64,000 nt of DNA from Nodularia spumigena CCY9414. GTDB taxonomy: Bacteria; Cyanobacteriota; Cyanobacteriia; Cyanobacteriales; Nostocaceae. The translations under genes were made by a program, and so were the position numbers. The stretch spans positions 2,845,824 to 2,909,823 of the forward strand of contig NZ_CP007203.1 in the NCBI RefSeq assembly GCF_000340565.2. The letters run 5' to 3'. Each line of letters begins with the position of its first letter. Positions within the stretch are counted from its first letter, which is position 1. Below, piece after piece: positions 1-64,000 of this stretch. A model generated the notes under the pieces. The model ran no database searches. It was not told the origin of the DNA and saw nothing but the letters and a program-made list of their open reading frames with translations.

Positions 1-330
1 TGCGGCTTTAAGCAGTGCCATCATCAGTTTGTTACCAGTTGGGCGGTAGACTTGAGTAGCGATCGCCTGTTGATTTACAGGTACACCCAAAGGAGATAAA
101 CCTGCCTTGGCTCTGAGGTTTTCTTCGTAATCATCAACCATATTCGGGATTAGCAACAAATCCACAAACTGCCCTATCCCAAACACACCGCCAGTGAACA
201 GCCACAAAAGACCAGTTCCAATTTTGCCATTGTATAAACGATGCAGGCCTCCTAAGCCGAAAAAAAATGCTGCACTCAAGATATAAGAGACAAGAAGGCG
301 GTCTTTATGCTGATTCTTCTCAGGATTCAT
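1..330 (-). CDS. TM2 domain-containing membrane protein, 3' end outside the window
   Basis: Read on the minus strand from ATG at 330, the first 110 residues are open and run off the window edge. A basic, polar N-terminus (about 12 residues) is followed by two hydrophobic segments (about 13-27 and 40-62). The turn between them reads [14 protein letters not shown], which is the TM2 signature. A charged stretch with [12 protein letters not shown] follows. TM2 proteins are small two-helix inner-membrane proteins with no settled biochemical role, often with variable C-terminal tails. The start is the only Met upstream of the first helix. Its neighbour acsF is divergent, with a 580-bp spacer. The family is clear; the function is unknown. 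Confidence 0.8.
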
Positions 331-910
331 CTTGTTTTCAACCCTTTGGATTTTCTCTTGTTGTTGAAGATGGATTGTTTATGCTGTTTTCTTACATCAG
401 CATAGTCAGCCAGAGTAATTTAATAGTCTGAATTAATCATGCCATTCATGGAATATTCATTAGTTTTCAGTGAATAACTTTTAAAAAAATCACTTACTGA
501 TATTGTACTAAAAACCACAAGAAATTACTGAAAATATAATGATTTTGTCAATTATCATAGGTATGTGCTACTCTAATCAGACTCTAACAAACTTATTAAC
601 TGGCATAGGATCATTATGGATCTGACTACAAATTTTTGGTTCTTGGTTCCTTAAACGTTGATATATTGTTGCAACTCTTAACTTTTTCTATACTATTTTC
701 TAGGCAGCAACTTGGTAGACTGAATTTTATACAAATCAATATTCTCGTCTCCTGCGCCTTGTGAGAGCATTACCCTTGTACCAATTGGTCAACAGGATGC
801 CACAGATACAATCATGGGAAACCTAGATGGAGTCTGACTTTCTGAATAATGAATTGGTATAAGCTCTGTTGGTGTACTCAAGATAATAAAAACAAAAGAG
901 CAATTAAGAC
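331..910. other. 580-bp divergent spacer upstream of acsF
   Basis: No credible ORF on either strand. The stretch is AT-rich and must carry the promoters of the TM2 gene and acsF. A perfect 10-bp palindrome, ACCAATTGGT, lies at 780-789, and AATTGGTATA recurs near 852, so a regulator site is possible. No known operator was recognised. Confidence 0.5.
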
Positions 911-1987
911 ATGGTAGATTCCCTCAAAAAACCAGGCTTTGAAGAAATGCGGCCAGGTGTGAAAACCCCGGCAAAAGAAACTCTGTTAACACCCCGGTTT
1001 TACACCACCGACTTTGATGAAATGGCACGGATGGATATATCCGTCAACGAAGACGAGTTACAAGCCATTCTCGAAGAGTTCCGTGTTGACTACAACCGCC
1101 ATCACTTCGTCAGAGATGCCGAGTTTGAGCAATCCTGGGATCACATTGACGGAGAAACTCGCCAATTATTTGTAGAATTTCTAGAACGTTCTTGCACCGC
1201 CGAATTTTCCGGATTCTTGCTGTATAAAGAACTCGGCCGCCGTTTGAAGGACAAAAGCCCCGTCTTAGCCGAGTGCTTCAACCTCATGTCACGGGATGAA
1301 GCTCGTCATGCAGGCTTTTTGAACAAAGCGATGTCAGACTTCAATCTGTCCCTAGATTTAGGCTTTTTGACCAAGAGTCGCGCTTATACCTTCTTTAAGC
1401 CAAAATTCATATTCTACGCGACTTATCTTTCAGAAAAAATTGGTTATTGGCGCTATATCACCATTTACCGTCATTTAGAAGCAAATCCCCAAGATAGAAT
1501 TTATCCAATTTTCCGATTCTTTGAAAACTGGTGTCAAGATGAAAACCGTCATGGAGATTTCTTTGACGCTATTATGAGAACCCAGCCACAAATGTTGAAT
1601 GATTGGAAAGCGAAGCTGTGGAGTCGCTTCTTCCTACTATCAGTATTTGGAACCATGTATCTCAATGACATTCAGCGTAAGGACTTTTATGCTGCTATTG
1701 GACTAGATGCGAGAGAATACGACATCCATGTCATTAAAAAGACCAATGAAAATGCGGGTAGAGTCTTTCCGCTCATGCTGGATGTAGAAAATCCTGAATT
1801 TTATCAGCGATTGGATGTGTGTATCCAGAATAACGAAAAATTGTCTGCGATCGCTAACTCTAAAACCCCCAAATTCTTACAAATCTTCCAAAAAGCGCCA
1901 ATTTATCTCTCTCATGCTTGGCAGTTCCTGCGTTTGTACTTAATGAAACCCATTGATACTGTTGCCACACATGGCGGAGTGCGCTAG
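911..1987 (+). CDS. acsF: Mg-protoporphyrin IX monomethyl ester (oxidative) cyclase, aerobic
   Basis: This is the oxygen-dependent cyclase that closes the fifth (isocyclic) ring of chlorophyll, converting Mg-protoporphyrin monomethyl ester to divinyl protochlorophyllide with a di-iron centre. The 358 residues match the family length. The di-iron ligand motifs are visible as DEARH (129-133) and DENRH (210-214), with an upstream Glu in TAEFSG (about 98). The N-terminal stretch [16 protein letters not shown] is typical of cyanobacterial AcsF/ChlA. ATG at 911 follows an AAAAGAGCAA stretch that could act as ribosome site. It appears monocistronic: a strong terminator follows at 2124. Many cyanobacteria carry two cyclases (oxic and low-oxygen); which one this is cannot be told from sequence alone. 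Confidence 0.95.
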
Positions 1988-2002
1988 CACCGCAAGGCGG
2001 AA

Positions 2003-2030
2003 GTCAAAAGTCAAAAGTCAAAAGTCAAAA
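2003..2030. repeat. Heptanucleotide tandem repeat (STRR type), GTCAAAA x4
   Basis: Four exact head-to-tail copies of GTCAAAA just after the acsF stop. Such 7-bp arrays are characteristic of intergenic DNA in heterocystous cyanobacteria. Confidence 0.85.
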
Positions 2031-2123
2031 AGTTTATTCTATAGACTTTTTATTGACTTGAAATAGTTGGCTGATTTACGCCGTGGTGTACTAGGTTAGA
2101 CAACTAAATTTTTTGTAAGCTTG

Positions 2124-2155
2124 AGTGGTTTTGTTATATACAGAACCACTTTTTT
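2124..2155 (+). terminator. Rho-independent terminator of acsF
   Basis: AGTGGTT (2124-2130) pairs with AACCACT (2144-2150) around a 13-nt loop, followed directly by a T run to 2155. It lies 137 bp after the acsF stop in the right orientation. Confidence 0.75.
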
Positions 2156-2198
2156 ATGTGCGTCAAACTCTGCCCTCTCCTTAAAAAACCTTTAAATT

Positions 2199-2235
2199 GG
2201 TAGGGTGTGTTGTCGCATAGCGCAACGCACCATCC
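2199..2235. repeat. Interspersed palindromic repeat
   Basis: GGTGTGTTGTCGC and GCGCAACGCACC form an imperfect inverted repeat with a tiny loop. This wording is common in cyanobacterial intergenic DNA. It ends just before the stop of the minus-strand coiled-coil gene and could also act as a weak terminator. Confidence 0.5.
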
Positions 2236-2239
2236 TAAT

Positions 2240-2815
2240 TTATTTGCCCAAATTACGCTTCATTTGTTCCAACTCATCTTGAGTTTCCCAACGGCGAAAC
2301 TTTTCTTCTAAATCGTCTAAACCACTGGTATAACTGCTAGTTGGATTCCACCAAGCATCTGTTTTTAAGCGCTGCTGACTTTGAGCTTGAGTGCGGGCTG
2401 TTTCGGCTTCTGTAGCTTTGGCTTGCACCTCCTGTCGCCGCACTTGAATTTTCCGCAGTAGTTCTTCAGATTGGGCTATGCGTTCTTTTAACCCCTGCAT
2501 CTGTCCCCAGCGCTGATTTCCTTCCCGCAATAGGGCGGCTTCTCTATCCTGTGCGGCGGCTGCTAAATCCTGTTTACCAGCATTTTTAGCCTTTTGAACC
2601 CGGATATGCCAACGCTGAATTTCTTGGGCGGTGGAGAGAATTTCGTCTTGCGATCGCTTTTCCTGTAATTTTAACTCTGCAATCAATTTTAAGGTATCTT
2701 CCTCTTGCTGCCGCAGCTGTTCTAACAACGCTTCTAGCTCCAAATGCGGATTGTTACGCAAGAATTCTTCTAAACGATTTTCTAGAAACCGACTTAAATC
2801 ATCAAATAAGCCCAC
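2240..2815 (-). CDS. Coiled-coil protein, TIGR04376/PspA-like cyanobacterial family
   Basis: The 191-residue product opens with VGLFDDLSRFLENRLEEFL (GTG start), then long Glu/Gln/Arg-rich heptads (about 20-150) predicting an extended coiled coil, and ends with a short conserved tail around SYTSGLDDLEEKFRRWETQDELE. The opening resembles PspA/Vipp1-type proteins and matches a cyanobacterial family of unknown role. I chose GTG at 2815 because GGAG lies about 9 nt upstream. The longer in-frame extension to 2971 reads through three copies of a 9-bp intergenic repeat (giving WRTWRTWR) and is not credible. Probably cytosolic or membrane-peripheral. Function is not known. Confidence 0.75.
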   Translation of the reverse strand: MGLFDDLSRFLENRLEEFLRNNPHLELEALLEQLRQQEEDTLKLIAELKLQEKRSQDEILSTAQEIQRWHIRVQKAKNAGKQDLAAAAQDREAALLREGNQRWGQMQGLKERIAQSEELLRKIQVRRQEVQAKATEAETARTQAQSQQRLKTDAWWNPTSSYTSGLDDLEEKFRRWETQDELEQMKRNLGK

Positions 2816-2882
2816 GAAGAGAACTCCAGAGGTTGAGTGTGTAACTATTTTATTATAAGTTTTGAGATATTGTTTAACGAAC

Positions 2883-2909
2883 CGCCAAGTGCGCCAAGTG
2901 CGCCAAGTG
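2883..2909. repeat. 9-bp tandem repeat CGCCAAGTG x3
   Basis: Three exact copies between the coiled-coil gene and mnmG. They create a spurious N-terminal extension of the minus-strand reading frame. Confidence 0.8.
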
Positions 2910-3019
2910 AAGAAATGAAAGAGAAATGTTTGCTTTGGCAAATTCTGGTGATTTTTTATTAATCCCTGCACTGAATTGGTTAAAATAATTAATAACTATA
3001 AACTTGCTTGTCCTGTAAG

Positions 3020-4942
3020 ATGACCATGCACAATTCTGTGGAATTTCAAGACGCTTTTGATGTCATTGTCGTCGGTGCAGGTCACTCCGGTTGCGAAGCG
3101 GCTCTTGCTGCTGCCCGCCTCGGTTGTCGGACTCTGCTACTGACACTCAATTTAGATAAAATTGCTTGGCAACCTTGTAATCCAGCTGTGGGGGGGCCAG
3201 CTAAATCCCAGTTGACTCATGAGGTGGATGCACTGGGTGGGGAAATTGGCAAGGTTGCAGACCGCACTTATCTACAAAAGCGCATCCTCAACTCTTCACG
3301 AGGTCCGGCGGTGTGGGCATTACGCGCTCAAAGTGATAAGCGCGAATATGCGGCGGTGATGAAAACTATTGTGGAAAACCAAGAAAATCTGAGCATTCGC
3401 GAAGCAATGGCGACGGACTTGGTGCTGGGTGCTAATGATGAGGTGATTGGTGTTGAAACTTACTTTGGTGTGGCTTTTGGCTGCAAAGCGGTAATCTTGA
3501 CAACCGGTACTTTTTTGGGTGGTAAGATTTGGGTGGGTAACAAATCTATGCCAGCTGGACGGGCTGGGGAATTTGCGGCTGAGGGTTTGACACAAACTTT
3601 AAATCGCTTGGGCTTTGAAACCGGCAGGCTCAAAACTGGTACTCCCGCACGAGTCGATAAGCGCTCAGTTGACTACAGCAAAATGACTATCCAGCCAGGG
3701 GATGAAGAAGTACGCTGGTTTAGTTTTGACCCCGATGTGTGGATAAAAAAAGAACAAATTCCTTGCTATATCACCCGCACGACGGCGGAAACTCATCGGC
3801 TAATTCGCGATAATTTACATTTATCACCGGTTTATGGTGGTTGGGTGGAAGCTAAGGGACCTCGCTATTGTCCCAGTATTGAAGATAAAATTGTCCGTTT
3901 TGCTGATAAACAAAGCCACCAAATATTTATTGAACCGGAAGGAAGAGATATTCCCGAATTATATATCCAAGGGTTTTCTACAGGGTTGCCGGAAACTTTG
4001 CAATTGCAAATGTTACGCAGTCTCCCCGGTTTAGAAAATTGTACGATGCTGCGTCCAGCTTATGCTGTGGAATATGACTATTTACCAGCAACTCAGTGTT
4101 ATCCCACACTGATGACTAAGAAAATTTCTGGTTTATTCTGTGCGGGACAAATTAACGGTACAACTGGTTATGAAGAAGCCGCAGCTCAAGGAATTGTGGC
4201 GGGAATTAATGCGGCGCGGTTGGTTCGCGGTGAAGAAATGATTGTTTTCCCCCGTGAACACAGTTATCTTGGCACGCTGGTTGATGATTTGTGTACTAAA
4301 GATTTACGGGAACCTTACCGAATGCTTACTAGCCGTTCGGAATATCGCTTACTGCTGCGTTCTGATAATGCTGACCAACGGCTGACACCTCTGGGACGGG
4401 AAATCGGTTTGATTGACGATCGCCGATGGAATTTGTTTACTGACAAACAAACACAGATTACCACAGAAAAAGCCAGGCTATATGCTACCAGGATTAAAGA
4501 ACATGATGAAATTGGCCAGGCGATCGCTTCTGTATCCCAACAAACAATAAAAGGTTCAATTACCCTAGCTGAATTACTGCGCCGTCCAGGATTTCATTAT
4601 GTTGACCTCGACAGCTACGGACTGGGAAACCCCAACCTCAAGCAAGCAGAAAAAGAAGGCGCAGAAATTGACATCAAGTATTCTGGCTATCTCGCTAGAC
4701 AACAAAATCAGATAGAACAAATTGCCCGTCAAGCACATCGCCAGCTACCTGCGGACTTGGATTACACCACAATTGATACCCTTTCTAAAGAAGCACGGGA
4801 AAAACTTAGTAAAGTAAAACCCCTTACTCTCGGTCAAGCATCGCGCACTGGCGGAGTGAATCCGGCGGATATTAACGCTTTGTTAATATATTTAGAATTA
4901 CGTAAAACCAATAGCCAGTCAGAATTAAAGGCATTAGCTTAA
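3020..4942 (+). CDS. mnmG: tRNA uridine-5-carboxymethylaminomethyl modification enzyme
   Basis: MnmG (GidA) works with the GTPase MnmE to install carboxymethylaminomethyl on the wobble uridine of certain tRNAs, using FAD and methylene-tetrahydrofolate. Visible are the FAD dinucleotide-binding motif [10 protein letters not shown] near the N-terminus, the conserved [14 protein letters not shown] segment, [26 protein letters not shown], and late in the protein [16 protein letters not shown]. About 640 residues is normal length. ATG at 3020 is chosen. ATG at 3026 is equally possible, and the upstream TTG at 3008 is less likely because conserved sequence only begins at EFQDAFDV. It diverges from the coiled-coil gene. 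Confidence 0.95.
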
Positions 4943-5056
4943 CCTAAAGTTGCTCAAGATTGAGTATAGTAAAACTGAAGGAAGTGGTATGATAGATGAC
5001 AATAATTAAGTAATGGCATCATCAGCAGTCTCCGGATTAAAGTTGAATTTAATACT

Positions 5057-5104
5057 ACCAAGCCATCAATTCGTCTAATTTTGACGAGGGCTTGGGGGCT
5101 TGGT
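5057..5104. promoter_or_regulatory. Nested inverted repeats upstream of the GspC-like gene
   Basis: ACCAAGCC (5057-5064) is complementary to GGCTTGGT (5097-5104). A second GGCTTGG begins at 5089, so two alternative pairings exist. An inner TCGTC/GACGA hairpin sits at 5071-5086. The alternation suggests an RNA structure in the leader of the downstream gene; no known riboswitch class was recognised. Confidence 0.4.
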
Positions 5105-5174
5105 GCAAAAATCTTGATTTCCAGGCATAGGGGCGGCGTTGTCCCGTCCTGGCAGCCACAACCTAAAATGCCTT

Positions 5175-6428
5175 ATGTTACAAGCAGCCAGAACCCATCT
5201 GATTATTCCAGAACTATCAGAAGACTTGATCACCAATGAGCCGTGGTCGATAGATTTCTATGCTGATGGTTTGATGGATGAACTCTTTGCCGATATTGAC
5301 GAAATTTTGAACGTGAGCGAGAATCTGCCTGACCATACTTTAAAGTATGGCAGTCGCACACCACGTTCTATAGAACAAACTGCGGCACGGGATTGGTTTG
5401 ACAATTCGGGTGAAGCTACCACACCAGTGGGTTCAGAATATGATCATCTGCAAACAATTAATGTGCCGCAGGTGGTTTTAGGAAACTCCCTCACCCGGAC
5501 TGGAAAAACAATTTCGATAAGTAAGAACGAGCAAGTTGGTACAGTTGTAGTTAATAAATCTGGGGCCATTACTAAGCACCAGAAAACTAGGCTGAATCTG
5601 AGAAAATTGCTGATTGCCGGTGCAGCGATCGCAGGCACTATATATATAGTCCAATCTGGATTGCTGACTCTTCTCACTTCCAGATTGACTGAACCAGATA
5701 TCTATCTACCCCAGACCCAGACACAGCTATCTCCCCCAGTAGATGCTCAGGCAGACTTGGTTAACTATATGCTGGGAGCGCTGGCGATGATCGAGAAGCA
5801 AGAAAAAACCAGTAATGGTAAATCTGCTGATTCCAAACTGGCGAATGGGGGAGTTTCCAACTCCTCACCTGTGGCTGGTGATTTAACAGCACCTCTAGCT
5901 GCTAACAACACACAACCTATTCCTAGCCGTTCGACAAACGTCGTCGAGCGCATTTACATTCCTGTTTATCAAGCGCCGTCACCAATGCGCTATGCGCCAC
6001 CACCGACTCCCGTCGCTACTGCAACTCAACCACAGGTAGCAACTAATTCCCCGACCTCTCAACCGGAGTCTGTGCAAACCCCAGCCAAGCCGGTGCGCCC
6101 AGAAATTAAACCTGTAACCGTGCAGAGCGCACCAATTACTGTGAAGCCGCCATCTGTGCCAGTGCGGCCACCATCACCGCCAACAGATACCCCACAGCAG
6201 GCATATTTACAAACCCCTGCAACATCTGCTACCCATACCTTAGCGGGATTAATGGAGTTAGGCGACAAATCTGCTGCTTTATTTGAATTTGAAGGCGTAA
6301 CTCGCCGGGTACATATGGGAGAAAGCATCGGTGCTACTGGCTGGACTTTAGTTGATGTTGCCAATGGCGAAGCGATCGTGCGTCGTAACGGTGAAGTACG
6401 ATCTATTTTTGCTGGGCAGAAGTTGTGA
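5175..6428 (+). CDS. Bitopic membrane protein with proline-rich linker and GspC/PilP-like C-terminal domain
   Basis: The product of about 417 residues has a soluble acidic N-terminal part (about 1-145), one transmembrane segment (LLIAGAAIAGTIYIVQSGLL, about 150-170), a long low-complexity Pro/Thr/Gln-rich linker (about 240-350) and a compact last 60 residues. The tail, with ALFEFEGVTRRVHMGESIGATGW and AIVRRNGEVRSIFAGQKL, resembles the beta-rich domain of type II secretion GspC or pilus PilP proteins. That architecture would place the tail in the periplasm. ATG at 5175 is preferred to the TTG at 5139; no strong ribosome site is seen for either. No secretion or pilus gene is adjacent, so the link to type IV pili is inference. 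Confidence 0.55.
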   Translation: MLQAARTHLIIPELSEDLITNEPWSIDFYADGLMDELFADIDEILNVSENLPDHTLKYGSRTPRSIEQTAARDWFDNSGEATTPVGSEYDHLQTINVPQVVLGNSLTRTGKTISISKNEQVGTVVVNKSGAITKHQKTRLNLRKLLIAGAAIAGTIYIVQSGLLTLLTSRLTEPDIYLPQTQTQLSPPVDAQADLVNYMLGALAMIEKQEKTSNGKSADSKLANGGVSNSSPVAGDLTAPLAANNTQPIPSRSTNVVERIYIPVYQAPSPMRYAPPPTPVATATQPQVATNSPTSQPESVQTPAKPVRPEIKPVTVQSAPITVKPPSVPVRPPSPPTDTPQQAYLQTPATSATHTLAGLMELGDKSAALFEFEGVTRRVHMGESIGATGWTLVDVANGEAIVRRNGEVRSIFAGQKL

Positions 6429-6432
6429 ACTA

Positions 6433-6461
6433 CCTACACTCCCCTGACGGGTGAGTGTAGG
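6433..6461. terminator. Hairpin after the GspC-like gene
   Basis: CCTACACTC (6433-6441) pairs with GAGTGTAGG (6453-6461), extended inwards by CCC/GGG. It starts 4 bp after the stop codon but lacks a T run. It could be a terminator, or the relic end of an IS200/IS605-type element, where similar hairpins occur. Confidence 0.45.
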
Positions 6462-6657
6462 CTTCCCAACTCATTATACATCTCCGAAAACTATCAAACC
6501 CTCGCGGTTATGCTGTTCTTGGGGAGAGATCGCTAACTGCAAAGACCCTGAGATTTTACGCTAGAATAAGGATTAGAAATGCGTATTGTTGGTAATTAGC
6601 CAAAAGTAGCATCTCTTCCTTGATAATTTAATTGCGGATAATTTAAATTTTTTATAG

Positions 6658-6925
6658 CTACAAAATAAATGTGCCAATGCGTAATCTAACAAGTCCACAA
6701 ATAGTCATAATTATCTGTTTGTATTTAGAGGAATTTAATCTAAATCTTTCTTGAGCTACTCTAAATATCTTCACTAAACGAATTAAATGTTCTACAAATA
6801 TGCGCTCTGATTCAAGCTGTTTATTTTTAATTTTTTGTTCAGGACAAGCTGTTTATTTTTAATTTTTTGTTCAGGACTTAATTCTTGTTTTTTAGGCTTT
6901 TTCTCAGGCGTTTTAATTGATTTCT
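6658..6925 (-). pseudogene. Transposase remnant (IS5-like, DDE_Tnp_4 type), C-terminal fragment
   Basis: Minus-strand reading from about 6925 to the stop at 6658-6660 gives ESERIFVEHLIRLVKIF, then RVAQERFRLNSSKYKQ and MTICGLVRLRIGTFIL. This is the familiar C-terminus of short DDE-type transposases common in Nostoc-like genomes. Everything upstream of the last ~85 codons is missing. A 32-bp tandem duplication (6814-6877) shifts the frame inside the fragment, so it is dead. Just upstream (6947-6960) stands TTGCGTAAGTCCTG, identical to one end of the MITE-like elements elsewhere in this window. The rest of the spacer 6429-7164 holds no gene. Confidence 0.75.
6814..6877. repeat. 32-bp perfect tandem duplication inside the transposase remnant
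   Basis: Positions 6814-6845 and 6846-6877 are identical. Because 32 is not a multiple of three, the duplication frameshifts the transposase reading frame. Confidence 0.9.
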
Positions 6926-6946
6926 CTCCTTGGTTGGAGAGGGTTT

Positions 6947-6960
6947 TTGCGTAAGTCCTG
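6947..6960. repeat. Single terminal inverted repeat (TTGCGTAAGTCCTG)
   Basis: This matches the right end of the four MITE-like elements at 42930, 50875, 51453 and 52843. It lies about 20 bp beyond the 5' side of the transposase remnant, as expected for the outer end of its insertion sequence. The partner end was not found. Confidence 0.6.
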
Positions 6961-7164
6961 ATACAAAATGTTCGTTTCCTCCATGTCCTCTTGCCTGTTT
7001 CCCCTGCGGGGAAACAGGCAAGAGGACTGTCGTCAACTCACGCGCAATTCATCATGTAAATTATCTAAAACCCTTGCCGTTGCTTAACTCCGCGTTGCTC
7101 CGTATGGCTAACGCCACGCTCCGCGAACGCAATGACAAAGTTATAGATTTTCGCGCCCACCTAC

Positions 7165-9330
7165 TTAACATTCGCTCCTCTGTCTTGGCGGATCTTGATG
7201 CATGAGGGGACGCAAGCCATTTAACCCGGCTGCAATTGCTGAACCGTTGTGGACTACTGTCGCCGCTAAGGGATGCAACCCTGTGGTTGTGGCTAGTCCT
7301 AATGCTGCTAAATTGGGAAGGACGGCTAAACTGATATTTTGTTTAATTACTGCTTGGGTTTGGCGGGCGATCGCCATTGCTTCTAAAAAACTACTCAGGT
7401 TATCATCCATGAGGACAACATCGGCTGTTTCTCTGGCTACCTCGGAACCTCCACCAAAGGAAATCGCTACATCGGCATAAGCTAGGGCGATGGAATCATT
7501 CAAGCCGTCGCCAGTAAACGCTACAGTTTTACCAGATTCATGTATTTTTTGGATAATTTCGGCTTTTTGTTCTGGGAATGCTTCAGCATGAACTTGGGAT
7601 AGGGGTAGATTCAGTTTTTCGGCGACAGCTATCGCCCTTTGCTGATTATCGCCTGTGAGTAGATGTATTTCCATACCGTATTCACTTTGGAGTTTCTCAA
7701 TTACGGTGGGACTTTCTGGGCGCAGGGGGTCTGTGTAATAAATGACTCCTTGGAACTCCTGATTTACCCCGACATACAGCAAAGCATCATGGGCAGAAAT
7801 GCGGGAATTTAGATCATGGGGACAGTCGAGGGAAATACCACACTGACGCAAAAAGCGATCGCTCCCCACTATAACTTGTTCACCGTCAATTTCGGCTCGG
7901 ACACCTAAACCAATTTCATAGACAAATTCTGGCCGGGGGAGAATTTCAATTCCCTGTTTCTCGGCATAGTTTACCACAGCTTCGGCAACTGGATGAGTCA
8001 GCCGTTGTTCGGCAGCAGCAGCTAGTGTTAACAGCCTTTGCCTAGAAATTCTCTCACCGACAGTTTCCACTGCCACAACTTCAATCTCACCTTTAGTTAA
8101 AGTGCCTGTTTTGTCAAATACCAAAGTATCCACTTGTGCCAATTTTTCCAAAGCTCGACCACTGCGGATGAGAACACCATGTCTAGTGGCGTGGTGTAAG
8201 GCTGCTAAGAAAGTTGTGGGTAGGGAAACGCGAATCCCGGTGACAAAATCGAGAGTCAGGATAGATGCAGCCCTGGATGGGTCACGGGTTGCGGCTAACA
8301 CCAGTCCAGAAAAAATTAGGGACGGCCATATTGCTTTGTCGGCGATGTTTGCGGCATAATTACCCATGCGTGTATCGTACACAGGGGCTTTTTTGACTAA
8401 CTCTATACTGGCTCCAGCACGAGTGTTTGCGCCTACTCGCTCAGTTTTGATGTAAATTTCTCCTTCCCGCACCAGGGTAGAAGCATAAACCGCTTGTCCC
8501 ACTTGACGTAAAACCGGCATTGATTCACCAGTCAGCTTTTGCTGGTCAATTAAAGCTTTTCCTTGCAGTATTTGTCCATCAACGGGGATTTGTTCCCCAG
8601 GATAGACGATCACGGTGTCTTTTGGTTGTACTTCTGTGGCTAGGATGCGTATTTTCTGCCCATCTGGTTGTTCCACCCAAGCGTAATTTCCCAAAGATTT
8701 TAATAAATCGGCGGCGTGATGTTCGGTAACTCTGGCGGTGCGATCGCGAATTTGATCACCAATTTCATGTAGTGTGATTACCAAAGCTGGTGTTAAGAGA
8801 TTTCCTTGGGCAGATGTTAAGGCGATCGCCATAAAATCTAAGCAATCTATATTTAATTTGCGTTTTTCTGTAATGCTAGTATAAGCACGTTGAGCAACAG
8901 GTAAAGCCGCCAGTGCCACTGTTGCGGCAATTATTGCTCTGGGAATGGGAAAACCTAACCCCAATAAAGCGAAAGTAGTAGCCAAAGCCGGCAACTTTAG
9001 ACCAGAATAATCAGTTTTTTGTGACTTTTTTGCAACTTCTCTATTTTTAGCATCACGGAGCAAATTGACTAAATATGCTGGTATTAACCCATTTTTCGCA
9101 CTAGATAATTGATATTTAATCGCCACAGAACTGCAAGAGCGATTAACACGAACTGCCACAATCCGACTATCAGATGCTAGTAATTCTTGGAGGCTTTGGG
9201 CATAATCGGGGTCATGGGCTAACAGAGGAACACGAAATCTGATTCTACCGGGAATTTTATGTACTATATAATAGTCAATTTTTGATTTCTCAATTACTGG
9301 CTGATTGGTTTTTGATTTAGTGGCGATCAT
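7165..9330 (-). CDS. Heavy-metal-type P-type ATPase lacking the CPC motif
   Basis: This 721-residue membrane pump has the P-type core: actuator TGES (267-270), phosphorylation site DKTGT (Asp 406), TGDNQ, and hinge GDGLNDS near 650. The N-terminal ~75 residues look like a degenerate metal-associated domain (HKIPGRIRFRVP) without CxxC. In the membrane segment where P1B pumps carry CPC or SPC, this protein reads LDFVTGIRVSLPTT (360-373), so transport selectivity is not predictable and may not be Cu, Zn or Cd. Its ATG overlaps the pfkA stop (ATGA, 9327-9330), so both are translated from one message with pfkA first. The 3' end has no clear terminator. Confidence 0.85.
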   Translation of the reverse strand: MIATKSKTNQPVIEKSKIDYYIVHKIPGRIRFRVPLLAHDPDYAQSLQELLASDSRIVAVRVNRSCSSVAIKYQLSSAKNGLIPAYLVNLLRDAKNREVAKKSQKTDYSGLKLPALATTFALLGLGFPIPRAIIAATVALAALPVAQRAYTSITEKRKLNIDCLDFMAIALTSAQGNLLTPALVITLHEIGDQIRDRTARVTEHHAADLLKSLGNYAWVEQPDGQKIRILATEVQPKDTVIVYPGEQIPVDGQILQGKALIDQQKLTGESMPVLRQVGQAVYASTLVREGEIYIKTERVGANTRAGASIELVKKAPVYDTRMGNYAANIADKAIWPSLIFSGLVLAATRDPSRAASILTLDFVTGIRVSLPTTFLAALHHATRHGVLIRSGRALEKLAQVDTLVFDKTGTLTKGEIEVVAVETVGERISRQRLLTLAAAAEQRLTHPVAEAVVNYAEKQGIEILPRPEFVYEIGLGVRAEIDGEQVIVGSDRFLRQCGISLDCPHDLNSRISAHDALLYVGVNQEFQGVIYYTDPLRPESPTVIEKLQSEYGMEIHLLTGDNQQRAIAVAEKLNLPLSQVHAEAFPEQKAEIIQKIHESGKTVAFTGDGLNDSIALAYADVAISFGGGSEVARETADVVLMDDNLSSFLEAMAIARQTQAVIKQNISLAVLPNLAALGLATTTGLHPLAATVVHNGSAIAAGLNGLRPLMHQDPPRQRSEC

Positions 9331-10412
9331 GGTATTTTTTCCAAAGTAACATTTCCGATGTAAGTGTTGAGCGATCGCGCAGTTTGGACTAAGAAATTAT
9401 TTGGATCTACAAGACATGGACTGGAAGCTAAAACTGCTGCTAAAGGAACTGCTACCACTTGTCCATTTTTCCAAGCTACCATCTGTGCAGTTCGTCCATC
9501 AGCTAACAAATCTACCGCCGCTTTACCAAAAGCCGAAGCCATCAAACGGTCTAAGGCTGAGGGTATACCACCGCGTTGAATATGTCCTAAAACGGAAACC
9601 CGAATATCAATTTGATGCTGAGTGCAATAACCAATCTCATCGGCGATATATTGACCCATACCACAGGATGGATGTTCACAGGATGGATATGTGGCTGAAT
9701 CTACGGCGATTTGAGCGCCTTCTGCGACAACTATAATGCCAAATCTACGTCCCCAGCGATCGCGCAATTCTGCCAAATGTTCACATACAGCTTTAATTGA
9801 ATAGGGAATTTCGGGAATTAGAATCACATCTGCACCCCCTGCAATCCCCGATTGTAGTGCTAAATGACCGGCTTTGCGTCCCATCACTTCCACAATCATT
9901 ACCCGGTCATGACTAGCAGCTGTAAACGTCAAACGATTGAGAGCATCAACAATGGTATTTACCGCAGTATCAAAGCCCACAACTCGTTCCGTCTGACCGA
10001 CATCATTATCAATGGTTTTCGGAATCGCCACAAACTGCCAATTTCCTAAACTTTGGAGTTGGGTAAGAATTGCTAAACTCCCATCTCCACCAATCCCAAT
10101 CAAAGCATCTAATTCTAAAGCTTGATAACCAGCAATAATTTCCTCAGCATGAGCTAAAGTATCCCCTTTATTAATACTACCAAGAATCGTGCCTCCCATA
10201 TTCAGCAAAGGGTCAATCCCACGGAGGTCTAAACTATGTATGCCCAGAGGAATAGTCTTTCTTTCTAAAAGTCCTCTGGTTGCATAAGGAATACCCACTA
10301 CCTGCCAGTTATAGGTGAGGGTAGCATGACTCACAACTGCCCGAATTACAGCATTTAGTCCCGGACAATCGCCACCACTGGTAAGAATACCCAGTCGTTT
10401 TTGCATAGTCAT
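9327..10412 (-). CDS. pfkA: 6-phosphofructokinase
   Basis: PfkA phosphorylates fructose 6-phosphate in glycolysis. The 361-residue product shows LTSGGDCPGLN at the N-terminus, IGGDGSL in the nucleotide site, PKTIDNDVGQTERVVGFDTA in the catalytic loop and EVMGRKAGHLA. In E. coli numbering the pair is Gly104 with Lys124 (PKTIDND). Gly104 fits a nucleotide rather than pyrophosphate donor, and Lys124 places it outside the classical allosteric E. coli type. ATG at 10412 is used; the Met two codons later (10406) is also possible. It is followed by an overlapping P-type ATPase gene and diverges from the hox cluster, which fits a fermentative or dark-metabolism neighbourhood. Confidence 0.93.
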   Translation of the reverse strand: MTMQKRLGILTSGGDCPGLNAVIRAVVSHATLTYNWQVVGIPYATRGLLERKTIPLGIHSLDLRGIDPLLNMGGTILGSINKGDTLAHAEEIIAGYQALELDALIGIGGDGSLAILTQLQSLGNWQFVAIPKTIDNDVGQTERVVGFDTAVNTIVDALNRLTFTAASHDRVMIVEVMGRKAGHLALQSGIAGGADVILIPEIPYSIKAVCEHLAELRDRWGRRFGIIVVAEGAQIAVDSATYPSCEHPSCGMGQYIADEIGYCTQHQIDIRVSVLGHIQRGGIPSALDRLMASAFGKAAVDLLADGRTAQMVAWKNGQVVAVPLAAVLASSPCLVDPNNFLVQTARSLNTYIGNVTLEKIP

Positions 10413-10831
10413 GACACCTCAATCTAAAACTTTGTTCTGTCAATTACAAACCAAAAAATCTATCTAAATGGTGAGGACAAGTAGTTTATAGAAGAATGGA
10501 AAAACGAACCACAAAGACGCAAAGGACACAAAGTTAAGAGGTTTCAGAGAGTTCTTGCGTAAGTCCTATATAAATTACCTGGGAATAATTGTATCTATTG
10601 CTGTTTTTTCTTGACATTAGTTAAACTTACGCCAAGACCTTTCAAACCCTCATTCCTCTGTGTACTCTGTGCCTCTGTGGTTCGTTTTTTCCTGACTTAT
10701 TAAATCCTGATTACTGAACTAAACCCCATCAAAAAATTAAGTTTAACTTTCATCACAAGTTTATCAAATTGTTCTTCTATCATCTTAATGGATTGTTAGA
10801 CTTGGAGCATCGCAACTAAGAGGCGAGAGCG
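10413..10831. other. 419-bp divergent pfkA-hoxE spacer
   Basis: No gene. It holds a long imperfect inverted repeat (10499-10692, listed separately) and must hold both promoters. The last ~110 bp before hoxE are AT-rich, with AGAGGCGAGAG just ahead of the hoxE ATG as probable ribosome site. LexA- or AbrB-type control of hox is known in other cyanobacteria, but no site could be assigned by eye. Confidence 0.5.
10499..10692. repeat. Long imperfect inverted repeat, arms about 70 bp
   Basis: Left arm 10499-10567 runs from GGAAAAACGAACC to GCGTAAGTCCT. Right arm 10622-10692 is its diverged reverse complement, from AAACTTACGCC to GGTTCGTTTTTTCC. Both arms are halves of the AGGACTTACGCAA MITE family arranged head to head across a 54-bp spacer. 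Confidence 0.75.
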
Positions 10832-11371
10832 ATGGATTTAGCATCTGCTGTTAAAAGTAACAACCAAGCAAAAGCTCCCTCAGCAACAGATATTCACGAG
10901 GATAAGCGTTTAAAAATGCTGTCAGCAACTATCAAACGCTATCAGTATCAACAGGATGCATTAATTGAGATATTGCACAAGGCGCAGGAACTTTTTGGCT
11001 ATTTAAAAAAGGATGTATTAGTTTATATCGCGCATCAATTAAAATTACCACCTAGTACAGTTTATGGCGTTGCGACGTTCTACCATTTTTTTTCACTTGC
11101 ACCTATTGGTAGGCATAGTTGCATGGTGTGTACAGGTACAGCTTGTTATGTCAAAGGCGCTGAAGAAATCCTGAACAGTCTGGAAAATTCTATACATATC
11201 CGCCCTGGTGAAACCTCAGCAGATGGTCAAATTTCACTGCTAACAGCCAGGTGTCTCGGCCCTTGTGGAATTGCGCCTGTTGTAGTATTTGATGATACCG
11301 TTTTAGGCGACCAAACTCCGGAATCAGTTGGCGATCGCATCAAAGGATGGCTGCAAAATGGATCTAGCTGA
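10832..11371 (+). CDS. hoxE: Bidirectional [NiFe]-hydrogenase diaphorase subunit HoxE
   Basis: HoxE is the NuoE-like 2Fe-2S subunit of the diaphorase part of the NAD(P)-linked hydrogenase and helps pass electrons between ferredoxin/NAD(P)H and the hydrogenase. The 179 residues match the family. The thioredoxin-like 2Fe-2S ligands are Cys 100, 105, 141 and 145, in [10 protein letters not shown] and ARCLGPCG. Its 3' end overlaps the hoxF start by 14 bp, so translation is probably coupled. It is the first gene of the hoxEFUYH(W) set. Confidence 0.95.
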
Positions 11372-12959
11372 ATTAACCGAAATTGCCCGCAAAGAATCTG
11401 ATTCACACAAACCTGTGCAAATTCGCTGTTGTATTGCAGCTGCTTGTTTAGCTACTAATTCACAAGCAGTCAAACAGAGTCTAGAAGAGGCTGTAACAGC
11501 AGAAAATTTGGCGGAACAAGTGGAAGTTTATGGCGTTGGCTGTATGCGTTTGTGCTGTCAAGGACCATTAGTACAAGTAGAAAAAAACACTGAACCAGAA
11601 AGTACAAGTACGCTCTACGAAAAAGTTACACCTGATGATGCACCTTCAATTATTACTGCTCTGAATGGGGGAGAAACAACAGTTTCACAGAGTGATTTAA
11701 CACATCCATTTTTTACATCCCAGATGTCCATTGTGTTAGAAAACAGTGGCAAGGTTGATCCAGAACGCATTCAATCTTATATTGCGGCTCAAGGTTATCA
11801 AGTGCTTTACCATGTCTTGCGGGAAATGACTCCTAGCGAGGTAGTAGATGCTATTACCCGCAGTGGTTTACGGGGACGTGGTGGTGCTGGTTATCCGACA
11901 GGTTTGAAATGGGCGACTGTGGCGAAAGCCGAGGGCGATCGCAAGTTTGTAATTTGTAACGCCGATGAAGGAGATCCCGGTGCATTTATGGATCGTAGCG
12001 TTCTCGAAAGTGATCCGCATCGGGTTTTAGAAGGAATGGCGATCGCAGCTTATGCTGTAGGTGCAAATCAAGGCTATATTTACATTAGAGCCGAATATCC
12101 CATAGCGATCAATCGTCTACAAACTGCAATTCGTCAAGCGCAAAGCTTTGGCATTTTGGGAAGTCAAATTTTTGACTCACGCTTTGATTTTAAAATTGAT
12201 ATTCGCATCGGTGCGGGGGCTTATGTTTGTGGTGAAGAAACGGCTTTAATGGCTTCGATTGAGGGTAAACGCGGTACTCCTCATCCCCGTCCTCCCTACC
12301 CGGCTGAGTCTGGTTTATGGGGCTATCCGACGTTAATTAATAACGTCGAAACTTACGCCAATGTTGCACCAATTATCCGTAATGGTGCGGAATGGTTCGC
12401 CAGTATTGGGACTGAAAAAAGCAAGGGTACAAAGGTTTTCGCTTTAGCTGGGAACATCACTAACACTGGTTTGATTGAAGTGCCAATGGGAACTTCTTTA
12501 CAGCAGATTGTGGAAGTTATGGGCGGGGGTGTACCGAATGGCGGTGTGGTGAAAGCTGTGCAAACTGGTGGTCCTTCTGGGGGATGTATTCCCGCATCGG
12601 CTTTTGATAGTCCTGTGGATTATGAATCTCTGACTGAACTTGGTTCCATTATGGGTTCGGGGGGGATGATTGTCATGGATGAAAGTACGAATATGGTGGA
12701 TGTCGCCCGCTATTTTATGGAATTTTGCATGGATGAGTCTTGTGGGAAGTGCATTCCTTGTCGGGTGGGAACGGTGCAGTTGTATAAGTTGTTGACGAGG
12801 ATTAGTGCGGGTGAGGCTTCTCTGGCTGATTTGGAGTTGCTGGAGGAGTTATGCGACATGGTGAAGCATACGAGTTTGTGTGGTCTTGGTCAGTCTGCGC
12901 CTAATCCGGTTTTTAGTACTTTGCGGTATTTTCGGGATGAGTATTTGGAGTTGATTTAA
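11358..12959 (+). CDS. hoxF: Bidirectional hydrogenase diaphorase subunit HoxF (NAD(P)H/FMN)
   Basis: HoxF binds FMN and NAD(P)(H) and exchanges electrons with the nucleotide pool. The 533 residues contain an N-terminal thioredoxin-like 2Fe-2S region ([18 protein letters not shown]), the NAD/FMN-binding [16 protein letters not shown] and [32 protein letters not shown], and a C-terminal 4Fe-4S site in [13 protein letters not shown] with the fourth Cys in SLCGLGQ. ATG at 11358 is chosen. The reading frame opens 30 bp earlier, but the extra residues are not HoxF-like. It overlaps hoxE and lies 65 bp before hoxU. Confidence 0.95.
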
Positions 12960-13024
12960 ACGCAAAGGGGCGCGGAGGTTAACGCAAAGGTACGCGGAGT
13001 TTATTTTTTGAGGATGAAGGTGAG
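12960..13024. repeat. hoxF-hoxU spacer with ACGCAAAGG-type repeat
   Basis: Two near-copies of AACGCAAAGG followed by CGCGGAG stand in tandem. The same wording recurs before the cysteine desulfurase gene (24570-24610). It separates two genes of one operon. Confidence 0.6.
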
Positions 13025-13741
13025 ATGGTTGTTAAGACTTTAAGTATTAATGAGCGGTTGGTTAGTGGTCGGGAGGAGGAGACTGTTCTGCAAGCGGCTC
13101 AGGATGCGGGGATTTATATTCCAACTTTGTGTCATTTGCAGGGGGTGACGGATGTGGGGGCTTGTCGGTTGTGTTTGGTGGAGATTGCTGGGAGTGATAA
13201 GCTTCAGCCTGCTTGTGTGACTAAGGTGACTGAGGGGATGGAGGTGAGGACAGATGGCGATCGCCTACACAAATATCGCCGTACAATTATTGAGATGCTG
13301 TTTGCTGAGGGTAATCACATTTGCTCGGTTTGTGTCGCTAATGGTAATTGTGAATTGCAAGATTTAGCTATTGAGTTGGGTATGGATCATGTCCGTTTAG
13401 ATTATCATTTCCCTGATCGCAAAGTTGATGTTTCACATGATCGTTTTGGTGTTGACCATAACCGTTGTATTCTTTGCACTCGTTGTATACGTGTTTGTGA
13501 TGAAATCGAAGGAGCGCACACTTGGGATATGGCGGGAAGGGGGACAAATTCCCACGTCATCACCGATTTCAATCAACCTTGGGGAACTTCAGATACTTGT
13601 ACTTCTTGCGGTAAATGCGTTGATGCTTGTCCTACAGGAGCGCTATTTGACAAAGGTTCAAGTGTGGGGGAAATGAAACGCGACCGAGCCAAACTTGATT
13701 TCCTAGTTACAGCCAGAGAGAAACACCAATGGAACCTTTAA
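13025..13741 (+). CDS. hoxU: Bidirectional hydrogenase diaphorase subunit HoxU
   Basis: HoxU is the iron-sulfur wire between HoxF and the hydrogenase dimer, related to the N-terminal part of NuoG. The 238 residues include a ferredoxin-type 2Fe-2S site ([15 protein letters not shown]), a NuoG-like 4Fe-4S segment ([13 protein letters not shown]) and two ferredoxin 4Fe-4S motifs ([25 protein letters not shown]). It sits between hoxF (65 bp) and hoxY (221 bp, repeat-filled). The ATG at 13025 follows GAAGGTGAG. Confidence 0.95.
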
Positions 13742-13962
13742 ATAATTAAAACTTACGAAAAAACCTCTGAAACTCTCATAACTCTGTGTCCTCTGCGTCT
13801 CTGCGGTAGAGCTTCCAGCACGCTACGCGAACGTTTCCTAAACACTAAAAAAATAGGCGTTGCTGATTTCAAATATGAATAGGCTCACGCAAAGGCGCAT
13901 CAGCGAAGCGTTCGCGTAGCGTTTCCGAAGGAAATATTACGAATTACAAATTACGAATTATT
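13742..13962. repeat. hoxU-hoxY spacer built of interspersed repeats
   Basis: It contains a diverged half of the AGGACTTACG family (13749-13800), a GGCGTTGCTGA end (13856-13866) of the second MITE family, a CTACGCGAACG / CGTTCGCGTAG palindrome pair (13822-13832 and 13909-13919), and an ATTACGAATT array (13937-13961). No gene. Confidence 0.7.
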
Positions 13963-14508
13963 ATGACACGTTTAAAACTAGCAACAGTGTGGTTAGGCGG
14001 CTGTTCCGGCTGTCATATGTCCTTTCTCGACTTAGACGAATGGCTAATAGATTTAGCTGCACAAGTAGACTTAGTTTATAGTCCCTTCGCTGATATCAAA
14101 GAATATCCCCAAGGAGTAGATGTAGTGTTAGTTGAAGGTGCAGTAGCCAACGAAGATCATTTGCAAATGATACACCAAGTTAGAGAGCGATCGCGCATTC
14201 TGGTTTCCTTTGGCGATTGTGCAGTTACAGGTAATGTTACCGCCTTACGTAACCCTTTAGGTAGTGCCGAACCAGTTCTTCAGCGTTGTTACATCGAAGC
14301 CGCCGATATTCACGGACAAATTCCCCATGAACCTGGCATTGTTCCCACCTTACTAGACCGGGTAGTTCCAGTCCATAAAATAGTCCCAGTTGATATTTAT
14401 ATGCCAGGATGTCCACCCTCAGCAACTAGAATCAAAGCCACATTAGAACCACTATTAAGAGGAGAAAAACCACAACTAGAAGGACGAGACATGATTAAAT
14501 TTGGCTAA
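13963..14508 (+). CDS. hoxY: Bidirectional [NiFe]-hydrogenase small subunit HoxY
   Basis: HoxY carries the proximal 4Fe-4S cluster next to the NiFe site of HoxH. The 181-residue length is that of the short group 3d small subunits. The four cluster cysteines are visible: Cys 14 and 17 (GGCSGCHMS), Cys 86 (FGDCAVTG) and Cys 150 (MPGCPPS). No Tat signal is present, which fits a cytosolic or thylakoid-associated enzyme. Confidence 0.95.
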   Translation: MTRLKLATVWLGGCSGCHMSFLDLDEWLIDLAAQVDLVYSPFADIKEYPQGVDVVLVEGAVANEDHLQMIHQVRERSRILVSFGDCAVTGNVTALRNPLGSAEPVLQRCYIEAADIHGQIPHEPGIVPTLLDRVVPVHKIVPVDIYMPGCPPSATRIKATLEPLLRGEKPQLEGRDMIKFG

Positions 14509-14566
14509 CTTAAACACGCCAGCAAAATGTATCTTAAAGCATAAAATTAATTGTTCTAATCCTGCT

Positions 14567-14589
14567 CCCTCTCCTTAGTAAGGAGAGGG
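14567..14589. repeat. CCCTCTCC palindromic repeat in the hoxY-hoxH spacer
   Basis: CCCTCTCCTTA (14567-14577) and TAAGGAGAGGG (14579-14589) are exact reverse complements, followed by CTGGGGTGAGGTT. This is a widespread cyanobacterial intergenic repeat; no T run follows, so it is not a clear terminator. Confidence 0.7.
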
Positions 14590-14674
14590 CTGGGGTGAGG
14601 TTCCATAACTCCTCCTCTGGTGCGCCTCAGCGCCTCTGCCTGAAAAAAAATTATCATTAAAACCCCAAAACATT

Positions 14675-16126
14675 ATGCCTAGAAAAATCATTATAGATCC
14701 AGTAACCCGCATAGAAGGACACGCCAAAATCAGCATTTATTTAGATGATACAGGACAAGTCAGCGATGCCCGATTTCATGTTACAGAATTTCGGGGATTT
14801 GAGAAATTTTGTGAAGGTCGTCCCCTGTGGGAAATGCCAGGAATTACCGCCAGAGTTTGCGGAATTTGTCCAGTCAGCCATTTATTAGCCTCTGCCAAAG
14901 CAGGCGATCGCATCCTGTCTGTTACAATTCCTAAAGCAGCCGAAAAACTGCGGCGGTTAATGAATTTAGCCCAAATTATTCAATCCCATTCCTTGAGTTT
15001 CTTCCACCTCAGCGCCCCAGATTTATTATTAGGAATGGATAGCGATCCCGCAAAACGCAATATATTTGGGTTAATTGCAGCCGAACCAGAACTAGCCCGT
15101 GGAGGTATCCGCTTGCGTCAATTTGGACAAGAGATTATTGAACAATTAGGAGGGCAAAAAATACACCCCTCATGGGCTGTTCCTGGTGGTGTGCGCGAAG
15201 CCTTATCCCCAGAAGGACGTACCCATATTCAGAACCGTATTCCCGAAGCACGCACCACAATATTAAATGCACTGAGTAGATTTAAAGAATTACTCAATAA
15301 TTATCAACAAGAAGCCCAAACCTTTGGAAATTTCCCCAGCTTATTTATGGGTTTAGTAACTCCTGAAGGTTTGTGGGAAAACTACGACGGAAATATTCGT
15401 TTTGTAGATAGTGCCGGAAATATTATAGCTGATCAACTCGACCCCACTAATTATCAAGAATTCATTGGTGAAGCAGTTGAATCTCATTCTTATTTAAAAT
15501 TTCCTTACTATCGCCCTTTGGGTTATCCTGACCAGAGTGACCATTGTAATTTAAATAGTGGAATTTATCGAGTTGGTCCCCTAGCCCGGCTGAATATTTG
15601 TAGTCAGATTGGGACACCCTTAGCTGATGTAGAATTACGGGAGTATAGAGACAGAGGCAAAGGCACTGTTAACTCATCATTTTTCTATCACTATGCGCGA
15701 TTAATTGAAATTTTAGCATCAATTGAGCGCATTGAAATTTTATTAGATGATCCAGATTTACTATCAAATAGACTGCGGGCTGAAGCGGGGATTAATCAAT
15801 TATCTGGAGTCGGAGTAAGTGAAGCCCCCAGAGGAACATTATTTCATCATTATCAAGTAGATGAAAATGGTTTAATGCAGAAAGTAAACTTAATAATTGC
15901 CACAGGTCAAAATAATCTAGGAATGAATCGCACAGTGGCGCAAATTGCCCGACATTTTATTAATGGTGCAGAAATTTCCCAAGGAATATTAAACCGAGTA
16001 GAAGCCGGAATCAGAGCCTTTGATCCTTGCTTAAGTTGCTCAACTCATGCAGCCGGACAAATGCCATTACATATTCAATTAATTGATAAAAACGGGAGTA
16101 TAGTTAACGAAGTTTGGCGAGAATAA
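14675..16126 (+). CDS. hoxH: Bidirectional [NiFe]-hydrogenase large subunit HoxH
   Basis: HoxH holds the NiFe active site that reversibly makes or oxidises hydrogen. The 483-residue precursor has the N-terminal nickel ligands in [10 protein letters not shown] (Cys 62, Cys 65) and the C-terminal pair in DPCLSCSTH (Cys 452, Cys 455). His 458 marks the expected cleavage site. The 25-residue tail beginning AAGQMPL is removed during maturation, for which hoxW downstream is the specific protease. The ATG is followed by the usual [15 protein letters not shown] opening. Confidence 0.97.
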
Positions 16127-16427
16127 TTTGTAATTCGTAATTCGTAGTTCGTAGGAACATCCCAAATGTGCAAGTTCAATTTATTTATGGTATTTTGGCT
16201 TAAAGAAGAATGGAAAAACGAACCGCCTTCGCGCAGCGTATGCCCGAAGGGCTTTAGACGCATTCGCGTAGCGTCTCCCCTTGGGAGAAGAACGCCAAGG
16301 TAAGAGGGTTTAATAGGTTTTTTACATTAGTCTTCTATGTTTTTAGCAAATTGGGATGCTCCTCTCTCAAACTCTCATTCTCTCATTCTCTCTGCGCCTC
16401 TGCGTGATATAAATCAATCCAAATAAT
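16127..16427. repeat. 301-bp hoxH-hoxW spacer, repeat-filled
   Basis: A 7-bp AATTCGT tandem array begins right after the hoxH stop (16130-16150). A diverged MITE half follows (about 16205-16330), carrying ATGGAAAAACGAACC and GCGTAGCGTCTCCCC motifs, then CTCTGCGCCTCTGCG at 16388-16402. No gene. hoxW may be read through from hoxH or from an own promoter. Confidence 0.65.
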
Positions 16428-16877
16428 ATGAATTTTCATGCGATCGCTATAGGATATGGTAATGAATTACGTAGTGATGATGGTATTGGTCAAAAAGTAG
16501 CCAAAACCTTGCAGCTATCACAGGTAAAATCCATTGCTGTTCACCAACTCACCCCCGAACTAGCTGAGGTTTTAGCCCATGCTGATTTAGCAATATTTAT
16601 TGATGCTTGTTTAATATCCGAAACTTCTCAAGTACAAATACAATCCCTTTCCCCGACATCTTGCAATATCATCTCTGGACATACAGCCGATCCGCGATCG
16701 CTCTTAGCCCTAACTCAAGCCCTGTATAATTATAGTCCGCCCGCTTGGTGGATCAAAATCCCAGGAATCAACTTTGAATTAGGATATAGTCTATCACCAA
16801 TTGCCGAAACTGGAATGGCGATCGCTTTACAAAAAATTACCCAAATTATAGACGCAAATTCCAGTGCGATCATTTAA
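16428..16877 (+). CDS. hoxW: Hydrogenase maturation protease for HoxH
   Basis: HoxW-type proteases bind the nickel in immature HoxH and cut off the C-terminal tail. The 149 residues begin [17 protein letters not shown], the family signature with its acidic nickel-binding residue (Glu in GNELR), with further conserved IDA and SGHTADPRS segments. It sits 301 bp after hoxH and 31 bp before the acyl-CoA synthetase gene. Its placement in the hox cluster supports HoxH rather than an uptake hydrogenase as substrate. Confidence 0.9.
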
Positions 16878-16908
16878 AATATTCCTCACCACCACAAAGC
16901 AGCAACTC

Positions 16909-19095
16909 ATGGAAAAGCCCATACATGATATTTTGCGAACTCAGAAGCAAAATCCTCTGGATGCTATCTTTGCGCCCAAAAGTGTGGCGGTAATTGGTGC
17001 TAGTGAAAGAGCTAACAGTGTAGGACGCACTCTATTATGGAACCTAATCAGTAATCCTTTTGGTGGAACCGTTTTCCCAGTCAATCCCCAACGACACAGC
17101 ACACTGGGAATCAAAGCCTACCCGACTATCTTTGATGTTCCCGAAGCAGTAGATTTAGCAGTAATTGCTACCCCAGCACCAACAGTCCCAAGTATTATTA
17201 CTCAATGCGTAGATGCAGGTGTCAAAAGTGCAATTATCCTTAGTGCTGGTTTTAAAGAAACTGGTGCTGAGGGTATCACCTTAGAACAGCAAATCCTAGA
17301 ACAAGCCCATCGGGGTAAAATGCGGATTATCGGCCCTAACTGCTTAGGTGTAATGAGTCCGCGCACGGGTTTAAATGCGACTTTTGCCAGTGCAATGGCA
17401 CGTCCTGGGAATGTCGGCTTTATTAGTCAAAGTGGAGCGCTCTGCACGGCTATTCTTGATTGGAGTTTTTCAGAAAACGTCGGATTTAGCGCCTTTGTTT
17501 CCCTTGGCTCCATGCTTGATGTCGGTTGGGGGGATTTAATTAACTATCTTGGTGATGACCCGCATACTAAAAGTATTGTTATTTACATGGAAGCCATCGG
17601 CGATGGGCGAGCATTTATGTCAGCAGCGCGTCAAGTTGCTTTAACAAAGCCGATTATTGTGATTAAAGCCGGACGTACTGAAGCCGCCGCAAAAGCCGCC
17701 GCATCTCATACTGGCGCATTAGCAGGAAGTGATCAAGTTCTCGATGCAGCTTTCCGGCGTTGTGGGGTATTACGCGTCAACAGTATCTCTGATTTGTTCG
17801 ATATGGCAGAACTATTAGCAAAACAACCCCGTCCCCAAGGGCCACGCTTAACAATTTTGACTAACGCAGGTGGTCCCGGAGTGCTGGCTACTGATGCTCT
17901 GATTGCTACAGGTGGAGAAGTTGCCGAAATTTCTGAAGAGACTACCGCATCCCTTAACCAAATATTACCAGCACATTGGAGTCATGGTAATCCCATTGAT
18001 ATTTTAGGTGACGCTGACCCACACAGATATACTCAAGCCTTAGAAATTGCCGCTAAAGACCCCAATAGTGATGGCTTATTGGTGATTCTTACTCCCCAAG
18101 CGATGACAGATCCCACCCAAACAGCCGAACAATTGAAACCCTACGCGCAGATGGTTGGTAAACCCATCCTTGCTAGTTGGATGGGAGGAGCCGATGTAGC
18201 CGCAGGTGAGATGATTCTCAATAAAAACCACATCCCCACATATCCTTATCCTGATACTGCGGCTCGGATGTTTAGTTATATGTGGCAGTCTACCTATAAC
18301 CTCCGTGGTATCTACGAAACTCCTGTAATATCTGCAATTGATTCTTCTTCAGGGATACCAGACCGGAACTGTGTTGAGAAAATTATCAAAGCAGCACGTC
18401 AGGCAGAGCGAACTATGCTCACAGAGTTTGAATCAAAGCAAATTCTAGCAGCTTATGGTGTTCCGGTGGTGACTACTTGCGTGGCTGAAAGTGAGGATGA
18501 AGCGGTTCGATGTGCTGAAAATATGGGCTATCCAGTTGTTTTAAAGGTTTTTTCCCACACCATTACGCATAAAACTGATGTTGGCGGTGTGCAGTTAAAT
18601 CTCAGAGATGCTGAAGCTGTTAGACTAGCTTACAACGCCATTGCAGAATCAGTGAGTGCGAAAGTAGGTGTTGAGCATTTTTTAGGTGTAACTGTGCAGC
18701 CAATGGTAAAAATGGCTGGTTATGAACTGATTATTGGTAGTAGTCTTGATGCACAATTTGGCCCGGTGTTGGTTTTTGGTACAGGAGGAAAACTTGTGGA
18801 GATTTTTCGCGATCGCGCGATCGCACTTCCACCCCTAAATACTACCTTAGCCCGACGCATGATGGAGCAAACACAAATTTACAAAGCACTCCAAGGAGTC
18901 AGAGGACAAAAAAGTATTGATCTTGCCGCCCTTGAACAATTAATGGTAGTATTTAGTCAATTAGTTGTAGAACAGCCTGGGATTAAAGAAATTGATATAA
19001 ACCCCTTGCTAGCTTCATCTGAGGAATTAATTGCCCTCGATGCTCGAATTATCCTGAAGCACAAAGAATTCTCATCCGAAGTTCCAGAAATATAA
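16909..19095 (+). CDS. Acetate/acyl-CoA ligase (ADP-forming), fused alpha-beta type
   Basis: These enzymes convert acyl-CoA, ADP and phosphate to the acid, CoA and ATP, or the reverse. The 728 residues contain a CoA-binding Rossmann domain ([16 protein letters not shown], about 25-130), a ligase domain with [10 protein letters not shown] and the likely phospho-His in ASHTGALAG, and a C-terminal ATP-grasp domain (about 500-728; [29 protein letters not shown]). There is no GNAT domain, so it is not a full Pat-type acetyltransferase. ATG at 16909 is used; the 15 residues upstream in frame are unlike the family. Lying 31 bp behind hoxW, it could conserve energy as acetate forms during dark fermentation, which is inference. 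Confidence 0.8.
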
Positions 19096-19102
19096 TTTTG
19101 GC

Positions 19103-20371
19103 TTAAATTACGTCTTGTAGAACTTGGCGGGTGTTTTTCCAAGCCCAAATCCCCACACCTGCTACTACTATACTCATTCCTACCAAAACAGTTCTTAAGC
19201 CGAGAACATCAGTTAAAGGGCCGGTAATTGCTAAGGGTGCAGATAAAGCAATATTCACGATATGATTTTGAAAGCCAAATACTTTCCCGTGCATAGTGGG
19301 TGGTGTGCGCTGTTGAATTAAAGTTTGCATCGGTACACCAATTAAAGCCGCACCTATACCCAAAAATGCACTGAGTCCTAAAGCTAGAATTAAATTATGG
19401 GTGAAAGTGAACACCCCTAAAACCAACGACATGATCAAAAATCCCATCAGGGGTAAAGGCTTATGATGCAATTTATCACCCCAATGACCCAAAATTGCCG
19501 CACCAAATACCATACCCACCCCAGCTGCGGCTAAGAAAAAGCCAAATTGTTTTTCCTTCAAACCAAATTCGGCGGCTAATCTAATCGTCAAAACCATTAA
19601 TGCGGCAAATACACAATATAAAGTAGTGAGTTGCAGCATGGCATTTAATATCAAACGATTTTGACTCAGATAGCGCAAGCCTGCTTTAAAGTCAGCCCAA
19701 GGATTAATTTCTGTACGCAGATCATCGCCAGATAATTTGTTTTCACCTCGAAAGTTAATTGGCTGTACCGCTAATGCCGATAATAAATATAATCCACCAA
19801 CCACCATTTCTTGACCATAGCCTGCTCCTAACCAACTTTTGGCTAAACTTAATATTGGCTCTCCAATGGCAAAACCCACAATTAATGCTCCCATCATAGT
19901 GCTGCTATACAGTGCATTAGCTGCCATAAAATTCTCTTTTCGTACCAAAACAGGAATAGCAGCTTGCTCTGCTGGAGCAAAAAACTGTGCCAAGGTGGAG
20001 ATTGCAAAGGTTAAGATCAAGAGAATAAAAAACTCTCGTGGTAAAAAGGCTATGAGCAGCATTAATAATGTCTGCAATACATTAGCGCCTACTAAAATGA
20101 ACTTTTTAGAAAAGCGATCCACAAAGATACCACCCGCAGAACCGAATAAAATCGCCGGTAATGTGAAAGCCAGCATCAAAATTGAGTACATGGAGTTTTG
20201 GGCTAAACCCGGAGGCGGTTGGTAATTCTCCAGCAGCACCACCATTAAGACAAAGAATATTTTATCTCCTAACTGGGACAACAGCTGCCCAATCCATAGG
20301 AGCATAAAACTACGATTTTTTAGCAGGGCGCTAAATCCGTTATTGACAGCAGCTGGTTCAGTGGGAAACAT
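19103..20371 (-). CDS. MFS exporter (macrolide-efflux-like)
   Basis: The 422-residue product has about 12 hydrophobic segments and the major-facilitator layout, with DRFSKK after the second helix (loop 2-3 motif) and LLWIGQLLSQLGDKIFFV at the first helix, as in MefA/DHA3-type drug efflux proteins. Substrate unknown. It converges with the acyl-CoA ligase gene, with only 7 bp between the stops. A GGGGATT heptamer array stands directly upstream of its ATG. Confidence 0.75.
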   Translation of the reverse strand: MFPTEPAAVNNGFSALLKNRSFMLLWIGQLLSQLGDKIFFVLMVVLLENYQPPPGLAQNSMYSILMLAFTLPAILFGSAGGIFVDRFSKKFILVGANVLQTLLMLLIAFLPREFFILLILTFAISTLAQFFAPAEQAAIPVLVRKENFMAANALYSSTMMGALIVGFAIGEPILSLAKSWLGAGYGQEMVVGGLYLLSALAVQPINFRGENKLSGDDLRTEINPWADFKAGLRYLSQNRLILNAMLQLTTLYCVFAALMVLTIRLAAEFGLKEKQFGFFLAAAGVGMVFGAAILGHWGDKLHHKPLPLMGFLIMSLVLGVFTFTHNLILALGLSAFLGIGAALIGVPMQTLIQQRTPPTMHGKVFGFQNHIVNIALSAPLAITGPLTDVLGLRTVLVGMSIVVAGVGIWAWKNTRQVLQDVI

Positions 20372-20380
20372 TTATATACT

Positions 20381-20414
20381 GGGGATTGGGGATTGGGGAT
20401 TGGGGATTGGGGAA
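20381..20414. repeat. Heptanucleotide tandem repeat GGGGATT, nearly 5 copies
   Basis: Four exact GGGGATT copies (20381-20408) followed by a GGGGAA remnant. It is an STRR-type array 10 bp upstream of the minus-strand MFS gene, where it would lie in the leader or promoter. Confidence 0.85.
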
Positions 20415-20531
20415 TAAACAAACTAATATTTTCCCTGGGTCTCCTGATCTCCTGCTCTTGTTAATTATTATTTTTGAATTGGAAATTGGAAATTTGCTCT
20501 TAATTTGGAATTGTTTAATCTTTACTTCTCC

Positions 20532-21125
20532 TTAGTCATTCTGGTTTCGGGACTTATTGTGTTCACAGGGTTTTATTAGTAGATGCAAAAATTCAGTTGC
20601 AGTCAGGCGCACAGGCGGGGGAGAATCTTTTATAGATGGATCTACCCACCAACCTTTGACTGTTTGGGGCGATCGCCACATGGATAAATGCTCAACTGCT
20701 GGTTCTGCATAAAAATTATCATGCCCACCACCCAATAATGAAGAACTCCAATGGGTAAAATAATCATGACTCAGGCGATGAATGGGAAAGTTTCCCGCCA
20801 GTGGTACTCCCCAGCCATCTATAGCAATAAAAGCTTTGATATTACCCCCTAACATTTGCCAGGAACAGGCTGCGCCCATTGCACCCACTACACCTGCACT
20901 AAAGCTAATGAATACAACTGGCGATTTTAGCTCATTCTGCAAGCGATCGCTTAAAAACTGCAAAATGTGAAGTGATGATAAAGCCAATAAACTTTCACCC
21001 GGATAAATCAGGATTTCGCCCCATTCTGACGCGTTTAAACTATCAGCGCCTGAAAAAAAGCATTCTGAGATAAACTTTTTCGTTAACGCTGGCTCATGAA
21101 TTCCAGGGCAAATGATTATACTCAT
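20532..21125 (-). CDS. Small alpha/beta-hydrolase-like protein of unknown function
   Basis: The 197 residues show a short hydrolase fold: an early strand (IIICPGIHEP), a nucleophile elbow FISFSAGVVGAMG with the candidate serine, and a late region with SHDYFTHW. The context AIDGWGVPLAGNFPIHRLSHD is conserved-looking. No lid or signal peptide is seen. Neighbours give no pathway clue. It might be a lipase/esterase-like or non-enzymatic cyanobacterial family member. Confidence 0.6.
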   Translation of the reverse strand: MSIIICPGIHEPALTKKFISECFFSGADSLNASEWGEILIYPGESLLALSSLHILQFLSDRLQNELKSPVVFISFSAGVVGAMGAACSWQMLGGNIKAFIAIDGWGVPLAGNFPIHRLSHDYFTHWSSSLLGGGHDNFYAEPAVEHLSMWRSPQTVKGWWVDPSIKDSPPPVRLTATEFLHLLIKPCEHNKSRNQND

Positions 21126-21502
21126 TCCTCTTCAGTAATAACAGGTTTTTTGTTATTTATCACAACTTTTGTATTCAATCAGACTTGGTTAACAGTAATT
21201 CCGAGTAAACAGACTACCAAGATCACTTTACTCAATTACTCAACCCTGCCTTCAGGATATATGAAAATTTACCCTTAACACAAATAAGATGTGAAATACA
21301 GAATCCTAAAATATTTATTTTTTCATACTCAGTAACGAGTAATAACCCCAGTATGGCTTTTGATATATTATTGTTAATTTTGTAGCTGTCCTATCCCCCT
21401 GGATGGGATAATAAACTACGAGTTAACAGAGCAATAAAGTTATTCCCTAACTTAATCGGCTTTCAACTCTGGTTTATATAGATTAATATTGAGGAAATCA
21501 TT
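21126..21502. other. 377-bp divergent spacer before the ferrochelatase-like gene
   Basis: AT-rich, no credible gene; it holds the promoters of two divergent genes. GAGGAAATC ahead of the GTG at 21503 is a good ribosome site. No cobalamin or other riboswitch signature was recognised. Confidence 0.5.
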
Positions 21503-22621
21503 GTGGTTGCAACCCCAGAAAAACAGCAACACATCCACGAGCAGTTATCAGGTAAAGACAGAGTTGCTGTCTTACTTATGGGCTACGGTGAAGTTGAAAG
21601 CTATGAAGATTTTGCTAACTATAACGAACAGGCTTTAAATCTACTGACTGCAAAATTCGCACCAGTACCAACCTGGATTTATCCCCCTTTAGCAAAGCTA
21701 TTGGCGTTATTTGACCGTCATGAATGGGGACACACTCACCATGATTTTATTTCCCCACACAATGCCATCTTTGAACAGCAACGCGCTGGTATAGAAAAGA
21801 ACTTACAAGCCAAGTGGGGCGATCGCATCCAAGTTTTCAAAGCCTTTAACTTCTGTGCGCCCTACCTACCTGATCAAGTTTTAGCAGAAATTAAAAACCA
21901 AGGGTTCGAGAAAATCCTCATTTACCCCTTATTAGTCGTTGATTCCATCTTTACCAGTGGAATTGCAGTTGAGCAAGTTAACAATGCTTTAGCTGAGATT
22001 CCTGATGGAGAAGAACATTGGGTAAAAGCACAGCGTTACATCCCCTCCTTCTATAACGAACCAGCCTACATTGATTTATTGGCTAATCTCGTTGAGGAAA
22101 AGATTTCCGCCGAAGTAGGTGCAGCATACCTACCTTCTCAAATCGGTATTATCTTAATGAATCATGGTTGTCCCCACAAAGCCAAAGGATTCACCTCTGG
22201 AATTACCGAAAGTCAAACACTATATGATTTAGTCCGGGATAAGTTAATTAACCGCTATCCTTTAATTTCCGTGGGTTGGCTGAACCATGACACACCTTTA
22301 ATTGAATGGACATTGCCAAATGCCGAACAAGCTGCTAATAACTTGATTCAATTGGGTGCAAAAGCAGTAATATTTATGCCCATTGGCTTTGCGACAGAAA
22401 ACCACGAAACTCTATTAGATGTACACCACATCATTCATGATTTAGCGAAAAAGCATCCTGATGTGAGTTATGTCCAAATGGCCTGTGTTAACGACAAGCC
22501 AGAATTTTTGGAAATGGCTGCTGAATGGGCAAATGCTCATATTGCGGAGTTAATGAATCAGGAAGCTATGGCGGTTAATCCCCAGTTAGCGGGAAGTCAC
22601 CATCACCATCATCATCATTAG
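21503..22621 (+). CDS. Ferrochelatase-superfamily protein with a natural C-terminal His7 tail
   Basis: The 372 residues follow the ferrochelatase/CbiX class II chelatase fold: VAVLLMGYGEVESYEDF at the start, FNFCAPYLPDQV with KILIYPLLVVDS, and NHGCPHKAKGFTSGITES in the second half. It lacks the C-terminal hydrophobic chlorophyll-binding-like helix usual in cyanobacterial HemH, so it is probably a paralogue. The last residues are AGSHHHHHHH, encoded just before the stop. Poly-His tails bind nickel, cobalt or zinc, so a metal-delivery or non-iron chelatase role is possible. GTG start at 21503 with GAGGAA upstream. A strong terminator follows. Confidence 0.7.
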   Translation: MVATPEKQQHIHEQLSGKDRVAVLLMGYGEVESYEDFANYNEQALNLLTAKFAPVPTWIYPPLAKLLALFDRHEWGHTHHDFISPHNAIFEQQRAGIEKNLQAKWGDRIQVFKAFNFCAPYLPDQVLAEIKNQGFEKILIYPLLVVDSIFTSGIAVEQVNNALAEIPDGEEHWVKAQRYIPSFYNEPAYIDLLANLVEEKISAEVGAAYLPSQIGIILMNHGCPHKAKGFTSGITESQTLYDLVRDKLINRYPLISVGWLNHDTPLIEWTLPNAEQAANNLIQLGAKAVIFMPIGFATENHETLLDVHHIIHDLAKKHPDVSYVQMACVNDKPEFLEMAAEWANAHIAELMNQEAMAVNPQLAGSHHHHHHH

Positions 22622-22653
22622 ACATCGAGCAAATCTAAATCTGATCTAACCGT

Positions 22654-22688
22654 TGTAGAGACGTTGTATGCAACGTCTCTACATTTTT
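22654..22688 (+). terminator. Terminator made from the GTAGAGACGTTG palindrome
   Basis: TGTAGAGACGTTG (22654-22666) and CAACGTCTCTACA (22671-22683) are perfect 13-bp arms around a TATG loop, followed by TTTTTT. The palindrome is a common interspersed repeat in Nostocales, here in terminator position. Confidence 0.8.
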
Positions 22689-22800
22689 TGTCACCCTGAG
22701 AGAATATCATCCCCATAGCTCAAGTTTCGTTGTTAATCTGAAAGTAACTAGAAGATTTGGGTGCAACCGTCTTCACAAGCAACAGTTTCAGGAGGGAATG

Positions 22801-23403
22801 ATGACACAACCTAACTTAACCCCAGCTATTGCTGTCAATATCCCAAATACACTCACACTTCAAGTTTCCCATGAGCAATTTGTTGATTTGGCACTGGCTA
22901 ACCGAGATTTACAATTAGAACGAAATGCTACGGGGGAGTTAATTATTATGCCACCCACCGGAAGTTATACCGGAAAAAGAAACTTTGAAATCGCTGGACA
23001 ACTGTGGTTGTGGAACCGTCAAACTAAATTAGGGGAAGCCTTTGATTCTTCAACAGGTTTTAGTCTTCCGAATGGTGCTAATCGCTCTCCTGATGCAGCT
23101 TGGGTAAGTAAACAAAGATGGGATGCTCTGACTTTAGAACAGCAAGAAACTTTTGCGCCAATTTGTCCTGATTTTGTGCTGGAATTACGTTCTAAAACAG
23201 ACTCTCTAGAAAAGTTGCAAGCAAAGATGAGAGAATATATAGAAAATGGTGCTGGTTTGGGTTGGTTGATTGACCGCAAAAATCAACGAGTGGAAATTTA
23301 TCGTCCTGGTAGAAATGTGGAAGTTTTAGATCATCCTGTTAGTTTATCAGGGGAAGATATTTTACCTGGGTTTATGTTGGATTTAACTGAGGTTTGGAGT
23401 TGA
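22801..23403 (+). CDS. Uma2 family (DUF820) putative endonuclease
   Basis: Uma2 proteins are PD-(D/E)XK-fold predicted nucleases hugely amplified in cyanobacteria, with unknown targets. The 200 residues show NRSPDAAWVS and CPDFVLELRSKTDSLEKLQAKM, holding the Asp and the ExR core, and the usual GWLIDRKNQRVEIYRPG strand near the end. I prefer ATG at 22801 over 22798 because AGGAGG (22790-22795) is then correctly spaced. It converges with the cysteine desulfurase gene, 7 bp apart. Confidence 0.88.
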   Translation: MTQPNLTPAIAVNIPNTLTLQVSHEQFVDLALANRDLQLERNATGELIIMPPTGSYTGKRNFEIAGQLWLWNRQTKLGEAFDSSTGFSLPNGANRSPDAAWVSKQRWDALTLEQQETFAPICPDFVLELRSKTDSLEKLQAKMREYIENGAGLGWLIDRKNQRVEIYRPGRNVEVLDHPVSLSGEDILPGFMLDLTEVWS

Positions 23404-23410
23404 CTGGAAT

Positions 23411-24568
23411 TTAAAGAAGTTGCTGAATTTTATTGACTGCATTGATTATCAGAGAAAATGTCTTTTCTATTTCGGCTCTAGTTGTAAATTTACCAATACC
23501 AATTCTTAAAGCTCCTTCAATCAGATTTTCTGCAAGATTCATCGCTTGTAAAACGTGAGAGGGTGTAACAACACCGGAAGAACAAGCCGCACCTGTGGAA
23601 ATGGCTAATTGATGGCGAACTCTCGCAATAATTGCACTATTAGGAATATTCGGGATAGCAATATGTAAGTTACCTGATAAACGGTTGTTTAAGTCTCCGT
23701 TAATGACTAAATCAGGTATTTGTGATTGTAGCAAGTTTTGGAGTTGGTTTCGCATAAGTGCGATCGCCTGTTCATCTTTTTCCATCTCCAACCGTCTCCA
23801 GTGACAAGCTTCACCTAAACCAGCAATTCCGGGGACGTTGAGTGTACCTGATCTGATTCCCTGTTGATGTCCACCACCATATATAATTGGTTGCAGGTGT
23901 TCACCTTTTTTGATGACTAACGCACCAACTCCTTTGGGCGCATAAAGTTTATGTCCAGAAATAGCTAAATAGGTAATACCCCAGTCTTGAAAGTTGAGAG
24001 GAATTTTACCTACGGCTTGGGAAGCGTCACAGAGAAAAGGAATATTGTAGGAAGATGCGATCGCCCCAATTTTTGCAGTAGGATAAATTGTACCCACTTC
24101 ATTATTAGCAGCCATTACACACAGCAGAGAAGCACCCTCAGCGCAGACTTTTTCCAGATGTTCTAAATCAATTTGAGCTTGTTGATTGACTTTTAACCAA
24201 ACAATTTCGGCTAACTTTTTTTTCGCTAATGCAGCACAAGTATCTAAAACCGCCTTGTGTTCCACAGGGGAAACAATGATTTTGCATGGGTGATGCTGTT
24301 GGGAAACATAACCTTGAATGGCTAAATTAATGCTTTCTGTTGCACCAGAGGTAAAAATAATCTCCTTGGGGGAAGCATTGATTAATTCGGCTATTTGTTG
24401 ACGGGTTTGTTTAACAACTTTTGCTGCTTCATCTCCATATATATGATCTACACTATTGGCATTACCAAAGGCATTAGTCATATAATACATGACTTTTTCT
24501 GCTACTCTCAAATCAACGGGAGTAGTTGCATGATAATCAAGGTAAATTATCGTTTCTTGTCTAGTCAT
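23411..24568 (-). CDS. Cysteine desulfurase (IscS/NifS family), possible SspA/DndA role
   Basis: This PLP enzyme draws sulfur from cysteine as a persulfide. The 385 residues contain the DYHATTP opening, His 104 (VEHKAV), the PLP lysine 207 in ISGHKLYAPKG, RSGT, and the active cysteine 329 in STGAACSSG. ATG at 24568 is used; the longer frame to 24673 begins in an ACGCAAAGG repeat and is spurious. It lies last in a minus-strand defence island with DUF4007, P-loop ATPase and PAPS-reductase-like genes, so it may be the sulfur donor of an Ssp/Dnd phosphorothioation system. It could equally be a general IscS. Confidence 0.9.
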   Translation of the reverse strand: MTRQETIIYLDYHATTPVDLRVAEKVMYYMTNAFGNANSVDHIYGDEAAKVVKQTRQQIAELINASPKEIIFTSGATESINLAIQGYVSQQHHPCKIIVSPVEHKAVLDTCAALAKKKLAEIVWLKVNQQAQIDLEHLEKVCAEGASLLCVMAANNEVGTIYPTAKIGAIASSYNIPFLCDASQAVGKIPLNFQDWGITYLAISGHKLYAPKGVGALVIKKGEHLQPIIYGGGHQQGIRSGTLNVPGIAGLGEACHWRRLEMEKDEQAIALMRNQLQNLLQSQIPDLVINGDLNNRLSGNLHIAIPNIPNSAIIARVRHQLAISTGAACSSGVVTPSHVLQAMNLAENLIEGALRIGIGKFTTRAEIEKTFSLIINAVNKIQQLL

Positions 24569-24662
24569 TTTTTTAAACGCAAAGGTACGCAAAGGTAACG
24601 CGGAGGTACGCAGAGAATTATCCAAACTCTCTGCGCCTCTGCGCCTGGTGCGTGAGTTTTCA
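24569..24662. repeat. Spacer repeat of the ACGCAAAGG / CTCTGCGCCTCTGCG family
   Basis: AAACGCAAAGGTACGCAAAGG units followed by GCAGAGAATTATCC and CTCTGCGCCTCTGCG form an imperfect inverted structure between the GHKL ATPase and cysteine desulfurase genes. The same unit lies in the hoxF-hoxU spacer. Confidence 0.65.
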
Positions 24663-26486
24663 TCATAACTCATTCTCTAAAAATCTTCTGGCAACTCTCC
24701 CCCAATCAATGCGAGTATCTTGGGCGTTTTCTTTGCGTTTACCATCTAATTCATCTTCATATCTCGCCCATGCCATTAATAGTAATTTTAAACCATCTAA
24801 GGAGTTAATCAACCGAGTCCGTAAAGTCTCAATATCGGCTTTATCTACATCCATTTCTAAGATTTCTACTAAATTTTCATAAGCCGGATGATTGGTATTT
24901 AAGCTCACAATAATTGCTCCTCCTCTCGATTTCACAGAGAAGAAAGCGGAACTATCAAGGGGAGATTGGGCAAAGGTATATTTTAAACCATCATCTACAG
25001 TTGTTGCTGCTAATAATTCTGCTTGTGTTTCAGTTACTCCCTCTGCTTTTAAAGTTTCTTTAATAACTTGTTTTCGTTCTGCTTTTGGTAATTGTTCATC
25101 TGCATCACTCTTACCTTTATGACCCTGTATTTTACGTTCTTGGGTAATAGTTGTAGCTACTTTCTCAGGTTTATAAGGGTCGTGGCGTTTTTCACTGGTA
25201 CGAGTTCCTTTAGTTTGTGCTTTGATTAAACGCCGAATTACACTCAGTTGACTGCTAATTTTATGCGCTAATTCTAATAATGGATATTTGGGATCTTCGT
25301 CTTGGAGTAGTTCTTCTTTAAGTTGAGCAACGGTTTTTCCTTCTTCTAATAAAGATTCAATATCTAGTTGGAGAATTTCTGCAAAATTACGGGCTGATTG
25401 CTTGTTATTCGTAACTCCAAAAATATCATCAAGAGATGGGGGAAAGTCTACTTCAATGCCCCACCAGCGTTCTGTAGGGTCATAATTATTAACTAAGTTT
25501 TGGTCTAATTCTAATTCTCTACCTGCACGCACTACAGAAAGACCAACATTTTTAGAAGCGTGTTTTCCATGAGGTAAATCACCGGGGTTTTTTCCTGGTT
25601 CGGCTTGACGGGCTGATTCTTTAGCGTAAGAAAAGCGAATTTTTACATCATGTTCTTTTTCTTTAAAGTTAATCTTATAAGTTGCTTCATAAGATGTATC
25701 TCCTTCCCAGGGCTGAAACATTGCTTGATTATCATAAGGTGCGGGACAGGATGTTTTTTCGATTAAATAGCCTGGGTCATTAGGACGAGCATTTTTTGCC
25801 AAGATAATATCATATAAGGCATCTAAATCAAAGGCTACCATGCGAATTTTAACTTTTTCATCATTCAGGAATTTGCGGTACATTCTCCCGATCACAAATT
25901 CAGAATTATCAATAATTGCTTTTCCAGTTCGCCACATACAACGGTCTATATTTGACCAAACTACTAATGTGCCACTATGACCAAATTCATCTGCGATTTT
26001 TGTCCAAATCATCGGAATTGGTTGAGTAGTAGGTTCTGGTACTTCCGTCATCTGACGACTTTTAATTTCATTTAGATCAAGGTAACTATGGAGTGCGTTT
26101 TCTACTCCATTTTGCCATGTCCAGACATCAACCCGTTGACATTGGGAAATAGAGGAAGATGGTAAACCCATGCCAAAACGACCGATTCCGGTATGTTTAT
26201 CTTCAGCTAAATAAGTACCATTACCAAATTGCAGGGCTAGACGTAAAACGTCAGCATCCATACCTTTACCATTATCTAATACTGCGATTTGTTCAATGCG
26301 CGATCGCTTTCTTTCTTCTACCTGTTGTTTACGTTCACCACAGAGTAATTCTACCTGAGATGCACCGGCTTGAATGGCATTATCCATTAATTCGGCGATC
26401 GCATAAGCCGCATTTTTATAACCATTATCCCGCATTGCTTGCACAGCCAGGTGAGCCGGAACAATATCATGGGGGTTGCTATTCAT
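24663..26486 (-). CDS. GHKL (HSP90/MORC-like) ATPase of a defence island
   Basis: The 607 residues carry a Bergerat ATP-binding fold: AELMDNAIQAGA (N box, 31-42), DNGKGMD (71-77) and HTGIGRFGMGLPS (98-110). The middle part is S5-like, and the C-terminal third is charged with a KAERKQVIKETLKAEGVTE helix. Such GHKL proteins occur with helicases in phosphorothioate-linked restriction modules and other anti-phage systems. ATG at 26486 is chosen because it overlaps the helicase stop as ATGA; the frame extends 9 codons further upstream. It appears intact, while its helicase partner is broken. Confidence 0.8.
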   Translation of the reverse strand: MNSNPHDIVPAHLAVQAMRDNGYKNAAYAIAELMDNAIQAGASQVELLCGERKQQVEERKRSRIEQIAVLDNGKGMDADVLRLALQFGNGTYLAEDKHTGIGRFGMGLPSSSISQCQRVDVWTWQNGVENALHSYLDLNEIKSRQMTEVPEPTTQPIPMIWTKIADEFGHSGTLVVWSNIDRCMWRTGKAIIDNSEFVIGRMYRKFLNDEKVKIRMVAFDLDALYDIILAKNARPNDPGYLIEKTSCPAPYDNQAMFQPWEGDTSYEATYKINFKEKEHDVKIRFSYAKESARQAEPGKNPGDLPHGKHASKNVGLSVVRAGRELELDQNLVNNYDPTERWWGIEVDFPPSLDDIFGVTNNKQSARNFAEILQLDIESLLEEGKTVAQLKEELLQDEDPKYPLLELAHKISSQLSVIRRLIKAQTKGTRTSEKRHDPYKPEKVATTITQERKIQGHKGKSDADEQLPKAERKQVIKETLKAEGVTETQAELLAATTVDDGLKYTFAQSPLDSSAFFSVKSRGGAIIVSLNTNHPAYENLVEILEMDVDKADIETLRTRLINSLDGLKLLLMAWARYEDELDGKRKENAQDTRIDWGRVARRFLENEL

Positions 26487-27600
26487 GGGTTTTTCCTCCA
26501 AACGTCTTCCCAATTGTGAAAAGCTGATGCTACAGACCCAAAACCGGGGAGTTGACTATCAACAACGGTGACAATTTCGGCGGTAGCATTTCCGCCAGCT
26601 TTGAGTCCTCTGATGGCTCGTCCTACCATTTGGCTGTAGAGTACAAGGGATTTGGTGGGACGGGCGATAACGGCCGCACTGGTTTTTGGTGCAAGGAGAA
26701 GCCAGTAGTTAAAACCCCGTAGTTACATAAAATCTTGGTTTGGGGCTGGTCGTCTTTAAAATTTTGGATGATGCGTTCTTGTTCTGATTTGGGGGTGTTA
26801 CCTGTCACAGCATCAGCATTGAAGCCTCTTAAACGCAAAATTGAAGTGATGAGTTGAGCGTGTTCAACGGAGGTATTAAAAACGATAATGCGGTGATGAT
26901 GTTGGGCGAGTGCTTCGAGTTCCAGGATAATGCGGAGGTTGCGTTGTTCGTCTTCAGCTAACCAATGGAGAATATATTGGGGAATATCTAACTCTGTATT
27001 AATCCGATTCAGGTCTTGGGGACTGAGTTCAATACCACTTTCGTAGAATAAGGAGCGATAGTTAGCTTGAGCTAGGTATTGTTCCTCGACCAGATAATCT
27101 ATAGGGTTGTCATAACCTGGAATTTCTAAAGTAACTTTCTGTTGGGCGAAGAATTTCGCTAGTTGTGCATCAGTGTTAATATCAGCCCAAGTGCGTCCGG
27201 GTGTAGCGGTTAAACCCAGTAAGGCGGTTTTTTCGTAGGGGACAACTAAAGCATCTAATACGAGTTGATAGGTTTGGGCTACAGCTTGATGGGCTTCGTC
27301 TATAACTACCAAAGAGGAACGCACACCGAGTTGATTAATAAAGCGAATACTCTTTTTAGCGGCGTTGTATACTTTGGCTAATCCTGCTACTATGAAACCA
27401 TCTTCAACCTGTTCTAAATCTAAATCATGGCTACCCCAGAAGCGGTAAGTTGAGATGGTGCGATGGCGTAAACGCCCAACATAGCTGAACGCCTACACAG
27501 TCCCATGCTTTTTGAAATTCTGTAACCGCTTGCTCACAAAGTTCTTCACTATATGCCAACCAAATCACTAGAGTTGGTTCATTATTTCTCAGCGTAAACC
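26483..27600 (-). pseudogene. Superfamily 2 DEAD/DEAH helicase, 5'-truncated and frameshifted
   Basis: Minus-strand reading recovers helicase pieces in sequence: EPTLVIWLAYSEELCEQA (from about 27570), then after a frameshift near 27490 FWGSHDLDLEQVEDG, VVIDEAHQA (motif II), LGLTATPGRTW (motif III), and IVFNTSVEHAQ. After a second frameshift near 26690-26703 come ARPTKSLVLYSQMVGRAIRG (motif VI) and the end HNWEDVWRKNP. The stop at 26483-26485 overlaps the GHKL start. Motif I (Walker A) and the rest of the N-terminus are absent: the HNH gene stops at 27582, inside the remaining helicase frame. The only long uninterrupted part is 26623-27324 plus its upstream in-frame stretch. It is almost certainly inactive unless sequencing errors explain both shifts. 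Confidence 0.8.
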
Positions 27601-28721
27601 CAATTAGCACTAAAACCCTGAATAGTTGCTAAAGAAATTAAAGGTTTAAGAGTTCTTTCATAAGCATTATTTAGAATTTCTAAATTTAATAAATCATTGG
27701 CTTGATTAACTTTCAATTCTGCAACAAAAGATTCGACATCATTTAACCATTTATTTTGAGAAACTTTTTGATGATAAATATCTAAGCCTAAATATTGCAA
27801 CTTAACAAAATTATCAAAATATTTTTCAGATGGTAGATTATTAGATTTAGAAGAATTAACAGATTTTGTAGTTGGAATTAAATTCCATAATTGATCATGA
27901 GCAACAAATGACCAAGGTAGATAATGATCTAATGATATTTCATCCTTATTTAATTGAATTTGAGAATAAATACATTTAATATCCTGATGTTCTAAAATAG
28001 TTTTCCAATATTGAGTTTGTTTAATTAAAGAATCTCTTTGTTGTGGCATAAATAGTTTTTTAACCACATTGGGAATACTAGGGTTTCTTTGTTGCATATA
28101 ATTTAACCATTCCCAAGATACCCAACCCCTAACTATTGTGTAATTTTTCTCTAAATATTCTACCCAATCAGGGTGTATAATAATTGCGTTACAATCTTTT
28201 TGATTGTCAGCGTTAAAGCAATATAAAGGCTTATGTCTATAGAATTGATTGTTAGCTAAATTAATGATAGTTGGATTAACATCATAATCTTTTAATCTTC
28301 TAGTTTCTTGAGTAAAGAAAGGACGAATTAACCGATAAGAAACATAGCGATTAATAGAGCTAATAATATCTTCAATATTTTGATTATTAATAGTATTACG
28401 TAGAATTTTCTTATCCGGCTCTCTAAAATTTAAAAGTGGTTCTTTAAGTTCTAATTCCAAATTATCTAATTTATTAGCGATTTGGTCTATCTTCCCAAAA
28501 GAAAGTTTAAAATATTTGTGAGGATACCAAGCATTAGCCAACATCTCAACAATAATTTCCCGAAAACTAATGGCTGATAGATTATCAAAATTTCTTCGTT
28601 TAAGAATATCTAATAATGATAAAAAATAAAGATATTTATAAGAGTTAGTCGTTGAATCAAATAGTCCTGCTAATGCTGAAATATTTAAATTATCAGCAAT
28701 TGGTAAGTTATACATATTCAA
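27582..28721 (-). CDS. AT-rich HNH endonuclease domain protein
   Basis: The 379 residues are mostly of unknown fold (Asn/Leu/Ile-rich). A C-terminal HNH core is visible: CIYSQIQLNKDEISLDHYLPWSFVAHDQLWNLIPT, with His in LDHYLPW and Asn in LWNLIP, then SSKSNNLP. HNH proteins of this layout occur in phage-defence and mobile contexts. The gene is noticeably more AT-rich than its neighbours and its 3' end abuts the truncated helicase frame, so it is probably a later arrival that replaced the helicase 5' part. ATG at 28721 is 10 bp from the start of the Uma2 duplication. It may or may not belong to the original Ssp-like system. Confidence 0.65.
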   Translation of the reverse strand: MNMYNLPIADNLNISALAGLFDSTTNSYKYLYFLSLLDILKRRNFDNLSAISFREIIVEMLANAWYPHKYFKLSFGKIDQIANKLDNLELELKEPLLNFREPDKKILRNTINNQNIEDIISSINRYVSYRLIRPFFTQETRRLKDYDVNPTIINLANNQFYRHKPLYCFNADNQKDCNAIIIHPDWVEYLEKNYTIVRGWVSWEWLNYMQQRNPSIPNVVKKLFMPQQRDSLIKQTQYWKTILEHQDIKCIYSQIQLNKDEISLDHYLPWSFVAHDQLWNLIPTTKSVNSSKSNNLPSEKYFDNFVKLQYLGLDIYHQKVSQNKWLNDVESFVAELKVNQANDLLNLEILNNAYERTLKPLISLATIQGFSANWVYAEK

Positions 28722-28735
28722 TTTGCGATCAAATT

Positions 28736-29149
28736 CTATTTGTGAATACTTTCACGTAACTTTGAAATTAAATCTTTTGGCTTTTCACCAGACATCAGCA
28801 AAATTGCCAATAGGTTTAAATCCAAATCTGGTAAAAGTTGACTTTGATTTATTTGCTCAAACTTATTACCATGCAGATAATATAATCAAAATTGATTATT
28901 CTGCCAAAACCAAACCTCTGGTACACCCAAACCTTGATAAATTAATAAATCATTAATTCCGCCACTAGTTACAACTATTTCAATCGCCAAATCAGGAACA
29001 GGTTTTTCAGCATTAAAACAATAACATTCATCTGGTTCTATACCTCTAGCGACTGCTTCTCTTCTGAAAGTCGTTGAGCCTAAAGGATAAAAATCAATAT
29101 CAATTTCTAAAAAATAAGTTTCCAACAATAAAGCTATAATTTTTTTATC
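28736..29149 (-). pseudogene. Uma2 family fragment, partial copy of the gene at 31686
   Basis: Positions 28731-29149 match 31681-32099 at a constant offset of 2950 with no indels and few substitutions. The copy lacks the first ~70 codons of the Uma2 gene, and a TCA to TGA change near 28886 puts a stop in frame after WFWQNNQF. Reading continues in the same frame to TAG at 28736. Its truncated 5' edge is fused to the sspD-like stub. Confidence 0.9.
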
Positions 29150-29327
29150 TAATCCCCAGTCGTGCTTTGATGCGGTCAAGATATTCGTAAGTTTCCGGTA
29201 ACTCTTTATGGGTATCACAAAAAAAATATTCCATTTCTGGAATTTCCTTATGTAGTAATACTGCTAAAGCGGTACTATCCTTACCCCCGGAGATACCTAA
29301 TATATGTTTAACCTTTTTCTCTGCCAT
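29145..29327 (-). pseudogene. SspD/DndC-like PAPS-reductase-family gene, N-terminal stub
   Basis: From ATG at 29327, 60 codons remain, beginning MAEKKVKHILGISGGKDSTA. The SGGKDS PP-loop (13-18) binds ATP in the PAPS reductase/ATP pyrophosphatase superfamily, and FFCDTHKELPETYEYL is the expected next segment. Proteins of this family normally have several hundred residues. The frame ends at the junction with the Uma2 copy (about 29150), so only the start survives. Together with the DUF4007 and P-loop ATPase genes upstream, this identifies the missing sulfur-activating component of an Ssp-type phosphorothioation set. Confidence 0.7.
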
Positions 29328-29534
29328 GCTTATTTTTAGTGCTTTTTGGCAAGTTTATTTATATTTCTCATATTTTAGCAAACATGGAAATCTTTTGTAT
29401 AGCATTTTGCAAAAACTTTATTAAATACAGTGAAATTACTGGTTAGTTGGATTTTTCTAAACTAGCTACTCTATTTTTTAGTATATGAGTATTGCTGGTA
29501 TAGCTAATCTTCCAGAGGTAGTCACGCGCATTGT

Positions 29535-29930
29535 TCAAGTTTCTAACCAGTTATCTAATTTTAAGTTGGCAATATTTTCAAAATCTTTGATATTATTAGT
29601 AATCAGAATATCCTCACGAGAACGAGCCACAGATGCAATCAAGGCATCAAATTCTCCAGTTGGTTTGCCAATGTTTCGGAGTTCGCTTTGAATCTTGCCA
29701 AATTCCATAGCTGCATCTAAATCAAATTGTTCCACTGGCAACAATTCGATGAACTGTTCTAAGGTCTCTAGATTTTTGGCTACTTGTCGAGAACAATAAA
29801 CACCTTTGTATAGTTCTGAAACTACAATGATGGACAGATAGCATTGACTAAAAAAGCGATTGAATTTAGTCACAGCTTGGGGATTTTCTTTCAGTAGGGC
29901 AATACAAATATTCGTATCTAGTAGATACAT
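29535..29930 (-). CDS. PIN-domain toxin, VapC family
   Basis: The 131 residues are a typical PIN ribonuclease: MYLLDTNICIALL (Asp 5), VVSELYKG (conserved Glu), PTGEFDALIASVA and DILITNNIKDFENI (acidic metal-binding residues). VapC toxins cut tRNA or rRNA when freed from the antitoxin. Its ATG overlaps the antitoxin stop by one base (TAATG at 29928-29932). The pair stands between the sspC-like and sspD-like genes, as an insertion. Confidence 0.88.
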   Translation of the reverse strand: MYLLDTNICIALLKENPQAVTKFNRFFSQCYLSIIVVSELYKGVYCSRQVAKNLETLEQFIELLPVEQFDLDAAMEFGKIQSELRNIGKPTGEFDALIASVARSREDILITNNIKDFENIANLKLDNWLET

Positions 29931-30217
29931 TAGCCGTTATCCTGATTATCCAGTGAGTCTATATTTCTGCCTTGATAAATATGGCGTTGTTGGTCAATTT
30001 CAGTAAATATTTCTGTTAATTCCGGTTGATTTTTCCAAGCACCAAATAATTGATTGAGTCTAGCTAATCTCTCTTCTTCTGTTAATAGTGGTTTTGGTTC
30101 TGTAACTGGATTGGTAATAAATCCTACTTCTATTGTGATTTCGGTTCCATCTGGAATATTACTAAGTTGTCCTAAAATTTCAATATTTTGACCACGTTTT
30201 ATCCCTCTAACTTTCAT
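29930..30217 (-). CDS. Antitoxin partner of the VapC toxin
   Basis: The 95 residues start MKVRGIKRGQNIEIL, a short beta-rich opening followed by an acidic helical tail with LTEEERLARLNQLFGAW. The gene is directly upstream of and overlapping vapC, the standard antitoxin-toxin order. Such antitoxins bind the toxin and usually the operon's own promoter. It belongs to the cyanobacterial VapB-like group rather than to AbrB-type VapB by eye. Confidence 0.75.
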   Translation of the reverse strand: MKVRGIKRGQNIEILGQLSNIPDGTEITIEVGFITNPVTEPKPLLTEEERLARLNQLFGAWKNQPELTEIFTEIDQQRHIYQGRNIDSLDNQDNG

Positions 30218-30329
30218 GTTTAATTATCTCCTGCGCTAACATACCCATTCATAATCTGATTTGAAAACCCCAAAAATCAAAACAAGACTATCCATAAGAG
30301 TTACACTACATACCTCTGTCCCAAAAGCA

Positions 30330-30557
30330 TTACTTATTTTTTAACTTACGCTTCATTTCTAAGTATTGCTGAAACGTGGAATCAGAAATGCACTCATCAA
30401 TAAACTTCTCCAGTTCATTCCTCATTGTGCTGTCAATAAATTGACAGTAATCCTTAAACAGTTCCCTCTTACCCTCTGGAAGATAGAAACCAAGATATTC
30501 TTGTCCTTGACGCTTCTCTATCACAAATAAATTTTGCACATCATCAATACCCATCAT
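30330..30557 (-). CDS. Small protein of unknown function
   Basis: A 75-residue frame, MMGIDDVQNLFVIEKRQGQEYLGFYLPEGKRELF at its start split over a beta-like then helical region, ends in a basic tail (EMKRKLKNK). It is not recognised. Its start lies 28 bp from an 11-bp inverted repeat shared with the divergent DUF4351 gene. It may be a regulator or antitoxin-like partner. The neighbourhood is accessory. Confidence 0.45.
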   Translation of the reverse strand: MMGIDDVQNLFVIEKRQGQEYLGFYLPEGKRELFKDYCQFIDSTMRNELEKFIDECISDSTFQQYLEMKRKLKNK

Positions 30558-30584
30558 AAAGCGTGAAGTTTCAATATATATATT

Positions 30585-30610
30585 GTACTATACATAAATA
30601 TGTATGGTAC
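30585..30610. promoter_or_regulatory. Inverted repeat between divergent genes (possible operator)
   Basis: GTACTATACAT (30585-30595) and ATGTATGGTAC (30600-30610) pair at 10 of 11 positions around AAAT. It lies midway between the start of the small minus-strand gene (30557) and the DUF4351 gene (30663). Confidence 0.5.
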
Positions 30611-30662
30611 GATTGGATAGGCATTAATCCGACTTGACAATATTAAATTAGGTGAATTATGA

Positions 30663-31547
30663 ATGACACGCTTTATACATGACAAATTTGCTAAAGACTA
30701 TCTGGAAGAAATACTCAAAGATTATGGAGAAGTCAAGTCATCAGAAAAAGTCTCAGGAGAGATTAAGGAAATAGATGTTTTATTCACTCCTGACAAACAG
30801 GAAAATTCTAACTTACAAATACTGGGTTTACTAGGAAGATTTGCTCAAAATCCTGCAATATTGGAACCATTCCGCAATCCAGCCTCCAACGATGAAATCT
30901 GCGACTGTATTCTCAAATTATTAGAAATCAAGGCTTGCTTGCGGCGAGAAGCTAAAGCAAATAAAACCAAACTTCAAGACTCAGAAATTCCCCAATTGTG
31001 GGTTCTGACACCTACCGTATCTGAAACTAGATTGTCTAGCTTTGGAACCAGACAAAAAGAAGGTTGGTTATCGGGAGTACATTTTCTACCAGATGCTTTG
31101 CGAACAGCAATTGTGGCGATACATCAACTACCGCAAACGCCGGAAACATTATGGTTACGACTTTTGGGTAGAGGAAATGTACAATCACAAGCGATTATAG
31201 AGTTGCAGGCGTTACCATTAAATCATCCATACCAGAAAGCAACCTTGGAATTAGTTTATAACTTGCGTGAAAACTTGAAAGTAAATCAAGAATTAGAAGC
31301 AGATGATAGGGAGTTAGTTATGCGATTAGAACCACTGTATCAAAGAGACAGAGAACAAGCTGTACAGTCTGGAGAACAACGTTTAATTATACGTCAACTC
31401 AATCGCCGTATTGGAGAAATCAATGAATCATTAATCGAGAAAATTAAAGGATTATCCATTGAAAAATTAGAAAATCTAGGAGAAGCATTACTAGACTTTT
31501 CTAGTGTAGGTGATTTAGAAACTTGGTTAAACCAACAACCAAAATAA
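30663..31547 (+). CDS. DUF4351 protein, Rpn/PD-(D/E)XK-like putative nuclease
   Basis: The 294 residues have an N-terminal Rpn-type region (MTRFIHDKFAKDYLEEILKDYG, EIDVLFTP, and EIKACLRREAKANKTK as possible catalytic Glu-x-Lys) and a C-terminal DUF4351 (LNRRIGEINESLIEKIKGL, FSSVGDLETWLNQ). These proteins are amplified in cyanobacteria and related to recombination-promoting nucleases and putative transposases. It is the only plus-strand gene in this island and interrupts the minus-strand operon, so it arrived separately. Target unknown. Confidence 0.75.
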   Translation: MTRFIHDKFAKDYLEEILKDYGEVKSSEKVSGEIKEIDVLFTPDKQENSNLQILGLLGRFAQNPAILEPFRNPASNDEICDCILKLLEIKACLRREAKANKTKLQDSEIPQLWVLTPTVSETRLSSFGTRQKEGWLSGVHFLPDALRTAIVAIHQLPQTPETLWLRLLGRGNVQSQAIIELQALPLNHPYQKATLELVYNLRENLKVNQELEADDRELVMRLEPLYQRDREQAVQSGEQRLIIRQLNRRIGEINESLIEKIKGLSIEKLENLGEALLDFSSVGDLETWLNQQPK

Positions 31548-31574
31548 ATCCCCATCAAATGAAGTTTATCATAG

Positions 31575-31600
31575 CCCCCTCCTCGCTTGCGGGGAGGGGG
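31575..31600. repeat. CCCCCTCC...GGAGGGGG hairpin repeat
   Basis: CCCCCTCC and GGGGAGGGGG flank CGCTTG, followed by TTGGGGGTGGGG and then TTCTTTTA. A common cyanobacterial intergenic repeat. It may terminate the DUF4351 transcript. Confidence 0.6.
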
Positions 31601-31685
31601 TTGGGGGTGGGGTTCTTTTATTTCAATAAACTAAAATTATCCATAAAAAACTAAACAAAGTAAATCTTCTTCTTCCGCTCAAATT

Positions 31686-32315
31686 TTATTTACGAATACT
31701 TTCACGGAACTTGGAAATTAAATCCTTTGGTTTTTCACCAGACATCACTAAAATTGCCAATAGCTTTAAATCTAAATCTGGTAAAAGTTGACTTTGATTT
31801 ATTTGCTCATACTTATTACCACGCAGATAATATAATGAAAATTGATGATTCTGCCAAAACCAAACCTCTGGTACACCCAAACCTTGATAAATTAACAAAT
31901 CATTAATTCCCCCACTGGTGACAACTATTTCAATCGCCAAATCAGGAACAGGTTTTTCAGAATTAAAACAATAACATTCATCTGGTTCTATACCTCTAGC
32001 GGCTGCTTCTCTTCTAAAAGTCGTTGATCCTAAAGGATAAAAATCAATACCAATTTCTAAAAAATAAGTTTCCAACAATAAAGCTATAATTTTTTTATCA
32101 ACCTCATGACGGCGACTAGGTGACATTATTTCTAAAGTACCTTCTAAATATTTAAAGCGATAATGAGAATTATTTTGGCAACTTTTTAATAGTGTCTCAT
32201 ATATATCCCAGCTAATGCCATTCATGAGTAAAATTTGGTCAGAATCAACGTTGTTTAATGCTGATTGACTTGTTAATTCTTCCCATTGGCTCAATTTTGC
32301 TAGTAAACCTAACAT
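31686..32315 (-). CDS. Uma2 family putative endonuclease
   Basis: About 209 residues from ATG at 32315. Visible features are SHYRFKYLEGTLEIMSPSRRHE near the start, PDECYCFNSEKPVPDLAIEIVVTSGG with the Asp and Glu of the PD-(D/E)XK core, and PEVWFWQNHQFSLYYLRG. The open frame runs on to 32381, but that part is made from a hairpin repeat (32364-32395), so the inner Met is preferred. It is the intact parent of the truncated copy at 28736-29149. It stands directly after the sspC-like gene in the same direction. Confidence 0.85.
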   Translation of the reverse strand: MLGLLAKLSQWEELTSQSALNNVDSDQILLMNGISWDIYETLLKSCQNNSHYRFKYLEGTLEIMSPSRRHEVDKKIIALLLETYFLEIGIDFYPLGSTTFRREAAARGIEPDECYCFNSEKPVPDLAIEIVVTSGGINDLLIYQGLGVPEVWFWQNHQFSLYYLRGNKYEQINQSQLLPDLDLKLLAILVMSGEKPKDLISKFRESIRK

Positions 32316-32363
32316 TGTCACTGCTCCAAAATCGCTTTGATTTCTGTGAAAATTAAGAGGTTC

Positions 32364-32395
32364 AGATCCCCGACTTCTCAAAGAAGTTAGGAATC
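32364..32395. repeat. Hairpin repeat upstream of the Uma2 gene
   Basis: GATCCCCGACTTCT and AAGTTAGGAATC are near-complementary around CAAAG. A similar CCCCGAATTCTT palindrome acts as a terminator at 37112-37136. Confidence 0.5.
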
Positions 32396-32446
32396 TTGTT
32401 TTTCACGAATGATTTAAGATTCTCTTCCCCCATCATAAAGCCTCTG

Positions 32447-35400
32447 TTAGCCAAAATTCTTCCCCTGGATATTTTCATCAGGTCGTTTTTCTGCAATCTG
32501 AATCACCCCCTCGCTGAAAGCAGGAGTTAAAATCCGTTCATTCAACCTCGCCAAAACCGCTTGTCTTAACTGCAAATCATCCGGTAATTCAGCCAGAATT
32601 TTATCAACAATCTTTTCAACCTGCGATTCTCTCCCATGATCTACCCATACCATTTGATGAATTTCTTCACCATCTGGACGAGTCATGGTAATCCGTCTTC
32701 CCTCAAAACCTTCACCCTTAGCGGCTACTTCCTTTTGTACAGCTTCCAGATTCTTAAACCGGCGCACCAAATCGGCTAACTTCATCTCAAATGCAGTCAC
32801 ATCCTCATCAGTCCATGATTCTGCCGGTTTATCAGCCACAATCATCACCAAAGCTTCCAACCACTGAGAATCACTGGCTTTTTCATCCGATGCGGCTTGA
32901 GTAAAGCGTTTTAATAAAGGTTCAATACATTTTCCCGCCAAATAATTCGCCCTGACCCGTAAATCTTCCCGCAGTTTTGTTTCCTTACTTCTAACACCAA
33001 AAGCTTCATATAGCAGTTTTTGACAATCACCCAACAAATGATCATAAGCTGTATGAATATCTCGCAAAGCTTTAACTAACTTAATGCGGAGGGTTTTAGC
33101 TGTTATCCCATCATCCCCAGCTTCAGTACCAATTGCAGGTAAATTACAAGCTTGCGGCAAAGCTTTAAATAACAATTCATCAGGTTCAATAGTAGTTTGT
33201 AATGCCCTTAAAATCGCTCTCGATTCATTTTCAATTCGTTGGGTCTTTTGAGTATATTTAGGCAGCTTCTTCACAAATTGATAAAGGGGAGTAACCACCG
33301 TTAACAAAGTTGCATTACGAACCTTAGTCAATTGTTTTAACTGCGGATTTCGTAAAATTGCTTCTAACTCTTTGAATACTTCCGCCCTTAATCCTAAAAC
33401 TGCAAAATACTTAACTGCAAAACGTTCAGGATATTTGACTAATAATTCAAAATGTTCTGTTCCTAAAACTGGAATAAATGTTCCATCTTGATACACTCCC
33501 AAATCATCAGCGTGATACAACAGAACCGCCGCTATAATCACAGGAATTGCACCTTGCTTAACGCCATAGGGAGGTGCGGCTAAACGTTGATAAACTAAAT
33601 CAAAAGTTTGGCTTTTTTCCATCGCTGATAAACAAAAATCTTCTACCACATCCCAAAGAGAATTCAAACCCGAATTTTCTGATGGTGGTAAAAAGTCCCA
33701 ATAATCATCTTCCTGTTGATGAATCCCTGTTTGTTCTAACAGAGAATAATACATACAAACTTCGGGACCATAACCTTCTAACCCTAATCTTTCCTCATTT
33801 TGATGTTCCAACATAGCCTGAATCAATTCTCGTCTAGCTTTTGTCCCCTGAGAGGTTAAATCTCGACGGTTAATTAATTCATTCCAGAGAATGGGACTTT
33901 GATGATAAACTTGATCGCAAATATCTGAAAGTTTGCCATTAAAATCAGTAACATTATTGAGTTTGGTGAGTTTTCCTTCTACCCAACATTTCTGATTTAT
34001 CCCAATACTAAAAGATTGACTGAGGTTTTCATCTAAAGATTGTTCAGCTTCTAGTAAACGATAATTTACCTCTTTTCTCGCCACCCCATCAGTTTGTAAT
34101 TCCTTAGCTGTTTTTTTGATATTATTCAAAGCCACAAATTCTAGGGTGCGAATCCTCAAAATAGCTAAATTCGCTGCACTCAAAATGACCAAGGGTTTAC
34201 CATCGCTCGTTGTGGAAGGAACAGCATCAGGAATTTCTTCATCTACCCAATACCCCACAAAACCATCCGCATCAACGCTACTACAACTTAATTGCTGCAA
34301 ATCGTGGGATTTATCTAAATAATGGCGTTCAAAATAACGTAAAGTCCCCTTTTGGTAGCTGTGACGTTGAGCTACTAAAGGTCTGAGAGGACGGTGGAAA
34401 GATAGCAGTTTTACTAAAGGCGATCGCTCTTGTTCGATATAATTAGATAACTCACTATCAACATTAAAATCAGAACCTTGCCAAATCCGCAATTCATCTA
34501 ATTGACGACGATGAGTAATTAAGTTATGATTCAGCAATTGATCAATAATATCTTGCCAATAATTAAGCTGTGCTGTTGAGGGAGAATCGCACATAGCTAA
34601 ACAGACTAAAGTTCTCGTCGCTCTCATTGAACCCGTAACAGTAATGAGGTTCAAAATCCCAATAGTTTTAAGTACCCTGAGACTATCTTCTTCTAAGCGT
34701 TTAGCATCACTAATTAAATCTTGAATTTCCACCCATCTTTGCAAATTAGGACGAGAAGCTAAACCCATCCCAGCCGCTTCAATGAAATAGTCATAAATCC
34801 GGTATAATTTCAGAGTCGGAAAGCTATCATCTGCAACCGTGACTTCATCTAAGAAATTCCGAAAAGATAAAGGTTCACTACTGGTTAAAAACGTAAATAA
34901 AGAACGGTCATTTTGAGCATAACGTTGGCAAAGTGTTGGTAAAACCAAAGCAGACAAAGGATGTAGCGGATAAACTGCCTCAATTACCTTATCAGTGACT
35001 TCTTCACCAATAATCTGTGATTCCAAATATTCAAACCACTCCTGAGCATTACTATGAATAGCACAGCTAATTTTTTCAGATGCTGAAGAGTCAATTGCTT
35101 GACCAATTAACCGCATCATTTGCCCAGATGATTCCGCAAAAGGAATATCCTCAAATCTTCCTTGAATCTTCGCCCATTCGTTGCGTTGAACAGATGCTAA
35201 ACGTTGACCATATTCAGCAAAAGCTTGATGTAAAATCCCTAAAATATAAACAGGAGTTTTGCTATCTTTGGGTAACTCAGCTAACTGTTGTAAAAGATAT
35301 AAATCTTCAGCCCCTTGTTCATGAGAAGCATACTCTAAATTTTTACCCAGTTCATCAATAACCAGTAAAATACCCGCTTGAGATTCCTGAGCCAGTTCTA

Positions 35401-35953
35401 AAACCAAACCAGGAATTTCTTTACTGTCAACCGTTCTACCAGCATTAATTTCAGTTTCTAAATCTAGCAATTTTTGAACAACATTAATATTATTTCTCTC
35501 AGTCAGATTCCCAAAATTATTAACACCAATTAATAAAGCCCGGATAACAGTATGACTAATTGGTTCTCTTTGTCCCGTAGCAACAGCCCTAATTAATCCT
35601 ACAGAATTAGTTTTTTCTTGAATTAATTGATAAATATTGTTTTCTGTTCCTAAAGCTTCCTCAGCTATAGATAAAGCTGTCCTGTGCATTCTACTCTCAG
35701 AACCAGCAACCAGTGAAATTAAAAAATGAGCAAAAGCAGACTTACCAGTACCATAGACACTGGTTAAAGTCCAAGCCCTATTTCCTGCATCAGAACTAAA
35801 AGTATTAATAATCCTTCCTAGAGATTCAACTGCTCTTTGAGTGAGAATATAACCCTCTAAAGCTTCCACACTTTCTAAATCCCGTTCTAAATTAATTGAA
35901 CGAGTATAGCGACGCTCAAGACTGAAATAATGGGATAATTTTTGGTTAGTCAT
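32447..35953 (-). CDS. Large P-loop ATPase, SspC-like
   Basis: The 1168 residues open with an AAA-like ATPase: a Walker A-like SVYGTGKSA (65-73, Lys 71) and Walker B GILLVIDELGK (194-204, Asp 200, Glu 201). A long helical region (about 300-1100) follows, with RPDGEEIHQMVWVDHG near the C-terminus. It is intact. The order DUF4007 gene, large ATPase, PAPS-reductase-like gene matches sspB-sspC-sspD of single-stranded phosphorothioation systems, in which SspC is the ATPase; that role is inferred from order and family look. It starts 79 bp after the DUF4007 gene. Confidence 0.68.
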   Translation of the reverse strand: MTNQKLSHYFSLERRYTRSINLERDLESVEALEGYILTQRAVESLGRIINTFSSDAGNRAWTLTSVYGTGKSAFAHFLISLVAGSESRMHRTALSIAEEALGTENNIYQLIQEKTNSVGLIRAVATGQREPISHTVIRALLIGVNNFGNLTERNNINVVQKLLDLETEINAGRTVDSKEIPGLVLELAQESQAGILLVIDELGKNLEYASHEQGAEDLYLLQQLAELPKDSKTPVYILGILHQAFAEYGQRLASVQRNEWAKIQGRFEDIPFAESSGQMMRLIGQAIDSSASEKISCAIHSNAQEWFEYLESQIIGEEVTDKVIEAVYPLHPLSALVLPTLCQRYAQNDRSLFTFLTSSEPLSFRNFLDEVTVADDSFPTLKLYRIYDYFIEAAGMGLASRPNLQRWVEIQDLISDAKRLEEDSLRVLKTIGILNLITVTGSMRATRTLVCLAMCDSPSTAQLNYWQDIIDQLLNHNLITHRRQLDELRIWQGSDFNVDSELSNYIEQERSPLVKLLSFHRPLRPLVAQRHSYQKGTLRYFERHYLDKSHDLQQLSCSSVDADGFVGYWVDEEIPDAVPSTTSDGKPLVILSAANLAILRIRTLEFVALNNIKKTAKELQTDGVARKEVNYRLLEAEQSLDENLSQSFSIGINQKCWVEGKLTKLNNVTDFNGKLSDICDQVYHQSPILWNELINRRDLTSQGTKARRELIQAMLEHQNEERLGLEGYGPEVCMYYSLLEQTGIHQQEDDYWDFLPPSENSGLNSLWDVVEDFCLSAMEKSQTFDLVYQRLAAPPYGVKQGAIPVIIAAVLLYHADDLGVYQDGTFIPVLGTEHFELLVKYPERFAVKYFAVLGLRAEVFKELEAILRNPQLKQLTKVRNATLLTVVTPLYQFVKKLPKYTQKTQRIENESRAILRALQTTIEPDELLFKALPQACNLPAIGTEAGDDGITAKTLRIKLVKALRDIHTAYDHLLGDCQKLLYEAFGVRSKETKLREDLRVRANYLAGKCIEPLLKRFTQAASDEKASDSQWLEALVMIVADKPAESWTDEDVTAFEMKLADLVRRFKNLEAVQKEVAAKGEGFEGRRITMTRPDGEEIHQMVWVDHGRESQVEKIVDKILAELPDDLQLRQAVLARLNERILTPAFSEGVIQIAEKRPDENIQGKNFG

Positions 35954-36032
35954 AAATTTACTTAATTCTTTTATACCATTCCCTAGTCTGTATTCATCTG
36001 CGTTCGATCATCATTTATTACCATTTGCTGTA

Positions 36033-36947
36033 TCAAGAATTATAATACTTTCCTAAAACTTCTTGAGTTAAAATATCTGGTTTTTCATTAAAAGATAACT
36101 GAATTAACCCTGCCGTATCAGAAAGAATTAGCGTCTTAAAGTTTTGAATAACTATCTCAATAGCTTCACACAAAACATTTTCAGTTAATTTAAACACCAT
36201 CCCCGGACTACCTTCATCATAAAGTAAACGAGAAATGGCAATTGTTTTTGTACTACCTACCCAAGCGGCATATTCTAAACAAGCAGCAACTATAATCTCT
36301 GCTGGTAAATTCGTTTTATTACCAATTTTAAACTGATAATTTTTCCCAAAAGTCCGAATTAAACCCAGTTCATTAAAAGGACAATCAATAGAATCTTCAA
36401 TTGGACTATTATTGCTCACAAAATCCTGTGAAGCATACATTCTTAAAATACAATTTACATCTTTAATAAACGAAGATTCAGCAATATTTTTATTGAAATT
36501 GTCTATATACTCGTTAAGTCCTGCTAAAATGTCTGCCTTTGTAAACTCTGAATCCCGAAATATATTAAATATATAATACCAAGCAGCAGCTTCACAAGTA
36601 GGTTTTAACAAATTCCAATGTAACAACCATAATGATGCAGGGTCTTCTAAATAAGGGTCCCATCCATCGTTTCCCAAAAGTTGCTCACCAAAACTTGTTG
36701 GAGAATTATTTTTATCAATAATTTTAAAAGCATTACACCAATAGCGCATAGAGCGTACCATATTCTTACCCACACCCAAACGCACAGGTGCATCATCTTG
36801 TAAGAAAATTCCGGAATTTGTTTTCACAGCATCAAATCCTTTTTTCAGCCAACCAAAACGAGGGTGAAAAGTTTCATGGTTGGCAAATATTGGATTTACG
36901 GGATTTACTGGAGTTTCAATATTTTTTAAGTTCAGTGTAGTTTGCAT
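36033..36947 (-). CDS. DUF4007 family protein, SspB-like
   Basis: The 304 residues show the DUF4007 pattern: HETFHPRFGWLKKGFDAV, RLGVGKNMVRSMRYWCNAFKI, WDPYLEDPASLWLLHWNL and WYYIFNIF. In Ssp systems the DUF4007 protein SspB is reported as the nickase that opens the strand for sulfur insertion. ATG at 36947 is used; eight further in-frame codons upstream are hydrophobic and unlike the family. It is the first gene of the minus-strand island. Upstream lies an AT-rich spacer, probably its promoter. Confidence 0.78.
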   Translation of the reverse strand: MQTTLNLKNIETPVNPVNPIFANHETFHPRFGWLKKGFDAVKTNSGIFLQDDAPVRLGVGKNMVRSMRYWCNAFKIIDKNNSPTSFGEQLLGNDGWDPYLEDPASLWLLHWNLLKPTCEAAAWYYIFNIFRDSEFTKADILAGLNEYIDNFNKNIAESSFIKDVNCILRMYASQDFVSNNSPIEDSIDCPFNELGLIRTFGKNYQFKIGNKTNLPAEIIVAACLEYAAWVGSTKTIAISRLLYDEGSPGMVFKLTENVLCEAIEIVIQNFKTLILSDTAGLIQLSFNEKPDILTQEVLGKYYNS

Positions 36948-37100
36948 CACGATAAAATGTATAAATAGCAACTATTTTTGTTATTATGACTCAAAGGAGA
37001 CAAAATTTAGTTAATTCAGTAAAAAATTTATTTAAATTTAAATGATATTAACCAGTTGATTTTCCTGATATTTGCTTGAATTCAGTGAAAATCAGGAACC

Positions 37101-37136
37101 CAAATAAAAATCCCCGAATTCTTCAAGAATTCGCGG
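37101..37136 (-). terminator. Terminator of the FMN reductase gene
   Basis: On the minus strand CGAATTCTT (37133-37125) pairs with AAGAATTCG (37123-37115), extended by flanking G/C pairs, and is followed by GGGATTTTTATTTG. It lies about 28 bp after the stop at 37164. Confidence 0.75.
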
Positions 37137-37163
37137 ATCTGAGTCTCTCGGTGTTGACAGTAT

Positions 37164-37709
37164 CTAATCAACTCCGCGCAACTTGCGAGTATTGTCTACT
37201 AAACTCTGAGCAAAATTATCAAATCTTTCAGCTAGCTTTTCATCCAGCAACTTCCCTTCAGGACTAAAAGCACTCCAGGCTTTTCCAATAGAAATTTGCT
37301 CTGGTATCACCCAGCCATGTACTGCTCTGACAATGATCCGCAGGTCATTGAGTGCATTACTATTAGACTGACCTCCCAATATACTAATCAGTCCGGTGAC
37401 TTTATCCGAGAGTTCATCAAAACTCATCAAATCTAAAGTATTTTTTAAAACACCACTCACACCGCCATGATATTCTGGTGTTGCTAAAATTAACCCATCA
37501 GCACCACTCACGGTATCACGCAACCGTTGCACGTCTGGGTATGCTGAATAATCTTTTCCACCATGACACAATGGTAAATTCAATTGCCGCACATCTAAAA
37601 TTTCTACTTCTGCACCCAAGGCTTCTACCCGTTGTGCTGCTACTTTTAAAGCGATTTGGGTGTAGGAATCAGGTCTTAAACTACCACCAAGCCCAACAAT
37701 TTTTACCAT
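37164..37709 (-). CDS. NAD(P)H-dependent FMN reductase, flavodoxin-like fold
   Basis: The 181 residues begin VKIVGLGGSLRPDSYT, the FMN-phosphate loop of the NADPH-dependent FMN reductase family, and contain LILATPEYHGGVSGVLKNTLDL, the second FMN-contact signature. These enzymes reduce free flavin or quinone/chromate-type substrates with NAD(P)H. It is monocistronic with its own terminator and divergent from ftsH. The physiological substrate cannot be read from sequence. Confidence 0.85.
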   Translation of the reverse strand: MVKIVGLGGSLRPDSYTQIALKVAAQRVEALGAEVEILDVRQLNLPLCHGGKDYSAYPDVQRLRDTVSGADGLILATPEYHGGVSGVLKNTLDLMSFDELSDKVTGLISILGGQSNSNALNDLRIIVRAVHGWVIPEQISIGKAWSAFSPEGKLLDEKLAERFDNFAQSLVDNTRKLRGVD

Positions 37710-38036
37710 AATTCACCCATCAACTCAATATTTTGCTACACCACCAGGATATCTACAAGGCGGAATCATTACGACTATGTTTATAGTAACGATTTATATT
37801 TTTATCGTCAATTTACATTGTGAGAATGGGTGGCGATCGCTGTCAAGTAGCTGTAGTTGTATTTTTTATCACTAAAAGTCAAAAATGCCATAGCAAACCA
37901 GAGAAACTGGGGAATAGCTTTGTCTAGAAGTTAGACTAGATGAGAAAATAGTGATTTCCAGTTATGGCAATTTTTGCTAGAAGAATAGGCATAAAATCAG
38001 CCCTCAGCTGATGCTACTAGACAAAAGGTAATTATT
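37710..38036. other. 327-bp divergent spacer before ftsH
   Basis: No gene. AT-rich, with one HIP1-like GGCGATCGC at 37834. It holds promoters for the FMN reductase and ftsH. AAAGGTAATT ahead of the ftsH ATG is a plausible ribosome site. Confidence 0.5.
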
Positions 38037-39905
38037 ATGCAAAATTTCGGGAAAAAGGCATTGATAAAACAGCGTACAGCAGCTCTAGCAGCCAGTTTAC
38101 TCATGTTGCCGGGTATTTTTATGGGTACTCCCGCCTTGGCGCAAAAAGCAGAGCGCCAAACCCTAAGTTATGGTGAGTTACTCAGTAAATCTAAGCAAGG
38201 GAAAGTAAAAAAAGTAGAGCTTGATGAAACTCAACAGATAGCCAAGGTTTATCTCAAGGGACAAGAGCCAGATGCACCACCAATAGAAGTCAGGCTTTTA
38301 AAACAAAACACTGAGTTAATTAACACCCTTATACAACAAGACGTTGATTTTGGTCAGGTTTCCTCTGCTAACGCTACTGTGGCGGTGGGGTTGTTAATTA
38401 ACCTCATGTGGATTTTACCACTGGTAGCGTTAATGTTATTATTCCTGCGACGCTCTACCAATGCTTCTAACCAAGCGATGAACTTTGGTAAATCTCGCGC
38501 TCGTTTTCAAATGGAGGCCAAAACGGGTGTGAAGTTTGACGATGTAGCCGGGGTGGAAGAAGCGAAAGAAGAACTAGGAGAAGTCGTTACCTTCTTGAAG
38601 CAGCCAGAAAGATTTACGGCTGTAGGCGCGCGTATTCCCAAAGGAGTTTTATTAATTGGACCTCCAGGGACTGGTAAAACTTTACTTGCAAAAGCGATCG
38701 CCGGGGAAGCCGGTGTCCCCTTCTTTAGCATTTCCGGCTCAGAATTTGTCGAAATGTTTGTGGGTGTGGGAGCATCCCGTGTGCGCGATTTGTTTAAAAA
38801 AGCCAAAGACAGCGCCCCATGCTTAATCTTTATCGATGAAATCGATGCAGTGGGACGACAACGTGGGACTGGTATCGGTGGCGGTAACGACGAGAGAGAA
38901 CAAACTCTCAACCAACTGCTCACCGAAATGGATGGTTTTGAAGGTAATACAGGGATTATTATTATTGCAGCCACTAACCGCCCAGATGTCTTAGATTCCG
39001 CATTGCTCAGACCAGGACGCTTTGACAGACAAGTGATGGTCGATGCTCCAGACCTCAAAGGACGAGCCGAAATTCTGTCAGTCCACGCACGCAATAAGAA
39101 ACTTGACTCTAGTGTATCTTTAGAGGCGATCGCACGGCGAACCCCAGGTTTTACAGGTGCAGACTTAGCCAACCTACTCAACGAAGCCGCAATTCTCACA
39201 GCCAGAAGACGCAAAGAAGCAATTACCATCCTCGAAATCGATCATGCCATAGATCGAGTCGTAGCCGGTATGGAAGGCACAGCCTTAGTAGATAGCAAGA
39301 ACAAGCGCTTGATTGCCTACCATGAAGTCGGACACGCCTTAATTGGCACATTACTCAAAGACCATGACCCAGTGCAGAAAGTGACATTGATTCCACGGGG
39401 TCAAGCACTCGGTTTAACTTGGTTTACACCCAACGAAGAACAAGGTTTAATTTCCCGTTCTCAAATCAGAGCCAAAATTACCTCTACATTGGGTGGTCGC
39501 GCCGCCGAAGAAATCGTTTTCGGTCAGCCAGAAGTCACAACAGGTGCTAGTAATGATTTGCAACACGTTACCAACATGGCACGGCAAATGGTAACACGGT
39601 TCGGGATGTCTGATTTAGGACTATTGTCCTTAGAAACTCAGAATAGCGAAGTATTTTTGGGACGCGACTGGATGAATAAACCAGAATATTCCGAAAGAAT
39701 TGCCGCCAAAATTGATTCCCAAGTCCGCGAAATTATCAACAATTGCTACCTAGAAGCCAAAAAACTGTTGGAAGACAACCGTGCTGCTTTGGAGTATTTA
39801 GTCGATTTATTAGCAGACGAAGAAACCATTGAAGGAGAACGATTCCGCGAAATCGTCACAGAATATACCCAGGTGACTGATGAAACACTAGCTGTATCTC
39901 ATTAA
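38037..39905 (+). CDS. ftsH: ATP-dependent zinc metalloprotease FtsH
   Basis: FtsH is a membrane-anchored AAA+ protease that degrades damaged or unassembled membrane proteins, in cyanobacteria including photosystem II subunits. The 622 residues show a first hydrophobic segment at 17-35 that ends in an Ala-rich cleavage-like site, a second membrane helix (115-137), Walker A GPPGTGKT (208-215), [13 protein letters not shown], the second region of homology [20 protein letters not shown], and the zinc site HEVGH (429-433). It is one of several expected FtsH paralogues; the N-terminus does not look like the main thylakoid FtsH2 type, so the paralogue is left open. Confidence 0.95.
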
Positions 39906-40309
39906 CCAAACAAACTCAGCTCGCCCACGCGGGCTGAAATTTATTCGTTTGTGGTGTATGTGAGATCAATTTTGATCAAACATCAACAAAATTGAATTAA
40001 CTTTTGCCATAACCTCTAAATTAAAAACATCATCCTTCGCGAGTATATAAATCAGAGTTTCAGACTCACCTCTCAAGAAAGAGGAAAGCAAAATATAATT
40101 AATAGTAAAATAGTCCACAATTATATATTAATTGTTGTGTAATTCCTGTAAAACTCACCCAGATGTAGTTAGGTTTAGTCTGGTCTTCCCTGCTGCATAC
40201 GAGGCATAAGATATGCAGTGCAATGACTGTGGAAAACATAACTCAACATCAGAACCTGATATTATCGTTCCTGCACAGATGAGATAAAAACAACCAAACA
40301 GGTGTAATT
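39906..40309. other. 404-bp spacer between ftsH and the BON protein gene
   Basis: No gene. A short GCCC-ACGC-GGGC hairpin (about 39925-39940) after ftsH is a weak terminator candidate. The rest is AT-rich and probably holds the promoter of the BON gene. AACAGGTGTAATT precedes its ATG. Confidence 0.45.
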
Positions 40310-41008
40310 ATGACTGTAGCGACAGACGAACAACTGCAAGCTAAAGTTGTAGATAAACTTCACTGGGATGACCGGGTGAATGCAGCAAATGTTGGTGTAA
40401 CTGTTGATGATGCCAAAGTTACCTTGAGGGGAACAGTACCTAGCTATCGAGCCAAAACTATAGCAGAACAAGATACTAAAGAAATAGAGGGTATTATTGA
40501 GGTAATTAATCACTTACAAGTCCAGTATCCTGACTCAATTCCTGTTCCCATAGATGATGAAATCGCCTCAAATGTAGCAAATGCTCTCACTTGGGATACA
40601 GATATTGATGCTAACAAAATTGATGTGAGCGTCATGGGCGGCTTGCTGACCTTAAGAGGTACAGTAGACGCTTATTGGAAGAAATTTCAGGTAGAAGATA
40701 TAGGTTATGGGCTTACCGGGGTAATTGATATTATCAATGAACTAGCAGTTGTGCCTACGAAGAAACCTGAAGATGAGGAAATTGCCAGAAGCATTGAGAA
40801 CGCCTTAGAGCATAATACCTTTGTAGAAGCTGAAGATGTCAATGTTGTAGTCGAAAATGGCAGAGTCACCCTCACAGGATTTGTTCCTAATTGGGCAGCA
40901 TGGAGAGCCGCACATAACGCCGCCACCTACACTAAAGGAGTGATTAAGGTAGTTGATGGATTAGCTATTCGTTACCTAGAGGAACAAGAATTTTTAACTG
41001 AAGAATAA
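40310..41008 (+). CDS. Protein with three BON domains
   Basis: The 232 residues are three tandem BON repeats (about 3-72, 82-148, 155-225), each with the VTLRGTV / LTLRGTV / VTLTGFV strand followed by an amphipathic helix and a GV(I)xVxN/D ending. BON domains bind phospholipid or protect membranes and are found in stress proteins such as OsmY. There is no signal peptide or membrane helix, so a cytosolic or peripheral location is expected. A bidirectional terminator separates it from the convergent merR-type gene. Confidence 0.85.
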   Translation: MTVATDEQLQAKVVDKLHWDDRVNAANVGVTVDDAKVTLRGTVPSYRAKTIAEQDTKEIEGIIEVINHLQVQYPDSIPVPIDDEIASNVANALTWDTDIDANKIDVSVMGGLLTLRGTVDAYWKKFQVEDIGYGLTGVIDIINELAVVPTKKPEDEEIARSIENALEHNTFVEAEDVNVVVENGRVTLTGFVPNWAAWRAAHNAATYTKGVIKVVDGLAIRYLEEQEFLTEE

Positions 41009-41010
41009 CG

Positions 41011-41058
41011 TGCTGAGTGCTGTCAAGCCCTGGGGGTATAGCGGCACTCAGCATTTTT
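41011..41058. terminator. Bidirectional terminator
   Basis: TGCTGAGTGC (41011-41020) pairs with GCACTCAGCA (41044-41053), followed by TTTTT on the plus strand. It sits between the convergent BON and MerR-type genes. The 23-nt loop is large. Confidence 0.65.
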
Positions 41059-41482
41059 ACTGGATAATTGGGCAGATTGTATCCTCTTGCTGACCAGGTT
41101 TATCGTTCCATCCCGCCAGTAATTCCCCAATTTCCGAGCGCAAAGTCAGTAACTGAGCAATTTGGCTATCAATCTGTGCAAGTTTGTCTTCTAACTTGTC
41201 TTTAATATCGCCACAGGGGGGTTTTCCTTGGTCATAGACTTGAAGAATATCTCGAATCTCCTCCAGACTCAGCCCTAAACTTTGCGCCCTTTTAATGAAA
41301 GCTAACCGAGTCAGCACATCCATTGAGAATTGGCGAAAACCTCCCTCTGTGCGTCCTGATGATTCTACTAAACCTAAACTTTCGTAATAGCGAATTGTCC
41401 TGATCGGAATTCCACTGAGATTTGTGACTTGACCAATTAAAAACAGTTTTTTATCCTGAGTTAACACGGCAGACTTCCCCAA
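41057..41482 (-). CDS. MerR family metal-type transcriptional regulator
   Basis: The 141 residues begin with a winged helix (FLIGQVTNLSGIPIRTIRYYESLGLV, then GGFRQFS) and a dimer coiled coil (about 85-120). Two cysteines sit where heavy-metal MerR proteins bind ligand: KPPCGDI between the DNA-binding and coiled-coil parts and TICPIIQ near the C-terminus. This suggests metal or thiol sensing. No classic MerR spacer operator was located in the 332 bp upstream, and the target is unknown. Confidence 0.82.
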   Translation of the reverse strand: MGKSAVLTQDKKLFLIGQVTNLSGIPIRTIRYYESLGLVESSGRTEGGFRQFSMDVLTRLAFIKRAQSLGLSLEEIRDILQVYDQGKPPCGDIKDKLEDKLAQIDSQIAQLLTLRSEIGELLAGWNDKPGQQEDTICPIIQ

Positions 41483-41814
41483 CTCTTGTAGTTATTATGA
41501 CATATTTCCTCAATAGCTAACATATCTTAGAGGTTAGCAAAATACTAGTATCAGTAGTGGAAATTTTGATCTAATTAGAGATTATACTAAGTTTTTATTT
41601 TGCAAATCTCTCTCCTGAGTTAATAAGAGTAGAAATCCAAAATTATTTAATTGACAAAAAAATTACATTTTCATCTGTTCTCTTCATGGTTAAATCTAGG
41701 GATTTTGATTAATTAGTTCTGCAACCATGTTTCCCAGTAATAAAAGTAACCGTTTCTTGGTGATGATCATGCTAATTCTAGATTAACCGCTTCACTTCAA
41801 GTGAAACTCTGAAA
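41483..41814. other. 332-bp divergent spacer (merR-type / Rieske oxygenase)
   Basis: AT-rich, with no gene seen. It should hold both promoters. The two divergent genes could be co-regulated by the MerR protein, but no dyad was convincing. Confidence 0.45.
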
Positions 41815-42900
41815 ATGAATGTTAATTTGCAGAACGTTAACTCAATCCATAAACCGAGAATTTTCAATAATCCTGAACGTTTTGTTGAGGGATGGTACTG
41901 GGTTATCCCATCAAAACATCTAGGGGTTGGGAAGGTAAAGGCTGTCACAATTTTGGGGAAAGAATTAGCGATTTACCGTGGTAAAGATAAAAGAGTCGTT
42001 ATTGTTGATGCCTACTGTCCGCATATGGGCGCTCACCTGGCTGAAGGTAAAGTAGAAGGTAACGAACTGCGTTGTTTTTTCCATCATTGGAAGTTTGATG
42101 CTCAAGGATTCTGTGTTGATATCCCATGTTTAGATGAGCCTATTACTGTCAAGTTAAAAACTTGGCCTACGGCTGAAAAGTATGGGATGATTTGGGTTTG
42201 GACTGGAGAGATACCCAAGCAACCCCTACCCTTTGTGCTGGAGTTAGAAAACAAAGAATGTGATGTTGCCTTTGGTGATTATTTCTTGATGAACTGTCAC
42301 CCTAATGCGGTGATGATTAATCCTATCGACTCTCAACACTTTAATACAGTTCACAAACTACCATCAGCAATTCATTTTGATAAACAGGAAATCAATCAGA
42401 ATGCTATTGTCTTCAGTAATACTACACCTATTAGTAGAAATTCATTTTTATTGCGGCTGATGCGTCCCTTCGGTAAAAATATTGTGAGCAATATTTGCTA
42501 TTGGTACGGTAGCACTAACATCGTGACAATTGGGACTGATTTCCTCCATGTTCACATTATGTTTGCCGTGCGCCTCCTGGAAGGGGGACAATCTGAAGGT
42601 CAGGTAATACTGATTAGTAAGAAACGTCAGGGAATTTTTGGTTGGTTATATAATCGAGTGCTGCTGTGGCTGACTAAAATTGTGGGTAAATATTTGATTC
42701 AGGATGACATTAAGATTGTGCAGACCATTAAGTTTGATTTGAAAACCCCAATTAAGGCAGACCAGTCAATTATGCAGTTTGTCAATCATCTGGAACGACA
42801 AAAACCCCTAATGTTGAAGAGTTGGCAGTTAGCGCGATCGCAAAATGTGGAGATGAAAGAACCCCGCGAAAAATGGCAGGATACAAAGTCTAATGATTGA
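41815..42900 (+). CDS. Rieske 2Fe-2S non-haem iron oxygenase
   Basis: The 361 residues have a Rieske cluster site CPHMGAHLAEG...CFFHHW (Cys 68, His 70, Cys 87, His 90) and a downstream mononuclear iron motif DSQHFNTVH (His 175, His 180). This is the layout of ring-hydroxylating oxygenase alpha subunits and of Rieske monooxygenases acting on sterols, carotenoids or chlorophyll-like substrates. A hydrophobic stretch near 275-295 could anchor it to a membrane. No reductase gene is adjacent, so ferredoxin probably supplies electrons. Substrate unknown. Confidence 0.82.
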   Translation: MNVNLQNVNSIHKPRIFNNPERFVEGWYWVIPSKHLGVGKVKAVTILGKELAIYRGKDKRVVIVDAYCPHMGAHLAEGKVEGNELRCFFHHWKFDAQGFCVDIPCLDEPITVKLKTWPTAEKYGMIWVWTGEIPKQPLPFVLELENKECDVAFGDYFLMNCHPNAVMINPIDSQHFNTVHKLPSAIHFDKQEINQNAIVFSNTTPISRNSFLLRLMRPFGKNIVSNICYWYGSTNIVTIGTDFLHVHIMFAVRLLEGGQSEGQVILISKKRQGIFGWLYNRVLLWLTKIVGKYLIQDDIKIVQTIKFDLKTPIKADQSIMQFVNHLERQKPLMLKSWQLARSQNVEMKEPREKWQDTKSND

Positions 42901-42929
42901 TAGACATTTGCTCAGAAAAGATAAATAAA

Positions 42930-43073
42930 CAGGACTTACGCAAAATTATGGAAAAACGAACCACGTTCGCGTAGCGTCTCCCTTTGGGAGAAGGACACGT
43001 TGGCGCTAGCCTCTCCCCTTGGGAGAAGGACACGAAGTTAAGAAGGTTTCAGAGAGTTCTTGCGTAAGTCCTA
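42930..43073. mobile_element. MITE-like element 1 (TIR AGGACTTACGCAA), 144 bp, TSD ATAAA
   Basis: The ends AGGACTTACGCAA (42931-42943) and TTGCGTAAGTCCT (43060-43072) are exact inverted repeats. ATAAA flanks both sides (42925-42929 and 43074-43078). The interior carries GTAGCGTCTCCC and GGCGCTAGCCTCTCCCC modules and the GGTTTCAGAGAGTTC subterminal segment. No coding capacity. Confidence 0.85.
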
Positions 43074-43102
43074 ATAAAAATGAAGTGGCAAAGCCACTTC
43101 AT
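43074..43102 (-). terminator. Terminator of the TamB-like gene
   Basis: ATGAAGTGGC (43080-43089) and GCCACTTCAT (43093-43102) are perfect 10-bp arms around AAA. On the minus strand the hairpin is followed by TTTTTATT. It lies about 130 bp after the tamB stop. Confidence 0.7.
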
Positions 43103-43233
43103 AATTCCCAGGTAGAACCTAAAAATGAGTATAACGACTATCCAAATTATAAATAGTATAAATTAACACTAATTCATAGGAATTTTCTGTTCTCTTTGCC
43201 TTCTGGGTGAGGAAATCTTGATTTGGCATCTTT

Positions 43234-46200
43234 TTAAAACCGCCGTTGAAACTCCACTACAGCCCGACTGTCATCTTCTAAATTTGTGGAAGCACGCAAA
43301 CGAATTTCGTCGTTGATGCGGTAATTTACACCCCACTGAAATGGATCATTTGCTGTCAAAATTTTGATACTGGAAATAGAAACTTTGGGAGAAACGTCAA
43401 TTCCCGCTTCAGCAGCCAATTCTAAGGTGGAATTGCTCCTTCCCGCTTCCGGATTATCAGAAACAATTGTGGGAAATATACGTAGTTCACTTAAGCCAAA
43501 ACTACTACCAATCTGATTAAAGGCTGACTGAAAGTTGCTGAATACAGCTGAACTGGCAATGTTAATCAGTCCCAAAGTGGTATTTCCACCTCCCTCACCA
43601 CCGGCAAATCCACCCCCCAACAAAGCGACAATTTCTGTTTCCGAGCGAGATGGACTGCTTGTGAGTTCCAGTTTTTCATTGATTTGACTGGCAAAACCTT
43701 GGAGATTGGCTTCAACCTGCACACTTTCTAAAGCCGCTAAACCGGCAGTATTTGCTCGTGTGAAATCACTACTCTGAATTACGTCTAGTACCTTAGCGAC
43801 TAAGCGCACATCTAATTCGGGGTCGCGGGGTTGGTTGGCTTTAAAGGTGGCTGTATGTTTGTAACCACGCGCTAGGTTAAACTGTGTCGTAAACAAATTC
43901 ACTCCACCTTGCTCTAGCCTGATAGTACCATCGGGTATTGGTTGAGCAAAGGAACCGTTAACTGTGAGATTACCTGTAGCTCGAAAGCTCAAAATAGGTG
44001 GATTATTGACTTCTACATTTTTACCCAGTTCTATATTTAAATTATTAAACATAGTTAAGGCATCCTCGCCATCAGGTTGAATCTGCTTATTGGCTGTTGT
44101 TTGCGTAACGTTTCGGAAAGAGGATGATAAGCCATTACTATTGGCAGGTGGCTCTGGGTTTCGAGCATCTGCAAGTAAAACCTGACCATCGAATAAATTC
44201 ACTTGACCGCCAATTTCTGGATTCAGGGCAGAACCTGTAATCTGTAAATTGCCACTAGCGCCTCCTTGGTACAAGCCTTTAAGATTCAAAGTTAGCTGAT
44301 CAACAGCAACCGTGAGGGGATTCTCAATTCCTTGTCCGTTGTTAAAGATGGGAATTTCTCCAGATGCTACTACATTACCTCGGCTAAACCGACCCTCCAG
44401 GTTTTCTACTAAAATCTGGTCAAAATCAAACAGAACTTTCCCTGTGACATCTTTGATTTTTTCTGGTAGAGCCTGGGCTGTAAAGGTAGCATTATTAACG
44501 GTGGCTATGCCCTTGACTATCGGCTTTTCTCTGGTTCCGCGCACTTCAATGTCTACTTCTCCTTCTCCCTTCTCAAAGGCTACCTGATTAGTCAAGAGAT
44601 TTAATATTGCTAATCCCTCATTTTCTACCTGGATATCCAAGCTAATTTGCTCGTTTTCTGGTGCTACAGAAGCAAAAGGTAACTGATAAGGGATACTGCC
44701 ATTAATATTCACTGGTTGCGTTTCCACAACCGAGACAGTGCTGCCAAAGTTTAAGCGCCCATCAGCATAACTGAAACTGGCTGTGGCTGACTCAACTGGC
44801 TGCTGATTCAATCTTCCTTCTGTAATTTTAAAATCCCCTTTGCTTTGGGGGTTGGCAGTAGTACCTGCTAAAACGGCTTTACCACTGAGATTTCCGGAGA
44901 TAGCAACTGGGAGGTTAACAAAATTATTTAGTAACTCTATAGGAAAATTACTAACTTGCAACTGACCAGATTGATCATCACCGCCAATGTTACCTGTGAA
45001 GCCGAGACTGCCATTTTCTAAAGCAATCCGTAATGGTCGTAATTGCAAAATTCCATCTTCAAACCTGCCTTGGGCAACTATATTTTTCAAACTATAGAAA
45101 CGATTGGGTTCTTTTTCTTGACCCCAGGTAAAATTTTCACCGTTCAAATTAAATTGAACTGATAAGCCCTTAGCTGTGGCAGTATCTACAGCAATTTCCC
45201 CGTTAAAAGTCCCTTGTAAGTCTGCTAAATCTGGGATGGGATTAGAATCGCGCCGTTGTTGTTCTTGTGCCGCTTGCAGTGCATCAATTTCATAAAAGCG
45301 TTTGAGTTGGGTTAATAAAGGCTGTTGAGGTAATCCACGAGATTTAGTTGCTAGATCCGTGGCTGTGCCGTAGGTTGGCTCTTCTGTACCGCGTTGAAAA
45401 TCTGGTAATTCAAATATTTGCGCTACTTTCAGCACATCTTGGATATTACCCTGATTGACATTTAATTTCCCCTGTAGTTGCTGCCCTTGGGGAGTTTGAC
45501 CAAAATTGCCAGCAAAGGTATAACGACTATCGCCTTTGACAAATTCGCTGTTGGTGAGTGTGGCTTTACCATCACTGTAGCGGAATTCAGCCGCCAAGCG
45601 ATCGCCTGTAATCCGGCCAATTTCTGGAGAGGCGATCGCTAAATTCCCCCTTGCTGCCAATGTCTGCGGATTAATTAGCACATCCCCACTTAACAGCCCA
45701 GCCACCGCACCAGCACCTAGACGCAAATTCGGCGGTGGTGTCAAATTGAGAATTTTTAAAGGAAACTTGGCGACTTTGATCGCCAAATCATCCCCTTGTG
45801 CTTCACCTGTCGCTAATGCTTCTTGGCGCTTGACTATAAAAGATTGGGGGCGATTTTGGGCATCTAGTTTCAACGCAATGCGATCATCCCTATTCCCTGT
45901 CAAATCTAAATTCAAACCTTGTCCCTGTACAGACTGGATATTTCCAGTTAACAAAGGCTCAAAAGCAATATCTTGGACAACCAAATCCCGTAACCCGATT
46001 TTCCCAGTGACATTGGGCAAAGGCAGATTACCAGTGATTTGTCCGTCAAAATCCACATTTCCCGCCACAGCCAACTGATTCGGCAAATTGATGGGTAACT
46101 GTTCTAAGTTGTAATTCTGGGCTTGGACGTTGAGATTTAACTGAGTAATTTCCGGGATACCTGCGTTATTAGCAGCATTAGTTAATATATCACCACTGAC

Positions 46201-48921
46201 ATTTAACCCAGTGGCTACAGCTTGTTCAATAGCGAGTTTTTCCCCATTCCAAGCCAATGCAGCACTCAACGGTCGCTCAATACCGGGGATACCTTGAGAC
46301 AATTGTACTTGTCCAGCCGCCCGCACATCAGCTAATTTGGCAGAACCCAAGACACCAGCCACCTGCAACTTACCGCCAAAATTTCCCCGTAACTGCTCAT
46401 TGAACTGATTTAATTCCACCCCCGCCGCATCAACTACAGCCTGATAGCGACCTTTAGCCAGTTGAATATTAGAGGCTGTAATGCTCCCCCCCGCAACATT
46501 CAACCGTCCTTGACCAGTGGCTTGGATAGTTTCTGGACTAAAGGACTCAACAGACCCCGCCACATTCAATTCACCAGTTAACCCTCCCTGGAATTGTCGT
46601 GGGACTGCTACCAACTCTTGCAAAGGGAGATTATTAGTTTGAACTTGTCCTTGATATCGACCGTTAGCCAATTGGATATTAGAGGCTGTAATGGTTCCCC
46701 CGGCAATATTCAACCGTCCCTGACCACTGGCTTGGATAGCTTCTGGACTGAAGGATTCCACAGACCCTGCGACCTGAAATTGACCAGTTAAAGCGCCTTG
46801 AAACTGTTTTGGCACTGCTGCCAACTGCTGCACAGCCAGATTATTGGCTTGCACTTGTGCTTGATATCGACCATTAGCTAATTGGATCTTAGAAGCAGTC
46901 ACAGTTCCACCTGCCACATTCAGCCGTGCTTCACCAGTGCCGCGTAAAGTGCTGAGTCCAAAATTTTCTGTGTTCCCTGCTACCTCAAACGTACCCGCCA
47001 AGGAACCAGCCAAAGCCGGCGGGGATGCTTTCAAGATCCGCCCTAGCCTCACACCATTAGCCACCAGTTGAGCCGAAAAGTTTTTGTCTTGCAACTGGAT
47101 ACGAGAAACGGCAATTGTCCCACCACCAATGTTTACTCCTGCGCCTTCACTGCGAATGGTGGCAATTTGAAATGGTTCGGCGCTACCTTCGAGGATGAGA
47201 CGACCATTGAATTCTGCCCCTGTCAAAGAAATACTTTGCAGTTGATTTGGGTCTACAAAAGGTGTTAACCCGACACCAGAGGCTTGGGTATCGGCTCGCC
47301 AACGCCCTTGAGCAAAACTACCAGAACCTCGTACCATCCCACCGCCGACATTCAAAGCCACATTGCGGAAGGTGAGGCTACGGTCTGCGGCGATGACGGT
47401 TTCACCAGTACCAGCATAGGTGGCTTCTGGGGCTTGCCATTTGACCACAGTTTGCACATTATTTGCCGCACCAGTTAATTGAGCTGTGGCGGAAACAGTA
47501 CCGATTTGAATCGGGGGGATGGTTTCGTAAATTTTAGCTAACGCATCTCCGGAAATCTTCTTCGCTGCGAAATTAAAATCTAATTGGGGAGTTTTACCCA
47601 GGTTAATTTTACCAACACCGGTAATTTCGCCACCCACTGCGGCTTTGCCTTGAATATCTGTCAAGGTAATTAAATTAGCATGAGGAGCAAATTCAAATTT
47701 ACTACTAATATTATTAAAATCAATTTGATCAATTTGAGCAGTTTTAATAGTCGCAACTGAGCCTGAAAGTACTGGTTTGGTGATGGAGCCGAGCATTTGC
47801 AAGTTAGCTTTTAACTGCCCAGTTACAGGTACTGGGGCTGTGATATTGAGACTTCCTTGGGCATTGGCTACACTTACAGCATTCACACGCCCTGCCAATT
47901 TATAGCCTGTTGTCGGGTCAATGATTCCCGTAGCCACCAGAGGAATTTTGCCGTAATTACTAGCAAGATTATTTAGCTGTACTTCCCTTCCCTGGAAACG
48001 AATTGCCCCTTGGGTATTGAGAAAAGCCTGGGGTACGTTGGGAATTTGCAGCGTTACCCCTTGTAAGTTAGCATTGCCAAATAATAGGGGTGGCTGTTTT
48101 GGTGTGAGTTGAATCTGCAAGTTGCCATTAACTTTACCCGCCTGTAAGTCGAAGGGTAACTTAATTAGGTCGGTAATTTGAGCCGCGAATAAATCTTGCG
48201 ATCGCAGTTGTAATTTAGCTGCTAATGTTTGAGGAATTACCTCCCCTTGAAGAGCAACATTACCCCCACTATCTGCTTCACCCCTGACTTGAAACTTAAT
48301 CAGTTGGTTTTCTTTGAGCAGTTGGGCTGTACCGTTGACTTGTGAAAACGCTACAGGGGGAATGGTGGATGAAGAGGATATGACTCCCTCATCGCCTACT
48401 TGCCGTAGCAATACCAGTTTACCGTTGCGAAACCTGAGTTTATCTAAATCAGTTTTAATCAGGGCTTGTTTACCTTGTGGGGCAATTTTCGTAGTAATCC
48501 ACCGCCCTTGATTATCTTGTTCAATGTAAATATCTGGATTAACTAAAGTGACATCCAACTTGAGTTGACGCTGAAAAATTAATTGCCACGGATCAAAACC
48601 CACTTCTACAGCATCAACTACTGCCCTGTCTGGGTCTGTGGATGTTGCGGGGATGCTTGAAGCCCCAAATTCTACTCCTCTCAAGGAAAAGCCTGTAACT
48701 TCTCCCAAGTTTACCGGACGGTTGAGTGTGTTCGTGAGGCCGCTTGCTGCTAGGGGGGTTAATTCATTTTGGACAAAACTCCACAAGCGCCAAATACCGC
48801 CGCCCATTGTCACTAGCATCAGTACGCCCAGAGCAATGCCACCGCGACTCAATAATAGCAACCACAAACGCTTGTTGGGGGAGGAATGGGAATGGTGATC
48901 TGTATTGGGAGATTTAGTCAT
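43234..48921 (-). CDS. tamB: TamB/DUF490-family outer-envelope assembly or lipid-transport protein
   Basis: The 1895-residue protein has a short N-terminal cytosolic part, one membrane helix (about 25-48) and a very long beta-rich body typical of TamB/AsmA-like proteins that span the periplasm. The C-terminal ~400 residues form the TamB domain (GGFAGGEGGGNTTLGLINIAS, ending VVEFQRRF, an outer-membrane-like terminal Phe). In plants and cyanobacteria relatives (TIC236/TamB) support outer-membrane protein assembly or lipid transfer. The middle contains three 70-residue repeats (46420-47050) with GRYQxxV and VAGSVESFSPE motifs. No frameshift is seen. Confidence 0.9.
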   Translation of the reverse strand: MTKSPNTDHHSHSSPNKRLWLLLLSRGGIALGVLMLVTMGGGIWRLWSFVQNELTPLAASGLTNTLNRPVNLGEVTGFSLRGVEFGASSIPATSTDPDRAVVDAVEVGFDPWQLIFQRQLKLDVTLVNPDIYIEQDNQGRWITTKIAPQGKQALIKTDLDKLRFRNGKLVLLRQVGDEGVISSSSTIPPVAFSQVNGTAQLLKENQLIKFQVRGEADSGGNVALQGEVIPQTLAAKLQLRSQDLFAAQITDLIKLPFDLQAGKVNGNLQIQLTPKQPPLLFGNANLQGVTLQIPNVPQAFLNTQGAIRFQGREVQLNNLASNYGKIPLVATGIIDPTTGYKLAGRVNAVSVANAQGSLNITAPVPVTGQLKANLQMLGSITKPVLSGSVATIKTAQIDQIDFNNISSKFEFAPHANLITLTDIQGKAAVGGEITGVGKINLGKTPQLDFNFAAKKISGDALAKIYETIPPIQIGTVSATAQLTGAANNVQTVVKWQAPEATYAGTGETVIAADRSLTFRNVALNVGGGMVRGSGSFAQGRWRADTQASGVGLTPFVDPNQLQSISLTGAEFNGRLILEGSAEPFQIATIRSEGAGVNIGGGTIAVSRIQLQDKNFSAQLVANGVRLGRILKASPPALAGSLAGTFEVAGNTENFGLSTLRGTGEARLNVAGGTVTASKIQLANGRYQAQVQANNLAVQQLAAVPKQFQGALTGQFQVAGSVESFSPEAIQASGQGRLNIAGGTITASNIQLANGRYQGQVQTNNLPLQELVAVPRQFQGGLTGELNVAGSVESFSPETIQATGQGRLNVAGGSITASNIQLAKGRYQAVVDAAGVELNQFNEQLRGNFGGKLQVAGVLGSAKLADVRAAGQVQLSQGIPGIERPLSAALAWNGEKLAIEQAVATGLNVSGDILTNAANNAGIPEITQLNLNVQAQNYNLEQLPINLPNQLAVAGNVDFDGQITGNLPLPNVTGKIGLRDLVVQDIAFEPLLTGNIQSVQGQGLNLDLTGNRDDRIALKLDAQNRPQSFIVKRQEALATGEAQGDDLAIKVAKFPLKILNLTPPPNLRLGAGAVAGLLSGDVLINPQTLAARGNLAIASPEIGRITGDRLAAEFRYSDGKATLTNSEFVKGDSRYTFAGNFGQTPQGQQLQGKLNVNQGNIQDVLKVAQIFELPDFQRGTEEPTYGTATDLATKSRGLPQQPLLTQLKRFYEIDALQAAQEQQRRDSNPIPDLADLQGTFNGEIAVDTATAKGLSVQFNLNGENFTWGQEKEPNRFYSLKNIVAQGRFEDGILQLRPLRIALENGSLGFTGNIGGDDQSGQLQVSNFPIELLNNFVNLPVAISGNLSGKAVLAGTTANPQSKGDFKITEGRLNQQPVESATASFSYADGRLNFGSTVSVVETQPVNINGSIPYQLPFASVAPENEQISLDIQVENEGLAILNLLTNQVAFEKGEGEVDIEVRGTREKPIVKGIATVNNATFTAQALPEKIKDVTGKVLFDFDQILVENLEGRFSRGNVVASGEIPIFNNGQGIENPLTVAVDQLTLNLKGLYQGGASGNLQITGSALNPEIGGQVNLFDGQVLLADARNPEPPANSNGLSSSFRNVTQTTANKQIQPDGEDALTMFNNLNIELGKNVEVNNPPILSFRATGNLTVNGSFAQPIPDGTIRLEQGGVNLFTTQFNLARGYKHTATFKANQPRDPELDVRLVAKVLDVIQSSDFTRANTAGLAALESVQVEANLQGFASQINEKLELTSSPSRSETEIVALLGGGFAGGEGGGNTTLGLINIASSAVFSNFQSAFNQIGSSFGLSELRIFPTIVSDNPEAGRSNSTLELAAEAGIDVSPKVSISSIKILTANDPFQWGVNYRINDEIRLRASTNLEDDSRAVVEFQRRF
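46420..47050 (-). repeat. Three 210-bp tandem repeats inside the TamB-like gene
   Basis: The phrase around TTGGATATTAGAGGCTGTAA recurs at 46462, 46672 and 46882, exactly 210 bp apart, encoding TASNIQLANGRYQ each time. A fourth, diverged unit lies further toward the N-terminus (near 47080). The repeat is in frame and keeps the beta-strand pattern. Confidence 0.85.
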
Positions 48922-49208
48922 TATGATTTTGCTTATGGCTGGGTGTAGCTTGCTGGCTACTAGCAGTAACTGACAAATATTATTTTGATGCCTATTCCAG
49001 GATACAAACCTATTTTAGATTTGGGGATATGCAATTATTTAGATGATTGGGTAAATAATTGTCCAAAGTTCAATTTGCTACTGCTTGCTAACTCAATATA
49101 TTGATACTGCGAAAAAATCTAAATAAAGTGAAAGTTGTAGCTGTGGGTTTTCCAAATGCACAGTCTCAAACTTTAATAATATAGGTAGATCGCAAAAGAG
49201 AAGGATAG

Positions 49209-49658
49209 ATGATTACGCCCATGCGTGTTTTTGTATTAATTTTCAATGCTCACACAGAAAACGAGGGAATTCACTCGATTCGGGTGGGTGATGCCGCAGC
49301 CTCGCAGTCCGGGACTGTACGCAATAAAATTTTGATGTTCGAGTCAGAAGACGACGCTCTCCGCTTTGCTTTGTTATTGGAAGCTCAGGATTTCCCTACT
49401 CCCACGGTGGAAATGCTCGATGCGGAGGAAATTAAGGAGTTTTGTGAAAGTGCTGGTTATGAATGGGAAATTGTTCCGGCTAATAGCGATTTAATCTTAC
49501 CTCCGGAAATGAATTTGGAGAATACTGACTGGCAAGCTGAAAAACAGGAGGATACTGATGAGGATAGCTACCGCTCTAACCAAGTACCGCCAGCTGCACC
49601 AGAAATGTCTGATTCTGAATTAGAAAATATGCGGCGCAAATTAGAAGGTTTATTGTGA
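49209..49658 (+). CDS. DUF3110 family protein
   Basis: The 149 residues begin MITPMRVFVLIFNAHTENEGIHSI and contain KILMFESEDDALRFALLLEAQDFPTPTVE and EEIKEFCESAGY, the DUF3110 pattern found in cyanobacteria and plastids. The acidic C-terminal tail (EKQEDTDEDS) is variable. Function unknown; the gene diverges from the TamB-like gene across a 287-bp spacer and is followed by a G-rich array. Confidence 0.88.
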   Translation: MITPMRVFVLIFNAHTENEGIHSIRVGDAAASQSGTVRNKILMFESEDDALRFALLLEAQDFPTPTVEMLDAEEIKEFCESAGYEWEIVPANSDLILPPEMNLENTDWQAEKQEDTDEDSYRSNQVPPAAPEMSDSELENMRRKLEGLL

Positions 49659-49661
49659 ACT

Positions 49662-49770
49662 GAATGGGGAATGGGGAGTGGGGAGAAGAGGCAGGGGGGC
49701 AGGGGGCAGGGTGCAGGGGGGAAGAGGAACGGGGGCAGGGGGGCAGGGGGCAGGGGAGAAGAGGAACGGT
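49662..49770. repeat. G-rich tandem array, possible G-quadruplex DNA
   Basis: About 110 bp of GGGGAAT, GGGGAGT and GGCAGGGG units, including runs of five or six G. The plus strand has many GGG tracts separated by one to four bases. A complementary C-rich segment (CACTCCCCGGTGCGCCCCTGC) lies at 49807-49827. This stands between the DUF3110 gene and murQ. Confidence 0.75.
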
Positions 49771-49879
49771 TGTTAAGTAAGCAACCGCAAGTTTAAAGTA
49801 ATTTCTCACTCCCCGGTGCGCCCCTGCCTCTTCTGGGGAGTGGGGAAAGAAAGATTTCTATTTATATTAAGAGTAAACC

Positions 49880-50806
49880 ATGTCAAATTTGCAGTCACGG
49901 GGCTATCTTTTAACTGAGCAGGTAAATGCTGATAGTCTTAACTTAGACCAGCTTAGTTCTGTTGAGTTGGTGGATTTGTTTAATCGCGAAGACCAAAAAG
50001 CTGTGGCGGCGGTGGCGGCGGCTCAACTTCAGTTGGCTCAAGCAATTGATGTGGCCGCAGAACGTTTGAGCCAGGGAGGTCGTTTATTTTATGTTGGCGC
50101 GGGGACAAGTGGCAGGTTAGGGGTATTAGACGCGGCTGAATGTCCACCTACTTTCTGCACATCCCCAGAGTTGGTACAGGGGATTATTGCTGGTGGGGCT
50201 GGTGCATTGGTACGCAGTTCTGAAGATTTAGAAGATAGTACCGCAGATGGTGAGGCGGCGATCGCTCAACGCCATATTACTCAGCTAGATGTGGTAGTCG
50301 GGATTACTGCCGGTGGCACAACTCCTTTTGTCCACGGAGCGCTCCACGCCTCCCGTCAACGAGGTGCTAGGACTATTTTTATTGCTTGTGTACCTACAGA
50401 ACAAGTGCGTTTTGATGCTGATGTTGATATTCGCTTATTAACTGGCCCAGAAATCCTGGCTGGTTCAACTCGCTTAAAAGCTGGTACAGCCACCAAGCTG
50501 GCTTTAAATATCCTTTCTACTGGGGTAATGGTGAAGCTGGGCAAAGTTTACGGTAATCGTATGGTGGATGTGGCGGTGACAAATCAAAAGTTACGCGATC
50601 GCGCTTTACAGATGTTGCAAGACTTAACGGGTTTAAGTCGGGAAGCTGCTGGTTTTTTACTCGAACGTAGTGGGAAGTGGGTGAAGCTGGCGTTGCTGAT
50701 GCACTGGACTGGTTTAGAAAAAGAAGCAGGCGATCGCTTGCTCGCCCAACACCAAGGTAATCTCCGGGTAGCTGTTGCTAGTTATAAAAACGACAAACAA
50801 CTTTGA
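49880..50806 (+). CDS. murQ: N-acetylmuramic acid 6-phosphate etherase
   Basis: MurQ cleaves the lactyl ether of MurNAc-6-phosphate to GlcNAc-6-phosphate and lactate in cell-wall recycling. The 308 residues contain the SIS-domain core GAGTSGRLGVLDAAECPPTF, GSTRLKAGTATKLALNIL and the C-terminal LERSGKWVKLALLM helix-turn. Length is normal for the family. No phosphotransferase or anhydro-MurNAc kinase gene is adjacent. ATG at 49880. Confidence 0.95.
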   Translation: MSNLQSRGYLLTEQVNADSLNLDQLSSVELVDLFNREDQKAVAAVAAAQLQLAQAIDVAAERLSQGGRLFYVGAGTSGRLGVLDAAECPPTFCTSPELVQGIIAGGAGALVRSSEDLEDSTADGEAAIAQRHITQLDVVVGITAGGTTPFVHGALHASRQRGARTIFIACVPTEQVRFDADVDIRLLTGPEILAGSTRLKAGTATKLALNILSTGVMVKLGKVYGNRMVDVAVTNQKLRDRALQMLQDLTGLSREAAGFLLERSGKWVKLALLMHWTGLEKEAGDRLLAQHQGNLRVAVASYKNDKQL

Positions 50807-50874
50807 GAATTGCTCATTGCCGCTCATGGTTAATTGGCTAACAATCAATTAGGCGTTGCTGATTTCGAGTATGA

Positions 50875-50967
50875 TAGGACTTACGCAAGAACTCTCTGAA
50901 ACCCTCTTGACTTTGTGTCCTTTGTGTCCTTCGTGGTTCGTTTTTTCATAAATTTGCGTAAGTCCTG
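50875..50967. mobile_element. MITE-like element 2 of the AGGACTTACGCAA family, 93 bp, TSD TATGA
   Basis: Ends AGGACTTACGCAA and TTGCGTAAGTCCT are perfect. TATGA lies directly outside both ends (50870-50874 and 50968-50972). It is the shortest copy, with a plain GTGTCCTTCGTGGTTCG interior. It is inserted inside the family 2 element. Confidence 0.88.
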
Positions 50968-51025
50968 TATGAATTTGCCTCACGCATTAGGCGATCGCGC
51001 AGCGTCCCGTTCGCGCAGCGTCCCG

Positions 51026-51060
51026 AAGGGAAGGGAAGGGTAGGGAAGGGAAGGGAAGAG
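51026..51060. repeat. AAGGG pentanucleotide tandem repeat
   Basis: Seven consecutive 5-bp units, five exact AAGGG plus TAGGG and AAGAG variants, inside the family 2 element. Confidence 0.85.
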
Positions 51061-51452
51061 TAGGAACAAAGAAAAAGAAAGGTAATTTTTGTATTTCATA
51101 CTTTGATTCAGCAACGCCCAATTGACTATTAGCTATGATGAATATTTTGAATAGTATTTATGAAATTTTATTGATTATATATTTACCTACTTATGGGTGA
51201 ATAATAAACTAATTGCTCACACTGATTATTGGAAAAATATCCATATGATTATTCAATGTTATTCAATTAGTATGAACATAATTAATAGCAATAGTTTATA
51301 ATAAATTGATTATGCCAAATTTCACCGGATATGAAAATTTTCTTTGGTATAGTTTATTAGCAATTTAGCTAGTTGTGATGGTGAATCTCATGGTAATGCT
51401 CGATATTTAATAGTTAATACTTATTGTTTGTATAAAAATAGGTATATTCTTT

Positions 51453-51596
51453 TAGGACTTACGCAATAACTCTCTGCAACCCTCTTTCCTTCGTGTCCTT
51501 CTCCCAAGGGGAGAGGCTAGCGCCAACGCGTTCTTCTCCCAAGGGGAGACGCTACGCGAATGTGGTTCGTTTTTTCATGATTTTGCGTAAGTCCTG
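51453..51596. mobile_element. MITE-like element 3 of the AGGACTTACGCAA family, 144 bp, TSD TCTTT
   Basis: AGGACTTACGCAA (from 51454) and TTTGCGTAAGTCCT (to 51595) bound the element. TCTTT flanks it at 51448-51452 and 51597-51601. The interior has two CTTCTCCCAAGGGGAGA hairpin modules. Its right end lies 34 bp before the exoD ATG, so it occupies the promoter or leader. Confidence 0.85.
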
Positions 51597-51630
51597 TCTT
51601 TGACTAAATTGTACTAAGATTCCGGAATCA

Positions 51631-52254
51631 ATGGCTAGACTATCCCACGAGTTACAACGCTATTTTTTTGACGAAGAACGCACCGCAAAAGTTACTTTGG
51701 CAGAGATTCTGCTGTTAGCAAAGGAACGAATTTTTGGGTTTTTGCTGGTGATTCTGTCTCTTCCTTCAGCTTTACCAGTTCCTGCGCCTGGTTACTCGAT
51801 GCCTTTCGGTGCTTTGATAGTTGTGTTGGCTGTACAGCTGATTTTCGGGGCAGAAATTCCCTGGCTACCCCAAAGAATGCTCAATCATCCCATTAAACTG
51901 GAAACAGTCCAGAAGCTTTTGAAGGCGGGAAATCCTTGGTTGCAAAAAATTGAAGCGATCGCTCGGCCGCGTTTGTCCTATATTTGTACTACTCTACCAG
52001 GTAAAGTCACCATTGGCAGTGCGATCGCCTTGATGGGAATTTCTATGATTATTCCCATTCCGGGAACCAATACCCTCCCAGCCATAGGAGTTTTCGTGAC
52101 TAGCTTTGGTTTGCTCGAAGATGATGGTGCGATTAGCTTAGGCGGTTTAGTTATCTGTCTGATAGCGGCAATTTCGAGTATTTCAATTTTGATTGCAGTG
52201 TTTTGGGGTGGTTCTAGTCTTCTGGATTTACTTAAGACTTGGCTGGGTCGTTAA
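51631..52254 (+). CDS. exoD: Exopolysaccharide synthesis protein ExoD family
   Basis: The 207 residues have a polar N-terminus and about five hydrophobic segments (33-50, 57-72, 125-142, 145-160, 170-195) around the conserved LVILSLPSALPVPAPGYSMPFGALI loop and the second PIPGTNTLPAIGVF loop, the ExoD signature. ExoD-type proteins are linked with exopolysaccharide production and alkali tolerance, with unclear mechanism. It is close to a broken membrane-protein gene downstream (27 bp). Confidence 0.88.
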   Translation: MARLSHELQRYFFDEERTAKVTLAEILLLAKERIFGFLLVILSLPSALPVPAPGYSMPFGALIVVLAVQLIFGAEIPWLPQRMLNHPIKLETVQKLLKAGNPWLQKIEAIARPRLSYICTTLPGKVTIGSAIALMGISMIIPIPGTNTLPAIGVFVTSFGLLEDDGAISLGGLVICLIAAISSISILIAVFWGGSSLLDLLKTWLGR

Positions 52255-52281
52255 TCAAAAATACGACTAAAGGCCTATGGC

Positions 52282-52845
52282 ATGAGATTATTAAAGGTAG
52301 ATAATACTGCCATGACTGCCTTAAACATGAACCTCCACTTATTTCTGGAAAACCTACTGTTTTTCCTATCCGCAACCTGTTTTTTTATAGTTGTGGGTTG
52401 GGCGTGGAAACACGCAAAACCCTACAAGATTCCCGAACCGCTTCCAAAATGGTTTAAACTGTGGTTTACCACGGTGCAAATACTGGGAATCTTGCTACCT
52501 TTGGCGGTAATGGTCTTATGGGGTGTATTGTGGGGCTACACTTCTGTATTATCAGTACTTGCTTGGTACTTTGTCATGTTAGGATTACAAATACTCTCGG
52601 AAAGCATCTCATTAAAACAGTTTCACAACGTAGTTTGGGTAATGGTTCCCTACTTGTAAGTGCCTTACCGCATCTGGCAGATGTATGAAGGTTTAACACT
52701 ATTGGGTTCTGGAAGTCAACTCTGGTGGATACAAAATTTGTTAATTTTAGAAATCCTGCTATGGAGTGGTAATTATGTCTTAAATGTGTCACAGCTACCA
52801 AGATTGTTTCGCTGGAAACTCACCGAAAATTCAGATATTAGTTAG
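52282..52845 (+). pseudogene. Small membrane protein gene with an internal stop and a MITE-made C-terminus
   Basis: The frame from ATG at 52282 (or 52312) encodes three or four hydrophobic segments (ENLLFFLSATCFFIVVGWAW, VQILGILLPLAVMVLWGVLW, VLSVLAWYFVMLGLQIL) and stops at TAA 52657-52659. It continues in the same frame with VPYRIWQMYEGLTLL and LLILEILLWSGNYVL to a TAG at 52843-52845. That TAG is the first three bases of MITE element 4. Beyond the element, the duplicated target leads in frame into LNQLKKSP and TGA at 53043-53045, which is presumably the original end. The family is not recognised. Both lesions suggest decay; readthrough of TAA is possible but unproven. Confidence 0.7.
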
Positions 52846-53012
52846 GACTTACGCAAGAACTCTCTGAAACCTTCTTAACTTCCTGTCCTTCTCCCTTGGC
52901 GCTAGCCTCTCCCTTTGGGAGAAGGGGAGAGGCTAGCGCCAACGTGTCCTTCTCCCAAAGGGAGACGCTACGCGAACGTGGTTCGTTTTTCCATAATTTT
53001 GCGTAAGTCCTG
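52843..53012. mobile_element. MITE-like element 4 of the AGGACTTACGCAA family, about 170 bp
   Basis: AGGACTTACGCAAG (from 52844) and TTTTGCGTAAGTCCT (to 53011) are the ends. TTAGT occurs on both sides (52838-52842, 53014-53018; one base offset on the right). The interior has perfect 18-bp arms TTGGCGCTAGCCTCTCCC (52896-52913) and the complement (52925-52942), then a GTAGCGTCTCCC-type module. Confidence 0.85.
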
Positions 53013-53018
53013 ATTAGT

Positions 53019-54116
53019 CTCAATCAACTGAAGAAAAGTCCCTGATTGCTGCTATAACAATAAAATATCTTCATCTGGGAACAACCCTATATATAGGATT
53101 TAAACTTTCAATAGTTATAATCATAACTTTTGCTTTAATTCCATGTTAATTAACCTAAAATTGAATCAGAGGTTGTAAAAAAATAAAAATTAACCAAAGT
53201 TAGAAAAATGAAAAAAACTTGCATTTTCCATTTAATTCAGTTAGAGTCAATTTATTAGTCTAAGAAATATTGGAATGTATCTAACTATTATTAGCTTAGA
53301 TGAGATAAAAGGTTAAAATCAGCTGGGGAAACGCAAACAACACTGAGGCTGTTTTCTCAGTGCACATACTGAGCAAATTCATCCGCCGAAAGTAGCCTTG
53401 CTTTCAGCTTGATGTTTTGTTTTTTCTATATTAATTGAGAATTATTAGCAATATGATTTTCTTTTTTGATATATTAAAAGTAAGTAGTGTCATAGAAACC
53501 TGGAACAGCCATTGGAATAACAGAGTAGTTTTCAGAGAAAATGACCGGAAAAAACCAGAATTTTCTCTTGTTGGAGCCTTAGTTAATTTCAGGTTAGCTA
53601 TGTATTGTGATGCTAGTCAGTTGAGAAAAACTGAGTTTGGAAAATTATCTTTTTTTGACCCACGGGATAAAAAACAATACAAAACGAAATTTAAACTGAT
53701 TGTAATATCTCTCTGGAGGCCAATCAATTTTGGATTTACGATTTTGGATTTTGGATTTACTCCAACCTAAAGGGTGGAGCTTGAGGATTTTAGATTGGCG
53801 TTAGCGAAGCGTACGCAGCGCAGCGAGTATTTTGGATTAATTCCGCCCTGAAGAGGCGGGGCTTGTACCGAAAATTCCCAATCCAAAATCTAAAATCCAA
53901 AATCTAAAATTTTTCGGTCAGTGAAATCTAATCTGGAGATTTTATTAATCAGAAAGACGTTTATTGAAAATGATGTTATAAAGTGGCTACCTGCTTTTGG
54001 CTAGTAAATGCAGATTATTCTCGTTTATTTCTTAGGGTTGAAGTATCGTAGCCAAAATTACATTAGCCTGTTCTCAGAGCCAATTGTCCATAAAATTCAC
54101 TAATGAGTAAATTTCG
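53019..54116. other. About 1.1 kb without a convincing gene
   Basis: 53046-53435 is very AT-rich with no ORF. 53435-53770 is open in one frame but starts at TTG and ends in a TTTTGGATT repeat, so I do not call it. 53725-53912 holds TTTTGGATT arrays facing AATCCAAAATC arrays, an inverted pair around CTAAAGGGTGGAGC and AGCGCAGCGAG. 53920-54116 is AT-rich and leads to the next gene. Confidence 0.55.
53725..53912. repeat. Inverted TTTTGGATT / AATCCAAAA repeat clusters
   Basis: GATTTTGGATTTTGGATTTA on the left is mirrored by CCAATCCAAAATCTAAAATC on the right, about 150 bp apart. Between them lie GGTGGAGCTTGAGG and GGCGGGGCTTGTACC variants. It resembles a foldback repeat. Confidence 0.6.
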
Positions 54117-55094
54117 ATGAATACTTTTTTTTGTTCTGACCATGCACGAGAAGTAGGAGAAGATATTATTAGTAGTGCGACAAATTACGAAACATATATT
54201 TTGGTTGAATGTCCTCAACCCTGGACATACGATGCTTTTCAATCTAAATGGGTACCAAATAATTTACAGGTTTTAGTAGAAGAAGTCCGCCGGGCTAAAT
54301 TATCCGTCAGATTTCTCTTAATTGCTAATAATTATTCACACAAAGTAGACTACACCACCCTGTTGATTTATCAAAAAAAAGAGGGGCTGAGTCATGGATA
54401 CCAAAAATATGAGTTCAAGTTACCACACATTGAACAAGTAGCGGGGGTAGTCAAAAAATGTTTATGGGGTAAAATACCAGATTATGAAATAGATACAAAT
54501 ATTACCAGAGATATTTTAGTATGTACCCACGGTAGCCATGATCAGTGTTGTGCTAGATATGGAAATCCTTTTTATTTCCAAGCGAGCGATACTATTGCTG
54601 ATTTGCAATTGGATAATGTCCGTATTTGGAAATCCACTCATTTTGGTGGACATAGATTTGCACCAACAGCAATAGATTTACCAGAGGGCAGATATTATGG
54701 TGTTCTCAATCAAGAATCATTTCGGTCAATTTTAACCCGTACAGGTGATATACAATCTCTCAGGAAAGTATACAGAGGCTGGGGAATTCTACCAACTCCG
54801 GTGCAAATATTAGAAAGAGAACTTATGCTGCGCTACGGATGGAATTGGTTTAATAACAAAGTCGCGGGAAAAATAATTCAGCAAAGTTTAGATAACAATA
54901 CAATACTCGCCGAGTTAAGTTTTGAAGAACCCTGTGGTTCTTTGTCTATTTACCAAGCAAAACTCGTCCAAGACAAAACAAAGACATTACAAATAAAAGG
55001 TTCTTGTAATGCCGAAGAAAAATCTGTATTTGTCAAATATGCTGTAGATAGTATCGGGCTTGTCTGTCATAAAGTTCCAACTTGCAGTAATTAA
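54117..55094 (+). CDS. Sucrase/ferredoxin-like family protein
   Basis: The 325 residues match the Suc_Fer-like family. The C-terminal thioredoxin-like ferredoxin part contains VCTHGSHDQCCARYG (three Cys) and STHFGGHRFAPTAIDLP with conserved His residues. These proteins are thought to bind a 2Fe-2S cluster; a eukaryotic relative is Aim32, and bacterial ones are sometimes tied to iron or siderophore loci. No such locus is visible here. ATG at 54117. Confidence 0.82.
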   Translation: MNTFFCSDHAREVGEDIISSATNYETYILVECPQPWTYDAFQSKWVPNNLQVLVEEVRRAKLSVRFLLIANNYSHKVDYTTLLIYQKKEGLSHGYQKYEFKLPHIEQVAGVVKKCLWGKIPDYEIDTNITRDILVCTHGSHDQCCARYGNPFYFQASDTIADLQLDNVRIWKSTHFGGHRFAPTAIDLPEGRYYGVLNQESFRSILTRTGDIQSLRKVYRGWGILPTPVQILERELMLRYGWNWFNNKVAGKIIQQSLDNNTILAELSFEEPCGSLSIYQAKLVQDKTKTLQIKGSCNAEEKSVFVKYAVDSIGLVCHKVPTCSN

Positions 55095-55199
55095 AAAGTT
55101 GGTTGACAAAAATCATCCCGGAGGTTGCTATCTACCCAACATGGATGACAAAACAAGCCGCTAGGCGAATGCGCCCCTCTGGGTTAAAAAAATCTAGAT

Positions 55200-57080
55200 T
55201 CAAGAACCCAACATTTGCAAATTATGTAAAGTAGCATAGAGTCCCTGTTGTTGTATCAATTCATCATGGCTACCTTGTTCTATTAATTCACCTCGTTTCA
55301 ATACAAAAATTCGATTGACATTGCGAATTGTGGACAGGCGGTGAGCAATAATAATGGCAGTACGTTTGACTAAAAGTTGGTTTAATGCCTCTTGCACTAA
55401 AGTTTCTGTACTGACATCTAAACTAGCAGTAGCTTCATCCAGCACCAAAATTTGCGGGTTGCGAATTGCTGCACGAGCAAAGGCTAAAAGTTGCTTTTGA
55501 CCACTAGACATATTTGTACCACGTTGCCGCAGTTGAGTATCATAGCCTTGGGGTAAATTTTCAATAAACTCAGCCACATTTGTTTTAATAGCAGCTTGTT
55601 GAATTTCCTCAAGGGTGTAATAGTCGCCTAAAGTGATATTGCTTTTAACATCACCAGCAAACAAAAAGCCTTCTTGCAAAATTACTGCCATATAGCGCCG
55701 TAAATCGGACTGTGGTAACTCCCGGATATCTACACCATCTACTAAAATGCGTCCTTTGCTGGGTTCATAAAGACGGCACAAAAGCCGAATAATCGAACTT
55801 TTTCCCGCACCGGTGGGACCTACTAAGGCTACTTTTTCACCAGGATGAATCACGAAATCTAAGTCTTTAATGACATAATCATCGTCTTTGTAGGCAAACC
55901 AGACGTGTTCAAACCGAATTTCTCCCAATTCGGGGGTAGGATTGAACTCCTGGGATTCCATATTAGTAGTGATCTCGTCTATATAGCTGAGACTAGAATC
56001 AAATATGGAAAATCGCGGATTACTACCGTCGCGGATTTCTATGGGTTCATCCAAAATGTCGGTAATGCGTTCAATGGAAGTAAAACCGGCTTGAATGACG
56101 GTGAATTTTTCGGCAAAATCCCTTAAAGGATCAAATAATCGCTGGGCGTATAAAATGAATGCTGCTAATACACCGAAGGTGAGGGTTTGATCTAAAAGTA
56201 ACCAAGCACCTAGTAAAAGTACTCCAGCGATCGCAATTAGTCCGATCCATTCCAAAGTGGCTGAAACAGCCGAATCATAAAGAATAGTTTGATCTACTTG
56301 CTGGGTGTAGCGTTGGTTGGCTTGGCGAAACAAGTTAGCATTAAATCTTTCTCGTCGGAACAACTGCACGACATTAATACCAACTACATTTTCTTGTAAC
56401 TGGGAATTTAAAGCCGAAAGTTCTTCCCGTGCTTTGTAATTGGCTTTGCGATATTGTTGCTGAAAGTAAATAATCAACCAGGTAATTGGCAACAGCATCA
56501 CCAGCAGCAAGCAAGCGAGCTTCCATTCAATCGAAAGCATTATACCGATGATTACCAGCATTGTCAACACATTGGACACAATGCCGATCGCCCCAGTGGA
56601 AAAGACATCTCCCAATACTTCCACATCGCTGGTGAGTTTAGTAATTATTTTACCTATGGGTGTGCGGTCAAAGAAACGCACGGCTAAAGATGTCACATGA
56701 TGAAATAAATCCTGGCGAATGGCTGCGGTGATTTTCTGCCCTAGTTTCTGTAATAGATAACCCTGAACACCAGTTAATAGCAGTCGGATCACAATGGCAG
56801 TTAGGATTAATACTTGCAGGATATTTAACCCTTGCCATAAGGGGCGATTCCTCAGAAACTCATAGGTACTGGGTTCATTGCGAATCAAAGAAATAACCTG
56901 TCCAATTAGCAGTGGTTGGACAGCGTTGGCTAATGCGATTGGTATAAGTAGTACTAGTGCCAGTGTCAACAGTCGTCCACTGCGACGGGCATAAGGCAAT
57001 AGTCGTAAAAATAACCGCCAGTCACTGTTATTCGCGCGGTTATCTGTGTCGGATTTGTCTAAAGATTGGTAGCTGCTCAT
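55200..57080 (-). CDS. ABC exporter, fused membrane and ATPase domains
   Basis: The 626 residues have six membrane helices (about 35-320) followed by an ATPase: Walker A GPTGAGKSS, Q-loop ILQEGFLF, signature MSSGQKQLLAFARA (S in place of the usual LSGGQ second position), Walker B ILVLDEATASLD and the switch AHRLSTIRN. This is a homodimer- or heterodimer-forming exporter of the lipid A/multidrug type. The substrate cannot be inferred. A ~50-residue insert near 345-375 between the domains is variable. Confidence 0.9.
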   Translation of the reverse strand: MSSYQSLDKSDTDNRANNSDWRLFLRLLPYARRSGRLLTLALVLLIPIALANAVQPLLIGQVISLIRNEPSTYEFLRNRPLWQGLNILQVLILTAIVIRLLLTGVQGYLLQKLGQKITAAIRQDLFHHVTSLAVRFFDRTPIGKIITKLTSDVEVLGDVFSTGAIGIVSNVLTMLVIIGIMLSIEWKLACLLLVMLLPITWLIIYFQQQYRKANYKAREELSALNSQLQENVVGINVVQLFRRERFNANLFRQANQRYTQQVDQTILYDSAVSATLEWIGLIAIAGVLLLGAWLLLDQTLTFGVLAAFILYAQRLFDPLRDFAEKFTVIQAGFTSIERITDILDEPIEIRDGSNPRFSIFDSSLSYIDEITTNMESQEFNPTPELGEIRFEHVWFAYKDDDYVIKDLDFVIHPGEKVALVGPTGAGKSSIIRLLCRLYEPSKGRILVDGVDIRELPQSDLRRYMAVILQEGFLFAGDVKSNITLGDYYTLEEIQQAAIKTNVAEFIENLPQGYDTQLRQRGTNMSSGQKQLLAFARAAIRNPQILVLDEATASLDVSTETLVQEALNQLLVKRTAIIIAHRLSTIRNVNRIFVLKRGELIEQGSHDELIQQQGLYATLHNLQMLGS

Positions 57081-57523
57081 AATAAGAGCATTATAGTGAA
57101 CTACCCCAACCTATAGACCGACGGAGCTTCCCAATTGATCAGGAATAGCCTCCATCCATAGTTCTATTGGTCTGAGATTCCCTCTGTGGGCAGGAGTCCT
57201 GATTCCCAAGACCCAAATCTTTTACCCAGAGCTATGCCGTAAAGCCTACGGCATAGCTGCGCTTACCGCGTAGCGTCCCGTAGGGAAGGGTTTTTTGGCA
57301 ACATATACATAAAACCTTGGTTTTCGCTTATGGCATTGATGGTTACTCTCCCAAAGATTGGGACTGTTCTCAAAATGCCCAAATAATTAACCCCAGCATA
57401 TAAGCTGAAAAAACCTGATTTTGCACAAAATATTTAAATACAACTCTTGTGGGATGGGCATCTTGCCCGTCCAAATTGTGCAAGTTGAATGCTCAACAGC
57501 TTACCTAAAATTTTGTTCCTAAA
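57081..57523. other. 443-bp spacer between the ABC exporter and M20 genes
   Basis: No gene. It holds a perfect 11-bp-arm hairpin (57231-57257), a GCGTAGCGTCCCGTAGGGAAGGG repeat followed by TTTTTT (57268-57296), and AT-rich DNA. Confidence 0.6.
57231..57257. repeat. Hairpin GCTATGCCGTA...TACGGCATAGC
   Basis: Perfect 11-bp arms around AAGCC. It belongs to the short palindromic repeats typical of this genome. Confidence 0.75.
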
Positions 57524-58723
57524 TTATCCGTAAAAAGTTTCTATGCAGCGAAGAAATATCTCAACCCCTATCCCTAGAACAGTTTCATCAAAGTCGAATT
57601 GAGGATGATGGTGAGAATAAGACAACCCTTGTTGCAAATTCGCAGAACCTAAAAAGAAATAGCAGCCTGATACTTCTTGGAGATATAAAGCCATATCTTC
57701 ACCTGCCATCGTTTGGCAGTCAGAGACAACCCTTTGGGGAATTTCAATTGCAGATAAAGCAGCAGAACGAACTATTTCTGCAAAAACTGCATCATTAATA
57801 ACAGGAGGCGAGATGTGCAGATAGTCAAATTCATAACTAGCCTCGTAGATTTGGCAAACTCCAGCAATCACTTGCTCAATACGCTTTTGCAGAAAATTTG
57901 ATAAATCGGGATTGAAATAACGTACAGTACCACTGAACTCAGCAGTAGAGGCGATAACATTGCGTTTTGTCCCACTATGAAGTTGACCAACAGTTATTAC
58001 CACAGACTCTAGTGGATCAACATTGCGAGCCACAATTGTTTGTAAAAGATTGATGGTATTGGTAGCAACTATAATCGCATCAACAGTTTGGTGGGGTAAT
58101 CCACCGTGTCCTCCCTTACCGAAAATTTTGCAGTTAAAACTCTCGGAAGCCGCCATCAATGCACCACTACGAACACCTACTGTACCAAGTGGCAAGTTGT
58201 TCCAAATGTGTAGACCAATAATTCCGTCCACATCTTTTAATACCCCAGCCTCAATCATTGCTTTAGCACCACCCAAACCCTCCTCAGCTGGTTGGAAGAT
58301 GAGTTTCACCATTCCAGTAAATTCTCGATGTTGAGAAAGGTAATGAGCTAGACCAAGTAATATTGCCGTATGTCCGTCATGACCGCAAGCGTGCATTACT
58401 CCTGGGTGAAGAGAACGATAAGGCACATCATTCTCTTCATGGATAGGTAAAGCATCCATATCAGCCCGAATTGCCAGCACTTTTGGTTTTGTCTGCGATT
58501 TTTTTGTGGTGTTTTTTCCGTAAATTGTCGCAACAATACCAGTTTGGGCGATACCAGTTTCATGTTCAATGCCCCATTCTTGCAACTTCTGTGAAACGAA
58601 AAGAGCAGTGAGTTGTTCTTGGAAACCCAGTTCAGGTCGTTGGTGAAATTTGCGTCGCCAGTCTACTAAGCTTGGTTGCAATGCTTGAATTTCAGGTCGC
58701 AATTGGAATAGGTTATTTTCCAT
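57524..58723 (-). CDS. M20 family amidohydrolase / N-acyl-amino acid hydrolase
   Basis: The 399 residues show the M20D pattern: WRRKFHQRPELGFQE, RADMDALPIHEENDVPYRS, MHACGHDGHTAILLG (metal-binding), FQPAEEGLGGAKAMIEAG (catalytic Glu region) and SHHHPQFDFDE near the end. Family members cleave amides such as N-acetyl amino acids, hippurate or auxin conjugates. Cytosolic, no signal peptide. It diverges from a C4-dicarboxylate-type transporter gene, hinting at joint use of an organic acid or amide, which is inference. Confidence 0.9.
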   Translation of the reverse strand: MENNLFQLRPEIQALQPSLVDWRRKFHQRPELGFQEQLTALFVSQKLQEWGIEHETGIAQTGIVATIYGKNTTKKSQTKPKVLAIRADMDALPIHEENDVPYRSLHPGVMHACGHDGHTAILLGLAHYLSQHREFTGMVKLIFQPAEEGLGGAKAMIEAGVLKDVDGIIGLHIWNNLPLGTVGVRSGALMAASESFNCKIFGKGGHGGLPHQTVDAIIVATNTINLLQTIVARNVDPLESVVITVGQLHSGTKRNVIASTAEFSGTVRYFNPDLSNFLQKRIEQVIAGVCQIYEASYEFDYLHISPPVINDAVFAEIVRSAALSAIEIPQRVVSDCQTMAGEDMALYLQEVSGCYFFLGSANLQQGLSYSHHHPQFDFDETVLGIGVEIFLRCIETFYG

Positions 58724-59036
58724 CAGTTTTATCCTTCATTTGGTTAGATGAATTTTTTGACTTTCTATATAGCGATTCCCAACTAAATAGGTACTACAAG
58801 AATTATTCGACCACAGACAGATGTAGACGCGTTAGCGGCTTGCCGTAGGCTACACAGATGAACACAGATGAATACGTACCTCACTAGATTAGGAAACGCT
58901 ATAAGGTTGTCACCCATTTTGATGAGAAGTTATGCACTAATGAGTCTACAGAGATTGAGGATTTTGCATAAGTCTGAAAAAACAGAGTGTAGTAATTTAT
59001 AGCGGATAGCTGAAAAATTTACTTTAGGAACCAAAG
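58724..59036. other. 313-bp divergent spacer (M20 / DcuC-like)
   Basis: No gene. It contains a short GCGTTAGCGGCTTGCCGTAGGC repeat fragment (about 58829-58850) and an ACAGATGAACACAGATGAA direct repeat (58854-58872). The rest holds the promoters. Confidence 0.5.
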
Positions 59037-60347
59037 ATGCTTTCAACTTTTGCACCGTTGGTAATTATTTTGATTGCCATGATCTTCATGTTCAAGCGTG
59101 TTGATGTGCGCCTGAGTTTAGGGTTATCTGCAACGGGTTTGTTTTTAATTGCAGGTAAGTTACCTCAACTTTTTGTCACCATTACTCAACAAATGACAAA
59201 TGAAAAGACGGTTGTGCCGATTTGTACAGCAATGGGGTTTGCCTATGTATTAAGACTAACAGAGTGCGATCGCCACCTCACACATCTATTACTGGCTCCC
59301 TTGCGTCATGGAAGATGGTTGTTAATTCCAGGAGGAATTATTGCGGCTTACATCGTCAATATGGCGATTGTCAGTCAGTCAAGCACGGCAGCAATCGTAG
59401 GAACTGTATTATTACCTTTACTACTGGCTGTTAATATCACGCCAGTCATAGCAGGTTCGCTGTTATTGCTCGGTTCTTCAATGGGAGGCGAGTTATTCAA
59501 CCCAGGCGCAGTAGAGATTGTCAAACTAGCAGAACTCACAGGACAACCAGTAGCAAAACTAGTAGCACAGGTATTACCTATTAACCTTTTGGCAAGCATC
59601 ACCACGCTAATTGTATTTTGCATCCTAGCTGTAATTTTATCTCAGAAGGCGGTATTACTATCACCAGAAATAACTAAAGTTGATTCAGATGTTGCACAGT
59701 CAGGCAAACCATTTCATCTGAATCTGATTAAAGCACTAGTGCCACTACTACCATTAGCATTGCTATTTATCATTCCTGCCTTGGTACAGCTTCCCAAGGA
59801 GTTTTCTAATAATAGTGTTTCTATCGCTGCTGCCATGTTAATTGCAGTTACAGCCGCAGGATTAACTACTCCCAAAGAGTCAGGCGGTTTGGTAGCAGCA
59901 TTTTTTGAAGGTGCAGGTTTTGCTTATGCCAACATCATTTCCATCATCATTGTAGCCACCATTTTCACTGACGGTATCAAAGCCAATGGATTGATAGAAG
60001 TTCTGAGAAATGCGCTAGCAAACCGTCCAGTTGCAGTCAAGATTACCAGTTTGATTTTACCTTTTACCCTAGCAGGAGTAACAGGCTCTGGAAGTGCGCC
60101 TGCCATAGCAGTGATGAATGTACTAGTACCAGTAGCTACAACGATGAATTTAGATCCTGTAAAAATTGGCGCACTAGCAGCAGTAGCAGCACAGTTAGGA
60201 CGCACCTTGAGTCCAGTAGCCGCCGTTGTAATTATGAGCGCTACGATATCTAAGCAACCACCTCTAAATTTGGTCAAATGCGTGGTATTACCGCTTTTAG
60301 CTGGGTTGGCAGCAGTAATTGTAGCAACATTATGTAACTGGGTTTAA
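59037..60347 (+). CDS. DcuC-like C4-dicarboxylate transporter
   Basis: The 436-residue product is almost wholly hydrophobic, with about 12 segments. Conserved loops MAIVSQSSTAAIVGTVLLPLL, GSSMGGELFNPGAVEI and GVTGSGSAPAIAVMNVLVPV resemble the DcuC/ion-transporter superfamily, which exchanges or exports succinate, fumarate or related acids. Succinate export would suit dark anoxic metabolism together with the hydrogenase block, but that link is distant and inferred. Confidence 0.7.
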   Translation: MLSTFAPLVIILIAMIFMFKRVDVRLSLGLSATGLFLIAGKLPQLFVTITQQMTNEKTVVPICTAMGFAYVLRLTECDRHLTHLLLAPLRHGRWLLIPGGIIAAYIVNMAIVSQSSTAAIVGTVLLPLLLAVNITPVIAGSLLLLGSSMGGELFNPGAVEIVKLAELTGQPVAKLVAQVLPINLLASITTLIVFCILAVILSQKAVLLSPEITKVDSDVAQSGKPFHLNLIKALVPLLPLALLFIIPALVQLPKEFSNNSVSIAAAMLIAVTAAGLTTPKESGGLVAAFFEGAGFAYANIISIIIVATIFTDGIKANGLIEVLRNALANRPVAVKITSLILPFTLAGVTGSGSAPAIAVMNVLVPVATTMNLDPVKIGALAAVAAQLGRTLSPVAAVVIMSATISKQPPLNLVKCVVLPLLAGLAAVIVATLCNWV

Positions 60348-60400
60348 GTATCATGTGATTTACTGTTATATAGAGATTGTGAATCAGGTAGCAAAATACT

Positions 60401-61141
60401 ATGGATGAAAATCAAATCGAAGCAGAATTAATGAGATTGTTTAACATAATTCGCCGCTCACAAGTCTTGAATAGAGAGAGAACAAAAGCTCTCAATCACT
60501 TTCTCATTCTCTGTCAACAATCTCTCAAATTAATCAAAGATCAGCACCAAGATTATTCCGAAGCCTTAAATAAAACCTGGGTATGGCTTGGTAAAAATAT
60601 CCAAAATTTTCAACCGAGTTCTAGTTCATTGAGAGAAAGTTTAGAGAGGTGGATTAATGGGTATCTTTATTGGCGTATTAAAGATTTATATATTCCAAAT
60701 GATGATCAAAAATTTACAACTTTTAGTATAGATAAACCAATTGGTGAGAGAAATTATAGTCTAACGTATAAAGATTTACTGATAGATGATAATCAGGAAT
60801 CAAGTTTATTAGATAAGCTGATAATTGATGAAGAAGCGGAACACATTAAAAATGTAGTTGAAAAAATTCGTCTTTATGTTGAACAAGATCCAGATAGTAT
60901 CTTCAGAAATTTTTATCCGAAAAAATATCCTCAATGTAATTGTCAGTTACTGATCACAAGGCTAATTTTCAAAGAACCACCCAATTCACTAGCTGATATT
61001 GCCAGAGAGTATGATATTAAATATCAAAACCTCAATACCTGCTGGCAACATACTCAACGTCCCAATTGTCGTAAGCTGCTCAAAGAAATTGCCTACAAAA
61101 TTTACAAAGATAACTACTATCAATCTGAGGTAAAACTATGA
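60401..61141 (+). CDS. Sigma-70-like (ECF-type) regulatory protein of a CHAT operon
   Basis: The 246 residues look like a divergent sigma factor: a helical first half with RWINGYLYWRIKDLY (region 2-like), and a C-terminal part NSLADIAREYDIKYQNLNTCWQHTQRPNCRKLL that fits a region 4 helix-turn-helix. Motif conservation is weak, so it may be a sigma-like adaptor rather than a working factor. It overlaps the next gene by 4 bp (ATGA at 61138-61141), so translation is coupled. Its promoter should lie in the 53 bp after the DcuC-like gene, or it is co-transcribed with it. Confidence 0.6.
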   Translation: MDENQIEAELMRLFNIIRRSQVLNRERTKALNHFLILCQQSLKLIKDQHQDYSEALNKTWVWLGKNIQNFQPSSSSLRESLERWINGYLYWRIKDLYIPNDDQKFTTFSIDKPIGERNYSLTYKDLLIDDNQESSLLDKLIIDEEAEHIKNVVEKIRLYVEQDPDSIFRNFYPKKYPQCNCQLLITRLIFKEPPNSLADIAREYDIKYQNLNTCWQHTQRPNCRKLLKEIAYKIYKDNYYQSEVKL

Positions 61142-62076
61142 ATAGTACCAAATCAAATCTCCCAATTATCCTCATAGATGTAGCCGTCCATCGCCTAGCT
61201 GAGAAATTTGCTTCTCAACAAGCAACTCCTGACAAATTAAAAAGAGTTTATTTTAATACTTTGGCTGTTTACGCCGTCAATGAATATTTGAAACGGTTGG
61301 ACATTCCAGCAAATTTAGAGCGAAGTGACAGTTGGAATGCAGTTTTATATTCTCTCTTTGATGTAGCTGAATTGACGTTAGAAAACATTGATAAAAAAAT
61401 AGAGTGTCGCCCAGTTTTTCCAGGAAAAACAACGTTTAAATTACCACTGGAAGGAGCAGAAAATCTCATTGGTTATGTTGTCGTACAGTTGAATGAGACT
61501 CTCACTCAAGCTGAAATTTTAGGATTTTTACCTATCAATTCTATCAGTAAAAATCCTGTGAAACAAATAGCAATTTCTGATTTAAAATCTATTGATGTAC
61601 TGATTGACCATATATATGATGCTCAAGAAGCCATATCAGGGCAAAAACTTATCAATATTATTCACCGAGTTCAGCAGGCTTTTCAAGATGTTTTAGAAGA
61701 ACCTACCCTATCCTATGCACACAGAAGCAGTTCTGAATTAAGAGAACTTAGCGAAAATCATCAAGATTCTGAAAATCACTTAGTTGTAGAAATTGATTTA
61801 GGCTTACAAAAGCTTCTCCTCATTGTTGAGATGGCATTTAAAGATGAACAGAGAAAGCTGATACGCTTGCAGTTAGAGTCGATAAACACAAGCGAATTGC
61901 CTCCTTTGCAACTATTTATTATCGAGGAATCTGGAGAAATATTTCCTCATGAAATTGAGTCTGAAAATCCTACTCATCTTCAAGTTAAAACCTTTAATGG
62001 TCGAGTTGGAGAGCATTTTAGCATCAAAATAGTGCTGGGAGATGTGATTGTCACAGAAAATTTTATTGTAGCTTAA
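61138..62076 (+). CDS. DUF1822 family protein
   Basis: The 312 residues carry the DUF1822 pattern: AVYAVNEYLKRLDIPANLERSDSW near the start, GYVVVQLNETLTQAEILGFLP in the middle, VEIDLGLQKLLLIVEM in the second half. The family is almost confined to cyanobacteria and regularly neighbours sigma-like and CHAT genes. Function unknown. No membrane segment. It is 20 bp upstream of the CHAT gene. Confidence 0.8.
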   Translation: MNSTKSNLPIILIDVAVHRLAEKFASQQATPDKLKRVYFNTLAVYAVNEYLKRLDIPANLERSDSWNAVLYSLFDVAELTLENIDKKIECRPVFPGKTTFKLPLEGAENLIGYVVVQLNETLTQAEILGFLPINSISKNPVKQIAISDLKSIDVLIDHIYDAQEAISGQKLINIIHRVQQAFQDVLEEPTLSYAHRSSSELRELSENHQDSENHLVVEIDLGLQKLLLIVEMAFKDEQRKLIRLQLESINTSELPPLQLFIIEESGEIFPHEIESENPTHLQVKTFNGRVGEHFSIKIVLGDVIVTENFIVA

Positions 62077-62096
62077 AGTTTGGTATTAAAGAACAA

Positions 62097-63572
62097 ATGA
62101 ACATAGCTATTCTTACGCTAGATATTGACTATAATCACAATGTGAAAGTTGACTTAAAAATTGGAACTGAAGTTATTCGGCAGGTATTACCTTCTTTTTC
62201 CAGAATCAAACTATCCTATGAGCAATGGCAAAAAGCTATCAATCAATCAAATAAACCTTCTAGATTAGAAGCAGAAGAACCAAGTAATAGCTTGCCTATT
62301 GATTATATCCAAAAGTGTGCAGAGGATTTAGAAACAGAAATTAATCATTGGCTAGATCATGATGGTTTTAAAAAGGGTAAAGAAAGTCTCTTGCGTTTTT
62401 TAGAATCATCGAAAAAATCTCCTAGCCGCATAATTATCAAGACTGATGATTTATTCTTACAACGAGTTCCTTGGTATTGTTGGAACATATTGTCAGAATA
62501 CAGCAATACTGAAATTACTTTAAGTTCTTATTCATGTACAACTCAAAAAAATTACCTTCCTCCTTATAAAACACAATTAAAATTACTCATCCTCTTAGGC
62601 GATCGCACAAATTTTTCTCCGAAACGCGATCAAGATATTATTGAAAACTTAAAAAGAAAAACTCATATAAAAATTGATGTTTTCCCTGCTACCAACCGCA
62701 AAAATGAATTATGCAATATAGATAAATTCAAAAAATCTTTAGAAAATATCCTTTCTAATGGATATGATATTATTTTCTTTGTAGGACATGGAGTGGGAGA
62801 GAGTGCAAAGCCAACGGATATAATTAGATTTAATATTAATAACACCCACTTAGATATAAAAATATCCGAGTTAAAAAAGCCTCTAAATATGGCAATCAAG
62901 AAAGGGTTACGTTTGGCTATATTTAATTCCTGTTTAGGCATGGAAATAGGGCATACTTTAGACCAAAATCATGCTCTAACTACGATTGTGATGCGGGAGA
63001 AGATCAGAGATGATTTCGCCATAGAATTTTTAGATAACTTTCTCAAGTATTTTTATTCAGGACAACCATTATGTCTAGCTGTTAAAGAAGCAAGGGAAAA
63101 ACTTCCAATAAATGGTCATAATTGGCTACCAGTGATTTTTCAAAAGGAGAGTGAAGAATCGATATATCTAAAAGATTGGATACTTCCAAATATTTTAGAA
63201 TTATTGTTTAATGTCGGCTTGACTGGTTTCAATTTCGGCTTAGTAGCAATATTTATTAGCTCTTGGGTATCTACTATCATGATTAGCCATAGTTATTGGC
63301 TTGCAGTATTAATTATCTGTGGTATAATTTCTGGTGTAATATTTGCTTTTTTTCCATATCTAAGCAAGCATAAGTATTTATTAATTTTGGGGATAGTTAC
63401 ACTGGGAACTAGTATAGTTTTTGGATTAATTTATGGTGCTTGGGCTTATGTTTATTCATTCTTAATAGCCTTATTTTCAGTATTTGCTATATCAGTTTTT
63501 TGCCTAATTTATTACCTTCGTCACACTTTGTTCACAATAATTGATTCTTACCTCAAGTTATCACAAAAGTAA
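62097..63572 (+). CDS. Membrane-anchored CHAT-domain (caspase-like) protease
   Basis: The 491 residues contain a CHAT (caspase HetF associated with TPRs) peptidase domain (about 160-350), with the catalytic pair in FFVGHGVGES (His 231) and IFNSCLGMEIG (Cys 279). About four membrane helices (about 368-482) form the C-terminus, so the protease faces the cytosol. Residues 1-155 are a helper region of unknown fold with PWYCWNILSEY. CHAT proteases are cleavage effectors in signalling and phage-defence systems such as Craspase and gasdermin loci. Partner genes (sigma-like, DUF1822, substrate-binding-like) suggest a sensing module; the target is unknown. Confidence 0.75.
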   Translation: MNIAILTLDIDYNHNVKVDLKIGTEVIRQVLPSFSRIKLSYEQWQKAINQSNKPSRLEAEEPSNSLPIDYIQKCAEDLETEINHWLDHDGFKKGKESLLRFLESSKKSPSRIIIKTDDLFLQRVPWYCWNILSEYSNTEITLSSYSCTTQKNYLPPYKTQLKLLILLGDRTNFSPKRDQDIIENLKRKTHIKIDVFPATNRKNELCNIDKFKKSLENILSNGYDIIFFVGHGVGESAKPTDIIRFNINNTHLDIKISELKKPLNMAIKKGLRLAIFNSCLGMEIGHTLDQNHALTTIVMREKIRDDFAIEFLDNFLKYFYSGQPLCLAVKEAREKLPINGHNWLPVIFQKESEESIYLKDWILPNILELLFNVGLTGFNFGLVAIFISSWVSTIMISHSYWLAVLIICGIISGVIFAFFPYLSKHKYLLILGIVTLGTSIVFGLIYGAWAYVYSFLIALFSVFAISVFCLIYYLRHTLFTIIDSYLKLSQK

Positions 63573-63578
63573 TTGCAA

Positions 63579-64000
63579 ATGTTAAACAGACAATTAAATC
63601 GGCGTGAATGGATTTATTTAATTATATCCGTTATCTTAACAGTTAGCATATCTTCAGGATTTGCCAGTCAGATTGCTTCTATTCCAAACAAATTTTTATG
63701 TGAAATTGAGGATAGTCCTTTAAATATAAATTGTCAGGAAAAATTAATTAGTTTTGGAGACAAGCAATTGATTCCCACAGATATAGAGAAAAATATAGAA
63801 AAAAAGTTAGATAGAAATAATTTTCATGATTATAAACAACAAGGTATAGAACTATTATTTAGGATTAAAGCTCCAGCTAATGCAGTAGACAAATTTCAAC
63901 AGGCGTTTGCAATCTATCCTGACCCTGAAACACTAATTTATAAAAATAACGCCCAATCTCAAAGTCATTCACATCTCCAGATTGCTGTCAGTGTTCCAAT
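63579..64000 (+). CDS. Membrane-anchored TPR/substrate-binding-like protein, incomplete
   Basis: From ATG at 63579, 6 bp after the CHAT gene stop, 140 residues are seen before the window ends. A basic start and one membrane helix (WIYLIISVILTVSISSGFA, 11-29) are followed by a Cys-containing segment, a TPR-like stretch (DYKQQGIELLFRIKAPANAVDKFQQAF) and then HLQIAVSVP, which looks like the first strand of a type I periplasmic binding domain. That would make it an extracytosolic ligand sensor for the operon. The family is inferred from a fragment only. Confidence 0.55.
   Translation, partial: MLNRQLNRREWIYLIISVILTVSISSGFASQIASIPNKFLCEIEDSPLNINCQEKLISFGDKQLIPTDIEKNIEKKLDRNNFHDYKQQGIELLFRIKAPANAVDKFQQAFAIYPDPETLIYKNNAQSQSHSHLQIAVSVP

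Follow-up and report, generated by a model that had tools for sequence, protein, structure and literature searches.

A probably degenerate Ssp phosphorothioation locus with an HNH nuclease gene in Nodularia spumigena CCY9414

SspABCD systems accompanied by SspE or SspFGH were reportedly the subject of work by Xiong in 2020, and PMC8092258 gives the same pairing for Ssp systems. In an archaeal DndCDEA-PbeABCD system, according to PMC6459918, PbeA is a fusion of PLD and helicase parts, and type 4 BREX of the BrxP/BrxC kind combines a DUF4007 protein, a PAPS-reductase-type enzyme, and a BrxC-like ATPase (PMC12839542). Cyanobacteria have many phosphorothioation genes, yet the matching DndFGH restriction genes are reported in PMC8569181 to be lacking.

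We analysed a stretch of 64,000 nucleotides from N. spumigena CCY9414 (contig NZ_CP007203.1, positions 2,845,824 to 2,909,823; hereafter, the window). A preliminary description had recognized six genes of a decayed Ssp-type island in one direction on the minus strand, and both the genes and their positions are borne out by open reading frames and profile searches (Table 1); a seventh minus-strand gene at the break, encoding an HNH endonuclease, had been overlooked. As in the SspABCD-SspE and SspABCD-SspFGH systems, a cysteine desulfurase gene in the window runs in the same direction as sspB, sspC, and what is left of sspD, but the SspD is cut, and a helicase, a GHKL ATPase, and the HNH protein are found instead of the known partners. 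PADLOC named none of SspE, SspF, SspG, and SspH among the 10 locus proteins scanned, although its library may lack those models. The DUF4007 protein, PAPS-reductase-type enzyme, and BrxC-like ATPase of type 4 BREX are homologous to their counterparts in the locus, whereas PglZ and BrxL were not named by PADLOC among the same 10 proteins. The resemblance to DndCDEA-PbeABCD lies in the helicase of an intact relative, which matches PbeA with 95 bits, and in a separate PLD gene in some loci; the differences are sspBCD in place of the dnd genes and a GHKL ATPase where PbeABCD has PbeC, since PADLOC named no ATPase of the PbeC type among the ssp locus proteins.

Table 1. Features of the ssp locus, in positions of the window.
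Feature	Position	Strand	State and matches
sspB (DUF4007)	36033..36971	minus	open, 312 aa; Pfam DUF4007 349 bits; PADLOC SspB 420 bits
sspC, BrxC-like ATPase	32447..35953	minus	open, 1168 aa; PADLOC SspC 1605 bits; BrxC 459 bits
Uma2-family gene, complete copy	31686..32381	minus	ORF
DUF4351 gene	30663..31547	plus	Pfam 84 bits
PIN-domain gene and 95-aa upstream ORF	29535..30217	minus	PIN 57 bits
sspD stub	29145..29327	minus	60 codons; SGGKDS kept; PADLOC SspD 82 bits
Second Uma2 gene, 3' part (codons 94-231)	28723..29149	minus	joined to sspD codon 60
HNH_4 endonuclease	27582..28721	minus	open, 379 aa; Pfam HNH_4 44 bits
Helicase remnant	26492..27607	minus	codons 175-537, three pieces: 27607-27491, 27471-26698, 26692-26492
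GHKL ATPase	24663..26513	minus	open, 616 aa; HATPase_c_3 83 bits
Cysteine desulfurase (SspA/DndA type)	23411..24673	minus	open; PADLOC DndA 463, SspA 461 bits (types indistinguishable)

The sspB and sspC products span their PADLOC models at full length (positions 2-295 of 295 and 2-1104 of 1104, respectively), and sspB carries the only DUF4007 match in the whole genome. The sspD stub corresponds to positions 1-55 of the 277 in the PADLOC SspD model and matches the first 60 codons of an intact 266-aa SspD at 92 per cent identity. These scores, like those of the GHKL protein and the cysteine desulfurase, lie far beyond chance level in the profile searches, and the profile models thus uphold the earlier assignment of the DUF4007 protein to SspB, the 1168-residue ATPase to SspC, and the SGGKDS stub to SspD. 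With 60 of about 266 codons remaining, as previously stated, the PP-loop enzyme is not intact. Because no second SspD was found anywhere in the genome, Ssp modification has likely been lost in this strain; nor did any of nine SspD-less relatives tested have an SspD elsewhere. The preliminary description had taken modification as such to be probably lost; dndB, dndC, dndD, and dndE genes are open elsewhere in the genome (DndC 650 bits; DndD 787 and PbeC 995 bits; DndE 53 bits; in Pfam, DndE 147 bits and DndB domain 41 bits), so that sulfur marking by Dnd is possible and the probable loss is limited to Ssp. Its SspA-like gene does encode a desulfurase, one of eight desulfurase-like matches in the genome, but SspA and DndA types score too similarly to be told apart.

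The reading frame of sspD passes at codon 60 into the middle of the second Uma2 gene, a joint that a deletion presumably produced; the two Uma2 copies share 94 per cent DNA identity over 427 bp. The helicase is also incomplete. A tblastn search with the intact 540-aa helicase of locus L034 and a junction alignment place the start of homology at codon 175, without the Walker A part, and the ORF at 26623-27324 is a fragment, with two frame changes relative to the intact protein. The 3' end of the HNH gene is fused to helicase codon ~176, beyond the Walker A segment. Since this joint is common to 14 relatives in the junction alignment, it represents one old event, and the frame changes in the window are later. 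In the relatives, strong purifying selection acts on the shortened helicase (neutrality tested in IQ-TREE with omega fixed at 1 and three kappa values), and therefore truncation alone is not lethal to it there, a point against the decay reading given below. Because the intact helicase of a relative resembles PbeA and adjoins the GHKL gene in related loci, the suggested effector module of these two proteins is a plausible candidate. The nearest solved relative of the GHKL protein is the MORC2 ATPase (E 5e-4).

We favour the reading, to which we assign a probability of roughly 0.7, that the Ssp phosphorothioation locus is degenerating and has lost the ability to insert sulfur, with the HNH gene retained on its own account. 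In intact relatives, the SspA cysteine desulfurase would supply sulfur to the PP-loop enzyme SspD, and DNA-binding SspB together with the SspC ATPase would select the site; gene order and published Ssp and Pbe work point to the PbeA-like helicase and the MORC-like GHKL ATPase as the likely effector. In the window, Ssp would be unable to modify DNA because sspD breaks off after codon 60, where the Uma2 gene follows, and the effector is probably dead too, because the helicase was cut earlier by the HNH joint and then lost its frame. SspB, SspC, and the GHKL protein are still open, as had been noted for these three, and so are the HNH gene and SspA. According to the literature, Pbe-type and SspE-type effectors act only with the sulfur mark present, so loss of the mark may be tolerable, perhaps also because the Dnd genes are kept.

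Graded remains at the same site in three genomes of the same genus, each with both flanks on one piece, add to the sspD truncation in supporting the proposed decay of the locus. In L065 sspA is reduced to its 3' end, some 120 codons long; L066 has sspA and a piece of sspC (codons 486-739); and L067 has a DndB-like gene, Uma2, HNH, a helicase scrap, and sspA. The site flanks were found in all five genomes, on two contigs in a fourth relative (G003). On the window branch, SspB, SspC, and GHKL still look constrained (dN/dS 0.19-0.33, 0.18-0.20, and 0.10-0.13, respectively), as does the open SspA (0.11-0.12). The constraint on the former three counts against a dead locus, because a dead locus would lose it over time, and that on SspA is a further point against; the loss of sspD may be recent.

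Free-standing homing endonuclease genes are a known kind of small nuclease ORF. The HNH gene is likewise a small nuclease ORF with sharp borders that occurs in several contexts, with a LAGLIDADG partner in nine relatives, but the window locus has no LAGLIDADG gene. Residues D265, H266, N280, and N289 are invariant in 47 relatives. The window copy lacks the N-terminal XRE-type helix-turn-helix of many relatives (HTH_3 in the longer relative L037). A fold search of the N-terminal part for a sulfur-binding domain, as in the phosphorothioate-binding HNH nucleases SBD-HNH and DndI, returned nothing clear, which does not by itself make the fold new. The HNH family was not found in the titles, abstract openings, and passages of the literature covered on DUF4007, GHKL proteins, phosphorothioation, and homing endonucleases with defence. 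After strict removal of duplicates, 78 distinct loci have a full-length HNH match, many of them cut by contig ends; SspB, SspC, and SspD are all intact in three (L102, L123, and L163). Of 42 genomes with full-length HNH, 22 have no full-length SspB, compared with 4 of 49 genomes with SspD. Because HNH pairs without SspB, SspC, or SspD nearby are under purifying selection (dN/dS 0.13-0.24 in five pairs; a sixth is saturated), we infer that HNH is kept on its own account. The window copy is less constrained, at 0.33 in comparison with the same-genus copy in L067, which speaks against this. There is no sign that HNH is tied to Dnd: DndC occurs in 314 of the 388 genomes of the order, and the HNH genomes G081, G125, and G135 have no match.

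The sharp borders and HNH-facing truncations across loci could also mean that HNH is a mobile selfish nuclease, in some loci accompanied by a LAGLIDADG enzyme of the homing endonuclease kind, and that on entering an Ssp locus it takes the place of gene segments there; it would have broken the window locus, with later deletions from its edge. A downstream ssp gene lies within 400 bp in 41 of the 78 loci and is truncated on the HNH-facing side in 29, at the far end only in 3 (one of them, L190, possibly an artefact of query length), and not at all in 9. By our grouping there are 11 distinct facing-only breakpoints, 8 of them at most 60 bp from HNH, but 2 (L153 and L159) stem from a second deletion in loci that already had the shared helicase form, and 11 was compared with 3 post hoc (one-sided p about 0.03, calculated by hand). 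SspC is cut directly before HNH at codons 706 (L173), 726 (L118), and 887 (L167), and the LAGLIDADG relative, which scores 122 bits in L112, matches I-SceI relatives in PDB at E about 1e-12, and is absent beside the window copy, stands next to an XRE-HNH gene in nine distinct loci, seven with cut SspC. Reversed ssp pieces (L190, L193, and L195), copies without ssp genes in other phyla, and a dS of 0.52 for HNH vs 0.08-0.18 for the neighbouring ssp genes between L037 and L111 also fit movement. However, neither an empty site nor a target sequence was identified; the downstream piece shares the orientation of HNH in 38 of 41 loci; the three operons with intact SspB, SspC, and SspD also contain HNH; and deletions around a selected gene would look similar. 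We regard mobility as tenable but doubtful. Similarly doubtful is the wider proposal that the family, at times with the LAGLIDADG enzyme, parasitizes cyanobacterial Ssp loci, inserting, replacing parts of core genes, and outliving them; the window would then be one victim, its 'headless' helicase having the Walker A part replaced by HNH, a form that selection in several relatives would have kept in a remodelled effector.

It is improbable, in our judgement, that SspB and SspC work together with HNH as a functional defence that needs no sulfur, the scanner recruiting HNH in place of SspD. SspB and SspC are intact with SspD absent or a fragment in 11 of the 78 loci, and two SspD-less pairs are constrained (dN/dS for SspB, SspC, and HNH of 0.19, 0.14, and 0.17 in L036/L037 and of 0.21, 0.10, and 0.10 in L044/L106), but loci exchange genes, and this selection may date from intact ancestors. 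Of 61 genomes with full SspB, 20 have full HNH and 38 have none; full SspD is present in 11 of the former and 34 of the latter (Fisher p 0.006; 0.0007 with three partial-HNH genomes added), counts that ignore kinship. SspA, needless in a sulfur-free system, is kept, and HNH also adjoins intact SspD, for which reason we rejected it as a strict SspD replacement. That the locus is live, with DndC supplying the SspD function in trans, is very improbable. DndC is present in the genome, and all nine SspD-less relatives have only weak matches to the SspD model (33-40 bits) in a longer protein, a frame of 525-571 aa. The DndC search covered six of the nine and matched in all six, at the same place in the three with a listed place (G045, G274, and G403). 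Such co-occurrence carries little information because DndC is so widespread in the order, and DndC and SspD are parts of different modification complexes.

Under the favoured reading of a degenerating locus, these loci suggest how phosphorothioation systems die, and they also suggest candidates to fill the DndFGH gap: PbeA-like helicase, GHKL, PLD, DndB-like, and HNH proteins. Should HNH prove mobile, immune loci would be a frequent landing site of a parasitic nuclease, and a surviving gene could be told from a locus-breaking invader by a simple test.

Split SspC in L043, L121, and L131 was considered as an intein and rejected; the sequence at the split is variable, of low complexity, and shifted in frame, and L127 has it in a single frame. 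The sspC-sspD interval of the window also contains a 75-aa ORF, and the PIN gene and the 95-aa ORF upstream of it, which has no family match, could by their arrangement be a toxin-antitoxin-like pair. By gene order, several related loci also have a DUF4351-like gene, or part of one, in the interval from sspC to sspD or HNH.

The locus is an Ssp locus in decay, in which the candidate effector is broken and an HNH gene is retained. All six genes named in the preliminary description are present in the window sequence (ORF list) and share one direction, and the SspB-like DUF4007 protein and the SspC-like ATPase were confirmed by full-length PADLOC matches (420 and 1605 bits, respectively). The reported reduction of sspD to 60 codons is likewise borne out: the stub matches model positions 1–55 of 277 (82 bits, PADLOC), and only codons 1–60 align with the intact relative L034. 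The cysteine desulfurase, described as SspA-like, does match the SspA model (461 bits) but scores equally against DndA (463 bits, PADLOC). Pfam matches of the window proteins are DUF4007 (349 bits), HATPase_c_3 (83 bits), and Helicase_C (37 bits), and translations retain the motifs GTGKS (SspC), SGGKDS (SspD stub), and ACSSG (desulfurase). The first description is partly right; an open HNH_4 nuclease gene (44 bits, Pfam), whose family profile matches the SpCas9 HNH domain (E = 3e-5), had been missed. This HNH gene, a helicase joint common to many relatives, and the tie of the HNH family to broken Ssp loci are new.

Features of the window, of its genome, and of related loci
Feature	Locus	Position	Remark
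HNH_4 nuclease gene	window	27582-28721	
Frame-breaking insertion in helicase	window	about 27471-27491	
372-aa predicted protein	window	21503-22621 (+)	C-terminal end is seven histidines
dndB, dndC, dndD, dndE	L149 (window genome, G000:C1)	about 205358-212024	MazF/PemK-type gene between dndD and dndE; HNH_2 nuclease adjoins dndB
Same-genus remains	L067		DndB-like, Uma2, HNH, helicase scrap, sspA
Same-genus remains	L066		sspA, 430-aa ORF (transposase-like by eye), sspC codons 486-739
Same-genus remains	L065		final ~120 sspA codons
LAGLIDADG homing endonuclease relative (I-SceI type)	L112	6885-7838	
LAGLIDADG homing endonuclease relative (I-SceI type)	L051	6291-7247	also in 7 further loci
92-97-aa protein	L051	7252-7527	
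92-97-aa protein	L110	8194-8484	
PD-(D/E)XK-like 220-aa protein	L044	10111-10773	between sspC and HNH; also in L106; both SspD-less, one genus
Facing-only breakpoints		codons: helicase ~176, 372, 504; SspA 51, 141, 178, 198, 204, 277, 327; SspD 64	

Beyond its codon 60, the sspD reading frame continues as codons 94–231 of a Uma2 gene, a complete copy of which follows sspC. Because the same-genus locus L067 has a complete Uma2 gene before HNH, a deletion running from sspD into Uma2 would be the simplest reading of these sequences. The window helicase matches that of L034 from codon 175 onward, in three pieces, and the 3' end of HNH is fused to helicase codon ~176, just beyond the Walker A segment. 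With later substitutions allowed for, the identical joint occurs in L037, L150, L151, L152, L157, L158, L160–L163, L171, and L203, and L153 and L159 have the same joint with second deletions about 25–40 bp further on; being common to 14 relatives, it therefore represents one old event. In L154 and L155, a different sequence follows HNH. Later, a short inserted segment and a small indel put the window helicase out of frame; where the insertion lies, relatives such as L037 have GCGATCGC, the repeated cyanobacterial octamer HIP1.

The helicase and the GHKL protein are a fair candidate for the effector, because the intact L034 helicase is PbeA-like (95 bits) and the two genes are grouped in most loci that have them, sometimes with a PLD-domain gene. 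The slot between sspD and the helicase is variable (DndB-domain proteins, alone or accompanied by a 221-aa protein, or empty). In one study, PbeA is a PLD–helicase fusion, and Pbe depended on the modification for its action and caused no toxicity in its absence (PMC6459918), which would explain why the loss of sspD was possible. SspC is described as an ATPase of the Orc/Cdc6 type, and SspB as a DNA-binding protein with a triple winged helix (PMC10853773). Near residue 745, the SspC proteins of L043, L121, L127, and L131 have a variable stretch of low complexity; three of these loci show a frame change in it.

Modification had been proposed to be lost. Ssp modification very probably is lost in the window strain, as a search with the SspD model found no second SspD in the 5.46-Mb, one-contig genome; Dnd genes, however, persist. 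The other SspD-model match (40 bits) is DndC (650 bits), with a DndD-type ATPase, DndE, and a DndB-domain gene as neighbours, and 314 of the 388 genomes sampled from the order have DndC. The genome has a single DUF4007 match. Both island flanks are present in all five genomes of the genus searched, and DUF4007 is absent from the four others. Three of these have graded remains between flanks that lie together on one piece of sequence (see table); the fourth, G003, has its flanks on two contigs, one ending inside sspA, and is not counted among them.

A contig scan yielded 69 named HNH loci, 59 cyanobacterial and 10 from Latescibacterota, Gemmatimonadota, a spirochaete, and a Lachnospiraceae MAG; a stop check found 46 of 49 match stretches open. 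Adding the earlier loci gives 95 distinct HNH loci, of which 78 match over the full length. Among these 78, ssp matches are lacking nearby in 21 and limited to SspA in 9; 11 (window included) have intact SspB and SspC with SspD absent or a fragment, and at least 3 (L102, L123, and L163) have all three genes intact, one piece each. The last count is a lower bound because in several further loci with intact SspD (e.g. L043, L127, L131, and L171) the SspC match is in two pieces, and contigs often end nearby. Outside cyanobacteria, L218 carries SspA, an 87-aa SspB-like ORF, SspC, and SspD, followed by an HNH gene that is cut off where the contig ends. L205 has a DndB-like gene plus a short stretch resembling SspA; the remaining eight loci have no ssp profile match within the available DNA around HNH. 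In a tree built from 47 HNH proteins, which has long branches, the window groups with a Nodularia MAG (support of 100/97), and the label "in an ssp locus" requires 11 changes, at least 7 of them forced by supported branches (labels were set by the analyst, and loci with only SspA or scraps counted as solo).

Among 20 loci of relatives, all 12 without HNH have SspB, SspC, and SspD; SspD is present in 2 of the 8 with an HNH match (one partial). Across 388 genomes of the order, 64 match HNH, 89 DUF4007, and 55 SspD (E ≤ 1e-45). Under our own cut between full and partial, applied to lists drawn from match tables that include some short contigs, 61 genomes have full SspB. Of these, full SspD is found in 11 of the 20 that have full HNH, in none of the 3 whose HNH is partial, and in 34 of the 38 that lack HNH (Fisher P = 0.006; 0.0007 when the partial HNH genomes are added; not corrected for kinship). 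Full SspB is missing in 22 of 42 full-length-HNH genomes vs. 4 of 49 SspD genomes.

The borders of HNH fit a mobile nuclease with flank loss, although a similar picture could result from deletions that extended to the edge of a gene under selection. In 41 of the 78 full-length loci, a downstream ssp gene is found no more than 400 bp away. Its HNH-facing end is truncated in 29 (that end only in 20, both ends in 9), the far end alone in 3, and neither end in 9, with the helicase event common to many of the 29. For an upstream ssp gene (11 loci), the counts are 5 facing, 1 far only, and 5 none. By our grouping, 11 facing-only breakpoints are distinct, 8 within 60 bp of HNH and three at 170–339 bp. 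No empty allele was found among the loci compared. HNH relatives with an N-terminal XRE-type helix-turn-helix adjoin a minus-strand LAGLIDADG_2 relative in nine distinct loci (3 confirmed by Pfam at 117–125 bits, others by BLAST); there, SspC is cut in seven (codons 574 to 1030), extends up to 1120 of 1168 in L175, and was not found in L172. In eight distinct loci, a conserved 92-97-aa protein of no known family is divergent from such HNH genes. Neither companion was found in the window locus. At its start, the LAGLIDADG relative weakly matches a Ros/MucR-like zinc finger.

Pairwise dN/dS-type values (Nei–Gojobori estimates) are 0.13–0.24 for five HNH pairs with none of SspB, SspC, and SspD in the vicinity (L113/L115, L107/L110, L107/L116, L124/L126, and L110/L115); L122/L130 is saturated. 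The SspD-less pairs L036/L037 and L044/L106 give 0.19–0.21 for SspB, 0.10–0.14 for SspC, and 0.10–0.17 for HNH; window vs. L067 gives 0.33 for HNH and 0.12 for SspA, and the helicase scrap of window/L100 1.08 (53 codons). On the window branch, values are 0.19–0.33 (SspB), 0.18–0.20 (SspC), 0.10–0.13 (GHKL), 0.21 (HNH), and 0.11–0.12 (SspA), and the helicase piece has 0.19–0.20 vs. 0.06–0.10 on the sister branch. The helicase without its Walker A part is shorter or broken in L151, L161, and L162, and open in 10 loci (8 distinct), among them L154 with its other sequence at the joint. With omega fixed at 1, the log-likelihood falls by at least 163 units (−2608 vs. −2771 at best); this headless helicase was therefore kept by selection in relatives, unless it was renewed through recombination with full-length alleles.
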